A stretch of 64,000 nt of DNA, from contig NZ_OX365700.1 of assembly GCF_947241125.1 (NCBI RefSeq), forward strand, positions 4,436,461 to 4,500,460. The letters are read 5' to 3'. The translations under genes and the position numbers were made by a program. The notes beneath the pieces are model-generated. The model did no database searches and was not told the origin of the DNA. It saw only the letters and a program-made list of their open reading frames with translations. Of the stretch, positions 1 to 64,000 are shown one piece after another. Position 1 is the stretch's first letter. Each line of letters begins with the position of its first letter. The stretch is from Nitrospira tepida. Its GTDB lineage: Bacteria; Nitrospirota; Nitrospiria; Nitrospirales; Nitrospiraceae.

Positions 1-22
1 CTGGCTCGCGATCCCAGCGAGT

Positions 23-583
23 TCATGCGGCCCCTTCATCGGAAAGATCGGCAGCCTGCCGCGCCTTGGCCTCACAGGTCTCGGGAGAGGGTTGAGCCGG
101 AGTAGCCTCCTCGTCCCACCGCTTCCACCTGGCTCCCAGGCTCTTGAGCAGACATTCGACCGTGTCGAGGATATCGCTCACCCGCCGGTCGGCGGGCCAA
201 CCGAAATGGGAACGGTCAAACACGGGAATCTGCACACAGACATCGGCTCGATAGTTCCGCTCCGGACTATAGACAATTCGATCCGCGGGTGGGTCCGGAT
301 ATTCGCAGGGTTTCAGGACGTCAAGCGACTGGAAGAACACGCGGCAGATCCCGTGCAGGTCCCGGAGGATCTCGCGCTGTTCCTGATCGTCACTGTGCGG
401 AAGATGACGAGGATCGTTAAAGGCTGCGTAGAGGTTCAGTTGGAATCCGATCTGCACCATATCGCCGGCGGCGTTTCGGACATAAAAGGGATCATGGTCG
501 AAACAGACCTTCCGCGCAAGGATCATCCGGCGCAACGCCTCTTCCGATGGAAACGCCCCCGCGAGCGTGAGGGCCATCGTCAT
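23..583 (-). CDS. Hypothetical soluble protein
   Basis: I do not recognise this 186-residue protein. It has no signal peptide or membrane segment and is rich in aromatic residues and aspartate. A conserved-looking core contains FNDPRHLPHSDDQEQRE and a Cys/Pro stretch (CEYPDPPADRIV). The start at 583 is preferred to an upstream ATG at 616 because GGAGGG lies 7 bases before it, and this ribosome site overlaps the TAA stop of the upstream cytochrome gene. It is the last gene of a probable operon with a hemerythrin and two cytochromes, so a role tied to that redox group is possible but not shown. Confidence 0.7.
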   Translation of the reverse strand: MTMALTLAGAFPSEEALRRMILARKVCFDHDPFYVRNAAGDMVQIGFQLNLYAAFNDPRHLPHSDDQEQREILRDLHGICRVFFQSLDVLKPCEYPDPPADRIVYSPERNYRADVCVQIPVFDRSHFGWPADRRVSDILDTVECLLKSLGARWKRWDEEATPAQPSPETCEAKARQAADLSDEGAA

Positions 584-587
584 AGCA

Positions 588-1196
588 TTACCCTCCGCGG
601 TTGTCCCGTTCCACACGAAAGGCCAAATGACAGGCTGAGCAGGCTTGCAATACCGCGCTCAGCCGTGGAAGGATCTGGACGAGATCACGTGATGGAATAA
701 CGCGGGCCAACTCGTCGGCCGCCGCCTGATGCGCGACGGCTAGTTCCTGAAAGGCCAGCGGGTAGGTCTCCATGCGCTGCCGGACCAAGGCCATCCGCCG
801 TTCGAAAAACATAGGATGGGCTTCCGCTCGCATCTGCGCCAGCCAGAAGTCACCCGCCGCCAGCGCATTGACGATGCCCTCCATCGTCTGCAGGTGCTGA
901 ACCATCGCCCCCTGATGCTCAGTCTGCGCTGCGGGTGATAGGCGGATGGCTTGCCTGGTATCGGGGATCACCGGCAGGGATTCGGCTGCTTCGCCACGCT
1001 CGTACTGCCTGATGTCCTTGAGTCCGTCACCGCAACCGCCGATCATGAAGCCCGGCCGCAGAGCAAACAGCACGACCGGTGACTGCCTCCCGGGCGTCAG
1101 GCCCGGATGGGCGGCTGCTAGTCCATTGCCTGCACGCTCCTTTCCTGTCTTCCGGATCCTTCCGGTCCCCTCGCCGGTCGCCTCGTCAACGATCAT
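588..1196 (-). CDS. Cytochrome c with single C-terminal heme motif
   Basis: The clear signal is a CSACH heme-binding motif about 17 residues from the C-terminus (near residues 186-190). It is preceded by a mostly helical region rich in Met, Gln and Ala. A heme site at the end of a helical domain is typical of class II (c'-like) cytochromes, so a periplasmic helical-bundle cytochrome is likely. The start at 1196 is chosen because its ATG overlaps the stop of the upstream cytochrome gene (ATGA), which suggests translational coupling. The first 50 residues look poorly protein-like, and a later start near 1073 (GTG) or 1046 (ATG), just before an IGGC lipobox-like sequence, would give a short lipoprotein signal instead. 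Confidence 0.65.
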   Translation of the reverse strand: MIVDEATGEGTGRIRKTGKERAGNGLAAAHPGLTPGRQSPVVLFALRPGFMIGGCGDGLKDIRQYERGEAAESLPVIPDTRQAIRLSPAAQTEHQGAMVQHLQTMEGIVNALAAGDFWLAQMRAEAHPMFFERRMALVRQRMETYPLAFQELAVAHQAAADELARVIPSRDLVQILPRLSAVLQACSACHLAFRVERDNRGG

Positions 1197-1591
1197 GGCC
1201 GCTCGCTCGGGAGCCTGCCGCCGGGATGGCATCGAAAACAGTCGGCAAATCTCCCGGCATGCGCGCCCTTCCCTTTGGCCACGAGCACCCGCACCAGTTC
1301 GTTGTCCAGCACAGGCCAGGCCGACGAGGATCGGCCGGCGGCATGACAATCGCGGCAAGAGGTGGCACCGGTCACGCGGAAGACCAAATTGCCATGGGGA
1401 TTGAACGGAGGCTCGGCCGAGTCCTGACCTCCCATTCCTTCGCCGACCTTCTGCCCGTCGCTGACGGGTGCGCCGATAACCGGCGCCGGCAATCCCAACG
1501 CGCCGCTCATGCCGGCCATCCCGACGAAGCCGAATGCAAGGGTGAGGAACAGCGCCGGTCTCCTCATTCCACTCCCTCGTCCCATCGCCAT
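1193..1591 (-). CDS. Diheme cytochrome c, small periplasmic
   Basis: This 132-residue protein has a hydrophobic signal segment (residues 11-35) and two heme motifs, CRDCH (79-83) and CFRCH (118-122). It is therefore expected to carry two c-type hemes in the periplasm. No other domain is recognisable. Its ATG at 1591 shares a base with the TGA of the hemerythrin gene upstream, and its own stop overlaps the next start, so the three genes look translationally coupled. An alternative start at 1567 also has a good ribosome site (AGGGAG) and gives a more compact signal peptide. Confidence 0.8.
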   Translation of the reverse strand: MAMGRGSGMRRPALFLTLAFGFVGMAGMSGALGLPAPVIGAPVSDGQKVGEGMGGQDSAEPPFNPHGNLVFRVTGATSCRDCHAAGRSSSAWPVLDNELVRVLVAKGKGAHAGRFADCFRCHPGGRLPSERP

Positions 1592-2067
1592 CAGGCTCCC
1601 TCGCAACAGGCGTGATAGCGCTCTTCCGGCAGATCCTTCATCGCCTGGAAGATGTCGGCCCGCTCCTCCATGCTCATGATCTGATCGATGGCCGGATAAA
1701 GAATCCGCTCTTCTTTCATATTGTGCGAGGCCAACAGCTCGACCAGTTGACGCTCTTCCTCCTCCGTGCCGATATTGCCCGCCTGGACCTTCTCGTGAAT
1801 GGCGTGCAACAGGTCTGCGATCCGCCGATGCTCCAGCCGCATGACTTGCGTCGGGCCTCCGCCCGTCATGCCGCTCTTCCGTTCCCACAGGGGAAACAAC
1901 AGCTCCTCTTCCCAGATGATATGCCGCTTAAGGCCGGTCAGAACCCGTTTGAACGAGTCCTTAGCCGCCTGAACATGTGTCTGCTTCAGGCTGCGATACT
2001 GTTCCAGCGCCCGGTCGAGTTCCTGATGGTCGTGCTGAAACACAGACACGATGGTCTGTTCGGTCAT
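1591..2067 (-). CDS. Hemerythrin HHE cation-binding domain protein
   Basis: This is a four-helix hemerythrin-like protein of 158 residues. Candidate di-iron ligands are visible in order: H12/H14 (QHDH), H49 with E53 (KRHIIWEEE), H80 (LEHRR) and H115 with E119/E120 (SHNMKEER). There is no signal peptide, so it should be cytoplasmic. Family members sense or store O2 or NO, or protect iron-sulfur proteins under nitrosative stress. It heads a run of coupled cytochrome genes. A second hemerythrin lies at 47341-47925. Confidence 0.92.
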   Translation of the reverse strand: MTEQTIVSVFQHDHQELDRALEQYRSLKQTHVQAAKDSFKRVLTGLKRHIIWEEELLFPLWERKSGMTGGGPTQVMRLEHRRIADLLHAIHEKVQAGNIGTEEEERQLVELLASHNMKEERILYPAIDQIMSMEERADIFQAMKDLPEERYHACCEGA

Positions 2068-2167
2068 TGCTCACTCCTTCCTCGGGGTTCGCGATAGATC
2101 CGATGGCGAACTCGGACGGCACGTCACGCCGGCCTCGCGCGACAGGTTCGCCCCTGATGCCGATCGC

Positions 2168-2584
2168 CTATCCACGGCGGTCGTCAACGGTCGGAGCGTC
2201 CGAGGCCACTGGACCGGTCTGAGAGATGGACAGAAACGGCGCAAACGTCCTGATATACGCAATGACATCCATCATCTCGGTGTCGTTCAAACGCCCCCTC
2301 CATCCATGCATCGGACTGAACAGCACGCCGTTGGAAATCGCGATGAGCAGCTCGAAGTCGGTCTTGGCCCTGGACTTGGCCGACTGAAAATTGGCAGGCG
2401 GCACGACCAGATCGGTCGCGTCCGGCCCAAGGCCATCTCCCGAAGCCCCGTGGCAGCGAAGACAATGTTTTTCGTACACGGCCTGCCCGTTCTTTGGATT
2501 GCCCCGTACCTCCTGCGCCAGCAGCCAGGAACCGGTGAAGACCATGAGCACGACTCCGAGGACGACCATGCGGTGTTTCTTCAT
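2168..2584 (-). CDS. Monoheme class I cytochrome c
   Basis: This 138-residue protein has an N-terminal signal segment (MVVLGVVLMVFTGSWLLA) and one CLRCH motif at residues 41-45. M92 in SPMHGW is a plausible sixth heme ligand. It should be a periplasmic electron carrier. The start at 2584 follows GGAAGGAG. The downstream tail after residue 120 is Thr/Val/Asp-rich and probably disordered. It belongs to the same cytochrome-rich run as its neighbours. Confidence 0.88.
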   Translation of the reverse strand: MKKHRMVVLGVVLMVFTGSWLLAQEVRGNPKNGQAVYEKHCLRCHGASGDGLGPDATDLVVPPANFQSAKSRAKTDFELLIAISNGVLFSPMHGWRGRLNDTEMMDVIAYIRTFAPFLSISQTGPVASDAPTVDDRRG

Positions 2585-2630
2585 GGACACACTCCTTCCC
2601 GAAAGAGCGGCAATGACAGCTCGTTGAGCA

Positions 2631-3203
2631 TCACGGCGGGCAACATTCACCGCCCGGAGCGGCGGTTTCCTGTCCGGCATCCGATCCCATGCTTCCGCGC
2701 GCCCCTCTGTGGCCCATCCCCTCCGGCTGACCTCCGCCACGGCGCGGCCCGTGGCCGCCGGAAAACGTTCGTTCATACTGAATGAGGCTCCAGATCTCCT
2801 CGTCGGTCAGCGCACCACCGAACGGAATCATGCCGGTGCCGGGCGATCCGTTCTTAATGACCCAGAAGATCTCCCCCTCGCTGCGGTGCCGCCAGAACCC
2901 CCGATGATGGAAATTGCGCGGAGGCGGATTGAGCGTCGCCCCTGCCGGACCATCTCCCCGCCCGGACAGTCCATGACAGGTGAAGCAAGTGCCCTTGCCC
3001 TCATACAGAGCCTTGCCCCTCTCGACCGCCTCGGCCGAGTCGGGAAGCGGGCTCGTAAGCGCGCGAGCCTCAGCGAGCTTGTCCGCCGGCACACGCGGGC
3101 CCATCATGCCTTCTATCCCTCGCATTCCCTGCCCTTCCGCGGCCACAATCGGCAGGGCCATGCAGGCGGTCAATCCGATTGCAAGCCACAGGCCCTTCTT
3201 CAT
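2631..3203 (-). CDS. Monoheme cytochrome c with Gly/Arg-rich tail
   Basis: Signal peptide (residues 1-22) is followed by one CFTCH motif (73-77) and a probable axial methionine, M125, in the sequence NGSPGTGMIPFGG. The same block recurs in the cytochromes at 7469, 12137 and 18405, so these are paralogous domains. The last 45 residues are Gly/Arg/His-rich and end in ECCPP. That tail may bind metal or interact with partners and has no recognised fold. It is a periplasmic electron carrier of 190 residues. Confidence 0.88.
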   Translation of the reverse strand: MKKGLWLAIGLTACMALPIVAAEGQGMRGIEGMMGPRVPADKLAEARALTSPLPDSAEAVERGKALYEGKGTCFTCHGLSGRGDGPAGATLNPPPRNFHHRGFWRHRSEGEIFWVIKNGSPGTGMIPFGGALTDEEIWSLIQYERTFSGGHGPRRGGGQPEGMGHRGARGSMGSDAGQETAAPGGECCPP

Positions 3204-3257
3204 GCACAGACTCCCTTTCTATTGCGCGCGAGCACGGCTCGCGATCTCCCGTCTTCG

Positions 3258-3689
3258 CTACTCAAACGACACGCCGAGGCCGATCCAGGCCCGCAGGAGA
3301 TCATGTCTGGTCACTGAATAGGCGACCTTGCCGTCCTTCTTGACCGGCAGATTGAGCAGGCGCTTTTCTTCCATGAGCTTCACCGCCTGATCGATCGTGG
3401 TATCGTCGGTCACGGCAATACGATCCTTTGCCATCACGTCTTCGGCCGTCAGCTTGTTCAGGTCCTTCCCGGCTTCCAGCGCCCGCAGGATGTCAAACTC
3501 GCTGACGAAGCCGATGAACTCACCCTTCTCGTCCACCACCGGCGCACCGGGAATGTGGTCCGTCAGCAGCTCCACCGCGACGGCGAGCGCGTTCTGCTTG
3601 CGATTGATGACCAAATCGTTGGTAGCATGGATCTGCCCCACCGTCTTGAATCCCCCGACCGGCACACCTGGCCTGATTTCCGTAGGCAT
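3258..3689 (-). CDS. CBS-domain pair protein
   Basis: This 143-residue cytoplasmic protein consists of two CBS motifs (about residues 20-75 and 85-140). It shows the usual features GAPVVDEKGEFIGFVSEFDI and LNLPVKKDGKVAYSVTRHD. CBS pairs bind adenosine nucleotides and act as energy sensors. No catalytic domain is attached. The start at 3689 is set by GGAGG six bases upstream. That ribosome site directly follows the terminal hairpin of a leader repeat (3698-3872). Upstream in-frame codons would translate the repeat and are rejected. Confidence 0.88.
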   Translation of the reverse strand: MPTEIRPGVPVGGFKTVGQIHATNDLVINRKQNALAVAVELLTDHIPGAPVVDEKGEFIGFVSEFDILRALEAGKDLNKLTAEDVMAKDRIAVTDDTTIDQAVKLMEEKRLLNLPVKKDGKVAYSVTRHDLLRAWIGLGVSFE

Positions 3690-3697
3690 AGCGTCCT

Positions 3698-3872
3698 CCA
3701 TCCCAACCTTTGGTTGAACCGGCGGCTTTTCTTCGTCGTATCGAAGCTGACGCCGCCGGAGAAACACCTCAGATGACTCTTGTTTCTTCTCTACACCACC
3801 TTTGGTTGAACGGCCGCCCTTTCGATGGCTCTTGGCGGCCGGAGAAAACCCAGCAGTGATCCTGCTTCTTCT
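3698..3872 (-). repeat. Leader-repeat locus A (two units)
   Basis: Two tandem units (3698-3790 and 3791-3872) of the dispersed structured repeat. Each begins, read on the plus strand, with a CAACC/GGTTG hairpin whose loop is TTT here, followed by a GC-rich stem and a GAGAAA-type block. Unit 2 has a different GC stem (GGCCGCC with GGCGGCC) from unit 1. The hairpin of unit 1 lies immediately upstream of the ribosome site of the CBS gene. Confidence 0.85.
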
Positions 3873-4071
3873 ATGAGATCACACTCTTGCCAGGACCATG
3901 CCATTAGCAAGGTTCCAATGCGAGCCAGAAATCGTGAAGGATCGAAAGGTTGAGTGTGCGAGGAGTGAATGGCTTAGGGAGGGTCTTGGCGAGAAAATCC
4001 ACAGGCCGGGCCGGAGGTCTGGTGCAAAATGCGACGGGCGATGACGCACACGTGGCCTTTCCGCCTTGCCT

Positions 4072-4094
4072 GCGCGTTCGTGGCATGAACGCGC
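4072..4094 (-). terminator. Hairpin downstream of DsrE-like gene
   Basis: A perfect 8-bp inverted repeat (GCGCGTTC and GAACGCGC) with a 7-base loop lies about 47 bases past the stop of the minus-strand gene ending at 4141. There is no T-tract, so it may be a transcript-end stabiliser and not a true intrinsic terminator. Confidence 0.35.
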
Positions 4095-4140
4095 TGCGCC
4101 ACGCCGTTCGTGGCAGGACACCGCTCCCATCAGGAAACCG

Positions 4141-4500
4141 TCAGAAGGCGACGCTGCGGTCGCGCTCGGCCACGGCCCTAATATAGTCCGGCATGCCCTT
4201 GATCGTGGCGCCGGAGACCAAGTCTCCCGGTCCGATCTGCCTAGCCACCGCACAGGCGCCGCAGACCCAGATCGGCACGTCGGCCGCTTGAATCGCGGCC
4301 AGGAGATCCTTTACGGGCGTCAGATTCACCCCAGTCACGTGATCGGCTGTGCCCTTGCGACCGAGCGTAACCGCTTCATTCCAGAGCCAGAGGATCACGT
4401 CGTGTCCCTGCTCCTTTGCGGTTTTGGCCGCCATGAAGGGCAGGGTCGCCATCGTAGGATCGTCGGTGCCGCGGCTGCCGGAAACAATGAACGTCGCCAT
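4141..4500 (-). CDS. DsrE/DsrF-like protein
   Basis: A 119-residue cytoplasmic protein with the alternating beta/alpha pattern of the DsrE/F family. It starts with MATFIVSGSRGTDDP and carries a conserved-type cysteine pair, C80 and C83, in WVCGAC. Members transfer sulfur as persulfide or act as small scaffold proteins. The actual partner cannot be read from the sequence. ATG 4500 lies one base after the TGA of the K+ channel gene, with GGGGGA just upstream, so the two are probably co-translated. Confidence 0.8.
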   Translation of the reverse strand: MATFIVSGSRGTDDPTMATLPFMAAKTAKEQGHDVILWLWNEAVTLGRKGTADHVTGVNLTPVKDLLAAIQAADVPIWVCGACAVARQIGPGDLVSGATIKGMPDYIRAVAERDRSVAF

Positions 4501-4501
4501 A

Positions 4502-5590
4502 TCATGATCCCCCTTCTTCGCTGGCATAGGTCAGTGGTGATTCCGCGACCCTGCCGGTCGCAGAGCCGAGCCGCAATATGGATTCCAGATGTTTCAGACT
4601 GGGAGGCGCTCCGAGGACGATCAAGCGATCGCCTTCGCCAAGACGAACCGTCGCACCGGGATTGAACTCCATGTGCCCGGACTTCCGCTTCACGGCGACG
4701 ATGATCAACCCTCGATCATGGTTGAGCCCGCAGTCGTGAGGAGCCTTGCCGTCCAACGGCGAACCCTGTTCGATGGCAAACTCTTCGATCTGCAAATCGA
4801 GGTGTTCGCTTTGCGTCGCCAATTCCAGAAAATCAAGCACCGCCGGCCGGATGAGCGCCTGCGCGATCTCCATCCCGCCGCTGATATTGGGCGACGAGAC
4901 CCGGTTCGCTCCGGCCCGTAGCAGCTTGCGCTCCGATCCTTCATCGCCGGCCCGCGCGACGATGTACAGATCCTTGTTCAGGCCTCGCGCCGTCAACACG
5001 ATATAGAGATTTTCGAGATCGGAATTGACCACGGAGACCAGCCCCTTCGCGCGCTGGACCCCGGCCTGCGTCAGCACCTCATCCCTCGTCGCGTCGCCTT
5101 CCATCGCCACCGCCACCATGCCGTCCCGCTGCAATTGCGCGGCGATCTCCGGATTCTTTTCGATCACCACGAAGGGCAGCGCCTTGGAATTCAGTTCCTT
5201 GCCGATGCGCCGTCCCATCTGGCCCCCGCCGCAGATGATGTAATGATTCTTCAACGCCCGCATGCGTCCTCCCACTCGGTATTGCCCCAGCAGGACACGA
5301 AGTTCGCCTTCAATCGCCAGCCGCGCGAGGTTGCTCAGCACATAGAACAACGTGCCGACCCCGCTGATGATGAGCACCACGGTGAACCCGCGGCCGGCCC
5401 GGGATAATTCGTGCACCTCCCGGAATCCCACCGTCGTCACCGTCGTGACGGTCATGTAGAGGGCGTCGAAGGCCGACCAGCCTTCGATCGCCACATAGCC
5501 GGCCGTCCCGCTCGCGATGACGGCCAGCACGGACAGGAACGACAGGACCAGGTGCCGGAGAAGGCTCGATTGGGGCGCGGTCGCGATCAT
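4502..5590 (-). CDS. Two-TM potassium channel with RCK (TrkA-N/C) domains
   Basis: A 362-residue channel. TM1 (about 14-36) is followed by a pore with selectivity filter TVGF (53-56) and TM2 (about 69-92). A Rossmann TrkA-N domain begins near residue 115 (GGGQMG at 121-126), and a C-terminal TrkA-C ligand domain spans about 265-345. This is the architecture of Kch/MthK-type K+ channels gated by cytosolic ligands. The filter reads TVGF, not TVGYG, as in some prokaryotic channels of uncertain selectivity. It lies between a diheme cytochrome and a DsrE-like gene, unusual company for a channel. Confidence 0.9.
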   Translation of the reverse strand: MIATAPQSSLLRHLVLSFLSVLAVIASGTAGYVAIEGWSAFDALYMTVTTVTTVGFREVHELSRAGRGFTVVLIISGVGTLFYVLSNLARLAIEGELRVLLGQYRVGGRMRALKNHYIICGGGQMGRRIGKELNSKALPFVVIEKNPEIAAQLQRDGMVAVAMEGDATRDEVLTQAGVQRAKGLVSVVNSDLENLYIVLTARGLNKDLYIVARAGDEGSERKLLRAGANRVSSPNISGGMEIAQALIRPAVLDFLELATQSEHLDLQIEEFAIEQGSPLDGKAPHDCGLNHDRGLIIVAVKRKSGHMEFNPGATVRLGEGDRLIVLGAPPSLKHLESILRLGSATGRVAESPLTYASEEGGS

Positions 5591-5604
5591 GATGAGCCGA
5601 CACG

Positions 5605-6282
5605 TCAATCCAATGCGCGGAGCCAGGCCTGGATATCGGCGATCTCCTGAGGCTTGAGCGCCGTGCCCCAAGCCGGCATCGCGCCGCGCCCGTGCACCAC
5701 TGTGTCCCAAAACCGCTCGTCCTCGCCTAGAATCGGATTGCCGGCAAGCTTGGGACCTGCGCCGCCGGCGGCCTTGGCGCCGTGGCAGGCTTGGCAATTG
5801 ACCGCAAACAGGCCCGCCCCTCGCTTGGCGTTGCCGGGCAGGTGTTCGGCCATCATCTGACCGTCCTCTTCGAATCGAAAGGGAATCGCCTCGTGCTGTT
5901 CATCCGGCAGATGATCAGGGGCGGTCGCATGGTAGCGGCCTGCTAAATACTCCACGAGCAGTCCTGCCTCCTCTTCCGACAGCTCCGCGCCCCAATGCCG
6001 CATCTTGGCGACGGTCGCTTCCCAAGCCGGGCGAGCGAGGCGCTGCTGGACGATCAGATCCGTGCTATGGCAGACGGCGCAGCGAGCGATGAGGAGTCCT
6101 TCGGCCTGGCGCATCCCCGCCGTCGCGATGGAAGGGGCCTGCGCAAGACCGGCCCTCAGCCACGTGGACAGGACGAGCAGGCATCCGATGAACAGGGCGC
6201 CGATCGCGACCCACACGATCCGCTTCCGGCGCGGCCTCGCTAGGTTGTGATGGTCACCGTGACCCGATCCCATCCGTTCCAC
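5605..6282 (-). CDS. Membrane-anchored diheme cytochrome c
   Basis: A 225-residue protein with an Arg-rich N-terminus, one transmembrane or signal segment (about 23-47), and two heme motifs, CAVCH (68-72) and CQACH (163-167). The second domain resembles cytochrome c subunits with GPKLAGNPIL. The GTG at 6282 is chosen because GGAGGG lies five bases upstream. This makes it overlap the end of the sulfite-oxidase-like gene by 43 bases. It is a likely electron acceptor for that enzyme or a link from it to a terminal oxidase. Confidence 0.85.
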   Translation of the reverse strand: MERMGSGHGDHHNLARPRRKRIVWVAIGALFIGCLLVLSTWLRAGLAQAPSIATAGMRQAEGLLIARCAVCHSTDLIVQQRLARPAWEATVAKMRHWGAELSEEEAGLLVEYLAGRYHATAPDHLPDEQHEAIPFRFEEDGQMMAEHLPGNAKRGAGLFAVNCQACHGAKAAGGAGPKLAGNPILGEDERFWDTVVHGRGAMPAWGTALKPQEIADIQAWLRALD

Positions 6283-7448
6283 AAAAACCCTCCAGGATTC
6301 CACGGTGACCGTTCAGGCTGTACATGGCCCAGGCTATCGGTCGCGCGAGAGAGAAGAGTGGCGGTCCCGCCGGTTGTCGGTTCCCAGCGATAGTCCCAGC
6401 GCCGCCAAGCATAGAGCATGTCTTCACCCAGCAGCCGGGCTTGGTGCCAAGTCTTGCCCCCGTCCGACGAAACCTCTACTCGCGCGACGCGCCCTTCTCC
6501 GGTCCAGGCCACGCCCTCGACGAGGACCGGGCCGATTGGGAGCGACGCACCTTCCGATGGACTCACGATCAGGGATTTCACCACCATGGCTTCAACCGGG
6601 CGCATCTGCTCGTGCGGCACCGCGGCCCCCGGCTCGACCGGCTGGATCGGGTGTCGATAGGCCGTTTGCATGTAATAGCCCTCCGCCTCCCGCTCCTGAA
6701 CCGTCAGCGCGGTGAGCCACTTGGTACAGGCATCGGCCATCCAGCCTGGCGCAATTAACCGCAACGGACCCCCGTGCAGCAACGGCAATGGCTCCCCGTT
6801 CATGCGGTACACCAGCAACGTGTCCGGATGCAGGGCTTTCGCCAAGGGGATGCTCCGGATGAAGAGCGGCGTCTTATCGGACACCGGCCGGTCGGCCCCT
6901 TCCAACTGCACATGCCGGACGCCTGCCCGTTGCACGCCCGCCCGTTGCAGCACATCGGTGAGGCGCACGCCGGTCCATTGCGCGTTTCCGACTGCTCCCC
7001 GTTCCCACTGGACTCCGGGGGCGCGCGGGTGATGGAAGGCCCGCCCGTTGCCGCTGCATTGCAGCACCGCCGTGATCGTGACCTCTTCGAACTGTTTCAC
7101 ATCGGCCAGGCTCAGAATCAGCGGTCGATCGACGAGACCAGCCACGGTCAAGCGCCAACGTGCCGGATCCACCGACTCGGCAGGAGGCGGACCAAAATGG
7201 CTGCGGACGAAGAAAGACTTCGTGGGCGTGATCCATTCCCGGAAGGAGGAGACCTGGGTTTCCGCGTCGTACGGCCGACTCACCCTCGTGCGAAGCCGGT
7301 CTTGGCCTGCCGGATTTCCACCGTCTCCGGTCTGCGCCTCCTCGGCCCAAGCCGGGCCGAGCAGATCTTGCGGCCGCACGGCTGCGGCCAGGGCGGCGGA
7401 GGCGGCCAGTTGCAACATCCGCCGCCGCGAGATGCGATGCATCGACAT
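6240..7448 (-). CDS. Sulfite-oxidase-family molybdopterin oxidoreductase (SorA/SoxC-like)
   Basis: A 402-residue enzyme with a Tat signal (SRRRMLQLA, residues 7-15), so it is folded with cofactor before export to the periplasm. The molybdenum-coordinating cysteine is C131 in VLQCSGNGR. A C-terminal dimerisation domain of the Mo-co oxidoreductase type follows (about 290-400, including SSDGGKTWHQARL). Sulfite is the usual substrate of this family, but other oxyanions cannot be excluded. GGAGGAGG precedes the start. It sits between a tetraheme and a diheme cytochrome gene, consistent with direct electron delivery to cytochrome c. Confidence 0.9.
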   Translation of the reverse strand: MSMHRISRRRMLQLAASAALAAAVRPQDLLGPAWAEEAQTGDGGNPAGQDRLRTRVSRPYDAETQVSSFREWITPTKSFFVRSHFGPPPAESVDPARWRLTVAGLVDRPLILSLADVKQFEEVTITAVLQCSGNGRAFHHPRAPGVQWERGAVGNAQWTGVRLTDVLQRAGVQRAGVRHVQLEGADRPVSDKTPLFIRSIPLAKALHPDTLLVYRMNGEPLPLLHGGPLRLIAPGWMADACTKWLTALTVQEREAEGYYMQTAYRHPIQPVEPGAAVPHEQMRPVEAMVVKSLIVSPSEGASLPIGPVLVEGVAWTGEGRVARVEVSSDGGKTWHQARLLGEDMLYAWRRWDYRWEPTTGGTATLLSRATDSLGHVQPERSPWNPGGFLWNGWDRVTVTITT

Positions 7449-7468
7449 TGTCGCGCCTCCTCCGACGA

Positions 7469-8902
7469 TCAGGGTTTGGCCAGCGAACGGATGTAGTGGA
7501 TCAACTGCCACACTTCGTCATCCGACAGGTTACCGAAGGCCATCATCCCGGTCCCCGGCGATCCGTTCTTGATCACCCAGAACAGTTGCCCGTCGGAAAG
7601 GTGCTTCATCGTCTGGCCGCAGGTAAAGTTCCTGGGCGGCGGCTGAAAGGCCATGCCCATGACGCCCGCGCCGTCCCCCTTTCCCCCGTGGCAATTCATG
7701 CAGGCGAGCGGCTTCGCGGTTTCCTGGAACAGCAGCTTCCCGGCCTTCACGGCCTGCGGTGAGGCAGGCACCGGGTTCGTCATCGACAAAAACTGTTCCG
7801 GGGCTTTTTGCGTGTTGCGTGGCTGCGGACAGACGCCCAAGGCGCCATCGCCCGCCGGCGCTTGCGTGACCGCTTCCCCGCCCTTGAACGTTTCACGCAG
7901 GTAGGCGATGACATCGGCCACGCCCTGTTGTCCGATGGTGAGGCCCCAATAGGGCATCGTCGCCGCTTTCCCCACGCTCCGCCCTCCATAGTAGATCACG
8001 TTGTACAGATACTCCGTCGGCAGCTTGTCGAACGCCATGTTGGCATGAACCGCCGGCTTCGGATTCAACCCCGGCGCAGCCGGCCCGTCGCCTTTTCCCG
8101 CGGCCCCGTGACATTGCGCGCAATACTCCTTATAGATCACTTTCCCGCGGTCCACATTGGGATGGCCGAACGGTTCGCTGGTCCAGGGTTCATAATACGG
8201 AAAGTCGTCCCATCCTCTGGTCGCGATGAAGCCCGTGACGTAGCGCAGCCCCAACTCGCTCACGTCGCCGACAAATTCGCCGCTGTGCGGCACATAGTCC
8301 GGAGGATTGGAGTTGAACCGGTAGATCCAATCGGCCTTGAGCCGCCTCCCCGCGTTCGCCAGCGACGTGCTTTGCAACCCTCCGACGGTTTTGCCGCCCT
8401 CCTGAATCTGGTGACAGCCGATGCAGGCATGCTCTTTGAAAATGGCTTCGCCGAAGGCGGCCTCCTGCTTGCTGAACGTGGCCATGTCGATGGCGCCGGG
8501 CTTGATCTTGGGGTCCGTCAAATTGGTCTCAAGATACTCCGCCATCGCCTCCGCCTCGGCCTGAGGCAACGCCATGTGCGGTTGCCGAGCCTCCGGTTGA
8601 TCCCACCGGTAGCCGGACGTATAGACCGGCGGCTCTTTTCCCGCCAGCCACCCGACCAGCCACTCGTGTTTGAATTTGCTGCCGACCCCGATGAGATCCG
8701 GCGCTTTTTTTTCCAGACGGGAGGCCGGCGCTCCCTCCAGACGATGGCAGCCAGCGCAGGTGGTCTTGAGCACCGACTCGATCCGGGACCGGTCGTCCGC
8801 CAGCAAGGATCTCGACGCCAGGCTTAATCCGATGACGAGCACCGCCACGCCCATGATCACCCAGGCGCGCATCCGCCGTCTTCCGGGCACTACGTCGTCC
8901 AT
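7469..8902 (-). CDS. Tetraheme cytochrome c
   Basis: A 477-residue exported protein with an N-terminal hydrophobic anchor or signal (about 13-34) and four heme motifs: CAGCH (49-53), CIGCH (160-164), CAQCH (261-265) and CMNCH (401-405). The last domain carries the NGSPGTGMMAFG block found in several single-domain cytochromes of this window, so the protein looks like a fusion of class I cytochrome domains. The ATG at 8902 is preferred to a GTG at 8905; GGAGGG is 8 bases upstream. Only 20 bases separate it from the molybdoenzyme gene, suggesting one electron-transfer complex. Confidence 0.9.
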   Translation of the reverse strand: MDDVVPGRRRMRAWVIMGVAVLVIGLSLASRSLLADDRSRIESVLKTTCAGCHRLEGAPASRLEKKAPDLIGVGSKFKHEWLVGWLAGKEPPVYTSGYRWDQPEARQPHMALPQAEAEAMAEYLETNLTDPKIKPGAIDMATFSKQEAAFGEAIFKEHACIGCHQIQEGGKTVGGLQSTSLANAGRRLKADWIYRFNSNPPDYVPHSGEFVGDVSELGLRYVTGFIATRGWDDFPYYEPWTSEPFGHPNVDRGKVIYKEYCAQCHGAAGKGDGPAAPGLNPKPAVHANMAFDKLPTEYLYNVIYYGGRSVGKAATMPYWGLTIGQQGVADVIAYLRETFKGGEAVTQAPAGDGALGVCPQPRNTQKAPEQFLSMTNPVPASPQAVKAGKLLFQETAKPLACMNCHGGKGDGAGVMGMAFQPPPRNFTCGQTMKHLSDGQLFWVIKNGSPGTGMMAFGNLSDDEVWQLIHYIRSLAKP

Positions 8903-8965
8903 CACACTCTCCCTCCGTTTTTGGATTCGGTTGCACTTCCGTTGCCTCTGTAGGCCAGGGCGACA

Positions 8966-9376
8966 TCACGCTGCCGTGCGGTCTTTCGCGACCAGACTGA
9001 TGTCCACCCTGGGCGGAACCACCAGAGATTGGTGCACCGTACAGGCATGGGCCACTCGTAAGAGTCGTTCTTCTTGCGAAGGATTCATCGAGGCCGGCAC
9101 ATGGATTCGCACCGCCACTTTCCCGACCCGATGCGGCTGTTCGGCCATCTCATATTCCACGTCCAACACCAGCCCTTCGGACTCAATATTGTGACGAGCG
9201 CAATACCGCGCGACGAAATAGGCGATACAGCCTGCAAGCGAGCCGATGAACAGCTCCACCGGGCTCATCCCCGCGTCCGTGCCGCCGTCTTCCCGCGGCT
9301 GGTCGGTCACGACCATGTGCGCATTGCTGTGAATATGGAACTTCGTGCCTCCGCGATAGCTGACCGTGAGATTCAT
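8966..9376 (-). CDS. OsmC-family peroxiredoxin-like protein
   Basis: A 136-residue cytoplasmic protein with the OsmC fold. The two catalytic-type cysteines are C50 (GSLAGCIAYF) and C112 (AHACTVHQSL). Family members reduce organic hydroperoxides with thiols, or bind other thiol-reactive compounds. The start at 9376 is preceded by GGAGGCGG. It is the first gene of the run leading to the molybdoenzyme cluster. Confidence 0.9.
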   Translation of the reverse strand: MNLTVSYRGGTKFHIHSNAHMVVTDQPREDGGTDAGMSPVELFIGSLAGCIAYFVARYCARHNIESEGLVLDVEYEMAEQPHRVGKVAVRIHVPASMNPSQEERLLRVAHACTVHQSLVVPPRVDISLVAKDRTAA

Positions 9377-9598
9377 ACCGCCTCCTGTTCCCTCCGAGGC
9401 GCGCATTGTGCTGCATGGCCTTCCCCGCCTTCCGTCGTGCCGTTCACGCATGGCGCAAGGCGGACACTCGGTTGGGTCCGACACCATTACTTGCGATAGG
9501 TATGCCATGTCCCAAGGCTCCGTTCTCTGCCAAGGGCGGTTCGGCATGACGGATTTTTGAGGAGATACGCAGTCAGCCGCTACGGACTTGAAGACAAA

Positions 9599-9628
9599 GG
9601 CGACAGGCGGCCTGGTCTCCCTGTCGCC
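9599..9628 (-). terminator. Stem-loop terminator after outer-membrane protein gene
   Basis: A perfect 9-bp stem (GGCGACAGG with CCTGTCGCC) and 12-base loop lies 43 bases past the end of the minus-strand gene at 9671. On the minus strand it is followed by a T-rich stretch (TTTGTCTTC). It plausibly ends the transcript from the respiratory cluster. The rest of 9377-9670 shows no gene. Confidence 0.55.
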
Positions 9629-9670
9629 CTATGCCACAGAAGCCGGGATTCGTGCCTGGATAGGTGGGCA

Positions 9671-10687
9671 TTAGAATTGATAGAGGCCGCCGATGGAAAA
9701 GATCGAATCCTGGAAGTCCCGGTCGATATTGGTCGACGTCCGCTGGGTCCGTTGAAAACTGGCCGTGAGGGCCGCTCGCGAGCTGAGGTGGTAGCGCAGC
9801 TCGGCCCAGCCCTGATGGGTCTGATCAAACCGGCCGACGTGAGGATCTCCGGCGATGCCGCTGGTGAAGTCCTTGCGGAGATGCAGATACATGAGGCTCA
9901 GCGTGAGCTTGGGCAGGAGGCGAAACTCCACGCCCGCCGAGAGCAGGTGGAGAACATAGGACACGTCGTCCTGGAATTGCGGTTCGTCGCGGCCCTCGGC
10001 CAAGCCTCGCTCGTAGAGATACCCCAGGGCCACGGTCGCCCAGGAGGCTGCCCGATAGCTGACCTGCGGCCCGGCCGCATAGAAGTGCGTGTCCCGCTCG
10101 GCGAACGCGTCGTTATAGAAGCGCAGCCCGAAACGGCCGATCAGCGTCGCCGTCCATCGCTCGGTCAGTCGATGCTCCACTTCCATCCGCCACCGGTGGG
10201 ACGTCACTCGCTCCTCTTGAATGGCCCGTTGGCCGGATCGACGCTCGAAGTTGGGGCCCAAGAACAGATTCGGCACGTAGCGGTAGCGGAAGAGGAGCGA
10301 GGTTGAGTCGTTGAGCCACTGGCGGCCCTGGATGCGATACTCCCCGTGGTTGAAGATCGGTTTGTCCGTGAAGATGAAGCCGACGGCTTTCATGGACAAC
10401 TCGTTGGCGCCCCACCGATTGGAGGAGGTACGCACCGCCTCCACCATCGGCTCCCAGACCACATCCTGCGGTTTCTCCAAGGGGACGATGGTCGGTTGCG
10501 TCGGATCTTCGCTGAGCGCGAGCCGCCGGGAAGCGGAAAATTGAAACGCGTCGGTCGTGTAACTGACCTTTTGGCCGGCGTTCAGCGACCACTCGGCCCG
10601 AGCCATGGGAGGCAGGATGGCATCGAGGACGAGGACCAGCGTGATGAGACGGCCAACGGCGCTCCATCGGCTTGTCGTTGGCATCAT
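9671..10687 (-). CDS. Outer-membrane beta-barrel protein
   Basis: About 338 residues with a signal sequence ending near PPMARA, then many alternating amphipathic strands and a terminal aromatic residue (GGLYQF), the signature of outer-membrane barrels. The sequence resembles DUF3570-type barrels, but I cannot assign a family firmly. No substrate can be predicted. It is the last gene of the cluster that includes a beta-propeller and cytochromes, so it may serve as a porin for a periplasmic or outer-membrane redox module. Start codon choice (10687 or 10684) is uncertain because no strong ribosome site is visible. Confidence 0.75.
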   Translation of the reverse strand: MMPTTSRWSAVGRLITLVLVLDAILPPMARAEWSLNAGQKVSYTTDAFQFSASRRLALSEDPTQPTIVPLEKPQDVVWEPMVEAVRTSSNRWGANELSMKAVGFIFTDKPIFNHGEYRIQGRQWLNDSTSLLFRYRYVPNLFLGPNFERRSGQRAIQEERVTSHRWRMEVEHRLTERWTATLIGRFGLRFYNDAFAERDTHFYAAGPQVSYRAASWATVALGYLYERGLAEGRDEPQFQDDVSYVLHLLSAGVEFRLLPKLTLSLMYLHLRKDFTSGIAGDPHVGRFDQTHQGWAELRYHLSSRAALTASFQRTQRTSTNIDRDFQDSIFSIGGLYQF

Positions 10688-10774
10688 CGAAGCAGGCGAC
10701 CAACTGGCAGGGAGCAACGGCGGGCGGTTCCGCGCGATTTACTTCACGGAAACCGCCCGTTCTCGGTCATGGCG

Positions 10775-12052
10775 TCACTTCCGGACGGCGATCCCGTGCG
10801 TATCGGCGGTTTCCTTGCCGTCCTTCATATTGCTGATCGCCGCCTGCCCCTTGTAATGGCCGACCTTGCCGCCGCCATCGACATGGATCACCCCGACGCC
10901 CGGGATCGTCCCCTTGGCATTGTTGACCGTCTTGTCGTTTCCGGTCAGCGGATTGGGACCGCGCAGGCCGACGAACACATACTGCCCGTCCGGCGAGGCG
11001 TCCATCAGATCCGGAGCCGGATCTGCGTTCGCCTCCGTCACGAGATTCACCGACCCAACGCTCAGGTTGGTCAGCGTGTCAATGATTTCGATGTCGTTGC
11101 CGGCGCGGTCGGCGCTCCAGAGGTACCGGCCCACGGCCGCCATGCCGTGCGAATCGGCAAATTTCTGGTCCCGCTGCGAGACGAGCTTGGCCGATACGGA
11201 TTTGGGCAGCGACGACAGGTCCACCGCATAGACGTCGTAAGACAGGGGAGCGATCGGCCATCCCCCGCCCGAGTTGATGTAGAGAGTATCGCCGACCTGA
11301 ATGCCGCCGCATCCGGCCGGATGAATCTGGTTGTTGTCCAACATGGTCACGACCGCCATCGGCGTGGCGGTCACATCGACGACCAACAGCCCGCCTCCGC
11401 GCAGCGTGATGAACGCAAACCGGCTGGAGGCCTCGGTGATCGGGCAGATCGGCGCGTTGTCCGGCCGCTCGCCGCTCTCGAACGCCGCCAGGTTCAGCAC
11501 ATCCTTCTCGGGATCAAACCTGAATGTGTGCGCGGGGTAGTCGGTCCAGATCCGGATGAACTTTTTCTCGGCAATGTTCGCGGCGATCGCCATCTTCTGG
11601 TTGGGAGTGGGCCAGGCCGCATGCACGTTCTTCCCCATCAACAGGCAGGCCTCCGGCTTGCGGGTCTTCGCGTCCATGAAGAGCACCTGCCCGCTCAAGA
11701 ACGACAGGATCGCATGGTCCTGGTCGCGGTTGAAGAACAGCATGTGCGGGCGGCGAAGCGGTTTCTTGGTCGATTCCTCGCAGAATCTGTTGATCTCTCC
11801 GGAGAGGTCGATGGTCGAGGCGGGCTTGGCCGAAACGGGATTGCTCGCAAGCTGCGCGCCATCGTAGATGTACAGGTATCCGCCGCTTTCCTTGCCCGTA
11901 TCGGACTGATCGGTCAGCCAGACTTCATACGCGTCCGCCGCAACAGGCCGGCCGAAGGCGGACCACAGCAAGATGCCTACTCCAAGCACAGCGGTGAGCC
12001 ATGAAACGGGCATGCCCGGCAAGCGGGGTCTGTCGTGTCGCCTGGACTGCAT
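10775..12052 (-). CDS. Secreted beta-propeller (YVTN/LVIVD-like) protein
   Basis: A 425-residue exported protein with a signal segment (about 15-40). Repeats follow of the type found in seven-bladed propellers, such as GGGLLVVDVTATPMAVVTML, NDIEIIDTLTNLSVGSVNLV and DASPDGQYVFVGLRG. Such proteins act as scaffolds or, in some cases, as dehydrogenase-like partners in the periplasm. No cofactor site is evident. GGAGG precedes the ATG at 12052. It lies between a barrel protein and a monoheme cytochrome. Confidence 0.8.
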   Translation of the reverse strand: MQSRRHDRPRLPGMPVSWLTAVLGVGILLWSAFGRPVAADAYEVWLTDQSDTGKESGGYLYIYDGAQLASNPVSAKPASTIDLSGEINRFCEESTKKPLRRPHMLFFNRDQDHAILSFLSGQVLFMDAKTRKPEACLLMGKNVHAAWPTPNQKMAIAANIAEKKFIRIWTDYPAHTFRFDPEKDVLNLAAFESGERPDNAPICPITEASSRFAFITLRGGGLLVVDVTATPMAVVTMLDNNQIHPAGCGGIQVGDTLYINSGGGWPIAPLSYDVYAVDLSSLPKSVSAKLVSQRDQKFADSHGMAAVGRYLWSADRAGNDIEIIDTLTNLSVGSVNLVTEANADPAPDLMDASPDGQYVFVGLRGPNPLTGNDKTVNNAKGTIPGVGVIHVDGGGKVGHYKGQAAISNMKDGKETADTHGIAVRK

Positions 12053-12136
12053 GGCTGGCCTCCTTTCGTGAGGGATCAGGGGGAGAGTCGCATTAAATTC
12101 TCTGCAATGCCGGCGTTTCATCGATGGGCGGCGCCC

Positions 12137-12607
12137 TCAGTCGGACGGTCGCCCGAAGGACCGGACATAGAGCAGCACCTGCCAAGCCTCCTCTTCCGTC
12201 AGCACGAGCGGAATGAATGGTGCCATATCGGTGCCCGGACTTCCATTCCGGAGAATCCAGAACAATTCGCCGTCCGTTCTCGTCTTCTGCCACACCCTGT
12301 CGGTGAAATTCCTCGGCAGCTTCCCGCGCAGGCCCGGAATGTCGCCGAGTCCCGTGCCGTCCCTGCCGTGACAGGTCACGCAGAAGGCCTTTCCGTGGAA
12401 CAGCGCCTTTCCCTTCTCGATGTTGTCCGCCGTGGCCGGAAACGGATTCACCCAGGTTCGCGCCTGCTCGATCTGATCGGGAGGAACCCGAGGCTTGAGC
12501 ACATCTTCATCGGCAGACCAGACCGGCGGCCCGAATCCAATCAGCATCAGGGCGCAGCAGGCGAGGACCATGTGCCTGTCGCGGAAGAAGCGTCGTGAGC
12601 GGCTCAC
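12137..12607 (-). CDS. Monoheme class I cytochrome c
   Basis: A 156-residue protein with signal peptide (about 12-31), heme motif CVTCH (76-80) and likely axial methionine M128 in NGSPGTDMAPF. It is a close paralogue in layout of the cytochromes at 2631 and 18405. The start is a GTG at 12607 with a poor ribosome site; ATG 12571 is a shorter alternative that would leave a minimal signal peptide. A periplasmic electron carrier within the b-c complex neighbourhood. Confidence 0.85.
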   Translation of the reverse strand: MSRSRRFFRDRHMVLACCALMLIGFGPPVWSADEDVLKPRVPPDQIEQARTWVNPFPATADNIEKGKALFHGKAFCVTCHGRDGTGLGDIPGLRGKLPRNFTDRVWQKTRTDGELFWILRNGSPGTDMAPFIPLVLTEEEAWQVLLYVRSFGRPSD

Positions 12608-12672
12608 GTCATGCGGCTTTCATGATGGGGGTCGGAGGAGCCGCCTGAAGGCCGGCCCCTCCTCACGATCAT

Positions 12673-12694
12673 CGGCCGATGACTCGATCGGCCG
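12673..12694 (-). terminator. Inverted repeat after DUF1264 gene
   Basis: A perfect 8-bp inverted repeat (CGGCCGAT with ATCGGCCG, 6-base loop) lies 29 bases past the stop of the minus-strand gene at 12723. It lacks a T-tract, so termination is only a suggestion. Confidence 0.3.
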
Positions 12695-12722
12695 GCCGTG
12701 CTCCACAACCGATCGGCAGACC

Positions 12723-13244
12723 CTACTCCGAGTGGCCGGGGAACTTGTGCCCCAGCGACTGCGGGAACGTCACGGTTCCGTCGGGAAATTCCTGCCCGTG
12801 CTGCCACAGGTGATAGATGACGCCGTCGGTCTTCGAAGCCGCCTCGGCCACGGCCTTGGCCTTGTCCTCGGGCATGTCAAGCACCTGGACGCGGCCGGTC
12901 GCGATCTCGACTTTGTGGTCATGGAAGTAGCGATGCCATTGGATGGGGGGAAGCTTGCGGGACAGATCCTTGGCGACAAAGTATTCGATGCCGACCAGTT
13001 TGGCCTTGGGGTCGGTCGATTCGAAGAGGAGACATTGGAGGATCTGGTCGGAAATCCCCTTGCAATAGTGGTGGTAAGGCCCGCCCGGCGTGCCGTCCGG
13101 CATCATATGGGGCGCCTGCACGTGAATATCGTAACCTGCGGCCGGCGATGAGGCTTCCGCGCCCATGGCCGGCATCGCCAGCCCTCCCCATGCCAGCATC
13201 GCGAACACTCCGACCCATACATGACCCTGCTTGCCTGCTCTCAT
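12723..13244 (-). CDS. DUF1264 (OBAP-like) secreted protein
   Basis: A 173-residue protein with signal peptide (1-29), then a DUF1264-type sequence with many His residues: PGGPYHHYCKGISDQILQCL, EYFVAK, and WHRYFHDHKVEI. The family is named after plant oil-body-associated proteins, and its bacterial function is unknown. A strong AAGGAGG precedes the start. It directly follows the cytochrome b-c fusion gene on the same strand, so it may be part of that respiratory operon. The His-rich patch could bind metal. Confidence 0.8.
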   Translation of the reverse strand: MRAGKQGHVWVGVFAMLAWGGLAMPAMGAEASSPAAGYDIHVQAPHMMPDGTPGGPYHHYCKGISDQILQCLLFESTDPKAKLVGIEYFVAKDLSRKLPPIQWHRYFHDHKVEIATGRVQVLDMPEDKAKAVAEAASKTDGVIYHLWQHGQEFPDGTVTFPQSLGHKFPGHSE

Positions 13245-13369
13245 GACGGCCTCCTTAAGAGATGAGTGAAGGTGATGGTGCAGTCGCGAACGGCGGTGGA
13301 ACGAGACCGTCCGCTTCGAGATGTGAGTCCTTCCGCGCAGAAAGGATTCACAAACAGCTTCACGCCTTC

Positions 13370-14695
13370 TTACGATTGTCGCTTGAGGCTCAACATATAG
13401 CTGGTCAGGTCGTTGAGTTGGGCCTCGGTCAGGGGAAACTTCGGCATGAACGAGCCGGGGGACACTGAGGCGGGATCGCGGAAATGCCGGAGGTGCCACT
13501 CCCGGTCCGGCCGCTCGTCTCCGACAAACGACAGATCCGGCGCCACCGCTGCGCCCTCCCCGTGAATGCGATGGCAGCCGCTGCACCCGAACTGCGCGTA
13601 GAGTTCTTTCCCGCGCGCGACCTCCGGATCGACATGGGGGACTGCGTAGAGATCCCGCAGCGAGATGCCGAGCAGCACGAAGACGACCGCCAGAAAGGCC
13701 GCCCCGGTCCCGAGCGCCATCGGCCGCCTGGTCGGGTTGCGGACCGGATTCCGGTCGATGAAGGGCCAGAGAAAGAGAATCAGCATGAACAGCGCCGGCA
13801 AGACCCAGGTGGCCAGCGGCTCCAGCGGACCGTGGACGTATTTCAACAGTTGGTAATAGAACAGGAAATACCACTCCGGCACCGGGACGAAGCTCGTGTC
13901 GGCGGGGTTGGCCTTGTCGGCCAGCGGGAACGGCACCATCGCCGCGAGGAGCGCCAGCACGGCAAAAACCCCCAGCATCACCACCGCGTCCATGAAGACC
14001 TGCCGGGGATAAAAGGTCTCGTGGCTGAGGGTGGCGCGCTCGTCCGTCCAGGGCCCGGCCGGGCCCACCCGGCGGAGAATGAACAGATGCAACATGATGC
14101 CGGCGATCAACAGCGAAGGCAGAAACAGGACATGGACGGCGAAAAACCTCGACAGGGTCAGGGCGCCCAACGTTTCCCCGCCGCGCAGGACCCGCACCAG
14201 CAGATCCCCGACGAGCGGCACGGTTCCCGCCATATTGATTCCCACCTGCGTGGCCCAGTAGGCGTTTTGGTCCCAGGGGAGCAGATAGCCGGTAAAGGCA
14301 AAGCCCATCGTGATGAGAAAGAGCACGACGCCTGCGATCCACATCATCTCGCGCGGCGGCTTGTAGGCGCCGTACAGGAACACTTGCAGCATGTGCAGGC
14401 CGATCGCAATGACCATGGCTGAGGCGCCCCAATGGTGCAGGCCTCGCACGAAGCCGCCGAACCACAGCTCTTGCTCGATGAACTGGACGCTGTCGTAGGC
14501 ATGGTCCGGGGTGGGGGCATAATAGACGGCTAGGAACATGCCCGTCAGAGCCTGCGTGAGGAACAGAAACAGCGTCGCGGAGCCGAAGACGTAGATCCAA
14601 CTCGCGCCGCCGGGAATGGGCTCGTCGAGCAGGGTTTTTTGGATGGGTTTCAGTTTGAGCCGGCTGTCGAGCCAGTTGTAGAGTCGGGAAGCCAT
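13370..14695 (-). CDS. Cytochrome b subunit fused to a cytochrome c domain (b-c/b6f-type complex)
   Basis: A 441-residue quinol-oxidising subunit. The four heme-b histidines are visible as H87 or H88, H101, H188 and H203, and the quinol-site motif PEWY is at 273-276. About eight transmembrane segments are followed by a C-terminal cytochrome c domain with CSGCH (371-375). Cytochrome b and subunit IV are thus one chain, and the c1-like carrier is fused to it. Such fusions occur in menaquinol:cytochrome c reductases of several phyla. With the Rieske gene upstream it forms the core of complex III; no separate c1 gene is adjacent. Confidence 0.95.
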   Translation of the reverse strand: MASRLYNWLDSRLKLKPIQKTLLDEPIPGGASWIYVFGSATLFLFLTQALTGMFLAVYYAPTPDHAYDSVQFIEQELWFGGFVRGLHHWGASAMVIAIGLHMLQVFLYGAYKPPREMMWIAGVVLFLITMGFAFTGYLLPWDQNAYWATQVGINMAGTVPLVGDLLVRVLRGGETLGALTLSRFFAVHVLFLPSLLIAGIMLHLFILRRVGPAGPWTDERATLSHETFYPRQVFMDAVVMLGVFAVLALLAAMVPFPLADKANPADTSFVPVPEWYFLFYYQLLKYVHGPLEPLATWVLPALFMLILFLWPFIDRNPVRNPTRRPMALGTGAAFLAVVFVLLGISLRDLYAVPHVDPEVARGKELYAQFGCSGCHRIHGEGAAVAPDLSFVGDERPDREWHLRHFRDPASVSPGSFMPKFPLTEAQLNDLTSYMLSLKRQS

Positions 14696-14696
14696 T

Positions 14697-14795
14697 CGAG
14701 ACTCAAAATGTGAAATGAGGAATGACGAATGAGAAATTGTTCACGCACGGGAAACTATTCAGTTCTACCCACTAAACATTCCACATTTCACATTC
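14697..14795. repeat. Short-word array between Rieske and cytochrome b genes
   Basis: The 102-base gap between these two operon genes is filled by AT-richer degenerate words. AATGTGAAATGAGGAATG near its left end is nearly inverted by CATTCCACATTTCACATTCC near its right end. It belongs to the same style of sequence as the arrays at 17458, 44498 and 52665. Confidence 0.6.
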
Positions 14796-14797
14796 CT

Positions 14798-15343
14798 CTA
14801 TAATTCCACTTTTTTCGGCAGTCCCGCTTTAAATTCTTTGTACATGACCAGCAGGCGCCCGTTTTCCACCTTGGACGGTAACTCGTCCAGCGGGCGGGGG
14901 GCTGGACCGCCCAGCACCGCTCCATCCATCGCAAAGACGCTGCCATGGCAGGGGCACTTGAAGTTCCGATCCGCGCCGTCCCAGTTGAAGCCGCATCCGA
15001 GATGGGTACAGATCGGTGAAAACACCGTGACCTGCCCGTCCTGACGTTTGACCGCCCAGACCCCCTTGTGAACCGCGGTGGTCCTCCACCCTTCCTTCAC
15101 CGTCTGCTTGTAATCGAGCTGCGCCGGCTTGCCGATGGGCAGGTCATCGACTCCCCCGACATCCACCCAGGATTGGGCTCTCCGCTGAAAGGCCGGAGCA
15201 ATCAGAAATCCGATCAAGGGCACGCCCAACCCGAGCGCAATGATGGAGGCGGCCGCGCCGGTAGCCCACTGGAAAAATCTGCGTCTCGTGCCGATCGGCG
15301 TGGAGAATCCGGACGTCTGATGGTCGGACGATTCCATGTTCAT
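14798..15343 (-). CDS. Rieske [2Fe-2S] protein of cytochrome b-c complex
   Basis: A 181-residue protein with an RRRFFQW Tat-type twin-arginine N-terminus and a transmembrane anchor (about 25-51). The Rieske domain has C112 and H114 (CTHLGC) and C130 and H133 (CPCHGS) as cluster ligands, with C117 and C132 placed to form the usual disulfide. It transfers electrons from quinol to the cytochrome c domain encoded next. ATG 15343 and 15337 are both possible starts; neither has a strong ribosome site. Confidence 0.95.
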   Translation of the reverse strand: MNMESSDHQTSGFSTPIGTRRRFFQWATGAAASIIALGLGVPLIGFLIAPAFQRRAQSWVDVGGVDDLPIGKPAQLDYKQTVKEGWRTTAVHKGVWAVKRQDGQVTVFSPICTHLGCGFNWDGADRNFKCPCHGSVFAMDGAVLGGPAPRPLDELPSKVENGRLLVMYKEFKAGLPKKVEL

Positions 15344-15541
15344 GGCCGCTCAGATGAAATGCGCAGGTCCCAGGGCTGGGGTCAACTAACTATGTACAAT
15401 CAACGCCGCTCCAATGCAACCGGCGAATTTCGTCCCACCCTCTGATTGAAGCTGAGAGAAGCCGAGCCGTCGTATTCACGACCGACAACGGCCTCTCGCC
15501 TTCACCCGATCGTGCAGCGGCGTTAGGTTTTCGGCAACGAG

Positions 15542-16141
15542 CTATTCTCTGACAATGATGCCGCACGCGATGCGCGGACCGCCTGGCGCGTCTTTGGTGG
15601 GAGGGTCCGGCAGGTACCGGTCTTCAAGTTCGTGCACGATGAACGCACTCCCGTCCTTGTCGAAGAGCGACGTGAGGCCGGGAGAGATCGCAACCCGACT
15701 CGTGAGAGTGTACAGGGAGCCCTTTCGGTCCTGATCCACGAACAGGTTCGGAAGATCGCCCAGGTGATAGGGATGGTTCCCGAGTCCCGGACTGACGTTG
15801 GCGTCCGGATTCACCTGGGGATCAATGTTGCCGTCGAAATGCCCTTTGGCGGCGCTGAATGGATCACAGGCGCCGGTCTCGTGAATATGGATCGCATGGC
15901 GGCCTGGCGTGAGCTTGCTCTCCGGCGTCCCCTGGAGGCTCACCCTGATTCGGACCCGGCCCTCGTACTCCTCCTCCAGTCTGGCTTCTCCCGAAATCCC
16001 GGGACCGGTGATGGAAGCCTTGGCCTTCAATTCGTTCGCCAACTTGCCGGTGTGGGGATGGCTGCACCCAACCCACGTCAACGCCAGGCCGATACCGACC
16101 GAGATCTGCACAAGGTACGAGAAGGCTCTCGATCTCGCCAT
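15542..16141 (-). CDS. Cu/Zn superoxide-dismutase-like lipoprotein
   Basis: A 199-residue exported protein with a lipobox ending at C26 (TWVGC), so it is probably lipid-anchored. The copper-ligand region HAIHIHETGACDP (H85, H87) and zinc-region residues H101, H123 and H126 are visible, and the C-terminal GGPRIACGII matches the conserved Arg and Cys of SodC. It should detoxify superoxide in the periplasm. AGGAGG precedes ATG 16141. It lies between the Rieske and SQR-like genes. Confidence 0.88.
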   Translation of the reverse strand: MARSRAFSYLVQISVGIGLALTWVGCSHPHTGKLANELKAKASITGPGISGEARLEEEYEGRVRIRVSLQGTPESKLTPGRHAIHIHETGACDPFSAAKGHFDGNIDPQVNPDANVSPGLGNHPYHLGDLPNLFVDQDRKGSLYTLTSRVAISPGLTSLFDKDGSAFIVHELEDRYLPDPPTKDAPGGPRIACGIIVRE

Positions 16142-16188
16142 GTCATTTCCTCCTGATCTTCGATGGAATGCTTCGCTATGCCCGACGA

Positions 16189-17436
16189 TCACCCGGTCCG
16201 TTCGAGCTTCCCCATGCCCATGGCGCTGAGGATGGCCTTCTCGTAGAACGGCTCGCTCACGCCTTTTTTCATCTTGTGGAGGAAGTATTTCTCCAGCCCG
16301 ATCTTGGCCAGGTGCACCCATTTGCCCTTCTTGGCCCAGGTGACGTTGCGAGGCGCCATTTGCGGAAGCGCCACGAAGGCCATGCCGGTGTCGCCCATAT
16401 CGGCAAGGCAGATCGCGTTCCAGGTCGCGGTCTCCCGCTTGGGATTGTTTTCGAGATCGGCCTTGATGTTGTGGACGGCCGCCGACACCATCGACTCGAT
16501 CATGTAGCCGGTCTTGGGCGCCCCGGTGGGGACGGGCGTCTGCTCCACCGGCGGGATCGCGACACAGACCCCGACCGCATAGATGTTCTTGTATTTCGGA
16601 TTGGCTTGGTAGGAATCGATATTGACGAACCCTTTGGGATTGCAGAGGCCGGCGGTGCCGGCGACCGCATCCACTCCCGTGAACGGCGGGATGAACATCG
16701 AGTAGCGGAACGGGACCTCCTGCCCGTCCTCCAACAGCACCTTTCCCGGCTGGACCTCTTTGATGGCGGTATTCGCCAGCGGTTTGATCGAGTGTTCCGC
16801 GAACTCGTCCTCCATCAAACGCCGGGATTTCCCCACCCCGGCCAATCCCATATGTCCGATGTAGGGTTCCGGCGTAACGAAATAGATCGGCACCTTGCGC
16901 CGAAGCTTCCGCTTCCGGAGATCCGCGTCGAGGATGAACGCCATTTCATAGGCGGGTCCGAAGCAGGAGGCGCCTTGCGCCGCCCCGACGACGACCGGAC
17001 CGGGGTCCTTAAGGAAGGACTGATAGACTCCCCAGGCCTGTTCGGCATGGTCCACCGTGCAGACCGATTGGGTGTGGCCGCTGGGCCCCAACCCCGGCAC
17101 CGCCGGAAAATTCAGCTTCGGACCGGTGGCGATGATGAGGTAGTCATAGGGCACATCGCCCTTCGCCGTCACGACCCGGTTCTGTTCCGGCTCGATCCGC
17201 TCCGCCGCCGCATGGATGAACTCGATGCCCTTCTTCTCCAGCACCGGCGCCAGCGGAAAACTGATGTCCTTCCGTTTTCGCCATCCGACCGCCACCCAGG
17301 GATTCGACGGGACGAAATGGAAATAATCGATATTGGAGATCACCGTGACCTGCTGCTGCTTGTCCAGCAGCAGCCGTGATTCATAGGCCGCCGGCAGCCC
17401 GCCGATCGACGCGCCCAGGATGACAATGCGTGCCAT
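16189..17436 (-). CDS. Sulfide:quinone oxidoreductase-like flavoprotein
   Basis: A 415-residue FAD enzyme with the N-terminal dinucleotide fold (ILGASIGGLPAAYE, from residue 6) and a second FAD-binding stretch near 289 (VGVCVAIPP). Redox-active cysteine candidates are C126, C158 (GASCFGPAYE) and C343, with others at C265 and C291. The GASCFGPAYE block matches the first catalytic cysteine region of SQR. It would oxidise sulfide and feed electrons into the quinone pool that the adjacent b-c complex draws on. A flavocytochrome c sulfide dehydrogenase-like or NDH-2-like role is the main alternative. Confidence 0.85.
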   Translation of the reverse strand: MARIVILGASIGGLPAAYESRLLLDKQQQVTVISNIDYFHFVPSNPWVAVGWRKRKDISFPLAPVLEKKGIEFIHAAAERIEPEQNRVVTAKGDVPYDYLIIATGPKLNFPAVPGLGPSGHTQSVCTVDHAEQAWGVYQSFLKDPGPVVVGAAQGASCFGPAYEMAFILDADLRKRKLRRKVPIYFVTPEPYIGHMGLAGVGKSRRLMEDEFAEHSIKPLANTAIKEVQPGKVLLEDGQEVPFRYSMFIPPFTGVDAVAGTAGLCNPKGFVNIDSYQANPKYKNIYAVGVCVAIPPVEQTPVPTGAPKTGYMIESMVSAAVHNIKADLENNPKRETATWNAICLADMGDTGMAFVALPQMAPRNVTWAKKGKWVHLAKIGLEKYFLHKMKKGVSEPFYEKAILSAMGMGKLERTG

Positions 17437-17457
17437 GGTTCCCCCCTTCGTCAGTAC

Positions 17458-17549
17458 CCATCAATCATCAATCGTCAACCGTCACTCGGAGAGTCCGGAG
17501 TAGTCAGGCTGTTTACCGATTGACGAATGACCAGTGACGAATGACGGTA
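17458..17549. repeat. Short-word array (GTCAATC/GACGAATG type)
   Basis: This space between the DUF2892 and SQR-like genes is made largely of words like ATCAATCGTCAACCGTCA and GATTGACGAATGACC, in both orientations. No gene or promoter is evident in it. Confidence 0.65.
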
Positions 17550-17550
17550 T

Positions 17551-17760
17551 TTATTTTGGCTTCGTCGGGCAGGTATTGATCCCCAACAGGCTCCATGCCG
17601 GGCAGAAGCCGACCGCCCCGGTAATGAGCGCGATGGCTCCGACCGCATAACTGATCCACATGCCAGCCGGCGGAAGATCCGCAAGCGCGCCAAGCGCGAT
17701 GAACGCCAACCCCAGCACCATTCGAATCGGCCGCTCGATTCCTCCTACGTTACAAGTCAT
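17551..17760 (-). CDS. DUF2892 inner-membrane protein
   Basis: A 69-residue protein with two transmembrane helices and the DUF2892/YgaP-TM pattern (N-terminal NVGGIERPIRMVLG, C-terminal GFCPAWSLLGINTC). Cysteines near the end, CPAW and NTC, are typical. The family often occurs beside rhodanese and sulfide enzymes, which fits the SQR-like gene downstream. The start at 17760 follows AGGGGG, and just upstream lies a partial leader-repeat hairpin (17777-17808). Confidence 0.9.
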   Translation of the reverse strand: MTCNVGGIERPIRMVLGLAFIALGALADLPPAGMWISYAVGAIALITGAVGFCPAWSLLGINTCPTKPK

Positions 17761-17776
17761 GGCTATACCCCCTTTG

Positions 17777-17808
17777 CGCCAACCTTCGGTTGAGCCGGCG
17801 GGCGTCTG
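17777..17808 (-). repeat. Leader-repeat locus B (partial)
   Basis: Only the terminal hairpin (CAACC, TTC loop, GGTTG) and the beginning of the GC-rich stem are recognisable. As at other loci, the hairpin lies directly upstream of the ribosome site, here of the DUF2892 gene. Confidence 0.75.
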
Positions 17809-17924
17809 ATCGCTGCCGCGGCACTGTGCCCGCGAGACCCAGCCGGTGGTGCATGCCCCGTTTGAGCAGCGCCCTGGATAAAGGATTCGCGCCACCCTTA
17901 CTCCTCATTTCACCTTCTACCTTC

Positions 17925-18395
17925 CTACCGGGACGCGGCCAGCCGATAGAGTCCATGGCAGGTGGTGCAGCGTTTTGTGATGCTGGAAAGATCGCTGAGG
18001 ATCTCGTCTCTGGACGCTCCCTGGGTCGCTCGTTCCGCCAGCCCGTCGAAGTCCTGGTGGACCGACATGCCCATCTGTTTGAACGGAAGCGGAAGCTTCG
18101 CCATCAGGACGGGATTCACGTCCGCCGCCATGTCCATTCCTGCGGTGCGGGCGGCCGTGGCGATCATGCGCGCGCCCTCCGCCGGGTCGCGCGCCCTGAC
18201 TCCATCAAGGATGCCGTCCACGGCCTGGAGCAACTGCCGCATCTCGGCCAGGATCTGATCTCGTTCGGCCGGAGCCAGCAGCACCTCGGTACGGCCGTCG
18301 GTGGCCGACGCGGTCATCCCCCGCACAAACACCCATGCCAACAGGCCGACCCCCACGAGCCACAGCACAAGAGCCGCGACGCACAACCGGCTCAA
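17925..18395 (-). CDS. Class II-like cytochrome c (C-terminal heme)
   Basis: A 156-residue protein with an N-terminal membrane segment (5-25), a helical middle region, and a single CTTCH motif at 143-147, close to the C-terminus. This layout matches cytochrome c'-like four-helix carriers. The start is a TTG at 18395, supported by GAGGTG five bases upstream and by its nearness to the stop of the preceding cytochrome gene. It may bind small ligands such as NO or act as an electron carrier. Confidence 0.82.
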   Translation of the reverse strand: MSRLCVAALVLWLVGVGLLAWVFVRGMTASATDGRTEVLLAPAERDQILAEMRQLLQAVDGILDGVRARDPAEGARMIATAARTAGMDMAADVNPVLMAKLPLPFKQMGMSVHQDFDGLAERATQGASRDEILSDLSSITKRCTTCHGLYRLAASR

Positions 18396-18404
18396 CGCAG
18401 CACC

Positions 18405-18743
18405 TCACTTCCTCAACGTCTCCACATAGGCGGCGACATCCGCGAGTTGCATCTCGGACAGTGGTCCTTTCCAGGCGGGCATCGCCGTGCCGGGACTGCC
18501 CTGCTCAATGACTCGGCGCAGATCGGCCCCGCTTTTCTTCCTGCTCGGCTGGCTCGTGAAGTCGGTCGCGGGAGGAATCAACGCCCGTCCGGTCGGCCCA
18601 TCGCCTTTGCCTTGCGGCCCGTGACAGACCATACAGTGCTTGTCGAACAGCAGCTTGCCCTTTGCCGGATCGCCCGTTCCAGCCGCCTCAGCCAGGCCCG
18701 GCATCAGCAGCGCGATGACAACCAGCGCCGTCGTCCCCTTCAT
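18405..18743 (-). CDS. Small monoheme cytochrome c
   Basis: A 112-residue class I cytochrome c with signal peptide (1-20), heme motif CMVCH (37-41) and axial M88 in QGSPGTAMPAW. It is the most compact member of the NGSPGTxM family in this window. A periplasmic shuttle between the b-c complex and an oxidase is likely. The adjacent gene (17925) is 9 bases downstream, so the two are co-transcribed. Confidence 0.9.
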   Translation of the reverse strand: MKGTTALVVIALLMPGLAEAAGTGDPAKGKLLFDKHCMVCHGPQGKGDGPTGRALIPPATDFTSQPSRKKSGADLRRVIEQGSPGTAMPAWKGPLSEMQLADVAAYVETLRK

Positions 18744-18762
18744 CGCCCTACCTTTCCTCACT

Positions 18763-19110
18763 TCAGTGTTTGCCCTCGCCCTTGTGCCCCTTGCCCTTGC
18801 CTTTGTCCTCCACATCGATCACGGCCCCGGAATCCGCATCGATGTGCACTTCCTTGATCATCTTGTCGTCCGTCACGATCTCGACTTCCCACACCGTCTT
18901 GTCATGTTTCTTTTCAAGTTCGGCCTCGATGACCTTGCCCGGCACCTTCTCGGAAGCAGTCTTCACGGCCTGATCGATCGTCACCTTGGCCGTCTCCGCC
19001 ATTTCGACCTTGCTCTTATGCTTCTCTCCCTTCTTATCGGCGAGTGCTGTGCCGCCCAACACCAGCAAGAGGCCCGCCGCCATTGCCGCCGCCATCGCAA
19101 TCTGTCTCAT
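18763..19110 (-). CDS. PepSY-domain periplasmic protein
   Basis: A 115-residue protein with signal peptide (1-24), then one PepSY-type domain (KVTIDQAVKTASEKVPGKVI and VWEVEIVTDDKMIKEVHIDA, with DADSG near residue 93). It ends in a Lys/Gly/His-rich tail (KGKGKGHKGEGKH). PepSY domains are linked to peptidase inhibition or metal binding. AAGGAGG precedes the start. A paralogue with the same layout is at 22038-22427. Confidence 0.9.
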   Translation of the reverse strand: MRQIAMAAAMAAGLLLVLGGTALADKKGEKHKSKVEMAETAKVTIDQAVKTASEKVPGKVIEAELEKKHDKTVWEVEIVTDDKMIKEVHIDADSGAVIDVEDKGKGKGHKGEGKH

Positions 19111-19833
19111 ATGATTTCCTCCTTGTGTGTCGGAAGAGGACGAACACCTACACGATGGACTCCCGTTTTTCGCCCAGGCGTGACGAGTGCGATGATTGTG
19201 CCAATTGGGCGCCGCAGCGATCACCTCCCGAAGCGACCGTCAAGTGGTTGATTCTCAGTGCCTGAACATCAGAGTGCCGGCTGCCATTGCGGCCAAAGTC
19301 CCCAGCGAGATCTTGCCTTCTGGGGCGAGATGCCACAGACGACGTTAGCCCTCGGCGCACAGCACGCTTCGACTCGAAGGCCTTGATAACCTGCTGGTAT
19401 AGGAGCAGACTGAATTGAAGTCCGAGGGAGTGAACGACTGGTCCAGACGGCGGTCACGATGTTCTTCGGCGGCAGGATCTGCGGTCACTGCGGCGTACCT
19501 CCCGATGTGACCCATCGGGCGTCCTATCTCAGGCTCTTGCCTGGTTGTCTCTACGCCGTCATCTGCGATCGGTGTCTGGCCTGGGCAAGGGAGAGCCCTG
19601 TTGAAGGAAGACCCCTCTCCGTATCATGAGCCGGGCAGAGCTCAAGCCGACGACGCACGTTCCCCTCTACAACACACGAGCCGCCATTGCGCCTATCGTG
19701 CGCCGCATAGAGCGATTCGCTTCATCCGGTGGTGATCATTGGAATCGTCCATCTCTTTCACCATGCACACAAGCGATGGCCCTAGCGCACCTCAAAGGAT
19801 CATTTTACTTAGTGGCAGGATGGAAGGTGCCAG
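19111..19833. other. Long gap with one possible small gene
   Basis: About 720 bases between the PepSY gene (minus) and glpD (plus). The only coding candidate I can support is a 56-codon zinc-ribbon-like frame at 19459-19629. The stretch is less GC-rich in parts, and I see no clear promoter or RNA structure. A minus-strand run near 19270-19340 reads like a fragment of a membrane-protein end (TLAAMAAGTLMFRH) but has no usable start. Confidence 0.5.
19459..19629 (+). CDS. Possible small zinc-ribbon protein
   Basis: A 56-residue frame beginning MFFGGRICGHCGVPP and containing two CxxC pairs, C8/C11 and C36/C39. This spacing fits a zinc ribbon or rubredoxin-like knuckle. No strong ribosome site is visible upstream, and codon evidence in so short a frame is weak. 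It is included because the paired knuckles are unlikely in a random frame. It could also be a remnant of a larger gene. Confidence 0.35.
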   Translation: MFFGGRICGHCGVPPDVTHRASYLRLLPGCLYAVICDRCLAWARESPVEGRPLSVS

Positions 19834-21249
19834 GTGGATCTGAACGTGCTCATCGTGGGCGGCGGCATCCACGGCGTGGGAATCCTGCATGACCTCGCCT
19901 CCCGCCGCATCGGGGGAGTTCACCTCGCTGAACGCGAACGGCTTGCCTCCGGCACATCAAGCCGAACGACCAAGCTCATGCACGGAGGTTTACGGTATCT
20001 CGCGCACCTGTCGCAATGGGGATTGGTCCGTGACGCGTTGAGGGAACGTGCGCTCCTCCTCAAGAATCTTCCTGAAGTCGTGCGTCCAATTCCGTTTGTC
20101 CTCCCTGTTTTTCGATCGGGCCGGCCCTCTTGGATGATTCGTCTTGGATTGCGCCTTTATGAGAGCTTGGCCACGACTGCCGATGACCTCCCTCGCGCGC
20201 GGCGACTTGGCCCTCACGAACTCGGTGAACTCGCGCCTTATCTCCATTCACACGTCCTTCAGCATGAGATAAGTACGGCATTCTTGTTCTATGAGGCTCA
20301 GATGCAGGACGATGTGATCGTCCGGCTTGCTGCGCGCGCCGCCGCTCGTCTCGGTGCCACCTATGCCGAAGAGACGTTCGTGGATCGCGTGGAGTGCGAC
20401 GGCCAGGGGTTTCGTGTCCGGTTGGTCGATGCGCAGGGCGTGAACGAGGTCACCTGTCGCGTGCTCGTGAATGCCGCGGGAGCCTGGTGCAATGCGAATT
20501 TATTACGCTGGGGATTCCTTCCGCAGGTGACGTGCCTCCTCAACGTCGGCTCTCATCTCGTCCTCTCTCCCTCCGCCATCCCGGCGAACCCGGACCACTG
20601 TGCCGCCGCGGCCCTTCAACATGAGGATGGCCGCCTGGTCTTCTTCATCCCCTGGGCCGGACGATGGCTCCTCGGCACGACTGAATCCCAGCTTGAGGGG
20701 ACGCCAGAGAAGTGGACCCACCCCCCAGGGGATCGTGAGTATCTGTTGAACATCGCGAAGCAGTATCTTGCCCTTGTTCACCCGGGCGAACAGGTGATCG
20801 AGGCCTTCTGCGGCATCAGGACCATTCCAATTGTGCGGCGGTCGGGACGCGCGAGCAGCAGAGTGACCTCCGGCTCATGGACTCAGGCTCCGTTCTCCTC
20901 ACCGTTTTACGTTCGGAAGTGGAATCACGAGACAGCGAGCCTCTCGCGCAAGGCCGTGATCGATGAGTACCCCGGCCACAGGTTGGTTTCCATCTACGGT
21001 GGAAAATTCACGACCTACCGCGCACTCAGCGAAACAGTGGGAGACCGGATTGCGCAGTGGCTGGGGCAGGGTGGGGAGTGCGGCACCAAGGCCAGACAGG
21101 CTTGGTTTCTCGATGACCTCCAACCGGCTGAGGCGCACCTGTTTCGCTCGCAGGCCGAGTTGCGGCAAGGCCGGATCTCCGATTGGAATAGCGGGCGGGT
21201 TATTCGTCAACCGTCATTCGTCAATCGTGGGATCGCCTCCTCCGATTGA
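19834..21249 (+). CDS. glpD: Glycerol-3-phosphate dehydrogenase-like FAD enzyme, C-terminus altered
   Basis: A 471-residue FAD-dependent oxidoreductase of the GlpD/DAO family. The start is a GTG at 19834. The FAD fold is at the N-terminus (VGGGIHGVG, residues 8-16), the family block GTSSRTTKLMHGGLRYLAH is near 40-58, and GGKFTTYRAL is near 389-398. GlpD normally continues with a C-terminal helical domain of about 120 residues; here only about 70 residues follow. The last part (RVIRQPSFVNRGIASSD) is translated from a short-word repeat array. The enzyme may thus be truncated or a natural short form. Nearby genes do not form a glycerol operon. Confidence 0.82.
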   Translation: MDLNVLIVGGGIHGVGILHDLASRRIGGVHLAERERLASGTSSRTTKLMHGGLRYLAHLSQWGLVRDALRERALLLKNLPEVVRPIPFVLPVFRSGRPSWMIRLGLRLYESLATTADDLPRARRLGPHELGELAPYLHSHVLQHEISTAFLFYEAQMQDDVIVRLAARAAARLGATYAEETFVDRVECDGQGFRVRLVDAQGVNEVTCRVLVNAAGAWCNANLLRWGFLPQVTCLLNVGSHLVLSPSAIPANPDHCAAAALQHEDGRLVFFIPWAGRWLLGTTESQLEGTPEKWTHPPGDREYLLNIAKQYLALVHPGEQVIEAFCGIRTIPIVRRSGRASSRVTSGSWTQAPFSSPFYVRKWNHETASLSRKAVIDEYPGHRLVSIYGGKFTTYRALSETVGDRIAQWLGQGGECGTKARQAWFLDDLQPAEAHLFRSQAELRQGRISDWNSGRVIRQPSFVNRGIASSD

Positions 21250-21262
21250 CGGTTGACCATCG
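21200..21262. repeat. Short-word array at glpD 3' end
   Basis: Words such as ATTCGTCAACCGTCATTCG and GATTGACGGTTGACC form the last codons, the stop codon and the region beyond the glpD-like gene. Confidence 0.7.
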
Positions 21263-21284
21263 ATGGATTTCGATAAGACGACGA

Positions 21285-21450
21285 AGCGGCGTCGGATCTA
21301 GCAAAGCTTGGTATGGGAACAAAGGCGAGAAGCATCACTGAAGGTGTCTCTCCGACGGCATCCATGAAGAGGGGCTTCGCCCGATGGGCCGCCGGCTCAA
21401 GGGAAGCTTAGTATGGCTTGCCGTTCAACCGAAGGTTGGTATAAAGGTGC
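21285..21450 (+). repeat. Leader-repeat locus C (plus orientation)
   Basis: This is the only copy in the opposite orientation, matching the plus-strand gene that follows. It shows the AGC-AAA-GCT variant hairpin at about 21295-21312, a GC stem with inner GGGGCTTCGCCC at about 21373, and the terminal hairpin CAACC-GAA-GGTTG at 21426-21438, immediately before the ribosome site of the ybaK-like gene. Confidence 0.82.
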
Positions 21451-21454
21451 GGCC

Positions 21455-21937
21455 ATGAGTATCGCGAGGAAACTCAAAGCATATCTCGATCGCGAACACG
21501 TCCACTATGACGTCCTGCCTCACCCGGAAGCCTTTCGCGCGATTGAGATCGCCCGTGCGCTCCACGCCCCTGAGAAGGAACTGGCGAAGGTCGTGATAAT
21601 GAAGGTGGACGCGAGATTTGTCATGACCGTGCTGCCGGCCGGTTGGCTCGTGGATCTCCACCGCCTCCGTGATGTCTTCCGGACCCATCACGTCCGATTA
21701 GCGACCGAGGAGGAGTTCAAAGATCTCTTCCCGGACTGCGAGTTGGGCGCCATGCCGCCGTTCGGAAACCTCTACGGGCTGGACGTATACGCTGATCGAT
21801 CGCTCACAGAAGACGAACAGATCATCTTTCAGGCCGGCACCCATTCGGAAGCGATCCGCATGCGCTACATGGACTTCGCCTCACTGGTTTTTCCGGTCGT
21901 GGCGGAGTTCCATCAGTTACACTCAACGGTCCGGTGA
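21455..21937 (+). CDS. YbaK/EbsC-type aminoacyl-tRNA deacylase domain protein
   Basis: A 160-residue cytoplasmic protein with the YbaK fold: YDVLPHPEAFRAIEIARAL, KELAKVVIMKVDARFVMTVL with the family lysine in AKVV, and GAMPPFGNLYGLDVYAD near 110. Such domains remove mischarged amino acids from tRNA in trans. Some members of this DUF/YbaK subgroup are stress-linked. ATG 21455 follows AAAGG, which directly abuts the terminal hairpin of repeat locus C. Confidence 0.85.
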   Translation: MSIARKLKAYLDREHVHYDVLPHPEAFRAIEIARALHAPEKELAKVVIMKVDARFVMTVLPAGWLVDLHRLRDVFRTHHVRLATEEEFKDLFPDCELGAMPPFGNLYGLDVYADRSLTEDEQIIFQAGTHSEAIRMRYMDFASLVFPVVAEFHQLHSTVR

Positions 21938-22037
21938 CCTACGGCGCCGCGTTTCCTCCGAGCGACGATTCGTCGCAGGCATACCCTCTGCGCGCCGTCC
22001 GTCATCGCCCGCCAGCCTCACGTGTGACCGGCCGCTT

Positions 22038-22427
22038 TCATCGGTTTGCTTCGAGAAGCTCTCCCGTTGCGGCATCCACGCTCATGTGGACCTCTTTTCC
22101 GTCCACAGAAAGCACATCCAGTTCCCACACGGCCATCTCTTGCGGTTTGTACTCAAGTTCGGCTCCCACCACGTTCCCCGGTACCTTTTCCGTGGCCGTT
22201 TTGATGGCCTGCTCAAGAGTCACCTTGGCTTGAGAAGCCAGTTTTGCTCTCTCCTTCTCTATGGGACCTCGTTCCTTTTCCGCAGCGGTGATGATACCCC
22301 GGAACCGTTGAGTGCTCCCTGAATGCTCCGCCTCCTTGCTGAAAACCGGCTCTCCGACGACCAATACTGCCCCTGCTAAGACCGTGATCCCTATTGCGTG
22401 AATCCTTATGGGTACTCCTTTGTTCAT
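22038..22427 (-). CDS. PepSY-like periplasmic protein
   Basis: A 129-residue protein with a signal segment (about 9-29), a charged linker (AAEKERGPIEKERAKLA) and one PepSY domain (KVTLEQAIKTATEKVPGNVV, ending in VDAATGELLE). The core is close to that of the protein at 18763. GGAGG precedes the start. It follows the RND efflux cluster in the same orientation but about 200 bases away. Metal-stress linkage is plausible, not proven. Confidence 0.88.
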   Translation of the reverse strand: MNKGVPIRIHAIGITVLAGAVLVVGEPVFSKEAEHSGSTQRFRGIITAAEKERGPIEKERAKLASQAKVTLEQAIKTATEKVPGNVVGAELEYKPQEMAVWELDVLSVDGKEVHMSVDAATGELLEANR

Positions 22428-22627
22428 ACCGGACCTCCTTCCCCATGTCAGCTTGTCGGCAGGTGACTTCCGGCTATCGGCAGCAGGGCGAACTGGTTTA
22501 TCTCCATGCCATTCTTCAGCTTATGACCTGATCATCCCATTGTTCAATCGCCCGATCGGGTGAGCCGGTCGCAGGCTTCACGCGCAGAGGTCCGGCTCGC
22601 CATACCCCCGTCATTCCTCCTCACTCC

Positions 22628-23086
22628 TCACGGCTTGATATAACTCCACCCTTCTTCCTGAAGTTCCATCAATCGCACGATCGCCGGCACCGTCCGGTCC
22701 ACCTGTTCGAGCAGGTCCTCTCGCGTGAGCCCCTGCGCTTTCATCGTGTTGGAACAGGCCGTCAACTCAACACCGTATTGCTGTTTCAACCGAGCCACCT
22801 CGCCGGCAAACCGGCTGCCCTTCTTCGCCAGCAACGACAGTCCCGGTCCATGCGCGACGACCTCGACCCTGAGAAAATCTGGGCCAAGAGCTTCATACAG
22901 GTTCGTGATGTTGTTAAGCAGTCCCTTCTGTATCTGCTCCTCGGCCGAATTGAGGTGGAACACGACGCGATGTCCCGAGTCCCTTGTCATCGGCATCTGA
23001 GCCTCCGTCACAGCCCCCTGAGAGAACAGGCCACCGACAATCGCCAGACCACCCGTCACTCGCCTCACAGTCTGGATAAGGCTCAT
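22628..23086 (-). CDS. Exported DsrE-family protein
   Basis: A 152-residue protein with an N-terminal signal segment (about 8-30) and a DsrE/F-like core: RVVFHLNSAEEQIQKGLLNN, FLRVEVVAHGPGLSLL and the cysteine region ELTACSNTMKAQGL. Exported members of this family often accompany sulfur-oxidation or metal-efflux genes. The ATG at 23086 is chosen; TTG and GTG codons lie just upstream. The gene begins 19 bases after the RND pump gene, so it is probably the last gene of that operon. Confidence 0.82.
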   Translation of the reverse strand: MSLIQTVRRVTGGLAIVGGLFSQGAVTEAQMPMTRDSGHRVVFHLNSAEEQIQKGLLNNITNLYEALGPDFLRVEVVAHGPGLSLLAKKGSRFAGEVARLKQQYGVELTACSNTMKAQGLTREDLLEQVDRTVPAIVRLMELQEEGWSYIKP

Positions 23087-23105
23087 CACCAAGCGCTCCT
23101 TTGCA

Positions 23106-26100
23106 TCACGATTTCGGCGCGGCCAACGCGCCGGCCCGCGCGTCCTCCGCAGGGGTTTCGACCGCCGGCCGTTCGGCCAAGCGGTGCTGGCCCTTGTAAA
23201 CCAGATAGTAGAGCACGGGAATGACGACGAGCGTCAACACGGTGGAGGCGCCCACCCCGAACAGCAACGAGACCGCCAGGCCCTGGAAGATCGGATCGAG
23301 CACGATGACGAAGGCGCCGACCATCAACGCGGCGGCGGTCAACAGGATCGGGCGCGTCCGGATCGCCCCCGCGCGGATCACCGCCTCGGCCAGCGACCGG
23401 CCCTCCTGTTCCTGAAGCTCGATGAAGTCCACGAGCAGGATCGAATTCCGCACGATGATCCCGGCCAGCGCGATGAAGCCGATCATGGAGGTCGCCGTGA
23501 AATAGGAGCCGGTGGCCCAATGGCCCGGCACGATGCCGATCAACGTGAGCGGGATCGGCGCCATGATGATCAGCGGCGTCACGAACGACTGGAATTGCCC
23601 CACGATCAGCAGATAGATCAGCAGCATGGCGACCGCGAACGCCAGCCCCATGTCGCGGAACGTTTCATAGGTGATGTGCCATTCGCCGTCCCATTTCACC
23701 GCCAGCCGTTGCTCGGACCAGGGGGCGGCCGCGTAGTACTGCTCGATCTCGTAGCCTTCGGCGGGACGGTAGTGCGCCAATTTCTCTCCCACTCCCAAGA
23801 CACCGTAGACCGGGCTCTCCGCCTGTTCCGCGCCGGGTCCTCCGACATCGGCCACCACATAGACGACGGGCTTCTGATTTTTGTGGTAGATGGTTTTGTC
23901 CTCGACCGTCTCCTCCAGGCGCAAGAGCTCGGAGAGCGGCACCATCCCCCCGCCGGCCCGCCGGAGCGCGATCTCGCCGAAATGCTCCAGCCCGGTCCGT
24001 TCGGTCAGCGGCAGCCGCAACACGATCTGCACGGGGCTTTTCTCGTTCGGAATATGCACCAGGCCGATCTTGGCGCCCTCCATCGCCATGCGCAGCGTCT
24101 TCACGATGTCCTCCGACGGCACCCCGGCCAGCGCGGCCTTGGCCCGGTCCACCGTGAACACATACTTGACGAGATCCTGGCCGATCAGGTCATCCACATC
24201 CACGACGCCGGGGGTCGCCTCGAAGAGCGCCCGCAATTCCTTCGCGACCGCCCGCTGTCTCTCATAATCCGGGCCGTAGACTTCCGCCACCAACACCGAC
24301 TGGACCGGAGGCCCCGGCGGCACCTCGACGATCTTCACGTTGGCCCCGAATTGGCGGCCGATCCGCTGGGCTTCGGGCCTCAACCGTTGCGCGATCTCAT
24401 GGCTCTGGGCCGCCCGCTCGTCCTTCGACACGAGATTGATCTGGATATCCGCCTGGTGCGAGCCCTCCCGCAGGAAGTAATGCCGGACGAGCCCGTTGAA
24501 GTTGAACGGAGAGGCGGTCCCCACATAGGCCTGGTAGTCCCGCACCTCCGGCACCCGGCGGATGAACTGGGTCAAGGATTTGGCGACCCGCGCCGTTTCT
24601 TCCAAGGTCGTGCCTTCCGGCATGTCGATGACGAGTTGGAGTTCGCTCTTGTTGTCGAACGGCAACATCTTGACCGCCACATGGCGGGTATAGAACAGCG
24701 CGGATGATCCGAGCAGCAACACGACAATGCTCGCGAGCAGCGCGTAGGTGAGGAACGGCCGGCGGAGGAGCGGCGTGAAGAGGCGGTGATAGAAACGGTA
24801 GGTCCAGCCGCCCGTGTTCCCTTCGTGATCCAGGCCTGGCATGACGACCGTGGATCGGTAGCAGGCCTGGCAGAACCAGGGAATCACGACAAAGGCGACC
24901 AGCAGGGAAAAGAACATGGCGATGGAGGCGTTCACGGGAATGGGCCTCATATAGGGACCCATGAGGCCGGACACAAAGGCCATCGGCAACAGCGCCGCAA
25001 TGACCGTGAAAGTGGCCAGGATGGTCGGGTTGCCGACCTCGTCCACGGCGTAGATCGCCGCCTCGCGGTGTGCACGGCGCCGGAGTTGCAAATGACGGTA
25101 GGTGTTCTCCACGACCACGATCGCGTCATCCACCAGAATGCCGATCGAGAAGATCAGCGCGAACAGGGTCACGCGGTTGATCGTGTAGCCGATCAACATC
25201 GAGGTGAACAGCGTGAGGGCCAGGGTCAACGGAATCGCGACTGAGACCACCAGCGCCGGCCGGGGTCCCAAGGCCAGCCCGAGAAACACGACCACGGCCA
25301 CGACGGCGATGAGCAGATGCCACAGCAGCTCGTTGGCCTTCTCGTTCGCCGTCTCCCCATAGTCCCGCGTCACCGTCACCCGAACGTCCGCCGGAATGAT
25401 CCGGCCATTCATTGCCTCGACGGTCCGGAGCACCTCGCGGGACACCTGCACGGCGTTGACGCCCCGCTGTTTGGCCACCGCGACGGTCACGGCAGGCAAC
25501 TCGTGACTCGTTTCACGTTTCACGTTGAACGTTTCACGGGCGCTGGAAGCGCCAAGGCCGAACCACACATACTGGGTGACCTCTCCCGGCCCGTCGATCA
25601 CATCGGCGACTTGGCGCAGATAGATCGGCCGGCCGTCACGCGCGCCGACGACGAGCGATTCGATGTCCTCGCGGGACCGAAGGAACCGGCCGGTTTCCAG
25701 GGCATATTCCCGGTTCTCGCTCTGGAATCGTCCTGACGGCAAGGCCAGGTTTTCCGCCCGGATCACCCCGGCCACCTCCAGCGGCGTGACCCCATAGGCC
25801 CTCATGCGGGCCTGGTCGATCTGCACCAGCACCTCGCGCGGCCGTCCGCCGACCAGAAATCCTCCGGACGTGCCCGGCACCTTCTTGACCTCTTCCAGCA
25901 GGTGTTCCGCCAACCGGCGCAGTTCGTCGTCGGCATAACGATCGCTCGATAGCGTGAACGTCACGATCGGGACGTCGTTGATGTCCCGCGGCTTGACCAG
26001 AAACGGTCCGGCCCCCGGCGGGAAGCTGTCCTGGTTGGACATCAGCTTGTCGTACAGGTCCACGAGGCTCTGTTCCATCGGCTCCCCGACATAGAAACGG

Positions 26101-26405
26101 ACGATGATCAGCGCGCCGCCGGGCTTCGACATCGAATAGACGTACTCCACGCCCTTGATCTCGGAAATCTTCCGCTCGATCGGCTTGGTCAATTGCGCTT
26201 CGACGATCTGGGAGGAGGCGCCGGGAAACGGCAGGAACACGTCGGCCATCGGCACGATGATTTGCGGCTCTTCCTCGCGCGGAGTGAGGACGACCGCGAG
26301 CAGGCCCAACAGCAGCGACCCGAGTATGATGAGGGGGGTGAGTTTGCTCCCCAGGAAGAGCGAGGCCAGCCGCCCAGAGGGGCCGATACGAGAGGATTGC
26401 GTCAT
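23106..26405 (-). CDS. RND efflux pump, inner-membrane subunit (AcrB/HAE type)
   Basis: A 1099-residue proton-driven exporter with 12 predicted membrane segments in two repeats and two large periplasmic loops. The proton-relay aspartates are D426-D427 in ILVDDAIVVVEN. The pair DD suggests the drug/hydrophobe (HAE) type more than the CusA metal type. Residues 289-301 (RETFNVKRETSHE) interrupt a conserved region before PAVTVAVAKQRG and are encoded by a short-word array in frame. Adaptor and TolC genes precede it, giving a complete tripartite system. Confidence 0.93.
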   Translation of the reverse strand: MTQSSRIGPSGRLASLFLGSKLTPLIILGSLLLGLLAVVLTPREEEPQIIVPMADVFLPFPGASSQIVEAQLTKPIERKISEIKGVEYVYSMSKPGGALIIVRFYVGEPMEQSLVDLYDKLMSNQDSFPPGAGPFLVKPRDINDVPIVTFTLSSDRYADDELRRLAEHLLEEVKKVPGTSGGFLVGGRPREVLVQIDQARMRAYGVTPLEVAGVIRAENLALPSGRFQSENREYALETGRFLRSREDIESLVVGARDGRPIYLRQVADVIDGPGEVTQYVWFGLGASSARETFNVKRETSHELPAVTVAVAKQRGVNAVQVSREVLRTVEAMNGRIIPADVRVTVTRDYGETANEKANELLWHLLIAVVAVVVFLGLALGPRPALVVSVAIPLTLALTLFTSMLIGYTINRVTLFALIFSIGILVDDAIVVVENTYRHLQLRRRAHREAAIYAVDEVGNPTILATFTVIAALLPMAFVSGLMGPYMRPIPVNASIAMFFSLLVAFVVIPWFCQACYRSTVVMPGLDHEGNTGGWTYRFYHRLFTPLLRRPFLTYALLASIVVLLLGSSALFYTRHVAVKMLPFDNKSELQLVIDMPEGTTLEETARVAKSLTQFIRRVPEVRDYQAYVGTASPFNFNGLVRHYFLREGSHQADIQINLVSKDERAAQSHEIAQRLRPEAQRIGRQFGANVKIVEVPPGPPVQSVLVAEVYGPDYERQRAVAKELRALFEATPGVVDVDDLIGQDLVKYVFTVDRAKAALAGVPSEDIVKTLRMAMEGAKIGLVHIPNEKSPVQIVLRLPLTERTGLEHFGEIALRRAGGGMVPLSELLRLEETVEDKTIYHKNQKPVVYVVADVGGPGAEQAESPVYGVLGVGEKLAHYRPAEGYEIEQYYAAAPWSEQRLAVKWDGEWHITYETFRDMGLAFAVAMLLIYLLIVGQFQSFVTPLIIMAPIPLTLIGIVPGHWATGSYFTATSMIGFIALAGIIVRNSILLVDFIELQEQEGRSLAEAVIRAGAIRTRPILLTAAALMVGAFVIVLDPIFQGLAVSLLFGVGASTVLTLVVIPVLYYLVYKGQHRLAERPAVETPAEDARAGALAAPKS
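25501..25538. repeat. Short-word array inside the RND gene
   Basis: The words CGTTTCACGTTTCACG and AACGTTTCACG are repeated within the coding sequence and encode residues 289-301 of the pump without breaking the frame. Confidence 0.75.
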
Positions 26406-26411
26406 TGGTCT

Positions 26412-27470
26412 TTACGGAACGGGCGAAGCGACCGATTGGGCGATCTCCACGCGGGCTCCGTCGCTGCCTTGGCCGCCCTGGACCAACACAGACTCTCCCT
26501 GGTTGAGACCGGAGAGGACCTCGACGTGATCGCCCACCGCCCGGCCCAACTTGACCCACCGGAGATGCGCCAGCGAGTCGGACCCGACGACGTAGACGCC
26601 GGTGAGATCGCCCCGTTCGATCACCGATGTGCGAGGGACGACCAACGTCCGCCCGGATCCCTTGTCCAGTTGCATGCGCCCGAACATGCCGGCCTTCAAT
26701 CCCGATGTGGGAGGCAACTCGACCTTCACGAGCACCGTATGGGTGGCCGGATCGCCGGTCGGGAGAATCTGGGCCACGGAGCCGGACAGCGATCGGCCTC
26801 CGAGCGCATCGATCGCCACGGAAACCCGATCGCCGCGCGAGAGGGATTTCAGGTCGCCCTCCGCCACCGTCGCTTCCAGGCGAAGCTGCCGAGGGTCTTC
26901 CAACCGCAACAGGGGCCGTCCCGGCGAAGCCAGCTCCCCGGCATGGATCAGTTTCTCCGTGACGAGGCCGTCGAACGGGGCCGTCACGACCGTGTAACTG
27001 ACCCTGGTCCGCGCGGCCGTGCGATTGGCCTCCGCCACCTTGAACGTCCGCTCGGCGTTTTCCAATTCCTGTCTGGCCACCGAATCCTGGACGAAGAGAT
27101 CCCGCATCCGTTTCAGGTGCGCCTTGGCATTGTCCGCTTCGGCTTCGGCGCGAGCCAACTCGGCGCGCAGGTCCCGGTCGTCCAACAGGACCAGCGTCTC
27201 CCCCTTCTTCACCGGCGACCCTTCCCGCACGCGCACCTCCTTGACCGCGGCCTGAATCTGGCTGGAGAGCGTGGCCTGCGTGACGGATGCCACCTGTCCC
27301 GTCACCTCCACCCGCAAGGGCACCGGGACGCTCTGCACCTCGATGACCGCGGCCTGGATCGATGGAAGCGCCGCGGAGGTCCCGGCCGGCTGCACCGGCT
27401 CGTCGCGCGGGCCGCATCCGGCGAGCCCACAGCAGAACACCGCCACGACGATCTTCCTGATCATCATCAT
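26412..27470 (-). CDS. RND periplasmic adaptor (membrane fusion) lipoprotein
   Basis: A 352-residue adaptor with lipobox GLAGC near residue 18. A lipoyl-like domain split around a coiled coil follows (SQIQAAVKEVRVREGSPVKKG, then Ala/Glu-rich helices, then ISYTVV-type return VSYTVVTAPFDGLVTE), then beta-barrel and membrane-proximal domains. It links the inner-membrane pump to the outer-membrane channel. The start is uncertain: ATGs at 27479, 27470 and nearby are in frame, and an upstream frame beginning MTYNVRF comes from array-like sequence. The pump gene starts 6 bases after its stop. Confidence 0.9.
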   Translation of the reverse strand: MMMIRKIVVAVFCCGLAGCGPRDEPVQPAGTSAALPSIQAAVIEVQSVPVPLRVEVTGQVASVTQATLSSQIQAAVKEVRVREGSPVKKGETLVLLDDRDLRAELARAEAEADNAKAHLKRMRDLFVQDSVARQELENAERTFKVAEANRTAARTRVSYTVVTAPFDGLVTEKLIHAGELASPGRPLLRLEDPRQLRLEATVAEGDLKSLSRGDRVSVAIDALGGRSLSGSVAQILPTGDPATHTVLVKVELPPTSGLKAGMFGRMQLDKGSGRTLVVPRTSVIERGDLTGVYVVGSDSLAHLRWVKLGRAVGDHVEVLSGLNQGESVLVQGGQGSDGARVEIAQSVASPVP

Positions 27471-27527
27471 CCGGCCCATTTGCTCATCATCATTCCCGGC
27501 GAACCCGCTTCCGAAGCGGACGTTATA

Positions 27528-27620
27528 CGTCATGCGTCATCGGTCAATCGTTGAAAAAGACAGCGCCTGATGCTTCCCCCCCTCGGTCTCGATTGACGAA
27601 TGACGATTGACGACTCTGCT
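27528..27620. repeat. Short-word array between TolC and adaptor genes
   Basis: Words such as CGTCATGCGTCATCGGTCAA and ATTGACGAATGACGATTGACG-like sequence fill this gap within the efflux operon. Confidence 0.65.
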
Positions 27621-27637
27621 CAGCCCTCCGGTATCGG

Positions 27638-29038
27638 CTAACTCCGCCCTTCGCCGCTCACGAGGGCCAATCTGGCCTGCCCCACCTTTAGATCGTAGAA
27701 CGAGCGGAGCCGGTTCTGCTTGGCCTGATTGAGGACAAGTTCGGCGGTCAGGAGATCCAAGACCGGCGCGATCCCGGACTGATACCGGTTGCCGATGATG
27801 CGCAGGTTTTCCTCGGCCTGGGCCACGGCGCTTTCGCTCACGGCGATCCGCTCCTTCGCCGCCGCGACTCCGTAATAGGCCTCGACGACCTCCACTTCGA
27901 TCTCGCGCCGCTTCGCCTCCAATTGCTCGCGCGCCTTTTCCTCCTGCGCCCGCGCCTTGCGGACATGCGCCGCGTCGCTGAGGCCGTTGAAGAGGTTCAC
28001 GCTGAACATGCCGAAGGCTCCGTAGTTGCTCTGGCCGTTCGGGCCCAAGGGAAACGTGCTGTTGTTCTCGAAGCTGCCCTGAAGATTCAGATTGGGGAGA
28101 TACGACGATTTGCTGAGCTTGGTGGTCATTTGCGCCTTGCGCAGCTCCGCCGCCATCATGCGATAGTCCGGTCTGGTGTCCAGCGCGCGCGCGATGACCG
28201 CCTCCAGCCTCTGATCCGCGACCGTCCCCTGGGACAGGCTGTCGGCCGTATCGACCGCTTCATTCAGCCCGATCGCGTGCTGCAAGGCGACCGCGGTGAT
28301 GTGCAGCATTTGCTCCGCGCGAATGGACTCCTCCCGCAGACCCGCCAGGCGGACATCCGCCTGCAAGAGATCGGATTTCACCGTCGCCCCGCTTTTGTAC
28401 CGCGCGGCGATCTGCCTGGCGTTGGCCTCCGCAATCTGCACCGCATCCGTGGCGACCTTTCGAACCGCCTTCGCGAGCGCCAGATCGTAATAGCCCCTGG
28501 TGACGGTGAAGAACACCCGTTGCCTGGCATGTTCATAGCCTTCGGTGGACGCTTGGTGCCCCAACTCGGCGATCTTGACGCCGAGTTGTTCGCGGCCGCC
28601 GTTATAGATGGGTTGGACGAGGTTCAAAGCCGACCGGTAGTTCTCGATCGAGCCGGGACGGTTGAGCGTATTGATGTCGAATCCCGCCTGGGTGAACCGG
28701 CCCTGATTGAGCTGAATGGCGAAAGATTGAGCCGGATTATTCGTGTTGGTCCAGGCTTCGATCGCGTCCAGCTTCGGCAGATAGGCGGCTTTCGCGATCT
28801 CCTGCTGGGCCTCCGCGGAGTGCAGCTCCTGCCGCGAAGCCCGCAGCACGGGGCTGTGCTGCGACGCCAGGTCGAGCGCCTCTTCCAATGTGACGGCGCG
28901 GGCGGCCTGTGCCGCGGCTTCCCCCGCGGGGAGGACGACCGCAATGTTCCATACAACGAGCGCACCGCCGAAACACAGGACCTGCGCAACTCTGCCTACG
29001 GACCAGCCCGTTGATGCCGCCGTTCGATGTCGGACCAT
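27638..29038 (-). CDS. TolC-family outer-membrane efflux channel
   Basis: A 466-residue exported protein with two OEP repeats of long alternating helices (for example EEALDLASQHSPVLRASRQE, and later AAAKERIAVSESAVAQAEEN and NRYQSGIAPVLDLL). It should form the outer-membrane duct of the RND system encoded downstream. The start at 29038 has GGAGGGGGG upstream. Longer in-frame readings would translate the leader repeats at 29051-29545 and are rejected. Confidence 0.92.
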   Translation of the reverse strand: MVRHRTAASTGWSVGRVAQVLCFGGALVVWNIAVVLPAGEAAAQAARAVTLEEALDLASQHSPVLRASRQELHSAEAQQEIAKAAYLPKLDAIEAWTNTNNPAQSFAIQLNQGRFTQAGFDINTLNRPGSIENYRSALNLVQPIYNGGREQLGVKIAELGHQASTEGYEHARQRVFFTVTRGYYDLALAKAVRKVATDAVQIAEANARQIAARYKSGATVKSDLLQADVRLAGLREESIRAEQMLHITAVALQHAIGLNEAVDTADSLSQGTVADQRLEAVIARALDTRPDYRMMAAELRKAQMTTKLSKSSYLPNLNLQGSFENNSTFPLGPNGQSNYGAFGMFSVNLFNGLSDAAHVRKARAQEEKAREQLEAKRREIEVEVVEAYYGVAAAKERIAVSESAVAQAEENLRIIGNRYQSGIAPVLDLLTAELVLNQAKQNRLRSFYDLKVGQARLALVSGEGRS

Positions 29039-29050
29039 GAGATCCCCCCT

Positions 29051-29545
29051 CCATACCAACCTTCGGTTGAGCTGGCCGCCCCTTTGATGGTTCTTGGCGG
29101 CCGGAGAAAACACCTCACGGGATTTCTCCCGCCTTTTCTCCATACCAACCTTCGGTTGAGCCGCGGGCCATACCAACCTTGGTTGAACCGCCCGCTCTTT
29201 ATTGCTGTATCGAATATGATGCGGGCGGAGAAACCCCTTTAGCGTTTCTCTCGCCCTGGTTATGCTTCCATCGGATGGCTTCATTGACGCCCGCGGAGAA
29301 ATCCCTTCAGCGAGTCTTTATTCCTCGAAACCAAGCTTCGCTAGAACCGGCGGCTCATCGGGCGAAGCCCGTCTTCATGGACGCCGCCGGAGAAACACCT
29401 CACGGGATTTCTCCCGTCTTTTCTCCATCCCAACCTTCGCTTGAACCGTCGGCTCTTTATCGTCTTTTCGTAACGGCGCCGGCGGAGAAGCACCTTGCAC
29501 ATTTCCCTTCCTCTGGTTTTCATACGCCGCCGGAGACCTGCCTGC
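29051..29545 (-). repeat. Leader-repeat locus D (about six units, largest array)
   Basis: Tandem and partial units of the leader repeat. Distinct GC stems show compensatory pairing: GGCCGCC 29074-29080 with GGCGGCC 29096-29102; CCGCCCGC 29188-29195 with GCGGGCGG 29221-29228; CCGGCGGC 29347-29354 with GCCGCCGG 29383-29390. The last encloses GGGC 29360-29363 with GCCC 29367-29370. The terminal hairpin lies directly before the ribosome site of the TolC gene. No gene is seen in 29039-29592. Confidence 0.88.
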
Positions 29546-29592
29546 CGCCGATTCCGCCGTGAACCACACCGTCGGTTAAACTCGGCGTCCCT

Positions 29593-29781
29593 TTACTCCT
29601 GAACACCCAGCTTTCGCAAGAGGGCCATCATCGGGCACCAGCCGGTGAAGGCCGATTGGATCAGGTTGGCCGCCACAAACGCGGCGAAGTAATTCCAGTA
29701 AAGATGCACCGTCGCTCCCAGCACAACCGCCGACAGCACGAATGCGCCGGCAATCAGACGCAACCATTCGTTCAGATTCAT
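29593..29781 (-). CDS. DUF2892 inner-membrane protein
   Basis: A 62-residue protein with two membrane helices and the DUF2892 ending FTGWCPMMALLRKLGVQE. The family block NLNEWLRLIAGAFVL is at the start. GGAGGTGA precedes ATG 29781. A relative is at 17551, with which it shares the CP motif near the end. Confidence 0.9.
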   Translation of the reverse strand: MNLNEWLRLIAGAFVLSAVVLGATVHLYWNYFAAFVAANLIQSAFTGWCPMMALLRKLGVQE

Positions 29782-29889
29782 GGGCGTCACCTCCCTCCTC
29801 GCTACCACTTGGAGAGAGTGGCGCGTGGAAAGGATTCATGGCGTGCCGGCGCCCCGATGGCGTCAGGAGCCTCCAGCGCCCTCTGTCGC

Positions 29890-30162
29890 TCACATGGGAG
29901 GAAGTTGGCTCAGGATTTCCCGTTCCGCCTCAAGCCAATCGTCCAGCGCGGACCCCTCTCGATAGCCGCGTAGGGCATGGAGTTCGTACGCCCGTTTCTG
30001 GATCTGGGCGTGGAGGTCTTCGCAGGGTCGGACAGGATAGATGGCCACTCTCGTGGCCGGAGACGCTTCAGCCTCACTTGCCTGCATTTCGGCGGGAGCG
30101 GTCGGCTGTTGCCTCGGTTTTCTCTCCTTGCCTGCGCGGGATGCGGTCGGTTTGATGTCCAT
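29890..30162 (-). CDS. DUF2934 family protein
   Basis: A 90-residue soluble protein. The N-terminal half is basic and probably disordered; the C-terminal half carries the DUF2934 signature IQKRAYELHALRGYREG followed by DDWLEAEREI. The function of this family is unknown. The start at 30162 follows AAGGAGG. A MITE-like element lies about 160 bases upstream. Confidence 0.85.
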   Translation of the reverse strand: MDIKPTASRAGKERKPRQQPTAPAEMQASEAEASPATRVAIYPVRPCEDLHAQIQKRAYELHALRGYREGSALDDWLEAEREILSQLPPM

Positions 30163-30322
30163 GATCAGGCCCTCCTTGTACTGGTCAACCCGGTTGTAGC
30201 CGGCAACCACCATGCCAGCGAGCTGCGACGGCGCCCTGCGGACCAACCATCCGTTGGAACAATGATTTTCGGCAGCAGTGCCCTCAAACCCGGATCAGAG
30301 TGTGAGGAGGCGGCATGAAGAC

Positions 30323-30505
30323 TAACCCGCATTATTCACGAAGGCTTCTACCAACCGCGGATACGCTGCTGCGACGGGCGTGCTCGCCACTCAGTCGGTC
30401 AACATACTGTTGCAAGTATGCCTCCCTCCTTCGCGGCTGCGCTTGCCCGTCTCACGACGCGTCTGCGCGGTTTCGTCACGAAGCATCATGAATAATGCGG
30501 GCTAA
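30323..30505. mobile_element. MITE-like element with CCCGCATTATTCA ends
   Basis: About 183 bases bounded by inverted ends that share CCCGCATTATTCA(C/T)GA: TAACCCGCATTATTCACGAA at the left, and its near inverse complement TGAATAATGCGGGCTAA at the right. Inside is a small palindrome CATACT/AGTATG. There is no coding frame. The layout fits a non-autonomous miniature transposable element. Confidence 0.7.
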
Positions 30506-30583
30506 GGCTACAGTCGAAAGGGCGGACTGGCGCGAGATGCCACAGCCTCTCATCGTCGGAAGGTACGAAGATGCGCCACGACC

Positions 30584-30678
30584 TCCATACCAAGCTTTGC
30601 TAGAACCGGCGGCTCATCGGGCGAAGCCCCTCTTCATTATCGCCGCCGGAGACACCCCTCCAGTGATTACTCTCTAAC
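30584..30678 (-). repeat. Leader-repeat locus E (one unit)
   Basis: One nearly complete unit with the CAAGC/TAG-type hairpin variant, a CCGGCGGC stem with inner GGGC-GAA-GCCC, and the following GAGACACCCCTC block. It overlaps the stop region of the glucan phosphorylase gene. Unlike the other loci it is not next to a start codon; the next gene on this strand begins at 30162, beyond the MITE-like element. Confidence 0.82.
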
Positions 30679-32431
30679 TTTCATGCGAAGTGGACTCTCC
30701 CGCCCGGTTGTTTTGATCCAGATAGCGACCGACGGCTTGATAGGCCATATGCAGGTACTGCGCCACCATCCGGTGCGTGTTGAAAAACGACCCGTTCAAC
30801 GCAATCACGTGACGCATCATGTCGCGATACCGCTCCTGCTCCTGATAGAAACAGGGCAGCACCCGATGCTCCAACGCATCATAGAGCGCCTCCGCATGAC
30901 AGGCATCCAGCCCGGGCTCCGGCTGCTCACAGATGTCGATCCGCTCCCCGATCGCCCAACCGGTCACCCCCTCCACATGCCCTTCGATCCACCATCCGTC
31001 CAGCACACTCAAGCTCGGCAGGCCGTTCACGGCCGCCTTCATCCCGCTGGTCCCCGACGCCTCCAGCGGCGGCACGGGTGTGTTGAGCCAGACGTCCGAT
31101 CCCGCGCAGAGGAGCCTCGCCGTTTGCATATCGTAGTTCGGCAGGTACGTGATCGCCACTATGTCCCGAAGCCGCTCCTTCACCTCATGGACGCGCCAGA
31201 TGATGGCCTTCCCCTCGTGATCGCGCGGGTGCGCCTTCCCGGCGAAGATGATTTGGAGGGGACCGGTCTGTTTGACGATGCCGACGAGCCGATCGAGATC
31301 GTGAAACAGCAGCAGGAAGCGCTTGTAGGCCGTGGCCCGGCGGGCAAAGCCGACCGTCAGGGCATCGCAATTCATGCCCGCGTTCGTGACGCGATTGACC
31401 GTATCGAGCAGCGCGCGTTTGGCTTCCTGATGGGCCTGCCATAGCTCATCGGTCGGAATGCCGACCGCGTAGCGCAGTGACAGAAAATCACGCCGCCAAT
31501 CGGGAAGGTGCCGATCATAGAGCCGCTGAAAGGGCGGGGCGGCCCAGGTCGCGGCATGCACCCCATTCGTGATCGAATGGATCGGGTAGCCGGGAAACAG
31601 CCCGCGGGAGACTTCCCCGTGTTTCATCGCCACGCCGTTGATGTACCGCGCGCACCGGAGCGCCAATTCCGTCATGTTCAACGATGCGTTGTCCCAACAT
31701 GCCGCGAGCAGAGCCCAGAAGCGCTCGCCCAACACCCGGCGGGCCAGATCGGCCGGAAACTGGTCGTGACCCGCGGGCACCGGCGTATGCGTCGTAAAGA
31801 CGCAATGTTCGCGCACGGCTTCCAAAGCCGCCTTGCAGGACATCTGTGGCTGCGATCCCTCTGCCATCCGTTGTTCAAGCAGCCCGAGCACCAACAGGGC
31901 CGCGTGGCCCTCGTTGAGATGGTAGCGATACAGATCCCGGTAGCCCAGCGAGGCCAACATGCGGATCCCCCCGATGCCGAGGATCACCTCCTGGCAGAGA
32001 CGGTAATAGGCGTCGCCGCCGTACAAGACATCGGTCAGACGCCGATCCTCAGCCGTGTTCTGCGGCAGGTCCGCGTCCAGGAAATAGACTGGCACGGCGG
32101 AGCCGGAGATTCCCCTGACCAGATGGCGCCAGGCCCGCAGATGGACGGTTCGACCTTCCACCTCGACGCAGGCCCTGGCCTCCAGCGCTTCCGCATAGTC
32201 CTCGACCGCCCAGGACACGGGCTCTTCCGTCTGATTTCCGGCCGCGTCCAGATGCTGGAAGAAATAGCCGCGCCGATGGAGCAGCGACACGGCGACCATG
32301 GGAATGTCGAGGTCGGCCGCGGAACGGATGGTGTCGCCCGCCAGCACGCCGAGCCCGCCGGCATAGGTAGGCATGCCGGCTTCGAGCCCGATCTCCATCG
32401 AAAAGTAGGCGACCAGCGGGTCTCGCGTCAT
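30674..32431 (-). CDS. glgP: Alpha-glucan phosphorylase (short GlgP-type)
   Basis: A 585-residue glycosyltransferase-family-35 enzyme, shorter than classical glycogen phosphorylase (about 800). It shows [14 protein letters not shown] with the PLP-binding lysine K465, plus [12 protein letters not shown] near 169 and the [12 protein letters not shown] stretch near 214. It releases glucose-1-phosphate from storage glucan or maltodextrin. ATG 32431 overlaps the antiporter stop by four bases (ATGA), so the two are translationally coupled. Confidence 0.92.
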
Positions 32432-33951
32432 GCTTGGACTTGTCGAACCTCGCGGGGCGGAGAGTCTTCTTTCATCTCTTTCATAATGGGCGGCGATCCG
32501 AACATCGCGCTCAGCTTCCCGATCCAGGCCCGGTCCGCAAAGATCACCAACGTGTCGTTGGCTTGCAATTCCAGGCTCGCGGGTGGAGCAAACGATTGGC
32601 CTTGGCGGATGACCAGGACCGCCAAGGCCTCGGATGGGAGGTCGAGGTCGGACAATCGCTCGCCGACCGCCTTGGAGGAGAGAGCAATCCTGAACTCCAT
32701 CAGCGCGCCTGTGTCGGTCCGGACGGTCGGAATCTCCGGCATCCCGCCAGACGACTCGGTCGAGAGCGGGGCATCCACTTTGAGCCAGCGCGCGACCAGG
32801 GGAATCGAGGTGCCCTGTAACAGAACCGACGTCAGGACGATGAAAAAGACGACGTTGAAGATCATCGGGGCCTGTTCGATTCCGGCCACCAAGGGAAACG
32901 TGGCCAGAATGATCGGCACGGCTCCCCTGAGCCCGACCCAGGCCACCATGATTTTCTCCCGCAAGCTGATCCGGGCGAAGGACAGGGTGGTAAAGACCGC
33001 GATGGGACGGGCGCAGACCATCAAAAACAGCGCCAGGAGCAGACCGGCCGACGCGACGGGAACGAGCTGAGAGGGAAACACTTGGAGACCCAGCGTGAGA
33101 AACATCACGATCTGCATCAACCACGCGAGCCCGTCGTGAAACTGCATCACGCTGCGCTTGCGGCGGAACTGGCTCCTGCCCATGATCAGTCCCGCCATAT
33201 AGACCGCCAAAAAGCCGTTGCCCCCCACCGTGGCGGTCGCGCTGTAGGCGAGCAGCACCAGCGAGAACGTCAGCACGAGGTACAACCCGTCATATTCGAG
33301 CTGGAGGCGATTCACCAGCCAGGCCATGGCCGTCCCCATCCCATAGCCGAGCCCGGCTCCGAGCGCCATCTGGAGAAAGAACCGGGGAATCAAGTCGACG
33401 ACCGATGCCGTGGCCCCCGTCAGCAATCCGATCAGTCCCACGGTCAAGAAGACCGCCATGGGATCATTGCTCCCGGACTCCAACTCCAGCAGCGGCTTCA
33501 ACTGCCCTCGAAGCCTGACATTTCGCGAGCGCAGGACCGCAAACACGGCGGCCGCATCGGTTGAGGACACGATCGATCCGATGAGCAACCCTTCCAGCCA
33601 GGAGACCTTGAGCACGGCCGTCGCATACCAGCCGACCAGGAGCGCCGTAATCCCGACCCCCAACGTGGAGAGGATCAGCCCCTTTCCCAGGACCTGGCGC
33701 ACTCTTCGCCACTCGGTGTCCAACCCGCCCGCAAACAGAATGAACGCAAGCGCGACCACGCCGAGCGACTGGGCGAGCGGCGGATTGTCGAAATGGATCC
33801 CGCCGGGGCCGTCCGATCCGGCCAACATGCCGATGGCCAGGAACAGCAACAAGGACGGCACGCCGAAGCGCCAGGAAGCCTTGCTGGCGATCACGCTCAA
33901 GAAGAGCAGCGCCGAGGCGCCGAGCATCAGATATTCAATGGGGAAGGTCAT
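32428..33951 (-). CDS. CPA1-type K+(Na+)/H+ antiporter with C-terminal RCK domain
   Basis: A 507-residue membrane protein with about 12 membrane segments. The transport-site region [11 protein letters not shown] and [12 protein letters not shown] (about 129-166) is typical of NhaP2/CvrA antiporters. A TrkA-C domain follows (about 415-490: [20 protein letters not shown]). It exchanges K+ or Na+ for protons, and the ligand domain suggests nucleotide or ion control. It is coupled to glgP. It starts 25 bases after the stop of the UspA gene. Confidence 0.9.
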
Positions 33952-33976
33952 TCCGCTCCAACCGCTCCCATTCGTT

Positions 33977-34933
33977 TCACGATCGCCCCCGGTGTCTCGG
34001 CTGCTTTCGGCTTACCGCCGCCCCCACGACCAACACCGGGCAGCCCGCTCTTCTGATGACGCCTTCGGCGACGCTGCCGAGCATCAACCGGGAGAGCCCG
34101 CGGCGCCCCGCCGTGCCCACGATGACCACGTCCGCTTCCCAGCGCGCAGCCTCTCCCAAGATCGTCTCGACGGGGAGCCCGGCGAGGCAGCGGCCCTCGA
34201 CCGGCAGACCCTGGGCTTGAAGCATCGAGAGCCATCGGTTCAGTTCCTGCCGCCGTCGATCCTGCGACAAGACGTTTGTTCCCTTCTTCATGGCGAACGT
34301 CTGGTTCATGCCGCGCCGCTTCGCCCCCGGCCCGAAGGCGTGGACGAGCAACAGCGAGGCATCGAGCCGTTTGGCCAATCCCGCCGCATGACGCAACACG
34401 ACCGGAGTCGAGCCGGAGAGATCGGTTCCGACCAAAAACTTGCGCAGCCGCACCCGGGCGGGATGCCGAAACGCATCCCCCGACACCATGGCGTGAACGG
34501 TGAGCACGGGGCAAGGCGCCTCCCGCACGACCGCTTCCGCCGTGCTGCCGAGTTGCAGCCGGTCCCACCCGACTTTCCCATGCGTGCCGAGGGCGATCAG
34601 CTCGGGCCGCATTTTCTCCGCCGCGTCCAGGATACAGGCCCAGGGAATGCCGCACAGGAGCCTGGTCTCCGTCTTGACGCCTGCATGCTGCGCGGCGCGG
34701 GCCAGACGGCCCAGTTCCAACATGGCTGCGGTCTTGATCGGCCCCAGGTACCGGCTGCCCAACCCGGATCCATGGGGCCCCGCGGCCACAGCCTTCATGA
34801 CGTGGAGGATCACGAGCTTAGCATGAAACCGCGCGGCCAGTGAAACCGCGTGCGCGAAGGCCTTTCTCGCGGGCGCCTGAAAATCCGTGGCGAGGAGAAT
34901 CGTCCTCGGCGCATGGTCGGGTCGAGCAGTCAT
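33977..34933 (-). CDS. Tandem universal stress protein (UspA x2)
   Basis: A 318-residue cytoplasmic protein with two UspA domains. Each has an N-terminal strand ending in a D (ILLATDFQAPA; FLVGTDLSGS) and an ATP-binding G-2x-G-9x-G-type loop (GTHGKVGWDRLQLGSTAEAV; GTAGRRGLSRLMLGSVAEGV). It binds ATP and is part of general stress physiology. A second tandem UspA is at 46371. It is placed just upstream of the antiporter-phosphorylase pair. Confidence 0.92.
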   Translation of the reverse strand: MTARPDHAPRTILLATDFQAPARKAFAHAVSLAARFHAKLVILHVMKAVAAGPHGSGLGSRYLGPIKTAAMLELGRLARAAQHAGVKTETRLLCGIPWACILDAAEKMRPELIALGTHGKVGWDRLQLGSTAEAVVREAPCPVLTVHAMVSGDAFRHPARVRLRKFLVGTDLSGSTPVVLRHAAGLAKRLDASLLLVHAFGPGAKRRGMNQTFAMKKGTNVLSQDRRRQELNRWLSMLQAQGLPVEGRCLAGLPVETILGEAARWEADVVIVGTAGRRGLSRLMLGSVAEGVIRRAGCPVLVVGAAVSRKQPRHRGRS

Positions 34934-35020
34934 GCTCTCTTATATCCCGAACGGCCCGGCGAAGGCGAAGATTCTGCAAGGGAGTTCGTGCTGGTCCGGA
35001 AAGGACGGTTCGTCACCGGC

Positions 35021-35497
35021 TCATTCAAGAACGGCGCGCAGCCATTCGCCGAGATAGTGGGTCGCGGCCACCACGAGGAGGGCGATCGCGCCATGTTCGG
35101 CGATGACTTTCCAAGGGACGATCTTCTGGGCTTTGGCCAGGCCATAGCTTAACAGCGTCAGCAGGCCCAATCCCCACACGACGCTCGCGACCACCGCCTG
35201 GTCCAGCGGCAGGAGGATCACCGGCAGGACGAAGCTCATCGCGATCACGAACTTCGCCGCAAAGGTCGCGATGGTGGCTTCCCAGATCTCCAACTCGCTC
35301 CCGTTGTTCTTGGATTCCTCGGCGAGATGGATGCCCATGGCGTCGGACAGGGCGTCTGCCACCGCGATCGTGACGATGCCGCCGATGACCGCCACGCGGG
35401 AGTGAGTCCCGGCATTCAGTCCGACCAGAAGGCCAAGCGTCGTGATGACCCCGGAGGTGAGGCCGAAACTGAGGCCCGTCTTGACCGATTGGCGCAT
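35021..35497 (-). CDS. VIT1/CCC1-like membrane protein
   Basis: A 158-residue protein with about five membrane segments and the VIT-type opening SVKTGLSFGLTSGVITTLGL, followed by DALSDAMGIHLAEES, which resembles the metal-binding first helix of Fe/Mn vacuolar-type transporters. A role in Fe or Mn transport is plausible. ATG 35497 lies one base past the TGA of the upstream lipoprotein gene; a GTG at 35509 is also in frame. Confidence 0.78.
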   Translation of the reverse strand: MRQSVKTGLSFGLTSGVITTLGLLVGLNAGTHSRVAVIGGIVTIAVADALSDAMGIHLAEESKNNGSELEIWEATIATFAAKFVIAMSFVLPVILLPLDQAVVASVVWGLGLLTLLSYGLAKAQKIVPWKVIAEHGAIALLVVAATHYLGEWLRAVLE

Positions 35498-35498
35498 G

Positions 35499-36173
35499 TC
35501 AACAGGCACCGGCCGGGCGAGCGTTGACGCAGCCGGCGGCCCAGTCGCCCAGGTCCTTCAACAAGATTTGCAGGGCCCGGTTTGCCGCCACCGCTCCGCC
35601 GTAGGCATCGTCGGTCGGCGCCGGCTCGCTCATCTCGAAGCGCCGGATCCCGACCACCTGATAGGAAGGCATCGCGATCAGTTGGGCGCGCAGGCTCACC
35701 AGGACCCGACTCGGGCGTTGCAGAAATTCCTGCACGAGCACGACCTGGTCCAGGTCGAGGCGGACATCGCCGCGCACGGACGTCGGCATCGCCATCACTG
35801 CCCGCCAGACGCCGGTCCGTTCGAGCGTCCGGACCAGCAGGGGCTGGAGCATCCGCGACGGCGCCTCGGCCCATTGATGGGCGGCGTAATAGCCGATTTC
35901 ATAGGGACGCTGAACGTAGGCCATGTTCGGCGATTCGAACCCCGGTTGCGCCTGCGGCACGTTCACGACCAGGAGGCCGGCGCCGGGCTTGGCCGGCGGC
36001 GCGTCGGCTCCGTTCGATTGGGCGTCCAGCGTCAACACGAACGTGCGGACGGTTTCGCGGGTCTCGCGCGGGACCGAGAAGCACCCGGCCAGCACGCAAC
36101 AGAGGCCGCCGGCCGCGAGCATGCGCGCCGCCAACCTCGACGCCCTCCATCCTTTCATCCCAGTCCCCGCCAT
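35499..36173 (-). CDS. ABC transport auxiliary lipoprotein (Mla/Pqi-associated)
   Basis: A 224-residue lipoprotein with lipobox LAGC near residue 31 and the ABC_trans_aux-type core (FVLTLDAQS..., YVQRPYEIGYYAAHQWAEAP, ending in a helical segment). Family members in PqiC- or Mla-type systems act at the outer membrane in lipid movement. It lies 7 bases after the MlaD stop, so it is part of the Mla operon. Confidence 0.85.
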   Translation of the reverse strand: MAGTGMKGWRASRLAARMLAAGGLCCVLAGCFSVPRETRETVRTFVLTLDAQSNGADAPPAKPGAGLLVVNVPQAQPGFESPNMAYVQRPYEIGYYAAHQWAEAPSRMLQPLLVRTLERTGVWRAVMAMPTSVRGDVRLDLDQVVLVQEFLQRPSRVLVSLRAQLIAMPSYQVVGIRRFEMSEPAPTDDAYGGAVAANRALQILLKDLGDWAAGCVNARPAGAC

Positions 36174-36180
36174 CCTGTCT

Positions 36181-37143
36181 TCACTCTCCTGGCCCGCGCG
36201 GGCCCCGCCCCTTGCCGAACACGAGCGAGCTGGGTTCCCGCTCCAGTTGCCTGGCCACCTGCTGCAAGGTCGCGGTGAGCTGCCGCATCTCCGTGACGAG
36301 CTGGCCGGTCTCGACCAGCGTCTGCCTGGTGAACTGTTGCAGCTCCGGCTGGCTGTCCCGCACGACCGCCCCGACGGCCCGGCTCGTCTGCGCCAGTTCC
36401 TCCGTCATCGTTTGCAGCGCCGCCGCGCTCTTGTTGATGCGCTCGACCAACGACGGGATCTGCTTGTTGAGGGATTCGGTCATGGAGGCCAGGTTCTCCG
36501 CCGCCTGGGCGGCGCCCACGACCCCTCGGTCCAGCCGGTCGCTCCGGGCCGCGAGCGTATGGGTCATCTCCGCCAGATCCTTGAGCATCTGCTTGAGCAC
36601 AGCGCGATTTTCGTCGTCCACCACCCGCGCCGCGTTCTGGCTCAACGTGGTGAGGCTCGTAACCAGTTGCGAGAGCCCCTGCTCGGACAGGAGCCGGGAA
36701 AGCGCCATGTCGAGCCGGCCGAACAGCGAGGGCGCGCTCTTGATCACCGGGTATTCCTGCTGGCCCTCCACGGTCAAGGGCGGGGCGTCTCGGCTTCCGC
36801 CGTTCAGGTTCAACGTCACCAAGCCGGTCAGGCCCTGCGTGACCAGGATGGCCACCGTGTCGGTCTTGACCGGCGTGCCGCTGACAAGGTCGAGGGTGAT
36901 CCGCACCTCTTCCGGATTGTCCGGATTCAACACGATCTCCTTGACCCGCCCCACTTCCACTCCGCGATAGCGGACGATCGAATTCTCGCTCAGCCCCGAC
37001 ACGGACTCGTGCGTATAGACGTAATAGCGGTCGTACTGGCCTCGATAGTCCGACTTGCCCAGCCACAGCACGCCCGCCAGCGTGGCCACGCCGAGGGCGG
37101 CGATGAAGGACCCGACGACTATGTATTTGACTCGGGGTTCCAT
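36181..37143 (-). CDS. mlaD: MlaD/MCE-domain substrate-binding protein
   Basis: A 320-residue protein with an N-terminal transmembrane anchor (7-29) and one MCE domain (about 36-120: VSGLSENSIVRYRGVEVGRV). It then has a long helical C-terminal region with coiled-coil character (about 140-300). It binds phospholipid in the periplasm and hands it to or from the MlaE permease. It overlaps the end of mlaF by 25 bases. Confidence 0.92.
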   Translation of the reverse strand: MEPRVKYIVVGSFIAALGVATLAGVLWLGKSDYRGQYDRYYVYTHESVSGLSENSIVRYRGVEVGRVKEIVLNPDNPEEVRITLDLVSGTPVKTDTVAILVTQGLTGLVTLNLNGGSRDAPPLTVEGQQEYPVIKSAPSLFGRLDMALSRLLSEQGLSQLVTSLTTLSQNAARVVDDENRAVLKQMLKDLAEMTHTLAARSDRLDRGVVGAAQAAENLASMTESLNKQIPSLVERINKSAAALQTMTEELAQTSRAVGAVVRDSQPELQQFTRQTLVETGQLVTEMRQLTATLQQVARQLEREPSSLVFGKGRGPRGPGE

Positions 37144-37937
37144 GCGTGTTTGGCGGCCGCTCCGCGTCCTCGAGGCCCATGAAAATACTGTTTGACGCCC
37201 GGCTCCTCGGATCGAGACAGCTCGGCCATCGTGCCGATGCCCAGCACGCGGCCGTCGCCGATGACCGCGACCCGGTCGGCGACCCGCCAGAGCAGGTCCA
37301 GATCGTGCGTGACCATGACCACCGTCAGGCCGAGCAGCGACTTCAAATTCAGGATCAGCTCGTCGATGCCGGCCGAGCTCATCGGATCGAGGCCGGAAGT
37401 CGGCTCGTCGAGAAACAGCAGCTCCGGGTCCATGGCGATCGCGCGGGCCAGGGCCCCGCGTTTGCGCATGCCGCCGCTCAGCTCGGCCGGATACTTCGGT
37501 CCGCTGTCCATCGGCAACCCGACCGCGGCGAGCTTCACGGCCACGATGTCGCGGATCAGCCGCTCGCTGAGCGACGTGAATTCCCGCAGCGGCACCGCCA
37601 CATTGTCTTCGAGCGTCAGCGAGCTGAACAGGGCGCCCTGTTGAAACATGACCCCGAACCGTTGGTACAGGGCGGGGGCGCGGCCGGCCCGGTAGGTCGC
37701 GCTGTCCAGACCGAACAGCCGCACGGTTCCCGAGGTGGGCCGGTGCAGGCCGATGATCTCCCGCATCAGCACCGATTTCCCGCAGCCGCTGCCGCCGGCG
37801 ATGGCAAAGATCTCCCCCGGCCTGACCGAGAGGCTCACGTCCCGGTGCACGACCGCGGTCCCGAACCTGGTGCTCACATGGCTCACCTCGATGATCGGAC
37901 TCGCCGCAACGGCCGCCGAACTGTCAGCCTGGATCAT
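37119..37937 (-). CDS. mlaF: MlaF-type ABC ATPase
   Basis: A 272-residue ATPase. Walker A GGSGCGKS (48-55), signature LSGGMRKR (153-160) and Walker B LLFLDEPTSGLDP (173-185) are intact, with H211 in VTHD as switch histidine. It powers retrograde or anterograde phospholipid transport with MlaE and MlaD. The order mlaE-mlaF-mlaD-lipoprotein is the classical operon order. Confidence 0.94.
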   Translation of the reverse strand: MIQADSSAAVAASPIIEVSHVSTRFGTAVVHRDVSLSVRPGEIFAIAGGSGCGKSVLMREIIGLHRPTSGTVRLFGLDSATYRAGRAPALYQRFGVMFQQGALFSSLTLEDNVAVPLREFTSLSERLIRDIVAVKLAAVGLPMDSGPKYPAELSGGMRKRGALARAIAMDPELLFLDEPTSGLDPMSSAGIDELILNLKSLLGLTVVMVTHDLDLLWRVADRVAVIGDGRVLGIGTMAELSRSEEPGVKQYFHGPRGRGAAAKHAWNPESNT

Positions 37938-37960
37938 GGTTCCAACCCCGCCCCGATGAC

Positions 37961-39079
37961 TTACACATTCCACCAATTGAACAGGATGCTGCAAAAGGCG
38001 TCGAACACGATCACCAGGAAGATGCTCTGAACCACGCTCATCGTCGTGCGCCGGCCGACCTGGTCCACCCCGCCTTGAATCTGAAACCCCTGGTAGCAGC
38101 CCACCAGCGCGATGATCAGCGCGAAGAACGGCGCCTTGCCGATCCCGATCAGAAAATGCCGCAGCGCGACCGCTTCCTCGAACCGCGAGATGAATTCCGT
38201 AAAGCTGACGTTCAGCTCGCTCAGCGCGATCAGCATGCCCCCGAACACCCCGAGTGCGTCGGCATAGACCGTGAGCAGGGGCATCGCGATGATCAGGGCC
38301 AGCACGCGCGGCATCACAAGCAGGTCGATCGGCGACAATCCGAGCGTGCGGATCGCATCCAGCTCCTCCGTCACCCTCATCGTCCCGATCTCGGCGGCAT
38401 AGGCCGAGCCGGACCGACCGGCCAGGAGAATCGCCACGATGATCGGCGCGATCTCGCGCAACAGCGAAATCCCGACCAGGTCCACGACGAAGATGTTCGC
38501 GCCGAACTGGCGCAGTTGCTCCGCCCCCTGATAGGCGATGACGACGCCCATCAGGAACGTCAGCAGCCCCGTGATCGGCAACGCATTGACCCCGTCCAGC
38601 TCCACGTTCCGGAAGACGGTCCGCCACCGGATGTGGCCAGGCGCCAAGGCCAGGCGTCCGCCGGCGCTCGCGCTTTCGCCGAGAAAAGCGAGGGCCTGCA
38701 CGAGATTGAGGCCGGCCGTCCAGGCGCCCGCGCCCAGCCGTTCCAACGGACCCAAGCGGGCCGCCGGGAGTTCCTTGGTCACGGCCCAGGTCTGTCCGAC
38801 CCGTTCGAGGAGCCGGCCGAATTCTTTGCGGACCCCCTGGACCGTGACGGCGTATCCCCGCCGTTGCAACTCGGCCATGGTCCGGTACATCAGGACCGCG
38901 CCGCCGGCATCCATCGCGGTCATGCCGCTGGTGTCCCACTTCAAATGCTTGACCGGAGGCCAGACACAGGCCTCGACGGCCGGTTCCAGATCGGCCAGTT
39001 GAGCGACCGTCCAGGCTCCGTCGCAATGGACGACCCCGTCCTGATCCACCCTGATCATCGGCGCCGCGTGCTGGTTCAT
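37961..39079 (-). CDS. mlaE: MlaE permease fused to N-terminal STAS domain
   Basis: A 372-residue membrane protein. The first 100 residues form a STAS-type domain (DGVVHCDGAWTVAQL, WDTSGMTAMDAGGAVLMYR), comparable to a fused MlaB. MlaE follows with about five membrane segments and GSAYAAEIGTMRVTEELDAI, the conserved loop. Fusion of MlaB and MlaE explains why no separate mlaB is seen. ATG 39079 is chosen; an upstream in-frame codon at 39139 has no support. Confidence 0.92.
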   Translation of the reverse strand: MNQHAAPMIRVDQDGVVHCDGAWTVAQLADLEPAVEACVWPPVKHLKWDTSGMTAMDAGGAVLMYRTMAELQRRGYAVTVQGVRKEFGRLLERVGQTWAVTKELPAARLGPLERLGAGAWTAGLNLVQALAFLGESASAGGRLALAPGHIRWRTVFRNVELDGVNALPITGLLTFLMGVVIAYQGAEQLRQFGANIFVVDLVGISLLREIAPIIVAILLAGRSGSAYAAEIGTMRVTEELDAIRTLGLSPIDLLVMPRVLALIIAMPLLTVYADALGVFGGMLIALSELNVSFTEFISRFEEAVALRHFLIGIGKAPFFALIIALVGCYQGFQIQGGVDQVGRRTTMSVVQSIFLVIVFDAFCSILFNWWNV

Positions 39080-39193
39080 CGACAGACCTTCCGTCGTGAG
39101 CCCAAGCCTACGCCGAAACGAGGGGCCGGAGCCAGTCATTTATGGTTAGCCAAATGGACGTACCGCTTCAGCGACTCACCGGCGCCGATCCGA

Positions 39194-40180
39194 TCAGAAC
39201 GCCAGATAGAGCCCCACGCCGAATGTTTCAATCTTTTGATTGAAGAATTGCCCGTAGGGATTGAAGCCCCGATAATAGTTGAACAACAGGCGAAACCGGC
39301 GCGTCCCCGTCTCCCGCGACCATTCGATGCCGGCGACGGCGTTGGTGTTGACGTTCCAGGCCAGTTCCTCGAACGATTTGAAGTCCGCTCCCAACACCGG
39401 CGTCACCCGCAGCGCCCCGACGGTTTCGCCAAACAGCAGCGAGCGCATGGTGGGACCGCGGAGTTCAACGCCCCACTGTGCCTTGCCCCGTTCCAGATCC
39501 GGAGTCCGGTGCAGGAGATAGCCGCCGCCCGCATAGATCCGCCCCCAGCCGCCCGGCGCGTCGAGCGACAACAGCGCTTCGGCCTCTTCAAAACTCAGGT
39601 TCACCCGGTTGAGTCCCGGATTGCCGAGGAGAAACTCGTCACCGAGATGGCTGCTCTGATGGTACAAGCGCGCGCGCAGCGAGACCAGCCCGCTCCGCCA
39701 GCTCACCGGAATGCCGACCACGAAGTCGGTATTGAGCAGATCCGAGGACGGCGCATCCAGATTGAACTGCGAAAAGACCCCGGCCAAAATCCCGACTTGC
39801 CAGCCGTTGCAGCCCCGGCGCTTCGAATACAACCCAAAATTTTCCCCGAACCCGACCGATCCGATGTTGGCCGAGGTATTGGCCTGTCTCACGCGAACCG
39901 CCTGGTAGGTCGCGAAGAATTGCGGCTGTTTGGGGTCGGCGAACAGGGGCCGGAATACATCGTCGCTCGGGAAGGGCACCCCTTTGGAGCGGGCTTCCGT
40001 TGCCTCGTCGCCGGCGGCCCCCGATTCGTAGCGGCAATCGACGGCAGGTCTCTCTTCCTTGTCCCCGCTCCCATCGGGCCCCGGGCCGGCGGCCAGGACT
40101 AGGCCGGACCAACAGACCACTGTGACTGCCGCAACCGTGGTCCAGAGCCATCGTCGGGCGCCCGATCCTGTAGCGGCCAT
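39194..40180 (-). CDS. DUF1207-type outer-membrane protein
   Basis: A 328-residue exported protein with a signal segment (about 10-31). The DUF1207 features are FRPLFADPKQPQF, SLRARLYHQSSHLGDEFLL and a C-terminal strand set ending GVGLYLAF. The terminal F and repeated strands suggest a beta-barrel. The family is uncharacterised; some barrels of this type resemble phospholipases, but no catalytic site can be shown here. It lies upstream of the Mla operon in the same direction, so a role in envelope lipid homeostasis is an inference. Confidence 0.82.
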   Translation of the reverse strand: MAATGSGARRWLWTTVAAVTVVCWSGLVLAAGPGPDGSGDKEERPAVDCRYESGAAGDEATEARSKGVPFPSDDVFRPLFADPKQPQFFATYQAVRVRQANTSANIGSVGFGENFGLYSKRRGCNGWQVGILAGVFSQFNLDAPSSDLLNTDFVVGIPVSWRSGLVSLRARLYHQSSHLGDEFLLGNPGLNRVNLSFEEAEALLSLDAPGGWGRIYAGGGYLLHRTPDLERGKAQWGVELRGPTMRSLLFGETVGALRVTPVLGADFKSFEELAWNVNTNAVAGIEWSRETGTRRFRLLFNYYRGFNPYGQFFNQKIETFGVGLYLAF

Positions 40181-40197
40181 GTCCGCCTATCCCCCGT

Positions 40198-41370
40198 TCA
40201 TGCAAACTGTTTCCGGAACCGCCACGTCCCAATTCCGAACAATGTGCCGCCAAGCGCCGTCATGGCCAGCACCGGCTGCCACAGAATCTGCAGGCCTGCG
40301 CCCTTCAGCAGAATGCCGTGGGTGATTTCGATGAAGTACCGGAGCGGCGACAGGGCCATCAGATTGCGCACCCAGGCGGGCATCGCCTCCAAGGGCGTCG
40401 TGATCCCCGACAGGAGCAGCATCGGAGCGACGACCAAGAGCGTCATCATCCCCACCTGCGCCTGGTTGCGCGTGACCGTCGCCGCGAACAACCCCATGCC
40501 GGCCGTGCTGAACACGAACAGCACCGTGAGCGCAAAGAACAGCGGCACGCTGCCTTTGACCGGCACCCCGAACACCGGTCGCATGACGCCGAACAGCGCC
40601 ACCGCCACCGCGCAGAGGATCACCGCTGTCATCGCGAGCACCTTCGACAGCATGATCTGCATCGGGGTGAGCGGCGAGACCATCAACTGTTCCACCGTGC
40701 CGCGCTCTTTCTCGCGCACCAGCGCCGCCGCCGGCAGCAGCATTGCGAAGATCGTAATCATGCGGAGCAGGTGGGAGATGGATTCGAACCAGGTTTCATT
40801 CTGGTCCTGGTTGTACCAGACGCGATGGTCGCTCGCGATGACCGGGAGGTTCGGCTCGGAGCCGTCCGGCGCGCCAATGCGCGCCAGCGCCGCCTCCTGG
40901 CCGTACTGCCCGACGATGCGAGCCGCGTACCCGGCGGCCGAGAGCCCCTGCGGCGAATTGGTCGTATCCACCAACAGTTGCAGGGCGACGGGCTCTCCGG
41001 CCAGCAGGGATTCCTGAAACCGGGCGGGGATGTCCAGCAGGACCATCGACCGGCCCCGGTCGAGCCGCTGGAATCCTTCGTCCGGATTGGCAATCTCGCC
41101 GTCGAACCGGAAATAGGGGGCATGAAACCGATGGATGAGTTCCCGCGAGGACAGGCTGTGATCCGCGTCGAAGACCAGCAGGCCGGCGTTCCGCAACTGG
41201 GTCTGGATGCCGCTCCCCGTGATGTACACGGAGAGGGTGAACGAATAGAGGAGAAACCCCATGAGCGGAATGTCGCGGAACAACTGCCACAGTTCCTTGC
41301 GCGTCATCACGGCCAGCCGCCGCCACCACAGTGCGGCGCGCCGGACGGGAATGGCGCCCGGGCCGCTCAT
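40198..41370 (-). CDS. ABC-2 type permease (second)
   Basis: A 390-residue inner-membrane protein with one N-terminal membrane segment, a large extracytoplasmic domain (about 60-200), then about five membrane segments (FAMLLPAAALVREKERGTVEQL is the typical junction). It matches the YhhJ-type permeases. ATG 41370 overlaps the stop of the preceding permease (ATGA). With its twin it should form a heterodimeric exporter powered by the tandem ATPase. Confidence 0.9.
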   Translation of the reverse strand: MSGPGAIPVRRAALWWRRLAVMTRKELWQLFRDIPLMGFLLYSFTLSVYITGSGIQTQLRNAGLLVFDADHSLSSRELIHRFHAPYFRFDGEIANPDEGFQRLDRGRSMVLLDIPARFQESLLAGEPVALQLLVDTTNSPQGLSAAGYAARIVGQYGQEAALARIGAPDGSEPNLPVIASDHRVWYNQDQNETWFESISHLLRMITIFAMLLPAAALVREKERGTVEQLMVSPLTPMQIMLSKVLAMTAVILCAVAVALFGVMRPVFGVPVKGSVPLFFALTVLFVFSTAGMGLFAATVTRNQAQVGMMTLLVVAPMLLLSGITTPLEAMPAWVRNLMALSPLRYFIEITHGILLKGAGLQILWQPVLAMTALGGTLFGIGTWRFRKQFA

Positions 41371-42521
41371 GACCTGGGCCTCTTGCTGAACAGTCGATAG
41401 CCGACGATGCCCAGCACCGCCGCATAGAGCGCCAGCGCGAGGACGTCCGTCCACAACACGGCCGGCCCCACATCCTTGAGGAAGGTGCCGCGGACGATGT
41501 TCGTGTGGTACATGCCGGGAAACAGATGGGCTTGAAATTGCGCCGCCCGGCTTAAGGAGGAGACCGGCACGACCAGACCGGAAAACAGGATGGTGGGCAC
41601 CGTGCTCACCACCACGGTGATGATCAAGGCGGCCTGCTGCGTCCGGACCAGCAGCGAGATGACGAGCCCGATGCCGGTGCTGGCCAGCACGAACACGAAC
41701 GAGGACGCGAAGAACAAGAGCGGGTTGCCTTTGAACGGGACCGCGAAGAGGAGCACGGCCATGAGCCACAAGACCACGACGTTGATGAGGGAGATGGCGA
41801 CGTAGGGCAGCAACTTGCCGGCCAGAAACTCGAGCCGGCTCACCGTGGCGCTGTAGATGTTGTAAATGGACCCGGTTTCTTTCTCCCGCACCACGCCGAG
41901 CGCGGTGAGGAGCGGCGACGACACCATGAGCGACAACATGACGAGCGCCGGGACCGTGGACCAGGTGCTCCGCACCTCTTCATTGTAGAGGTAGCGCACC
42001 TCCAGCGTGACCGGCCTGGCGAGTTCCCGAGCCTTCGCGCGGGTGAGGCCCCGGTTCCGCGACAGATGATCCGCAAGGAGTTCTTCGTTGAGCGCGCCGT
42101 TGATCGCGACGACGTACCCCTTGGTAATATCCGTCCGCAGAGGAAACGTGCCGTCCAGCAGCGTCTGGACGCTCACCGGTAGTCCCGACCGCAACCGCTC
42201 CTGGAACTTCTCCGGCACGATGATGACCGCCCGAGCCTTGCCGCTCAGCAACCAGGCATCGGCCTCGGCCTCGCCCGCGAGGGAGCCTCGATAGCTGAAA
42301 TACCGCGACTGGATGAACCGGTACAGGTAATCCCGGCTCAACTCGCTCTGATCCCGGTCGACGGCCACGAACGGAATCTGCTCCACGTCCAACACCAGAC
42401 CGTAGCCGAACACGACCATCCAGAGCGCCGGCATCAGGAACGCGAGCAACAGGAACATCCGATCACGGGTGGTCTCCCGCCATTCTTTGGAGGCCACCGC
42501 CGCCACGCGCCGGAACGTCAT
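41367..42521 (-). CDS. ABC-2 type permease (first)
   Basis: A 384-residue permease of the same layout as its neighbour: N-terminal segment, periplasmic domain with VVIVPEKF-type AVIIVPEKFQERL, then a membrane core with GVVREKETGSIYNIY. The start ATG overlaps the ATPase stop by four bases. The arrangement ATPase, permease, permease with an HlyD adaptor gene upstream is that of YhiI-RbbA-YhhJ-like exporters. Confidence 0.9.
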   Translation of the reverse strand: MTFRRVAAVASKEWRETTRDRMFLLLAFLMPALWMVVFGYGLVLDVEQIPFVAVDRDQSELSRDYLYRFIQSRYFSYRGSLAGEAEADAWLLSGKARAVIIVPEKFQERLRSGLPVSVQTLLDGTFPLRTDITKGYVVAINGALNEELLADHLSRNRGLTRAKARELARPVTLEVRYLYNEEVRSTWSTVPALVMLSLMVSSPLLTALGVVREKETGSIYNIYSATVSRLEFLAGKLLPYVAISLINVVVLWLMAVLLFAVPFKGNPLLFFASSFVFVLASTGIGLVISLLVRTQQAALIITVVVSTVPTILFSGLVVPVSSLSRAAQFQAHLFPGMYHTNIVRGTFLKDVGPAVLWTDVLALALYAAVLGIVGYRLFSKRPRS

Positions 42522-44503
42522 GCCGCCGCCTCCTTGGCCGTCCGCCGCTCCTGCCGCTCGAGCGACATCACGCGATAGACAAACACGTCTTCCAGGCTCA
42601 GCGGCAACTGGGTCACCGCATCGACCCGAATGCGTTCCGCCTCCAACATCCTCCGAATCCTCGACTCTTCGCGGGCCGGATCGGAGGCCAACAGGTGAAT
42701 GTTCGTCCCGAACAGCGCCGCACCGGCATATCCGGCCTGTTCCAGCCGCTTGAGCGCCGGGGAGGGTTGGTCCGTCCGGATCTCCAGGAGCCGGCCCGCC
42801 TCCTCTTCTACCCGACTTTTCATGTCGGCGGGCGCCCCCTCGGCGACCACGCGGCCAGCATACATCAGGGCCAGGTGATCGCAATGTTCCGCTTCGCTCA
42901 TATAGTGGGTCGTGATCAGGATTGCGACGCCATCCTCGCGGGACAGTCGAGACAGGATGTCCCAGAAGCGGCGCCGGCCGATCGGGTCCACCCCGGAGGT
43001 CGGCTCATCGAGAAACAGCACGCGCGGCCGATGGACCAGCGCGCAGCCCAATGCCAAACGCTGCCGCACGCCCATGGGAAGCCGGCCCGTCAGATCCGTT
43101 TCGTAACCCTTGAGGCCCGCCATCGCCAAAATCCACTCCAACCGTTCACGGGTTTCCCGCCCGCTCAATCCATAGATCCCGGCAAAGAGCCGGATGTTCT
43201 CCACCACGGTCAAATCCAGATACAGGGAAAAGGCCTGGGACATATAGCCGATCCGCTCCTTGATCGTCCCGGCGGCGCCGCGCATGTCGGCGCCGGCCAC
43301 CCACCCCTCACCCTCCGACGGCGGGAGAATGCCGGTCAGCATCTTGATGACGGTGGTTTTGCCCGCTCCATTGGCTCCCAAGAGGCCGAAGATCTCCCCC
43401 TGTTTCACGCGGAAGCCGACGCGATCCACCGCCCGAAACGCCCCGAAGTCCCGGCTCAAGTCCTTCGCTTCGATGGCCACCCCCTCGTGCGTGTTTCGCT
43501 CGGACGCCGGAGGTGTCCATTCCGCAGCCGCCGCTTGGCCGGTTTGCCCCGATTGCCGGAGCAACAGGGCGACAAAGACGTCCTCGAGTTCGGAGGCCTC
43601 CGTGCGGATGTGCGGGGCGGGGAATTCGCCGAGCACCGCTTGGACGCGCCGCACGGCCGTCGCCGGATCAGGGTCCTGCAGAAAGACATGTATCGCCGGA
43701 CCGAGCGCTTCCGCCTGCGGAAACTCCCGCTTCAACCGCTCCAATGCCTCCAGTTGCAGGGTCGCTTGGAGCACGACCTTGACGCCCGGAACCATCGCGA
43801 GAATGTCCGCGGGCCTGCCGACGGTCAAGGTGACGCCCTGCGAAAGAAACGACAATCGGTGAAAGCGGGCCGCTTCATCCATGTAGGCGGTCGAAACCAG
43901 CGCCGTCATGCCGCGTTCCTGAAGAAGCTCGGCGAGGATGATCCAGAAGTCGCGTCGCGAGACGGGATCGACGCCGGTCGTCGGCTCGTCAAGGATGGCC
44001 AGCTCCGGCTCATGAATCAGCGTGCAGATCAACCCGAGCTTCTGCTTCATCCCGCCCGAAAGCTGCTTCATCGGCCTGTCGCGGAAACGATCGAGTCGGG
44101 TCATCGCCAGCAGCCGAGCCTTGCGCTCGCGAAGTTCGGCCTCCGGGACTAATCGCAGGCGGGCGAAGAAGTCGATGTTCTCCTCGACGGAAAGTTCCGG
44201 GTAGAGGTTCAGCCCCAGGCCCTGAGGAAGGAACCCGATCCGCTGTTTCACCTGTTCGGCGGCCCGTTCCGAATCCACCCGTATTCCAAACACCTCGACT
44301 TCACCGGCCTCGTACGACAGGACCCCGGCGATCGCCTTCATCAGGCTGCTCTTGCCGGAGCCATCAGGCCCGATGAGGCCGTAGATCTCTCCACGCCGGA
44401 CTTCGAGATCCACGCCCTGCACGGCGACGTGCCTCTTGTAGCGCTTGACGAAGCCGGAGACGCGCACAATCGTTTGATCGTCAGCCATTGGCGGGTTTGT
44501 CAT
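42518..44503 (-). CDS. Tandem ABC ATPase (RbbA/YhiH-like, two nucleotide-binding domains)
   Basis: A 661-residue cytoplasmic protein with two ATPase domains. Domain 1 has Walker A GPDGSGKSSL (45-54), signature LSGGMKQK and LAILDEPTTGVDP. Domain 2 begins near 345 with GANGAGKTTV and LFLDEPTSGVDP, but its signature reads LPMGVRQRL, as in the YhiH group. A C-terminal membrane permease region as in full RbbA is absent and is instead encoded by the next two genes. The first ATG (44503) lies in a short-word array; ATG 44488 is the alternative. Confidence 0.9.
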   Translation of the reverse strand: MTNPPMADDQTIVRVSGFVKRYKRHVAVQGVDLEVRRGEIYGLIGPDGSGKSSLMKAIAGVLSYEAGEVEVFGIRVDSERAAEQVKQRIGFLPQGLGLNLYPELSVEENIDFFARLRLVPEAELRERKARLLAMTRLDRFRDRPMKQLSGGMKQKLGLICTLIHEPELAILDEPTTGVDPVSRRDFWIILAELLQERGMTALVSTAYMDEAARFHRLSFLSQGVTLTVGRPADILAMVPGVKVVLQATLQLEALERLKREFPQAEALGPAIHVFLQDPDPATAVRRVQAVLGEFPAPHIRTEASELEDVFVALLLRQSGQTGQAAAAEWTPPASERNTHEGVAIEAKDLSRDFGAFRAVDRVGFRVKQGEIFGLLGANGAGKTTVIKMLTGILPPSEGEGWVAGADMRGAAGTIKERIGYMSQAFSLYLDLTVVENIRLFAGIYGLSGRETRERLEWILAMAGLKGYETDLTGRLPMGVRQRLALGCALVHRPRVLFLDEPTSGVDPIGRRRFWDILSRLSREDGVAILITTHYMSEAEHCDHLALMYAGRVVAEGAPADMKSRVEEEAGRLLEIRTDQPSPALKRLEQAGYAGAALFGTNIHLLASDPAREESRIRRMLEAERIRVDAVTQLPLSLEDVFVYRVMSLERQERRTAKEAAA

Positions 44504-44645
44504 TCGTCAGACGTCATTCGTCAACCGAAAAGACACCAACCATACTCGCACGGAAAAGCTCGTCAATCGGCAAGCGTCATTCGTCAATCGGAAAACACGA
44601 ATGACGGTTGATGTTTCCCTCGCGATTGACGATTGACGTTTAACG
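44498..44645. repeat. Short-word array between ATPase and HlyD genes
   Basis: A dense array of words such as TTTGTCATTCGTCAG, GTCAATCGGCAAGCGTCATT and GATTGACGATTGACG fills the 142-base gap and reaches into the first codons of the ATPase gene. Confidence 0.7.
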
Positions 44646-45752
44646 TTATTTTGGCCTCGTCCAGGCCACCTCGTCCTTCCACCGAATGATCGCGTCCGCC
44701 GGGAGGCCCGGCGTCAACCGGTGATCGGGGTTGGCCGCCAGATAGAGCTTGACCGCATAGATCAGCTTCACCCGCTCGTCGGGCGTCTGGACTTCCTTGG
44801 GCGTGAACTCGGCCTTCGAGGCAATGTAGCGGACCGTGGCGTCGAACGGCTGCTCGGGAAAGGCGTCCGTATAGATCCGGGCGGGCAAGCCCAGCCGCAC
44901 CTTGCCGATCAGGACTTCCGGCACATAGGCCTTGAGGTAGAGCCGGTCCAGGTCAACGACCTCGAAAAGCGGCGTGCCGGCGGCCACAACCTCGCCGACA
45001 TCGACCATCCGGGTCGTGACGGTTCCGTCGGCCGGGGCGAGAATCGTGAGGTCGGCCAAAATACTTTGGGCTTCGTTCAGGACCGCCTCGGCCTGATCCC
45101 GCTGGCGCTCGAGCGCCGCGATCTCCTCTTCCTTGGCGCGGATCCGTTTCCAGCCCAATTCCGCCTGCGCCAGCTCCTTCGTCGCCTTGGCGAGCCCGGA
45201 TTGAGCGGCGGCCACGTCGTTCCGCGCGACGGTCCAACGGGCGCTGGCCTGGTCGTACTGTTGTCGGGCCACAGCCTGATCAGGGAGCAGGTTGCGGAAT
45301 CGTTGCTCGTCGCGCCGGGCCTCCTGCTCGACCGCCTTGGCCTTTTCCAGTTCCGCCTTGGCTTGGTCCACATGGGACTGAGCCGATTCGATGGCCAACG
45401 GCACCTCCAGATTCAATACCGCCAGGGTCGTATGGGCCGCCTGCACTTGCGCTTCGATCGCTTCCCAGGCATGGCGAGCCTGATCGACCCGCGCGGCGGT
45501 CTGGACGTCGTCAAGCCGGACCATCACTTGGCCCGCCGTGACCATGTGCCCCTCTCGGACCAACAGTTCTTGGACGCGCCCCGGAAATTTGCTCGCGACC
45601 GTGAGATGATCGCCTTCGATGCGGCCGTTGGTTTGAATCAACCCTTCCGGCAGGCCGGCCTTCCAGAGACCGCGACCGAACAGAAACGCGCCGCCGATCC
45701 CAACCAGCACGATCGCCAGCCCGATGATGAGAACACCACGCCTGAGGTTCAT
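44646..45752 (-). CDS. HlyD-type membrane fusion protein
   Basis: A 368-residue adaptor with an N-terminal membrane segment (8-30), a lipoyl half-domain (GRVQELLVREGHMVTAGQ), a long helical hairpin (about 85-215), the return strand (ILAPADGTVTTRMVDVGEVV) and a barrel domain. It belongs with the tandem ATPase and ABC-2 permeases downstream, as in YhiI systems. The ATG at 45752 starts a typical anchor; an upstream in-frame ATG at 45812 has no support. Confidence 0.92.
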   Translation of the reverse strand: MNLRRGVLIIGLAIVLVGIGGAFLFGRGLWKAGLPEGLIQTNGRIEGDHLTVASKFPGRVQELLVREGHMVTAGQVMVRLDDVQTAARVDQARHAWEAIEAQVQAAHTTLAVLNLEVPLAIESAQSHVDQAKAELEKAKAVEQEARRDEQRFRNLLPDQAVARQQYDQASARWTVARNDVAAAQSGLAKATKELAQAELGWKRIRAKEEEIAALERQRDQAEAVLNEAQSILADLTILAPADGTVTTRMVDVGEVVAAGTPLFEVVDLDRLYLKAYVPEVLIGKVRLGLPARIYTDAFPEQPFDATVRYIASKAEFTPKEVQTPDERVKLIYAVKLYLAANPDHRLTPGLPADAIIRWKDEVAWTRPK

Positions 45753-45842
45753 GATGCGGATTGCGTCACACGATAGGCCGGTGAACGCCTTGCCGCTCCG
45801 GCAACCCGGCATCGGCCGGTCTCTTCCTGGCCAGCGGACGTT

Positions 45843-46079
45843 TCACAGCGTCTTGTGCGTGCCGTCGCAGAAGGGCGGATTGCCGGTGTGCTTGCATTGA
45901 CATAAGGCCACCTGCTTGCGCTCCGCGATGGTGAATTCAAGCGGAGCAAACTCCGATCCCGTATGAGAGCCATCGCAAAAGGGCTGCGTCTTGGACCGTC
46001 CGCAACGGCACCAATAGTAGGTGCCAGGATCGAGCGTGAGCACGGCCGGCTGCTTAGCGGCAATCGTGGGTTTTCCCAT
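45843..46079 (-). CDS. CDGSH iron-sulfur domain protein
   Basis: A 78-residue protein with two CDGSH-type sites: C24, C26, C35 and H39 (CDGSH), and C60, C62, C71 and H75 (CDGTH). Each can bind a [2Fe-2S] cluster with three Cys and one His. It may act in redox sensing or cluster transfer. The start at 46079 is set by GGAGGAAGGG, which directly follows the terminal hairpin of leader-repeat locus F. Confidence 0.93.
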   Translation of the reverse strand: MGKPTIAAKQPAVLTLDPGTYYWCRCGRSKTQPFCDGSHTGSEFAPLEFTIAERKQVALCQCKHTGNPPFCDGTHKTL

Positions 46080-46090
46080 CTTCCCTTCCT

Positions 46091-46340
46091 CCATACCAAC
46101 CTTCGGTTGAACCGGCGACTCATCGGGCGAAGCCCCTCTTCATTGACGCCGCCGGAGGAACACCTCAAGTGATTCTTCTCCCTTTCTCTCCATACCAACC
46201 TTTGGTTGAACCGGCGGCTCATCGGGCGAAGCCCCTCTATACCAAGCTTCGCTTGAACCGCGGGCTCTTTATCGTCTTTTCATGCCTGCGCCGGCGGAGA
46301 AGCACCGACGCTCGTCAACCTTCTTCCGGTTTTCATAGGC
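46091..46340 (-). repeat. Leader-repeat locus F (three units)
   Basis: Three tandem units: 46091-46189, 46190-46237 (short) and 46238-46340. Unit 3 has hairpin CAAGC 46243-46247 with GCTTG 46251-46255, a compensatory change relative to CAACC/GGTTG in units 1 and 2. The first hairpin is directly upstream of the CDGSH gene ribosome site. A minus-strand frame runs through all units without a stop. No separate gene is seen in this gap. Confidence 0.87.
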
Positions 46341-46370
46341 CGCCCCAGCTACCCTTGTAGCGGCTAAGCT

Positions 46371-47291
46371 CTACGACACCCGCGCCGCAAGCCGGCCGGT
46401 TCCAGCCACCGTGAAATGCTTTCCGGCCAGGACCGGACAAGGCGCCCGTCTCAACACGGCCTCCGCCACGCTGCCTTTCACCACATGAGCGATCCCGCGG
46501 CGGCCCTGCGTGCCCATCACCACGAGATCGCAATCGGAGCTGTGAATGTAATCCAGAATGGAATCGGCCGGCACCCCGCCGCGAATGACGGGGCGCACCG
46601 AGACTCCCCGCGCTTCTATCTCGTCCGCCGCCTGTTTGAGCTGCGCAGCGATCTGTTGCCGGTTCTGCTCCGCCGCATGCCCGAACGTCAAATCGATGCC
46701 GTAGGAGAGCGGCTCCAATATGTGCAGGAGCGTCACCGACGCGCCGCCGTCCTTGGCGATTCGGACGCCGTACTCGAGAGCCTCCATGGAACAATCCGAG
46801 AAATCTATCGGAACGGCGACATGCATCAATCGGATCGGCCGCCCTGCCCCTTGCCTCTCCGCTTCCTCCGGCAGCCTGACCGTCAAGACAGGACAAGGAG
46901 CCATGGTCAGCACGCGTTCCGCCGTGCTTCCCAGGAGAATATGCCGCAGTCCGGTTCGCCCGTGGGTGCCGAGCACAATCAGATCCGCCCGAGTGTCCTC
47001 GGCCACGTCGCAAATAATCGCGTCCGGGATGCCGGCTCTCTGCTGATGGGTCACGGGCACGGCCGGTTGTCTCAGGCGGCCAGCGACATCGTCCAGCCGA
47101 GATCCCGATTCATGTTGATCCTGCACCGTGGTGACGTAGGCCCCTTCGTAGATTTCCAGCACGTGAAGGACGGTGACCGCTGCCCGATAGGCCGCGGCGA
47201 GAAACGCGACATATTGCTCGGCGTGGCGCGCACAGGCGGAAAAGTCGGTCGCAAACAGGATTCGTGTGATCAAGGCCGGTTCGTTTCCCAT
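46371..47291 (-). CDS. Tandem universal stress protein (UspA x2)
   Basis: A 306-residue cytoplasmic protein with two UspA domains: ILFATDFSACA with GTHGRTGLRHILLGSTAERV, and VAVPIDFSDCS with GTQGRRGIAHVVKGSVAEAV. ATP binding is likely in both. ATG 47291 has AAGGGTG upstream; in-frame ATGs at 47312 and 47330 are alternatives. It follows a hemerythrin gene, as another hemerythrin and stress set does elsewhere in the window. Confidence 0.9.
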   Translation of the reverse strand: MGNEPALITRILFATDFSACARHAEQYVAFLAAAYRAAVTVLHVLEIYEGAYVTTVQDQHESGSRLDDVAGRLRQPAVPVTHQQRAGIPDAIICDVAEDTRADLIVLGTHGRTGLRHILLGSTAERVLTMAPCPVLTVRLPEEAERQGAGRPIRLMHVAVPIDFSDCSMEALEYGVRIAKDGGASVTLLHILEPLSYGIDLTFGHAAEQNRQQIAAQLKQAADEIEARGVSVRPVIRGGVPADSILDYIHSSDCDLVVMGTQGRRGIAHVVKGSVAEAVLRRAPCPVLAGKHFTVAGTGRLAARVS

Positions 47292-47340
47292 CGTCACCCT
47301 TTTCGCTTCCATAGTCGGCGCCTGAGACATGCGCTGCCTG

Positions 47341-47925
47341 TTATGTTTCAGACGATCGCGCCTCCTCACGGTCCGCGGCCCGCTGCGCTCCGCCGAGGCC
47401 GTAGCCGGCCCTGGCCAGCGCGCGATGCAGGGTCGCGGTCACGGCCGGGCTGTCGGAATGAGGCATCACGGTGACAGTCGGGGCGGCGCGAAGGGAGGCC
47501 AGCATCGTCTCGGCATCTTTGCCCAACAGATCGTCCGCGACCCCGTAGGGTCCGCCGGCGGATTCTTCGATCTCGTCATGACGCCGGAGGATCTCACGGA
47601 TGGTGGCCAGGATCGCCGTGGTCGGCGGCGGCATCAACAGCGCCGCCAGCGCCCCGTGCTCCAACCGCAGTTGCCCGAGCGACGATGCAAGCGACGGCGC
47701 GAGCGGGGGATCGGGCCGACCCTGTTGGGCCCGTTGGAGCGCCGGGAAGACGATCTTTTCCTCCATCCCGATGTGGCGCAGGAGCCCTGCCCGGAATTCT
47801 TCATAGGGGATCGAGTCGATATTTCCCGTTTGCCCGCCGGCCTTGTCGAGCAGTTGCTCCAGTCGCCGGTGATCCTGCGTCAACAATTCCGAGATTGATC
47901 CGGCTGCTGAATGCTCTCCGCTCAT
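47341..47925 (-). CDS. Hemerythrin-like domain protein
   Basis: A 194-residue cytoplasmic protein with a hemerythrin-type four-helix N-terminal part: H19 (TQDHRRLEQ), H51 with E55/E56 (LLRHIGMEEKIVFP), H90 (RLEHGAL) and H115 (RRHDEIEE). An Ala/Arg-rich C-terminal extension of about 50 residues is not part of the domain. It could sense or store O2 or NO. GGAAGG precedes ATG 47925. Confidence 0.88.
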   Translation of the reverse strand: MSGEHSAAGSISELLTQDHRRLEQLLDKAGGQTGNIDSIPYEEFRAGLLRHIGMEEKIVFPALQRAQQGRPDPPLAPSLASSLGQLRLEHGALAALLMPPPTTAILATIREILRRHDEIEESAGGPYGVADDLLGKDAETMLASLRAAPTVTVMPHSDSPAVTATLHRALARAGYGLGGAQRAADREEARSSET

Positions 47926-48309
47926 GTGCCTTACCTTCCCTCGCCCGGGGTGTCCATTGCTCACGAACCATCTGAATGTATCCCATCAACGACGATTCGC
48001 AGCTTACTCTAAAACCTCGCGAGACAGCAAAGTTCGTGCCCTCGCGCCGCATGAAGGACGACGCGCCGCAGCGGCGCCAGAACCCTCAACACGAAACCAG
48101 CAAATGAGGTCGGCCGAGCGGGGCATGAGGCGTCAAGCCGGCGAGAGGAGACTGTGGCGGATCGGGACAGTCACGGGTCATGCGTCAAGCGTCATTTGTG
48201 AGAGGCGGAACTCCTTGATCGCCTCGGGTTCCTTTTGATTGACGTTTGACAGGTCACCAACGACGGTCGCCGTCAAGGCCTCTCCAGCGTTGATGAGATG
48301 AATGATGAG
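47926..48309. other. Gap with short-word array
   Basis: A gene-free stretch of about 380 bases. The part from 48171 to 48253 is a short-word array (GTCATGCGTCAAGCGTCATT, GATTGACGTTTGACAG). I see no other feature in the remainder. Confidence 0.6.
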
Positions 48310-48786
48310 CTAACTTCGAGCCAGGGAGGCGGCCGAGAACAGGACAGCCAAGGCCAGCAGAAGCGAACTTCGCGCCACCCAGGGAGACCAGCGGAGGAGC
48401 AGCAGATCGGAAGCGGAGCGTTCCTGCTCCGGTCGTTTCATGATCTCCGCCACGCGAGGACCCAGCGCAAGATCATGCGCCGCCGTGAGACCGAACAAGA
48501 CACCGACAAGGATCAGCTTGATCGCAAAGACAGTAGGCCAGGTAGTCGGATTGATGAGAGAGATGCCGCGCCTGGCGGCCAAAATCGGCCCGGTGACCAG
48601 CAACAGCAGCATGGCGCTCCAGGCCACCAGGCGAAACCGGCGCGCCACGATGGGGAATAGGACCGCGCGTTGCTGCGCCAGCGGCGGCTTTCGAATGACT
48701 GGCACCACGACCAACGACAGAAAGATCATGCCCCCGATCCAACTGACCGCGGCAAGAATGTGCAGCCAGGTCAGGAAGATCGTCAT
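48310..48786 (-). CDS. CopD/DUF2269-like membrane protein
   Basis: A 158-residue protein with four membrane segments and the opening TWLHILAAVSWIGGMIFL, including the H and W typical of CopD-family copper-handling proteins. Copper uptake or export into the periplasm is a reasonable guess and would fit the multicopper oxidase region upstream. The start ATG at 48786 lies in a short-word array with no ribosome site visible, so either the start is wrong or initiation is weak. Confidence 0.75.
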   Translation of the reverse strand: MTIFLTWLHILAAVSWIGGMIFLSLVVVPVIRKPPLAQQRAVLFPIVARRFRLVAWSAMLLLLVTGPILAARRGISLINPTTWPTVFAIKLILVGVLFGLTAAHDLALGPRVAEIMKRPEQERSASDLLLLRWSPWVARSSLLLALAVLFSAASLARS

Positions 48787-48822
48787 TCGTTATTCGTCAT
48801 CGGTCACTCGTCATTCGTGAAA
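48780..48822. repeat. Short-word array at CopD-like gene start
   Basis: Words CGTCATTCGTTATTCGTCAT and CACTCGTCATTCGTG. The gene start codon lies inside the array. Confidence 0.65.
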
Positions 48823-48905
48823 CGGACCTCGTCGTGGATTCGGACGCATCAAGGCTCGTGGCCGCCGCGGATTCATGCCTGGCCGCGCGTCCTCATCCAT
48901 CACGC

Positions 48906-49847
48906 TTACTGAGTGGACGCCTGGCCCTGTTCTCGATCCCGGTAGATGAGTTCGCCGGAGCTTCCGGACCCGTCGTCATAGAGCGCCACGATCTCATCCG
49001 GAAGGCGCGAACAATCCGATGCGCGGAGGTAGTCCCGCATGACCGTCCCGGTCGACTCGTTATCCAGGTTCGGCGCGCCGCGTTTGGCGACGACATCGTC
49101 GAGGTGCACCGTCCTGAAGTCGATGCTGAACCTGGTCCGTCCCGAGGTATTGGGCACGCTCGAATGCATCTGGGCGGCTGCGAACAGGATGATCCCGCCG
49201 GCGGGACAAATCAAGCGGATCTCCGGCTCCCGGTCGAACGGCTCGCTGGGGCGAGGCAGGGGGCGCGGGTCTTCCGTCAGATACTGCGCGACATGCTCTC
49301 CCCGGTGGCGTTGATTCCATTGATAATAGTTGTAGCCGCTCGACGTGTTCCGCACCGGGCGGTTCCAATAGCGGGGGTGAAAGGCCATGGCATTGTCCGA
49401 TTCGATGTCGTAGATCGGAATCCACCAATTGATCTGACAGTCCGGCGCGGAGTACCAGGTGTCGCGATGGGGATGCCACGCATAGGCGATGCCCGTCGTG
49501 AGATAGTTGTCGCTCGTCGAGCTTCTCATCTTCGGCACATCGAAATAGGATTTCGTCAAGTCGCAACCCATCTCCGCAAAAATCTTCCGGATGTGTTCCT
49601 TCGATTCCGGATGATGGATGAATCGCGGCTTGAGCTTCCCGAGGATAGCCGCGTACTGCTCAACCGGGAGATGATGCTGCGCCGTGGGCGGATAGAGCGT
49701 CCCAAACGCCTCCTGGATGAGCGTCCTGGCAAAATCGCAAAAGGCGATGGTGCTGGGACGTGGCGCATAGACGAACAACTGCCCCTCGAAAAGCCGCTGC
49801 CGCCTGACGTCGTCGCTGAAGGGGGCCTCATAGTAGATCGTGTTCAT
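48906..49847 (-). CDS. Phytanoyl-CoA-dioxygenase-like Fe(II)/2-oxoglutarate oxygenase
   Basis: A 313-residue soluble protein. The iron-binding facial triad is visible as H127 and D129 (HPHRDTW) and H228 (QMHSSVPNTSGRTRFSID), with an Arg nearby for 2-oxoglutarate. The substrate is unknown; the family hydroxylates small molecules or metabolites. GGAGGTCC precedes the start. It belongs to a run of minus-strand genes that includes the Cys-rich protein and the second oxygenase. Confidence 0.85.
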   Translation of the reverse strand: MNTIYYEAPFSDDVRRQRLFEGQLFVYAPRPSTIAFCDFARTLIQEAFGTLYPPTAQHHLPVEQYAAILGKLKPRFIHHPESKEHIRKIFAEMGCDLTKSYFDVPKMRSSTSDNYLTTGIAYAWHPHRDTWYSAPDCQINWWIPIYDIESDNAMAFHPRYWNRPVRNTSSGYNYYQWNQRHRGEHVAQYLTEDPRPLPRPSEPFDREPEIRLICPAGGIILFAAAQMHSSVPNTSGRTRFSIDFRTVHLDDVVAKRGAPNLDNESTGTVMRDYLRASDCSRLPDEIVALYDDGSGSSGELIYRDREQGQASTQ

Positions 49848-49886
49848 CCTGGACCTCCCGGTTCTAACCCGCCGCACGACCAGCAT

Positions 49887-50411
49887 TCACCCTTGTGAAG
49901 AGCCTTCGATCGCATCCGAACAGCACAAGGACAGATTGGGACACCAGTCCACTTCCGCCTCGACCGCGATCCTGTGCAGGCAATCGGCAGCCGGCGTCTC
50001 ATCCTGCTTTCCGACAAGCTGGAAACACCGGGCGCAGATGAAGGGACAGGGCGAAGCGCAGGCGTGAGCCGGACAGCCCCCTGCCTCACCGACGCGCGAC
50101 GCCCGTCTCCGGCAATAGTCTTGTGGAGCTGCCTCGGCCAGACTGTCGCGGTAACAGGAGAGTGTGCTCCATAGCCTGTTGAGGTCGGCGACCGGCCGGC
50201 CGTTCATGGTCGCGCGGGCCGGCCTAAGTTGACTCACGGCTTCGACCAGATCGAGGGCAAGATCAAGCTGCGCGGGAAAGTCGTCCAGCGTCGCGACAGT
50301 CTCACCGGCGATCCTATCCCCCTCTGTCTCCGCGCAGGCGGCCAGCATCAGGAGAAACAGACTCGGCCGCTCGCGAACCGCGGCGGCCGGGATTCCGATG
50401 ATCAGGCGCAT
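49887..50411 (-). CDS. Cysteine-rich hypothetical protein
   Basis: A 174-residue protein I cannot assign. Its C-terminal third contains about a dozen cysteines in the order C..C..C..C..CxxC..C..C..CC (including CPAHACASPCPFICARC and WCPNLSLCC), suggesting metal or cluster binding or disulfides. The N-terminal part is helical and has no clear signal peptide. AGAGGTG precedes ATG 50411. Its position between an oxygenase and an outer-membrane protein suggests a metal-related role, but this is speculative. Confidence 0.6.
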   Translation of the reverse strand: MRLIIGIPAAAVRERPSLFLLMLAACAETEGDRIAGETVATLDDFPAQLDLALDLVEAVSQLRPARATMNGRPVADLNRLWSTLSCYRDSLAEAAPQDYCRRRASRVGEAGGCPAHACASPCPFICARCFQLVGKQDETPAADCLHRIAVEAEVDWCPNLSLCCSDAIEGSSQG

Positions 50412-50483
50412 CGATCTGCACCTCTGTTCATCACTATGGAGCCTCCCCTCTCCCGTGCCCTCTCCCATGGCCTATTGCCGAGC

Positions 50484-50512
50484 ACCCATTGCATTCGCCA
50501 GGCGCAATGGGT
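50484..50512 (-). terminator. Stem-loop after outer-membrane protein gene
   Basis: A perfect 9-bp inverted repeat (ACCCATTGC with GCAATGGGT) and 11-base loop lies 40 bases past the end of the minus-strand gene at 50552. A T-tract is missing. Confidence 0.4.
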
Positions 50513-50551
50513 CCCGGAGCAACGGGCACCCCGCGGTGAAGGGGCACCGCG

Positions 50552-51250
50552 CTAGAACGAGATCCCCACGTACGGCCCCGCCTGGAAATAATTGTTCGTC
50601 GTGTTGGTCATGTTGGCGGTCAGGTGATACCGGGCGTCCGCGCCAAGCTTGAAGGCCTTCCACAGTTGATACTCGAATCCCGCGCCGAACTGCACGCCGA
50701 CGTCCAGGTACTGCGTTTGGTTGGACGGCGGGCTGATGACGTGGATGTCCAATCCGATTGGAATGATCCAGGGCCGAAAACGGCTCCCCTCCATGAACTT
50801 GAGCTTCGGCGCCACATTGATCGTTACCATCGTGAGCTGTGTCTGCGCCGGGGTGGTGCCTCCGCCGAGCGGCACGCCGGCAACAGCCGAGAGGGTCGGG
50901 ACGGCGCTCGTCACGGTCTTCGACACCAGCCGATTGAATTGCAGGCCGATCTCTCCCACCGCCCAGGTCTTGCTCATCGCCCCCCAGGCGTCTTTCGACA
51001 GGATCAAGTCGAGGCCGGCCCCGACGTACCAGCCGTAATCACCGGGATTGTTGCCCTGCCCCAGGGCATTCTGGGTGTCGGTGAAAATTTCGTTGGCCCG
51101 GTTGCCGAACATGTGCACATAGCCGCCCTTGAAGAACACCATGTTTCCGAGTTCGTCCTGCGCCCAGGCCGGCTGCAACAGGGTCAGGCCCAGAATGACC
51201 ACCATCACACCCGTATACACCCATGTCCCGCGATGCCGACTGTTGTTCAT
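50552..51250 (-). CDS. Outer-membrane beta-barrel protein
   Basis: A 232-residue exported protein with signal peptide (about 12-30), then alternating amphipathic strands and a C-terminal aromatic ending (GPYVGISF). Strand features such as VAPKLKFMEG and YLDVGVQFGAGFEYQLW fit an OmpW/OmpA-like small barrel. No ligand can be predicted. GAGGAGAGAG precedes the start. Confidence 0.8.
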   Translation of the reverse strand: MNNSRHRGTWVYTGVMVVILGLTLLQPAWAQDELGNMVFFKGGYVHMFGNRANEIFTDTQNALGQGNNPGDYGWYVGAGLDLILSKDAWGAMSKTWAVGEIGLQFNRLVSKTVTSAVPTLSAVAGVPLGGGTTPAQTQLTMVTINVAPKLKFMEGSRFRPWIIPIGLDIHVISPPSNQTQYLDVGVQFGAGFEYQLWKAFKLGADARYHLTANMTNTTNNYFQAGPYVGISF

Positions 51251-51370
51251 ACTCGTCTCTCTCCTCAAATGAGATCGGTGAGTTGCACGAACATCCGGCC
51301 GGCCCCGGCGTCTGTCTTGTAGTCTCGGTGTTGTTTTTGGTGTCTGCGTTCCTCCTGTGCAATCGCGGCG

Positions 51371-52126
51371 TCACGTTCGCCCGGCCGCGCCGGATCTGCG
51401 CCTCGCCAACACGGCCGGGCCGAAGTAGGCAAAGGCGTCCTTCAAGTTTGAGAAAAGGCGCTTCGCCGGTCCCATCGCCTGGTTTGTCACATATTGCAGC
51501 GTCAGCACGATCCGTTCCTCCCCCTCCGCCAAGGGGGTGACGGCATGCCAGAGCCGATCGCCGTTGAACAGCACGACGGCGCCAGGCCCCATGGGAATCC
51601 TGGTCTCCCTGATTTCCTCCGCCTGCCCCTTCAGGCGGACCCGCGCCACCAAACGGCAATGGTCCGATCGCTCGACCAATCCGATCAGCACCGTGTAGCG
51701 CCGGCCTTTGTAATAGGAGGTATCGTAATGAAACCCGATGTGGTCGCCGGGCTTGGTGTAGAAGTAGAGGGCGCAGGAATGGGGATCGTCCTCCGGACAC
51801 AACAGCAGGTCCGATTCCGTGATGCGGCTCAACAGCCACCGTAAGGCCGGGGACCGGTACAGGTTGAGCGTCACCGGCGCCTGTTCCCGCAAGGTGTAGA
51901 AACTGACGCTTCCGCCCTTCTTGTGGCCCGGAACGTAATTGCGGTGCATCCTCGGCTGCACCAGCCTCGCTTCGGCCACCATGGCGTCGATCAGGACCTG
52001 CGGCAGCAGTTTGTCGAGGACGACGAACTCATCCTGCAGCCAATATTGGCTGTGCACCGACTGGAGATCCACATCGTCGCGAATCCGCTGAAGCCTCGAC
52101 TCGATCTCGGCCGGCATAATCGCCAT
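51371..52126 (-). CDS. 2OG-Fe(II) oxygenase (prolyl-hydroxylase-like)
   Basis: A 251-residue enzyme with triad H133, D135 (HYDTSYY) and H194 (LWHAVTP), and R205 (EERIVLTL) for 2-oxoglutarate. The layout resembles the prolyl/lysyl hydroxylase group. Several starts are possible (52126 or 52117). It differs in fold subgroup from the oxygenase at 48906. Substrate unknown; a protein or peptide substrate from the same gene region is conceivable. Confidence 0.85.
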   Translation of the reverse strand: MAIMPAEIESRLQRIRDDVDLQSVHSQYWLQDEFVVLDKLLPQVLIDAMVAEARLVQPRMHRNYVPGHKKGGSVSFYTLREQAPVTLNLYRSPALRWLLSRITESDLLLCPEDDPHSCALYFYTKPGDHIGFHYDTSYYKGRRYTVLIGLVERSDHCRLVARVRLKGQAEEIRETRIPMGPGAVVLFNGDRLWHAVTPLAEGEERIVLTLQYVTNQAMGPAKRLFSNLKDAFAYFGPAVLARRRSGAAGRT

Positions 52127-52199
52127 CCCCCGTCCCCTCATCGCGCATACGCGATTCATCAACGCCTCAACTGATTTCGCGGACGCGCACCGGCTTCAA

Positions 52200-52222
52200 C
52201 CGTCAATGATCAATCGTCCTTC
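52200..52222. repeat. Short-word array at SUMF1-fragment end
   Basis: Words CGTCAATGATCAATCGTCC encode the final residues and stop of the truncated SUMF1-like gene. Confidence 0.6.
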
Positions 52223-52502
52223 GAGATGAGACCACGGTGCCTACTTCCGTTCCGAGCGTGCTCGCCTGGCGCGTGCTGCCCATCAAGAACTCACCCGCCG
52301 AGATGCGGACCATGAGGTTGTTTGTCCGGAGTGCGGCCCGCTCCATCGCCGGGCGCTTTCCCTCCGTCGTCCACTCGTCAGTGCTGTCCTGCAGATCGAG
52401 TCCCCAGGCAACGCTGGCGACCACCAACAACACGGCCAACCCTAACAACAGCGTCACGACCCTATCGACGATTCTCAGCACGTCGGATTCACTCCGTTTC
52501 AT
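52203..52502 (-). pseudogene. Truncated SUMF1-like gene fragment
   Basis: A 99-residue frame. It begins with a membrane segment (about 12-31) followed by VAWGLDLQDSTDEWTTEGKR and MVRISAGEFLMGSTRQAS, which parallel VVWGLDTQDITVEWTAEGKK and VLVPAGSFLMGSDKKVDR of the neighbouring full gene (52838). The protein stops about 20 residues after the GEFLMGS block, where a short-word array begins. The catalytic-like SUMF1 core is absent. It looks like a decayed or truncated duplicate. Confidence 0.75.
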
Positions 52503-52837
52503 GTTCGGCATCCTCCTGTCCCTGCATCACGGCGAATGCGAACGCACTGCATCCGAGAACCACCCAGCTCCATCGAAGGAACAATTCGTCAAAGACATCG
52601 AGGCTTGCAGCGCGTTTGCCGATCTGCTGCCTCGACCGTCCTCGGAAAAGCGGCGTCGTCTGAAACGTCATACGTCGACCGTCACCTGTCACAAGTCACG
52701 ATGGGGCCGGCAATACCGTCAATCGTCAAAGGTCAATCGTCATTCGCGAAGAGCCAGGAATTCGTTTATCGACTCCGCTTCCGTTCGATTAACGTTTGGC
52801 GAATGACGATTGGCGAGCGGCCCATGGCCATGCCCGA
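52503..52837. other. Gap with short-word array
   Basis: About 335 bases without a gene between the fragment and the full SUMF1-like gene. A long short-word array occupies 52665-52815 (for example ATACCGTCAATCGTCAAAGG and GATTAACGTTTGGCGAATGA). Confidence 0.6.
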
Positions 52838-53842
52838 TCACCGCACGTCGTGTTGGCCCGCGCCGGCCGGCCCCGAGCCCTCTGGGAGGGCCAAGGACAG
52901 TTGCGTGGTCGCCGGTTCCTGCGCGTCACGGGCGCACCGGAAGCCGAGCCAGTTCATCTTGGTGTTTGGATCGGTCCCGTTCCGCATGGCGACCCGCATG
53001 GTCGTGGTGCTATCGATCCAGCCGCCGCCGCGGAAGGCTTTTTGGGTGCCCGTCTCCGGACCTTTGGGATTCCGGTCCGGCGCGACCTTGTAATAGTCCG
53101 GGTCATACCAGTCCGCCACCCATTCCGCCACATTGCCCATCGTTTGATGGAGCCCGTAGGGGCTCGCGGAGTTTTCGTACTTGTCCACCGCGATGATCGG
53201 CGGGTACATCAGCAACCGTTCCGGCCGGTCCCGCACGGGCCCAGACAGTCCCGAGCGGCCGAAGTTTGCCCGGCTTAATCCCGCGCTCTGATTGCCCCAG
53301 GGATTGATCCGGCCGTCCGTCCCTCGAGCCGCCTTCTCCCACTCGGCTTCGGTGGGAAGCCGCTTTCCGGCCCAGGCGCAATAGGCGTCGGCGTCGGACC
53401 AGGACACGTGCATGATCGGGTGATGCGCCATCGCCTCTTGGAAGTTGCCGCCGTCGTATCGCCAGTCGATCTGCGGCGGCCGGTTCGTGGCCAGCACGAA
53501 CTTCAGGTATTGGAGCGCGGTCACTTCGTATTTGTCGATCTCGAAGGCATTGAGATGCACGCCGCGCTGCGGCATCTCGGAGCGATACGCCAAGCGATCC
53601 ACTTTCTTGTCGCTGCCCATCAGGAACGATCCGGCTGGCACGAGCACCGTTTCGTCCTTCATCGGCCAGGAGGCGACTCGCTTCATGGCGATCTTCTTAC
53701 CCTCCGCCGTCCACTCCACCGTAATATCCTGCGTGTCGAGGCCCCAGACCACCTTCGCCGACCCGAAGATGACAGCCACAACCAACAAGACGTTCATGGC
53801 CCACTCGGTTTTCTTGTGGGCATCCACTGTGTTCATTTGCAT
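52838..53842 (-). CDS. SUMF1/formylglycine-generating-enzyme-like domain protein
   Basis: A 334-residue exported or anchored protein with an N-terminal membrane segment (about 16-35), then a SUMF1 domain (from VLVPAGSFLMG near 66, with RLPTEAEWEKAARG, GNVAEWVADWYDPDYY and RGGGWIDS). The two active-site cysteines of true formylglycine-generating enzymes are not present in the C-terminal region; only C near GFRCARD remains. A binding or structural role is more likely than sulfatase maturation. GGAGG precedes ATG 53842. Confidence 0.88.
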   Translation of the reverse strand: MQMNTVDAHKKTEWAMNVLLVVAVIFGSAKVVWGLDTQDITVEWTAEGKKIAMKRVASWPMKDETVLVPAGSFLMGSDKKVDRLAYRSEMPQRGVHLNAFEIDKYEVTALQYLKFVLATNRPPQIDWRYDGGNFQEAMAHHPIMHVSWSDADAYCAWAGKRLPTEAEWEKAARGTDGRINPWGNQSAGLSRANFGRSGLSGPVRDRPERLLMYPPIIAVDKYENSASPYGLHQTMGNVAEWVADWYDPDYYKVAPDRNPKGPETGTQKAFRGGGWIDSTTTMRVAMRNGTDPNTKMNWLGFRCARDAQEPATTQLSLALPEGSGPAGAGQHDVR

Positions 53843-53951
53843 TTTTCGGCCTCCTTGTTTCATGAACCTGACCGTCAGCAGCCCACGGCGAACAGCAGGC
53901 GGCGAAGAGCGACCAGTACGCAGTTCGGAGCCGATGACCGTTCGCTGTTGT

Positions 53952-54893
53952 CTACCTGCCGTTGGCCATCCGCTGCTCGTCGTTCCCCACGGTCTTTGCA
54001 CACCGAAAGCCGATGAGATAACTCCGGTGGCTCGGCGCTGCCGCGTTCCGCCCGGCCGATCGCGCCACTTCCGGGTCCTCGTTCCACGACCCTCCCCTGA
54101 AGACCTTGTCTTCGCCGCCGGCCGGCCCCGTCGGGTTTTCGTTGACTCCCTTCCGGTAATAATCAGGATCAAACCAATCGGCGACCCATTCGCTGACGTT
54201 GCCCGCCATCTGATAGACCCCGTAGGGGCTGATGCCTCGCTCGTAGCGGTCGACGTTCGCCAACGGAGGATACTTCACGCCCCGTTTGGACCCCGGATGC
54301 GCGATGTTGCTTTTGATCCACCCGGCCGGCTCATTGCCCCAGGGGAAGATGCGGCCATCCGCTCCACGCGCGGCTTTTTCCCACTCCGCCTCGGTCGGGA
54401 GACGTTTCCCCACCCAGCGGCAGTAACGGTCCGCTTCCTCCCAACTCACCCCGATGACCGGGTGGCGGGACAGCTTCTCCGGAAACGGGTCCTGCATCCA
54501 ATATGGCGGCCACGTGGCTCCTGTGGCCAACACGAACCGGAGATAGTGAACGTTCGTGACTTCGTACCGGTCGATGGCAAAAGCATCGAGCATGACGAAT
54601 CGCTGCGGCCGCTCCTGCGGCCCCGCCGCGCGATCCACCCGAGGATCGCTGCCCATCAAGAAGGATCCTGCCGGCACCAGCACCATGTCCTCCGGAACAG
54701 CCAACAGGGCCAACCGCTCCATCTCCCAGGGTTCCGCCCAGGGGTCGTGTTTAGGACTCAGGTGATCGGCCAGACCCGGTTCGGCAACACAAATAAGGGC
54801 GGCTGCGGTCACCGCCTGGAGCGCTGTGATCGAAATATTGAGCCATTTCTTCATCGCGCCGGTCTTCCGATCCACGTGCTTCGATGCGTTCAT
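53952..54893 (-). CDS. SUMF1-like domain protein
   Basis: A 313-residue paralogue of the protein at 52838. It has a signal segment (about 18-42), MVLVPAGSFLMGSDP (about 70-84), RLPTEAEWEKAARG, GNVSEWVADWFDPDYY and RGGSWNEDPEVARS. The catalytic Cys pair is again missing. ATG 54893 and 54854 are possible starts. The two proteins and the fragment lie next to a cupredoxin-like protein and the multicopper oxidase. Confidence 0.88.
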   Translation of the reverse strand: MNASKHVDRKTGAMKKWLNISITALQAVTAAALICVAEPGLADHLSPKHDPWAEPWEMERLALLAVPEDMVLVPAGSFLMGSDPRVDRAAGPQERPQRFVMLDAFAIDRYEVTNVHYLRFVLATGATWPPYWMQDPFPEKLSRHPVIGVSWEEADRYCRWVGKRLPTEAEWEKAARGADGRIFPWGNEPAGWIKSNIAHPGSKRGVKYPPLANVDRYERGISPYGVYQMAGNVSEWVADWFDPDYYRKGVNENPTGPAGGEDKVFRGGSWNEDPEVARSAGRNAAAPSHRSYLIGFRCAKTVGNDEQRMANGR

Positions 54894-54918
54894 CCGGATG
54901 CCTCTCGTCGCCCCCTCT

Positions 54919-55854
54919 TCAGCGATCCTGCTTTTGGATCATCGGATCGATTTCCTTCTTCGTTTCCTCGGGCACGTTGTAGCGAACGTAATCATGCTCC
55001 AACACCTCGTTGGCGTAGAGCCGTCCGGTCGGGGCCGGGACCTTGATGGTCACATCCACCTTCGCCTGTGGACCGATGGTGACGGTCTGCTCCGTCGTTG
55101 TCCGAACATAGGGATGCCAGACGACCAGTTTGTAGGTACCCGGCGGCACATCCGTCAGGGTGAACCGTCCCCGCTCATCCGTCTTGGCAAAGTACGGATT
55201 CATGACGGCCAGGCCCCAGCTCTCCATGTAGGCATGAAAGCCGCACTGCATGACAAAAATCCGGCGCCCCTTGCTGAGATTCACCAATTGCTTCATCGGC
55301 GCGCCGGCCATGTGCTTGTGGTACATTCCGGCATCGCTGCGATCCTTCAAGTTGCGCGGGTGCTGCGGATTCATCGGCAGCGGCACGTTGAACAACACGC
55401 GGGGACCCAAATGAGAGGTTTCGTAGGCTTGAATGTCGTGCATGACGGGGTCCATGTTGACGACCGTGACCGATTGATTGTCCCGCACCACTGTGGTGAA
55501 TGGGTGGAACAGGCAGTCTTTTGCTTCGATTTGCGGCAAGCCGCTTTCGCCGAATGGTTTGCCTTTGTCGATTCCTTCCAGATACACGACGACCTCGCGA
55601 AATTCGCCGGCTGGCCCGACTTGGAACGGTTGCAGAATGCGCCAGCCTTGCCCATCGGAGATGCGCCCGCAATAGAATTGGTCCGGCATCGTCACGAGGT
55701 TGTACCCTTTCGGCTTCGGGACCTTCCCCTCTAGCTTCACGGTGCCCATGAGAGTCCCGCCGTCCGAAACCGTGATTTCTTCATAGGCATAGGCGGGAAC
55801 GCTCAGGCAGCCGGCCAACAGCCCCGCCAGAAGATGTTTCATCATTGTATTCAC
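54919..55854 (-). CDS. Cupredoxin-like protein with carboxypeptidase-regulatory-like domain
   Basis: A 311-residue exported protein with signal peptide (about 5-23). A cupredoxin-like region includes H139 (VMHDIQAYE) and C204, H207 and M218 (QCGFHAYMESWGLAVM), a plausible type 1 copper set. A CarboxypepD_reg-like beta domain follows (RGRFTLTDVPPGTYKLVVWHP, about 229-249). It may deliver copper or electrons to the giant oxidase encoded upstream. The GTG at 55854 has GGAGG five bases upstream; ATG 55845 is the alternative. Leader-repeat locus G lies directly upstream. Confidence 0.82.
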   Translation of the reverse strand: MNTMMKHLLAGLLAGCLSVPAYAYEEITVSDGGTLMGTVKLEGKVPKPKGYNLVTMPDQFYCGRISDGQGWRILQPFQVGPAGEFREVVVYLEGIDKGKPFGESGLPQIEAKDCLFHPFTTVVRDNQSVTVVNMDPVMHDIQAYETSHLGPRVLFNVPLPMNPQHPRNLKDRSDAGMYHKHMAGAPMKQLVNLSKGRRIFVMQCGFHAYMESWGLAVMNPYFAKTDERGRFTLTDVPPGTYKLVVWHPYVRTTTEQTVTIGPQAKVDVTIKVPAPTGRLYANEVLEHDYVRYNVPEETKKEIDPMIQKQDR

Positions 55855-55862
55855 CCCGGCCT

Positions 55863-56038
55863 CCATACCAAGCTTGCTAGCCCCGGCGGCTCATCGGGCG
55901 AAGCCCCTCTTCATTGATGCCGCCGGAGAAACACCTCCAGTGATCCCTCCCGCTTTCCTCTCCATACCAAGCTTGCTAGAACCGGCGGCTCATTGGGAGA
56001 AGCCCTTCTTCTTGACGCCGCCGGAGAACGCCTTCAGT
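55863..56038 (-). repeat. Leader-repeat locus G (two units)
   Basis: Two units (55863-55961 and 55962-56038) with the AGC-type hairpin variant, CCGGCGGC or close stems and GGGC-GAA-GCCC inner hairpin (imperfect in unit 2). The first hairpin is immediately upstream of the ribosome site of the cupredoxin-like gene. Confidence 0.85.
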
Positions 56039-56039
56039 A

Positions 56040-56168
56040 CCAGTGCTGAGTCCTGAAAGCCCAGTGCTGAGCGATGAGCGCTGAGTTCCAGATCCCACGA
56101 CATGCAAGGATCCTCTCAGCAATTCCTCTTGTTCAGCACTCAGTCTCCAGGCCTTAGAACCCAGCACA
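56040..56168. repeat. Short-word array of CAGCACTGAG type
   Basis: A different word class: CCAGTGCTGAG, GAGCGCTGAGTT, CTCTCAGC and CAGCACTCAG repeat in both orientations over about 130 bases. It resembles in style, but not in sequence, the GTCATTCG arrays. Confidence 0.6.
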
Positions 56169-56184
56169 TTGAACTAGCCACTAC

Positions 56185-56225
56185 AAAAAGCGATGGGGGA
56201 GCTACGTGTAACCAGCAGCTCCCCC
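56185..56225 (-). terminator. Intrinsic terminator of the multicopper oxidase gene
   Basis: On the minus strand a perfect 9-bp stem (GGGGGAGCT with AGCTCCCCC, 13-base loop) is followed by ATCGCTTTTT, a T-tract. It lies 28 bases past the stop of the gene at 56253 and is a good rho-independent terminator. Confidence 0.85.
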
Positions 56226-56252
56226 ACCACGTCTTACACCATTCCGCCCCGC

Positions 56253-59200
56253 TTACTTCATCGCGGTCGGAATGGCCTGAGGCTCCGGCTGCCCTTCTGC
56301 GCTCTTGATGCCGACAGCCGGCGCGCCCAGCGGTTGGATCCGCTGATCACCGACCGGCAACACGCGCAGATAACCCCACTGTCCGGACTGCGTGTAGGGC
56401 AGCCGCTGATTGGACCAGAGGAAGTCGCCCACTTGCCGGTACGGTCCACCCGCACCGCCACGGAGGAAGACATCCAAGGTCTCCGACCCGGCATACTCCA
56501 CCACGCTGATCTGGTCAGCGCCCGGCATGTAGGGCTCGATCGGCCACTCATGGCCCTCCACCGAGAACATGCCGTTCTGTTCGCTGTTGGCGCCGATCAC
56601 ATGGATCCGAACCGGATCGCCCGCGTGCGCCTCGATGAGCGGGGTGATCGGATCCTCGGGCTTGTCCACCGTGCAAGGCTGGAAGATCTTCCCGAGGCTG
56701 CACCCCTGCTCTTCACGGAACTTGTACGGTTCCGCTCGGTAGTTGACCGCCGTCAACCCCGCCACGTTCTGCACATAGGGCATGAACGCGGTCCCGATGA
56801 TATTGTCCTCGTCCTGGAAGAAGAGGGCCACATCCCGGTAGTTCCGCTTGCCCACGTTCTCCGGCAGGCTGGTATCGACGATCACGTCCGCGCGCCAGGC
56901 GTTCTTCTGCGAGAGATCGGCGCCGGTGACGGGATCGCGGTACTGCGATCCACGGGGCCCGACAACGACCGCCCCGTACAATCCGTTGCGCGGATTCACG
57001 ACGATGTTGCCGCCGTCCCACACCAACGATGTCGTCTCCTTGTTGTTCGGATGCGCATAGTAGGTGTAGGTGCGGCTTTCGCCCGGAGCGATCGTCTGAT
57101 CGCCGGGGTTGTTTCCGACGTTCAGCCCGAGGCTGTCTTTCGGATCGAAGGCCAGGCCCGGCGCGAAGAAGGACGCCCGGCTCGCCTTCATCTTATTTTT
57201 CAGGTTCACCTTGATGCAGTCACCGAGGTTCACCCGGAGCGTGAGCGGATGCGGCATCACGTCCCCGGCCACTTTGGTGGCTTCCTCTTCCAGCGCATAG
57301 ATCTTGCCTTCCGGCACCGTCATTTCGATCTTGCGCTCGAAGTCCACCTCGATCGCCTCCGGCGCCTTCGGATGGAGCTTCAACGGGCGATCCATCGCCA
57401 CCACGTTGAAGTTCTTCACCGGCGCGCCGGCCGGGCACACCGATGACGGCACGGCCGGGATTTCCACCGGCTTCGTCCCGGTCGGCAGATGCATCAGGTC
57501 CTCCGCGTGCTTCCCCAGCACGCGCACGATACCCCATCCACCTTCGGCGAAGTGCGAGCTTCGGCCGTTGAAGTGGATGTAGTCGCCCGGCATGCCTTGG
57601 AATCCGCCGGCCTTGGTCACCAGGTCATACCGCTCGGCGATCCCGACATGGATCGAGTTCTTCCGGTTGGCGTCCCCGGCGTACCGTTCCGTCAGGAACG
57701 TATGGCCCGCGATCGTCCACACGTGCGATTCGTTCATCAACTGGTGCAGCAGGCGGAACACCACGGTGTCGCCCACATACGCGCGCAGGAGCGGCGTATC
57801 CGGATCGCCGTGGATCGCGCTGCTGAACAGCTTGGACGTGTCGGGATTGTTCGCGAGACGTTGCGCGAAAGGTTCGGCTCTGAAGTTGAGCCCGCTTCCT
57901 GTCGTGTGCGTCCCGCCGTTGATGAACTGATTCGGTGCGTTCAGGATCTTTTCCGGCATCTGGAAGGACACGGTCTTCCCGGCCTCCAGCGCCACTTCGA
58001 CCGGTTGTCCAGGAGGATTCCCGGCCTGGATCACGTTCACGGTATGCGGCACCGTGTCGTGGATGGATACCATCAGCTCGCGGAAGCTGCCGTTGACTCC
58101 ATAGCCGATCGGCTCGCTGCTGTGAATATCCGCGATCGGACCGCTCCAGACCACCTTGCCGTTCTTCGGATCATGATAGGTCGACCCATAGGGTTCCACG
58201 ATCGTCACGCCGAACCCGCCGTGCGGCCAGGTCGTCGCGCCGAACGCATGGTCGTGCCAGAACACGGTCCCCAGATCGGTGTCCACCCACCAGCGATAGC
58301 GGACGAACTCCGGGGTCACGATGTCCCCGACCGGATGGTTATGCTTCAACGGCTTCACGAATGTAATCTCATCGCCCTTGATCTCCTTGATCCGGGCGAC
58401 TTCCTGGCAGCTCTTGTCGCGATTGAGTGACGTCGTGGCGTCCTTGCTCGGCTCCACACAGTCCGCGCCCACGAGCAATTCCGTGTTCACATGGTACTTC
58501 GTGGCGCCGGTTGCCATCTTGATCTTGATGGACTTGGCGCCGGCTTTCACTCCTTCCACCAGCTTGGAGTTCATCGGCACCGGCAATCCATGCTTGTTCT
58601 TCTTCTCATGCATGGTGTACGGCCGGACCGACATTTCATACTCGAACCCGGAGATCACGCCATCCGAGTTCCCCGTGTCGAACTGGAAGAAGTGGGGATG
58701 GATGTTGATCTTCGACGCTTGGAAGTTGGTGAATTCGTCGTCGTCCCACTCGCTCGTCAGGATGGAATCCACGCAGTCATAGACGTTGGCGCGGATCACG
58801 AGCGGATACTTGAGGTCGTCATTGGCCCGAACCAGCCTCTCCTCTTCGGCCAAGACATAAATCAGGCCGTCCTTGTCCACAATGGCGGGCTCTTTGCCCT
58901 GCTTCTTGGCCAAGGTGATGGGCAGCCTGATGAATTTGATGTTGTAGAACTTCGTGTTGGCATTGTCCGGACACAAGCTCCACCGGCCGTTCTCGCCCGG
59001 CTTCGCCGGTTCGCTGGTGCGCTCTCCGTTTTCGTCCTGGTGGATCGGCTCCAGCCAGGGCGCGCCGCTATGGTTGGCCGAGAACGGCACCCGTTTGCCG
59101 AAGTGCGGCTTGAACAGCGGCCAGGCCATCTTGCCGGTGGTCGGATCAAACAGAATCACCGGTCTGGTGCTGTCATCCCACTTGGCCGCGGCGGGATACT

Positions 59201-61187
59201 TCGGATGCTTGGCCGTGCTCTCCCGCTCGCCATAGGCCACATCGCCCTTCCAAGCCCAGTCCCAGACCGTCGCGTCATAGGCCATGATCTGGCCCTTCTC
59301 GTCGTCCGTATGGCCCGGTTTGCCCTGCGCCGGCACGAACATCTCGACCCAATCCTTGATGTTCACGACGACCGGGTCGGCTTTCCAGTTGCTCTTCTGC
59401 TTCTTGTCCACGATGTGGAACTTCTTGCCGAACCAATCGACGGTGGTGCCGATCAATTTGTCGGAGCTCACGCCCATCTTGATTCGGCCCTGACGGTCCG
59501 GCAACTCCCGGAGGTCCGGCATCGTGTCCGTGTGGCCCGCGCCGACCTGAAGGGTGTTGTACACGCGACCATAGCCCCACATGCCCGCGACATAGTGATG
59601 CGCCACGTGACAGTGGAACAGGAACTCACCCGCCAAATGCTGAGACTGACCCGCGCCGCCTTCGGCCTCAAGATCGAGCGCCTCCGACGGTCCGATGACT
59701 TCCACGTCCACGCGATCGGACTTGGTGCGAACGACCGGATACTTGATCGGCCCGTCCGCTCCTGCCGCCCAGAAGTCCTGCGGTTCCGCGCGCGGGCTGC
59801 GGATCCAACGGATGGACCCGCTGTGGGGATGGTGGGAGTGGAACACTTCCGACCCACCGTGCACGATCCGCCATTTGGTCGGGTCGCCGAGATATCCGCG
59901 CGGGATCGTCGTCGGCACATCGCCGAAGGTATAGGCGCTGTAGGCCAGCGACTCGTCCTCGAACCCGAAATACTCGTGCTGCAGGTGCATCTGGTCGATG
60001 CCGAACGGCTCGCTGCGGTAGTTGAGCGCGCGGCCGCCAGGACGGTAGGCGTCCGTCAAGGGATCGCGCTGGGGCAGGAAGTCGCCCTTCTTATTGAGCG
60101 GGCGGAACGCCTCATCGCCGATCTCGTGATAGAAGATCACGTGCTCGCGGAAATCCGGACCCGAGCCGTTGTCGATCATGACCTGCCAGCCGCTCTTGGT
60201 TTCCGGCGCCGGCCCCGTCCCGAGCGGATCGAGATACTTCGATCCCTTCGGCTCGACGATGAAGGCCCCGAACAGGCCCAACACCGTCAACTCGCGGTCA
60301 TGGCTGAAGGAATGGAACTGCCGCACACCCTCCTGCATCTGCGGATGGATGTACCACTCGAACTCCTGCGACTTGCCGGGTTCCACAATCGACTCGGGGT
60401 TCGTCGTCGTGGCCGGCTTGCCGGTGGCGCTCACGATCATGCTGGAAGCCTGGATGAACAGGCTCCCGTCCTCGCCTTCCATCTGGTTGCGCAGCGTGAG
60501 CTTCACGCAATCGCCCTGGTTGGCCCGGAGCACCAGCGGCTGAATGATGTCACCCTGCAATCCGGTGCTGACGGCGCCCGGATCAAACTCCTTTTCCCGC
60601 GCCGCCTTGTTCTTCGCTTCCTCCCCCCGGACTTTGTCGATGTTTTCCGTCAACACGTACATGTAGCCGGGATAGAAATCCAACCACCGGTTCAACGTGA
60701 TCTCGACGTTGATCATCGAGACGTCATACTGCTTGACCGGTGTTCCGGCCGGGCATTTGCCGCCGGACAAGGAGACGGGCTCGCCTTTTGCCGGGTCCGA
60801 CATAAGCAGGAAGCTCGAGCCGTCCTGGCCCATGTACTGGTGCATCATCGACATGCCGTTAAACACGCCGGATGTGGTTTGAGCTTGGGCATCCTTCTGC
60901 GCCTGCTCCTCAAGCTTCCGCATCAACCGGTGGTGCTGAAGCTCGACCTTTTCCGAACGGCCGGCCCGCCCTTCAATGGCGTCCTCGACCACGGTCTGGC
61001 CTTTCAAGGCCTGGGTCCATCCAGGCATCGCCACCGGAGTGGCATGGCCACTGTGGGACAGGTCCCCCTCGCCGGCTGCAAAGAGTCCCGGGCCTGCGGC
61101 CAGGCTCCCAGCCAGCAACGCCGCTTGGAGGGGCAACAAGGTCCCTCGGCGGCGCCTTCGGTTATTTTGAGATAACAAGCTCGTCAT
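56253..61187 (-). CDS. Giant multicopper oxidase (multi-cupredoxin)
   Basis: A 1644-residue exported protein with an Arg-rich N-terminus and signal segment (about 10-38). Copper motifs in order are HSFSHD (292-297), HSHHPHSG (450-457), HCHVAHHYVAGMW (525-537, containing T1/T3-type Cys, His and Met), NIHPHFF (828-834) and WHDHAFGATTWPHGG (977-991). The C-terminal third (about 1140-1640) has cupredoxin-like segments without full sites. This length and multi-domain layout resemble six-domain oxidases such as MnxG-type manganese oxidases and ceruloplasmin. The substrate is not shown: Mn(II), Fe(II), Cu(I) or an organic compound are possible. It precedes the cupredoxin-like and SUMF1-like genes. 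Confidence 0.9.
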   Translation of the reverse strand: MTSLLSQNNRRRRRGTLLPLQAALLAGSLAAGPGLFAAGEGDLSHSGHATPVAMPGWTQALKGQTVVEDAIEGRAGRSEKVELQHHRLMRKLEEQAQKDAQAQTTSGVFNGMSMMHQYMGQDGSSFLLMSDPAKGEPVSLSGGKCPAGTPVKQYDVSMINVEITLNRWLDFYPGYMYVLTENIDKVRGEEAKNKAAREKEFDPGAVSTGLQGDIIQPLVLRANQGDCVKLTLRNQMEGEDGSLFIQASSMIVSATGKPATTTNPESIVEPGKSQEFEWYIHPQMQEGVRQFHSFSHDRELTVLGLFGAFIVEPKGSKYLDPLGTGPAPETKSGWQVMIDNGSGPDFREHVIFYHEIGDEAFRPLNKKGDFLPQRDPLTDAYRPGGRALNYRSEPFGIDQMHLQHEYFGFEDESLAYSAYTFGDVPTTIPRGYLGDPTKWRIVHGGSEVFHSHHPHSGSIRWIRSPRAEPQDFWAAGADGPIKYPVVRTKSDRVDVEVIGPSEALDLEAEGGAGQSQHLAGEFLFHCHVAHHYVAGMWGYGRVYNTLQVGAGHTDTMPDLRELPDRQGRIKMGVSSDKLIGTTVDWFGKKFHIVDKKQKSNWKADPVVVNIKDWVEMFVPAQGKPGHTDDEKGQIMAYDATVWDWAWKGDVAYGERESTAKHPKYPAAAKWDDSTRPVILFDPTTGKMAWPLFKPHFGKRVPFSANHSGAPWLEPIHQDENGERTSEPAKPGENGRWSLCPDNANTKFYNIKFIRLPITLAKKQGKEPAIVDKDGLIYVLAEEERLVRANDDLKYPLVIRANVYDCVDSILTSEWDDDEFTNFQASKINIHPHFFQFDTGNSDGVISGFEYEMSVRPYTMHEKKNKHGLPVPMNSKLVEGVKAGAKSIKIKMATGATKYHVNTELLVGADCVEPSKDATTSLNRDKSCQEVARIKEIKGDEITFVKPLKHNHPVGDIVTPEFVRYRWWVDTDLGTVFWHDHAFGATTWPHGGFGVTIVEPYGSTYHDPKNGKVVWSGPIADIHSSEPIGYGVNGSFRELMVSIHDTVPHTVNVIQAGNPPGQPVEVALEAGKTVSFQMPEKILNAPNQFINGGTHTTGSGLNFRAEPFAQRLANNPDTSKLFSSAIHGDPDTPLLRAYVGDTVVFRLLHQLMNESHVWTIAGHTFLTERYAGDANRKNSIHVGIAERYDLVTKAGGFQGMPGDYIHFNGRSSHFAEGGWGIVRVLGKHAEDLMHLPTGTKPVEIPAVPSSVCPAGAPVKNFNVVAMDRPLKLHPKAPEAIEVDFERKIEMTVPEGKIYALEEEATKVAGDVMPHPLTLRVNLGDCIKVNLKNKMKASRASFFAPGLAFDPKDSLGLNVGNNPGDQTIAPGESRTYTYYAHPNNKETTSLVWDGGNIVVNPRNGLYGAVVVGPRGSQYRDPVTGADLSQKNAWRADVIVDTSLPENVGKRNYRDVALFFQDEDNIIGTAFMPYVQNVAGLTAVNYRAEPYKFREEQGCSLGKIFQPCTVDKPEDPITPLIEAHAGDPVRIHVIGANSEQNGMFSVEGHEWPIEPYMPGADQISVVEYAGSETLDVFLRGGAGGPYRQVGDFLWSNQRLPYTQSGQWGYLRVLPVGDQRIQPLGAPAVGIKSAEGQPEPQAIPTAMK

Positions 61188-61211
61188 ACGACGGCCTCCT
61201 TGTGGTGAAAA

Positions 61212-61229
61212 GACCGCTCCGTCGCGGTC
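61212..61229 (-). promoter_or_regulatory. Leader hairpin of oxidase, possible attenuator
   Basis: On the minus strand GACCGC and GCGGTC form a 6-bp stem with a 6-base loop, followed by TTTTCACC and then AAGGAGG and the start at 61187. The stem plus T-run could act as an attenuator or as a stabilising 5' structure. Confidence 0.4.
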
Positions 61230-61360
61230 GGTTATACGAATGTGGATCGCAACCCTTCTCTCCCTGTATCTCCGCCCTGCCTCCGCTGCTATCCGTGACT
61301 CGCTTCAGGTCACTTCCGCCTCCCTTTGACGCCGCCCGCTTCACGAGATCACGGGTTAAT

Positions 61361-61435
61361 GCCGGTGGAGGGCCCCATCACATGATGGGCTGGGTTATTC
61401 GGAGGCCGGTCCTAATCACCCACGCCTCCACCGGC
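61361..61435. promoter_or_regulatory. Nested inverted repeats
   Basis: Outer arms GCCGGTGGAGG (61361-61371) and CCTCCACCGGC (61425-61435) are perfect inverses. Inside, CCCATCA (61374-61380) pairs with TGATGGG (61383-61389). A competing pair GGAGGC (61401-61406) with GCCTCC (61424-61429) shares the right outer arm, so alternative folds are possible. Confidence 0.45.
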
Positions 61436-61626
61436 GGCTCACCACAGCGCAATCGTCGTGCCGATCTCGGAGCCGGATCGGCCGACCTGCAGCTTTTCTC
61501 TGGCGAGACAAAGAGTTAGGTCTGTTTGCTTCGCGCGATTCCGGGCTGAGTCCGAGCGGCAAAATTTCCAGACGGTTAGACAGTCCGGCGAGGAGCCGAA
61601 GCCGCTCAACCACATTTCAAGTAGTT

Positions 61627-61637
61627 AGACTGTCTAT
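61627..61637. promoter_or_regulatory. Palindromic box upstream of sensor kinase
   Basis: TAGACTGTCTA is a perfect palindrome. A related half, TTAGACAGTC, lies at 61577-61586. Such a pair could be an operator for a dimeric regulator, perhaps the NarL-type regulator encoded downstream. Confidence 0.4.
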
Positions 61638-61776
61638 TTCCTTGGACAGATGAAGACCGCAAGTGAGGCGGGAAGGGGCAGATCCGGTCATGGTACGATG
61701 GGCGGCGGGGAGGCTCATTTCTTTGAGCGCGCCTCATTTGAGATTGAAGGTCGGTCCTGCCAGGCGGGGCAGACCC

Positions 61777-63234
61777 ATGCGTGCCGATTCTTCCAAGCTC
61801 CTGCTCTTGCTCGTCGGCGGCAGCGCCGGCGCACTCCTGACAGGTCTGTCATTACAGGTGCAATGGCCGGACTGGCGGTGGCATCAGGAACCGGTCCATT
61901 CCACAGTGGAGGCGCTGGGTGGCCTGGCTGCCATCGCCACGGCCATTGTGCTACTTCACAGGCGGAATACCTCTCCGGCCCAGAAGTGGCGTACCGTGGC
62001 GGTCGGGTTGCTGGGGATGGGCCTGTTACAGATCTTCCACGCCATGGCAGAGCCGGGCCATGCCTTCGTCTTTCTCCGCAACGTCGCGAGCCTGACCGGC
62101 AGCATCGGATTCGTGCTGACCTGGTTGGGGGATGAACCGGACCGTCCGTCCCAAACCGCCCGATGGCTCTGGATGATCCCAGCGGGGGCGTTCGCGCTCG
62201 GAGCCTGGGGACTCCTCTTTCCTGAGCAACTCCCAGAGATGATGCGGAACGGACAATGGACGGCGGCAGCCCTGGTTTCGCAAAGCCTGGCCTCACTGTT
62301 CTTTTTCGCCGGGGCCGTCCGTTTGTTCCCGGATTACCGACGAAACGTCCAAGCCGAAGACCTGCTTTTCACGTTTCTCCCGCTGCTGTTCGGCCTGGCG
62401 GAGGTCGTGTTCCTCTATTCGGTTCCCTGGGGAGCCAGTTGGTGGTTTTGGCATGGATTGGGCCTCATCGCCTGCTCGTTGCTGCTGATCTATCTGAGCC
62501 GGGGCTACCTCCGCATGGTGGATGAGCTGACTTCTGCCTTGAACCAAGCCACGCGCGCCGAACAGACATTGCGCCGAAGCGAGCAGCAACTTCGGCGGGC
62601 GATTGACGAGCGGGAGCGGATGGCGGAAGACCTCCATGACGGGGTGATTCAGTCCGTCTTCGCGATCGGTCTCAACCTCGAACGTTGCCAGCGACTCGTC
62701 ACGACCGAACCGGAGGAGTCGATGACGCAGTTGGGCGCCTCCATCGCCGATCTCAAGCTGGTCATCCGCGATCTGCGCGGCTATCTGGGAGGACTGGAGC
62801 CGCCGATCTCGAACGGGCAGGGGCTCGAAGCGGCCTTGACGTCCCTGGTTAACGGCATGAATGGTTCCGGCAGGCTCAGGTACACTCTTCAGTTCGATTC
62901 CGAAGCTTCAGAGCTGGTCACCGGGGATCAGGCCACGCACCTGGTTTCCATTGCGCGGGAGGCCATGAGCAATAGTCTCCGCCATTCAGGCGCCAGCGCG
63001 GGAACCCTGTCATTCGGCTTGTCGGAAGAGGGCCTGCGGCTTGTGGTGGAGGACAATGGCGTCGGGTTCGAGGTTTCGCGTTCTCCACAGCAGGGGCACG
63101 GACTCAAGAACATGCAGGCCCGAGCAAAGAGATTCGGCGGACGTCTCGACGTGCGATCCGGGCATGGTCATGGCACAACCGTCGTCTGCACGATCCCGAT
63201 CCTTCCTATGGAGCGGACGCATGCCTCTTCCTGA
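61777..63234 (+). CDS. Membrane sensor histidine kinase (NarX/HisKA_3 type)
   Basis: A 485-residue kinase with about seven membrane segments (residues 5-245), a short coiled coil (about 247-280), a HisKA_3 motif with phospho-acceptor H287 (AEDLHDGVIQSVFAIG), and an HATPase domain (N-box REAMSNSLRHSG, G-box DNGVGFE). No known periplasmic sensor domain is seen, so the stimulus probably acts in or at the membrane. It overlaps the regulator gene by 14 bases. Confidence 0.92.
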   Translation: MRADSSKLLLLLVGGSAGALLTGLSLQVQWPDWRWHQEPVHSTVEALGGLAAIATAIVLLHRRNTSPAQKWRTVAVGLLGMGLLQIFHAMAEPGHAFVFLRNVASLTGSIGFVLTWLGDEPDRPSQTARWLWMIPAGAFALGAWGLLFPEQLPEMMRNGQWTAAALVSQSLASLFFFAGAVRLFPDYRRNVQAEDLLFTFLPLLFGLAEVVFLYSVPWGASWWFWHGLGLIACSLLLIYLSRGYLRMVDELTSALNQATRAEQTLRRSEQQLRRAIDERERMAEDLHDGVIQSVFAIGLNLERCQRLVTTEPEESMTQLGASIADLKLVIRDLRGYLGGLEPPISNGQGLEAALTSLVNGMNGSGRLRYTLQFDSEASELVTGDQATHLVSIAREAMSNSLRHSGASAGTLSFGLSEEGLRLVVEDNGVGFEVSRSPQQGHGLKNMQARAKRFGGRLDVRSGHGHGTTVVCTIPILPMERTHASS

Positions 63235-63892
63235 CGAGCAGCCGATTCGCTTGCTGTTGGTGGACGACCACGAAGTGGTCCGGCTCGGCCTCAAGACATT
63301 GTTCGAGGAGGCCGGCGGCTTCCAGGTCGTCGGCGAGGCCGGCACCCAATCCGCCGCGATCGCCGAAGCCGGCCGTTTGAGACCGGATGTCGTCTTGATG
63401 GACGTCAAGCTGCCGGACGGAAGCGGCGTGGAGGCTTGCCGATCCATCCGCGCGGCGCAGCCTTCGGCCAGAGTGTTGTTTCTCACTTCCTATGCCGATG
63501 ACGAGGCCGTGCTGGCGACGATTCTCGCGGGAGCCGATGGGTTCTTTCTGAAGGACGTGAGCGGCGACGACCTGGTCCGGGCGCTGAGAAAGGTCGCCGG
63601 CGGCCAATCTATCCTTGACGGCGCCGTGACGCAACGGGTCTTGGCGCGGGTCAAAACGCTCTCCAGCCTCACAGCCGCGGCGGCCGGAGAGGAGAAACAG
63701 CAGGCGCTCTCGCCTCAGGAACAGAAGGTCCTGGCGCTGGTCGCAGAGGGGAAGACCAACAAGGAGATCGCGAGCGCGCTCGCGCTCAGCGACAAAACCG
63801 TGGGCAACTACCTGAGCAATATCTTCCAGAAGCTCCAGGTGACCCGCCGCGCCCAGGCAGCCGTCTATTACACCAAACGGTTTCCGCAATGA
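63221..63892 (+). CDS. NarL/FixJ-family response regulator
   Basis: A 223-residue protein with a receiver domain (D15-D16 acidic pair, phospho-acceptor D61 in LMDVKLPDGSG) and a LuxR-type HTH (about 155-210: LSPQEQKVLALVAEGKTNKEIASAL). It pairs with the kinase upstream. The targets could include the divergent oxidase gene. A longer in-frame start at 63041 is rejected because it overlaps the kinase catalytic region in another frame. Confidence 0.93.
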   Translation: MPLPDEQPIRLLLVDDHEVVRLGLKTLFEEAGGFQVVGEAGTQSAAIAEAGRLRPDVVLMDVKLPDGSGVEACRSIRAAQPSARVLFLTSYADDEAVLATILAGADGFFLKDVSGDDLVRALRKVAGGQSILDGAVTQRVLARVKTLSSLTAAAAGEEKQQALSPQEQKVLALVAEGKTNKEIASALALSDKTVGNYLSNIFQKLQVTRRAQAAVYYTKRFPQ

Positions 63893-64000
63893 AGGGTGTC
63901 GAAAAAGCCCGCCAGCTTTGTTGGCATCATCTTAAAAGGGTCAGGTCTTGCAATCATACACCCTCCTTCTCGGTCACCTTAAACGGGTCAGGTCTTGCAA
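63893..64000. repeat. Direct repeats, possible REP-transposase flank
   Basis: Two copies of a 23-base repeat, 63931-63953 and 63978-64000, share CTTAAA(A/C)GGGTCAGGTCTTGCAA with one mismatch. From memory, similar GGGTCAGGTCTTG sequences accompany REP-associated tyrosine transposase genes. The window ends here, so the rest is not visible. Confidence 0.5.

Follow-up and report, generated by a model that had tools for sequence, protein, structure and literature searches.

The window, a 64,000-nucleotide stretch of the Nitrospira tepida genome, carries at 29051-29545 an array built of repeat units of about 90-99 nt. The head of the array directly adjoins the Shine-Dalgarno sequence and start codon of a gene encoding an outer membrane efflux protein, the head of unit 1 being flush with CCTCC (29048-29052), the complement of the Shine-Dalgarno. 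The gene, the components of the array and the other units found in the window are the following:

27638..29038, minus strand: outer membrane efflux protein gene (Pfam OEP), start codon 29036-29038
29051..29139, plus strand: unit 1; terminal hairpin 29057-29069, outer stem 29072-29080 with 29096-29104
29140..29325, plus strand: unit 2, an outer unit whose loop contains a nested unit; terminal hairpin at 29146-29158, outer stem formed by 29161-29168 and 29289-29296
29168..29262, plus strand: nested unit, with its terminal hairpin at 29174-29185 and an outer stem formed by 29188-29195 and 29221-29228
29326..29424, plus strand: full unit with an imperfect terminal hairpin (29332-29344), an outer stem formed by 29347-29354 and 29383-29390, and an inner hairpin (29360-29370)
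29425..29519, plus strand: full unit, whose terminal hairpin at 29431-29443 has one broken pair (CAACC against GCTTG) and whose outer stem (29446-29453 and 29478-29485) contains one mismatch
29520..29545, plus strand: 3' remnant of a further unit, with GCCGCCGG at 29526-29533 and without its 5' arm
3698..3793, plus strand: further unit of the same family as the array
17774..17865, plus strand: degenerate unit that immediately precedes a native Shine-Dalgarno, AAGGGGGT
21208..21444, minus strand: cluster upstream of an aminoacyl-tRNA editing domain gene
30585..30683, plus strand: further unit
46091..46334, plus strand: cluster, in which an outer unit beginning at 46190 holds a nested unit (46237-46334) in its loop
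55863..56054, plus strand: two further units

The reading frame of the aminoacyl-tRNA editing domain is listed as 21413-21937, and in the sequence its ATG comes after the cluster 21208..21444. Two other repetitive stretches lie in the window. Intergenic runs of TTGACGA/ATTCGTCA-type words at 21180-21260 probably belong to another repeat family, and similar runs occur downstream of the cluster in L121; the segment 30322-30508 represents yet another dispersed repeat, about 185 bp long, of which the relative G002 has dozens of copies.

On the plus strand, the unit begins with the head ATACCAACC-TTC-GGTTGA, a 5-bp hairpin with a three-base loop, followed by an outer stem of about 8 bp whose loop is of three main kinds, one of them containing GGGC-GAA-GCCC. 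The 3' part, as delineated from folds and from alignment A1, comprises a weaker hairpin, AGAAaCAC/GTGaTTCT, and a pyrimidine-rich tail. Within clusters the units follow one another head to tail, and they are also nested in the loops of other units. The sequence-only reading had described the outer stem as existing within the array in three versions, different in sequence and perfectly paired, and all three are present: GGCCGCC (29074-29080) pairs with GGCGGCC (29096-29102), CCGCCCGC (29188-29195) with GCGGGCGG (29221-29228) and CCGGCGGC (29347-29354) with GCCGCCGG (29383-29390). An additional stem, CCGCGGGC (29161-29168) with GCCCGCGG (29289-29296), encloses the whole nested unit. The terminal hairpin CAACC/GGTTG was likewise located at 29057-29069 and 29146-29158, its variant CAAGC/GCTTG at 46243-46255 and the inner GGGC-GAA-GCCC hairpin at 29360-29370. 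The weaker third hairpin proposed in the same reading exists too, although its pairing is kept less well (56 to 76% of cells paired). When three window units were folded as RNA and compared with their own shuffles, one was unremarkable (z of -0.39 and -1.27 for the two strands) and the other two gave z values from -2.05 to -4.10.

The window is part of a single contig of 4,731,961 bases, in a genome of 4.73 Mb. A covariance model built from 40 units (R1) detected at least 138 units at E≤0.01, with 150 of the 2050 first-look candidates scored. These units form 63 clusters, of which 24 are single, 21 are double and the longest contains seven units. The family is not restricted to this genome: an exact 20-mer of the head was found in 43 stretches of the species collection, 41 of them titled Nitrospira, Nitrospirae, Nitrospiraceae or Nitrospirota. 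In a set of 61 genomes, analysed with stricter filters (E≤1e-4), units were present in 30 of the 37 members of the same family, while outside the family but within the order only 2 of 24 genomes were positive, with one match each. The number of units ranged from 1 to 68 per positive family genome, and from 0 to 68 across genomes. Rfam covariance models gave no match anywhere in the window, and the best Rfam hit of the repeat, tfoR, reached 19 bits against the 70 needed for the gathering score. No description of this Nitrospira repeat was found in the portion of the literature that the search returned.

The most striking result, new with respect to the sequence-only reading, is the placement of the repeat at gene edges. 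Inspection of the flanks of all 63 clusters revealed two settings, the CCA end of a tRNA or tmRNA gene and the position upstream of a Shine-Dalgarno. In the tRNA setting the CCA of the head is the CCA of the tRNA; 10 of the 45 tRNA genes end exactly at a unit start (one base before the unit), and so does the tmRNA gene. In the gene-start setting the head lies directly after CCT on the strand opposite to the gene, and hence the unit, read on the mRNA strand, has TATGGAGG at its end, followed by the start codon. An antisense ATG at 4-13 nt from the head, opening a frame of at least 60 codons, accompanied 33 of the 63 clusters; the same criterion was satisfied at 906 of 20000 random positions, at 0 to 9 of 63 when the heads were shifted by 20-300 nt, and at 1 of 63 tails. 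A looser criterion, any start codon within 25 nt, gave 39 of 63 clusters and fired at 1140 of 4000 random positions; since it fires so often at random, that count is not used as evidence. Loose automatic sorting divided the clusters into 39 'CDS', 8 tRNA and 16 other. Four of the 39 are doubtful (163647, 878683, 2259933 and 2614598). By eye, ten of the 16 could be placed: one at the tmRNA, four at tRNA 3' halves, four as outer heads of nested units beside a start codon and one at a possible GTG start (4467045), leaving six unplaced. Orientation is identical in all placed clusters.

The same rule is seen in other species. Among 54 units in 47 clusters, from 40 stretches of five other genomes, 14 clusters are flush with a tRNA or tmRNA, 13 of them at exactly the same offset, 15 lie beside an ATG, 3 beside another possible start and 15 beside neither, many of the latter following another unit or unit fragment. 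The cluster at 2614598 of the present genome (G000) abuts the 5' end of a tRNA-Ser gene beginning GGAGGGG, and the same placement was read by eye in G018 (L251 1001). These cases hint that the sequence GGAGG is read, rather than its function. Isolated tRNA 3' halves followed by repeat clusters were also noticed, by eye, at 668296, 1649455, 2798531 and 3999936, a pattern as expected where an integrated island displaced the old downstream flank. Small bacterial repeats are usually called loosely extragenic, whereas this family is positioned with single-base exactness at two functional gene edges, in one orientation and in many genera. Such placement implies either a target-choosing mechanism not described so far or some role of the repeat at the ends of tRNAs and at ribosome-binding sites.

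Comparison of homologous sites indicates that the repeat is mobile. Upstream of leuA in G000, a T-box leader (L124 2242-2473; E 8e-18, with 86.1 bits against a gathering score of 93) is followed by a unit at 2501-2599 and by the start codon at 2609; the unit, being between T-box and gene, is therefore inside the leader of the transcript. In the close relative G020 the leuA T-box is over the gathering score and no unit is present. In G022 the unit upstream of leuA is inside a different inverted-repeat element, which by eye G001, of the same genus, has without the unit. No unit was found in the syntenic stretches of the relatives G002 and G020. At 17774 both relatives keep the Shine-Dalgarno AAGGGGGT without the unit, and therefore the unit did not bring the Shine-Dalgarno with it. 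Other inverted-repeat elements were seen in these surroundings: one of about 160 bp between T-box leader and leuA in many relatives (L197-L217 and others), and one of about 300 bp with ends CTAACCCGCATTATTCATGA / TCATGAATAATGCGGGTTAG and a unit inside (L119 ~2446-2711 and L126 ~2446-2741, with related stretches in L112 and L140).

Regarding the target, C, C and A occupy positions 1-3 in 92, 90 and 94% of the 63 first units, far above the 51, 45 and 61% of the 75 inner units, which suggests that CC is part of the target. At leuA the unit is flanked by GGAGG on either side, which pointed to a target-site duplication; over 39 tails this was not confirmed, 10 of them containing CCTCC against a shuffled mean of 9.95. 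Nor does the repeat behave as a MITE, since CCTCC is not duplicated at the tails and, in alignment A1, the unit ends are not inverted copies of each other. The spacers are too diverged to have yielded an exact pair of filled and empty sites, and for this reason the unit ends and the absence of duplication rest on averages. An autonomous partner carrying a unit at its end was considered and rejected: four units, at 163647, 878683, 1419754 and 2800385, are located within or next to a further small element with inverted repeats, and at two of these four places no transposase was recognized by eye in the listed frames.

The paired changes in the stems are real, and the case for them is stronger than could be shown from the window sequence at first reading. 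The 40 units of alignment A1 (45 found, 3 doubtful ones dropped and 2 cut off) were picked for pairing, so that their pairing counts are not used as proof. In a structure-blind test, units of other genomes were instead picked by the exact 20-mer head, with pairing unused. Of 42 sites, 40 were long enough, L059 and L072 having been dropped as non-Nitrospira stretches without the stem. A perfect downstream partner of the unit's own 7-nt arm was found in 33 of the 40 units (36 with at most one mismatch), which contain 18 distinct arms. The differing arms of other units matched perfectly in 1 of 1464 comparisons and with one mismatch in 366 of 1464, and shuffled downstream sequence gave 0.3% perfect partners and 5.8% with one mismatch. 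In the own genome, 14 of 30 units selected by a 16-mer (at most one mismatch) had a perfect partner, against 35 of 802 for other arms; the seven units lacking a partner within one mismatch include some that are truncated and some outer ones in which a nested unit separates the arm from its partner. Model-aligned rows gave a concordant picture, with the outer stem paired in 96.2% of cells and 7 of 8 pairs changed on both sides in 129 distinct rows of the own genome, and 98.6% and 6 of 8 pairs, respectively, in 54 rows of other genomes, where the head hairpin was 96.9% paired with both-side changes at three pairs. The structure-fitted alignments (A2, A3, A5 and A6) lean towards pairing, hence the structure-blind test is safer than these counts. 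The third hairpin was paired in 75.7 and 73.7% of cells in the own genome and in 66.5 and 56.4% in other genomes. In alignment A1 the head sequence hardly varies, and neither do the two terminal pairs of the outer stem.

From changes that keep the pairing, the sequence-only reading had concluded selection on structure. The covariation is genuine, family-wide and survives the structure-blind test, and therefore a folded single strand mattered for the units at some level. The step to selection is not proven, because template-switch repair of imperfect palindromes also yields paired changes without it. An inert repeat whose imperfect inverted repeats are perfected by template switching at replication forks is, in our estimation, a rather doubtful account. 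It would explain paired changes lacking strand preference in the outer stem, where short arms lie about 15-30 nt apart, and the mismatches that remain include every type: of 59 mismatched cells in the outer stem, 22 are neither G-T nor A-C. However, the weaker third hairpin has not been corrected likewise, and the near fixation of the head and of the end pairs of the outer stem suggests recognition.

Wobble pairs may tell which strand folds: a leader RNA under selection would tolerate G-U on the mRNA strand and not on the other. In the CDS settings the outer stem has 10 wobble cells (G-T) on the plus strand, which is antisense to the mRNA, versus 9 on the mRNA strand; in the tRNA settings there are 9 on the transcribed strand versus 2. 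In the head hairpin, over all settings of the own genome, the counts are 20 versus 3 in favour of the plus strand (antisense to the mRNA in CDS settings) and, with the strand-reversed model R2, made to check the lean introduced by structure fitting and leaning the opposite way, still 19 versus 4. In other genomes, two models gave 8 versus 1 and 7 versus 1 for the head hairpin, and 6 versus 1 in both for the outer stem. Related copies are not independent, so that this bias is a tilt and not proof; it fits the plus strand as the folded one, either as single-stranded DNA or as RNA behind tRNAs. As to the level of the structure, earlier given as DNA or RNA, these counts tend to speak against a folded mRNA leader as the conserved entity.

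The same counts bear on a cis-acting RNA role, in which the leader fold beside the Shine-Dalgarno would tune translation or stability and the fold behind tRNAs would aid 3' processing or termination. The fixed-orientation placement at transcribed gene edges, the strong covariation of the stems, the leuA unit lying within the transcript and the terminator-like matches around the array (4 versus 0.9 expected, three of them inside the array) agree with such a role. It nevertheless appears unlikely: tRNA and CDS settings use opposite strands, the same genes lack units in close relatives, the unit number varies from 0 to 68 between genomes and no Rfam family matches. Moreover, selection for leader RNA is not supported, because wobble pairs do not favour the mRNA strand, being evenly split in the outer stem and favouring the other strand in the head hairpin.

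Taking these results together, we propose, with a probability of about one half, that the units are a previously undescribed mobile repeat of the Nitrospira family, non-autonomous and dependent on its hairpins for propagation. A mobile repeat with a recognised folded form would account at once for the copy number and spread of the units, their nesting, their gain and loss, and their pairing and orientation. Placement is strict, the head (ATACC..) standing directly 3' of CC on one strand; this CC represents the CCA terminus of a tRNA or tmRNA gene in one setting and the Shine-Dalgarno complement in the other. In the model, a unit would enter directly 3' of the CC site, without target duplication, via a single-stranded folded DNA form recognised by a putative enzyme, and tandem copying would then lengthen the clusters. 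The arm sequence would be free to change while pairing holds, since pairing is what the putative enzyme would read, and copies would survive because the placement leaves tRNA, ribosome-binding site and coding sequence intact. CC alone cannot explain why other intergenic CC sites stay unused. With so many natural arm variants, each of them paired, the question is open to direct test in genomes already available and in simple reporter constructs.

A bolder version, to which we attach a low probability, is that an undescribed Nitrospiraceae system other than Y1 joins the hairpin repeat exactly to tRNA and tmRNA CCA ends and upstream of Shine-Dalgarno sequences, with the by-product that tRNA-trailer RNAs could pair in trans with leaders. 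If this were true, one strand of the repeat would be present in tRNA trailers and the complementary strand in the leaders of dozens of mRNAs, beside their ribosome-binding sites.

RAYT transposases are known movers of similar repeats, and the genome has 8 Y1_Tnp matches, several of which we take to be RAYT-like in length and sequence. Two near-identical pairs of such RAYT-like genes were noticed in G000 (1369516 with 3620549, and 3240659 with 3242474), which would be unusual if RAYTs are single-copy. Despite the Y1_Tnp matches and the likeness in short, clustered hairpin repeats, a REP/REPIN family moved by RAYT (Y1) transposases is very improbable and RAYT was rejected as the mover, because no unit occurs in 37,005 bases (five stretches) around the Y1_Tnp matches and because the unit-rich genomes G004 (61 units, 95% complete), G018 (49 units, 100% complete), G023 (24 units) and G028 (21 units) have no Y1_Tnp match. 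A mobilising enzyme for the proposed mobile repeat was not found, Y1_Tnp being the single-stranded DNA transposase that was tested.

The Nitrospira repeat shares traits with several known systems. REPs, REPINs and BIMEs with their RAYTs are likewise short, GC-rich, hairpin-forming, extragenic, non-coding and clustered in many copies. In PMC3733652, the REP super-families are defined by a simple short hairpin that bears GTAG or CGTC as a tag at its foot, and REPs are located downstream from coding regions. The Nitrospira unit, in contrast, is composed of three hairpins over about 90-99 nt, has in alignment A1 no GTAG or CGTC tag flanking either the head hairpin or the outer stem, and shows no link to Y1; its clusters are arranged head to tail, with fixed placement at tRNA CCA ends and Shine-Dalgarno sites.

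The MIRUs of mycobacteria are, like the Nitrospira repeat, small tandem repeats with a fixed orientation, found close to start codons in the spaces that separate co-directional genes. MIRUs, however, carry reading frames and sit at overlapping stop and start codons, whereas the Nitrospira units are built of hairpins and are also found behind tRNAs and the tmRNA. In single-stranded DNA transposition of the IS200/IS605 type, insertion takes place 3' of a short target on one strand, with a hairpin near the end and without target duplication. The repeat matches this scheme in its proposed insertion 3' of a short one-strand target, the hairpin near its end and the lack of duplication, although no such transposase could be linked to the units and their targets are gene edges. 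In integron attC sites, finally, the folded strand matters more than the sequence; leaving integrase, cassettes and attC core sites aside from the comparison, it is this precedence of the folded strand over its sequence that the Nitrospira units have in common with them.
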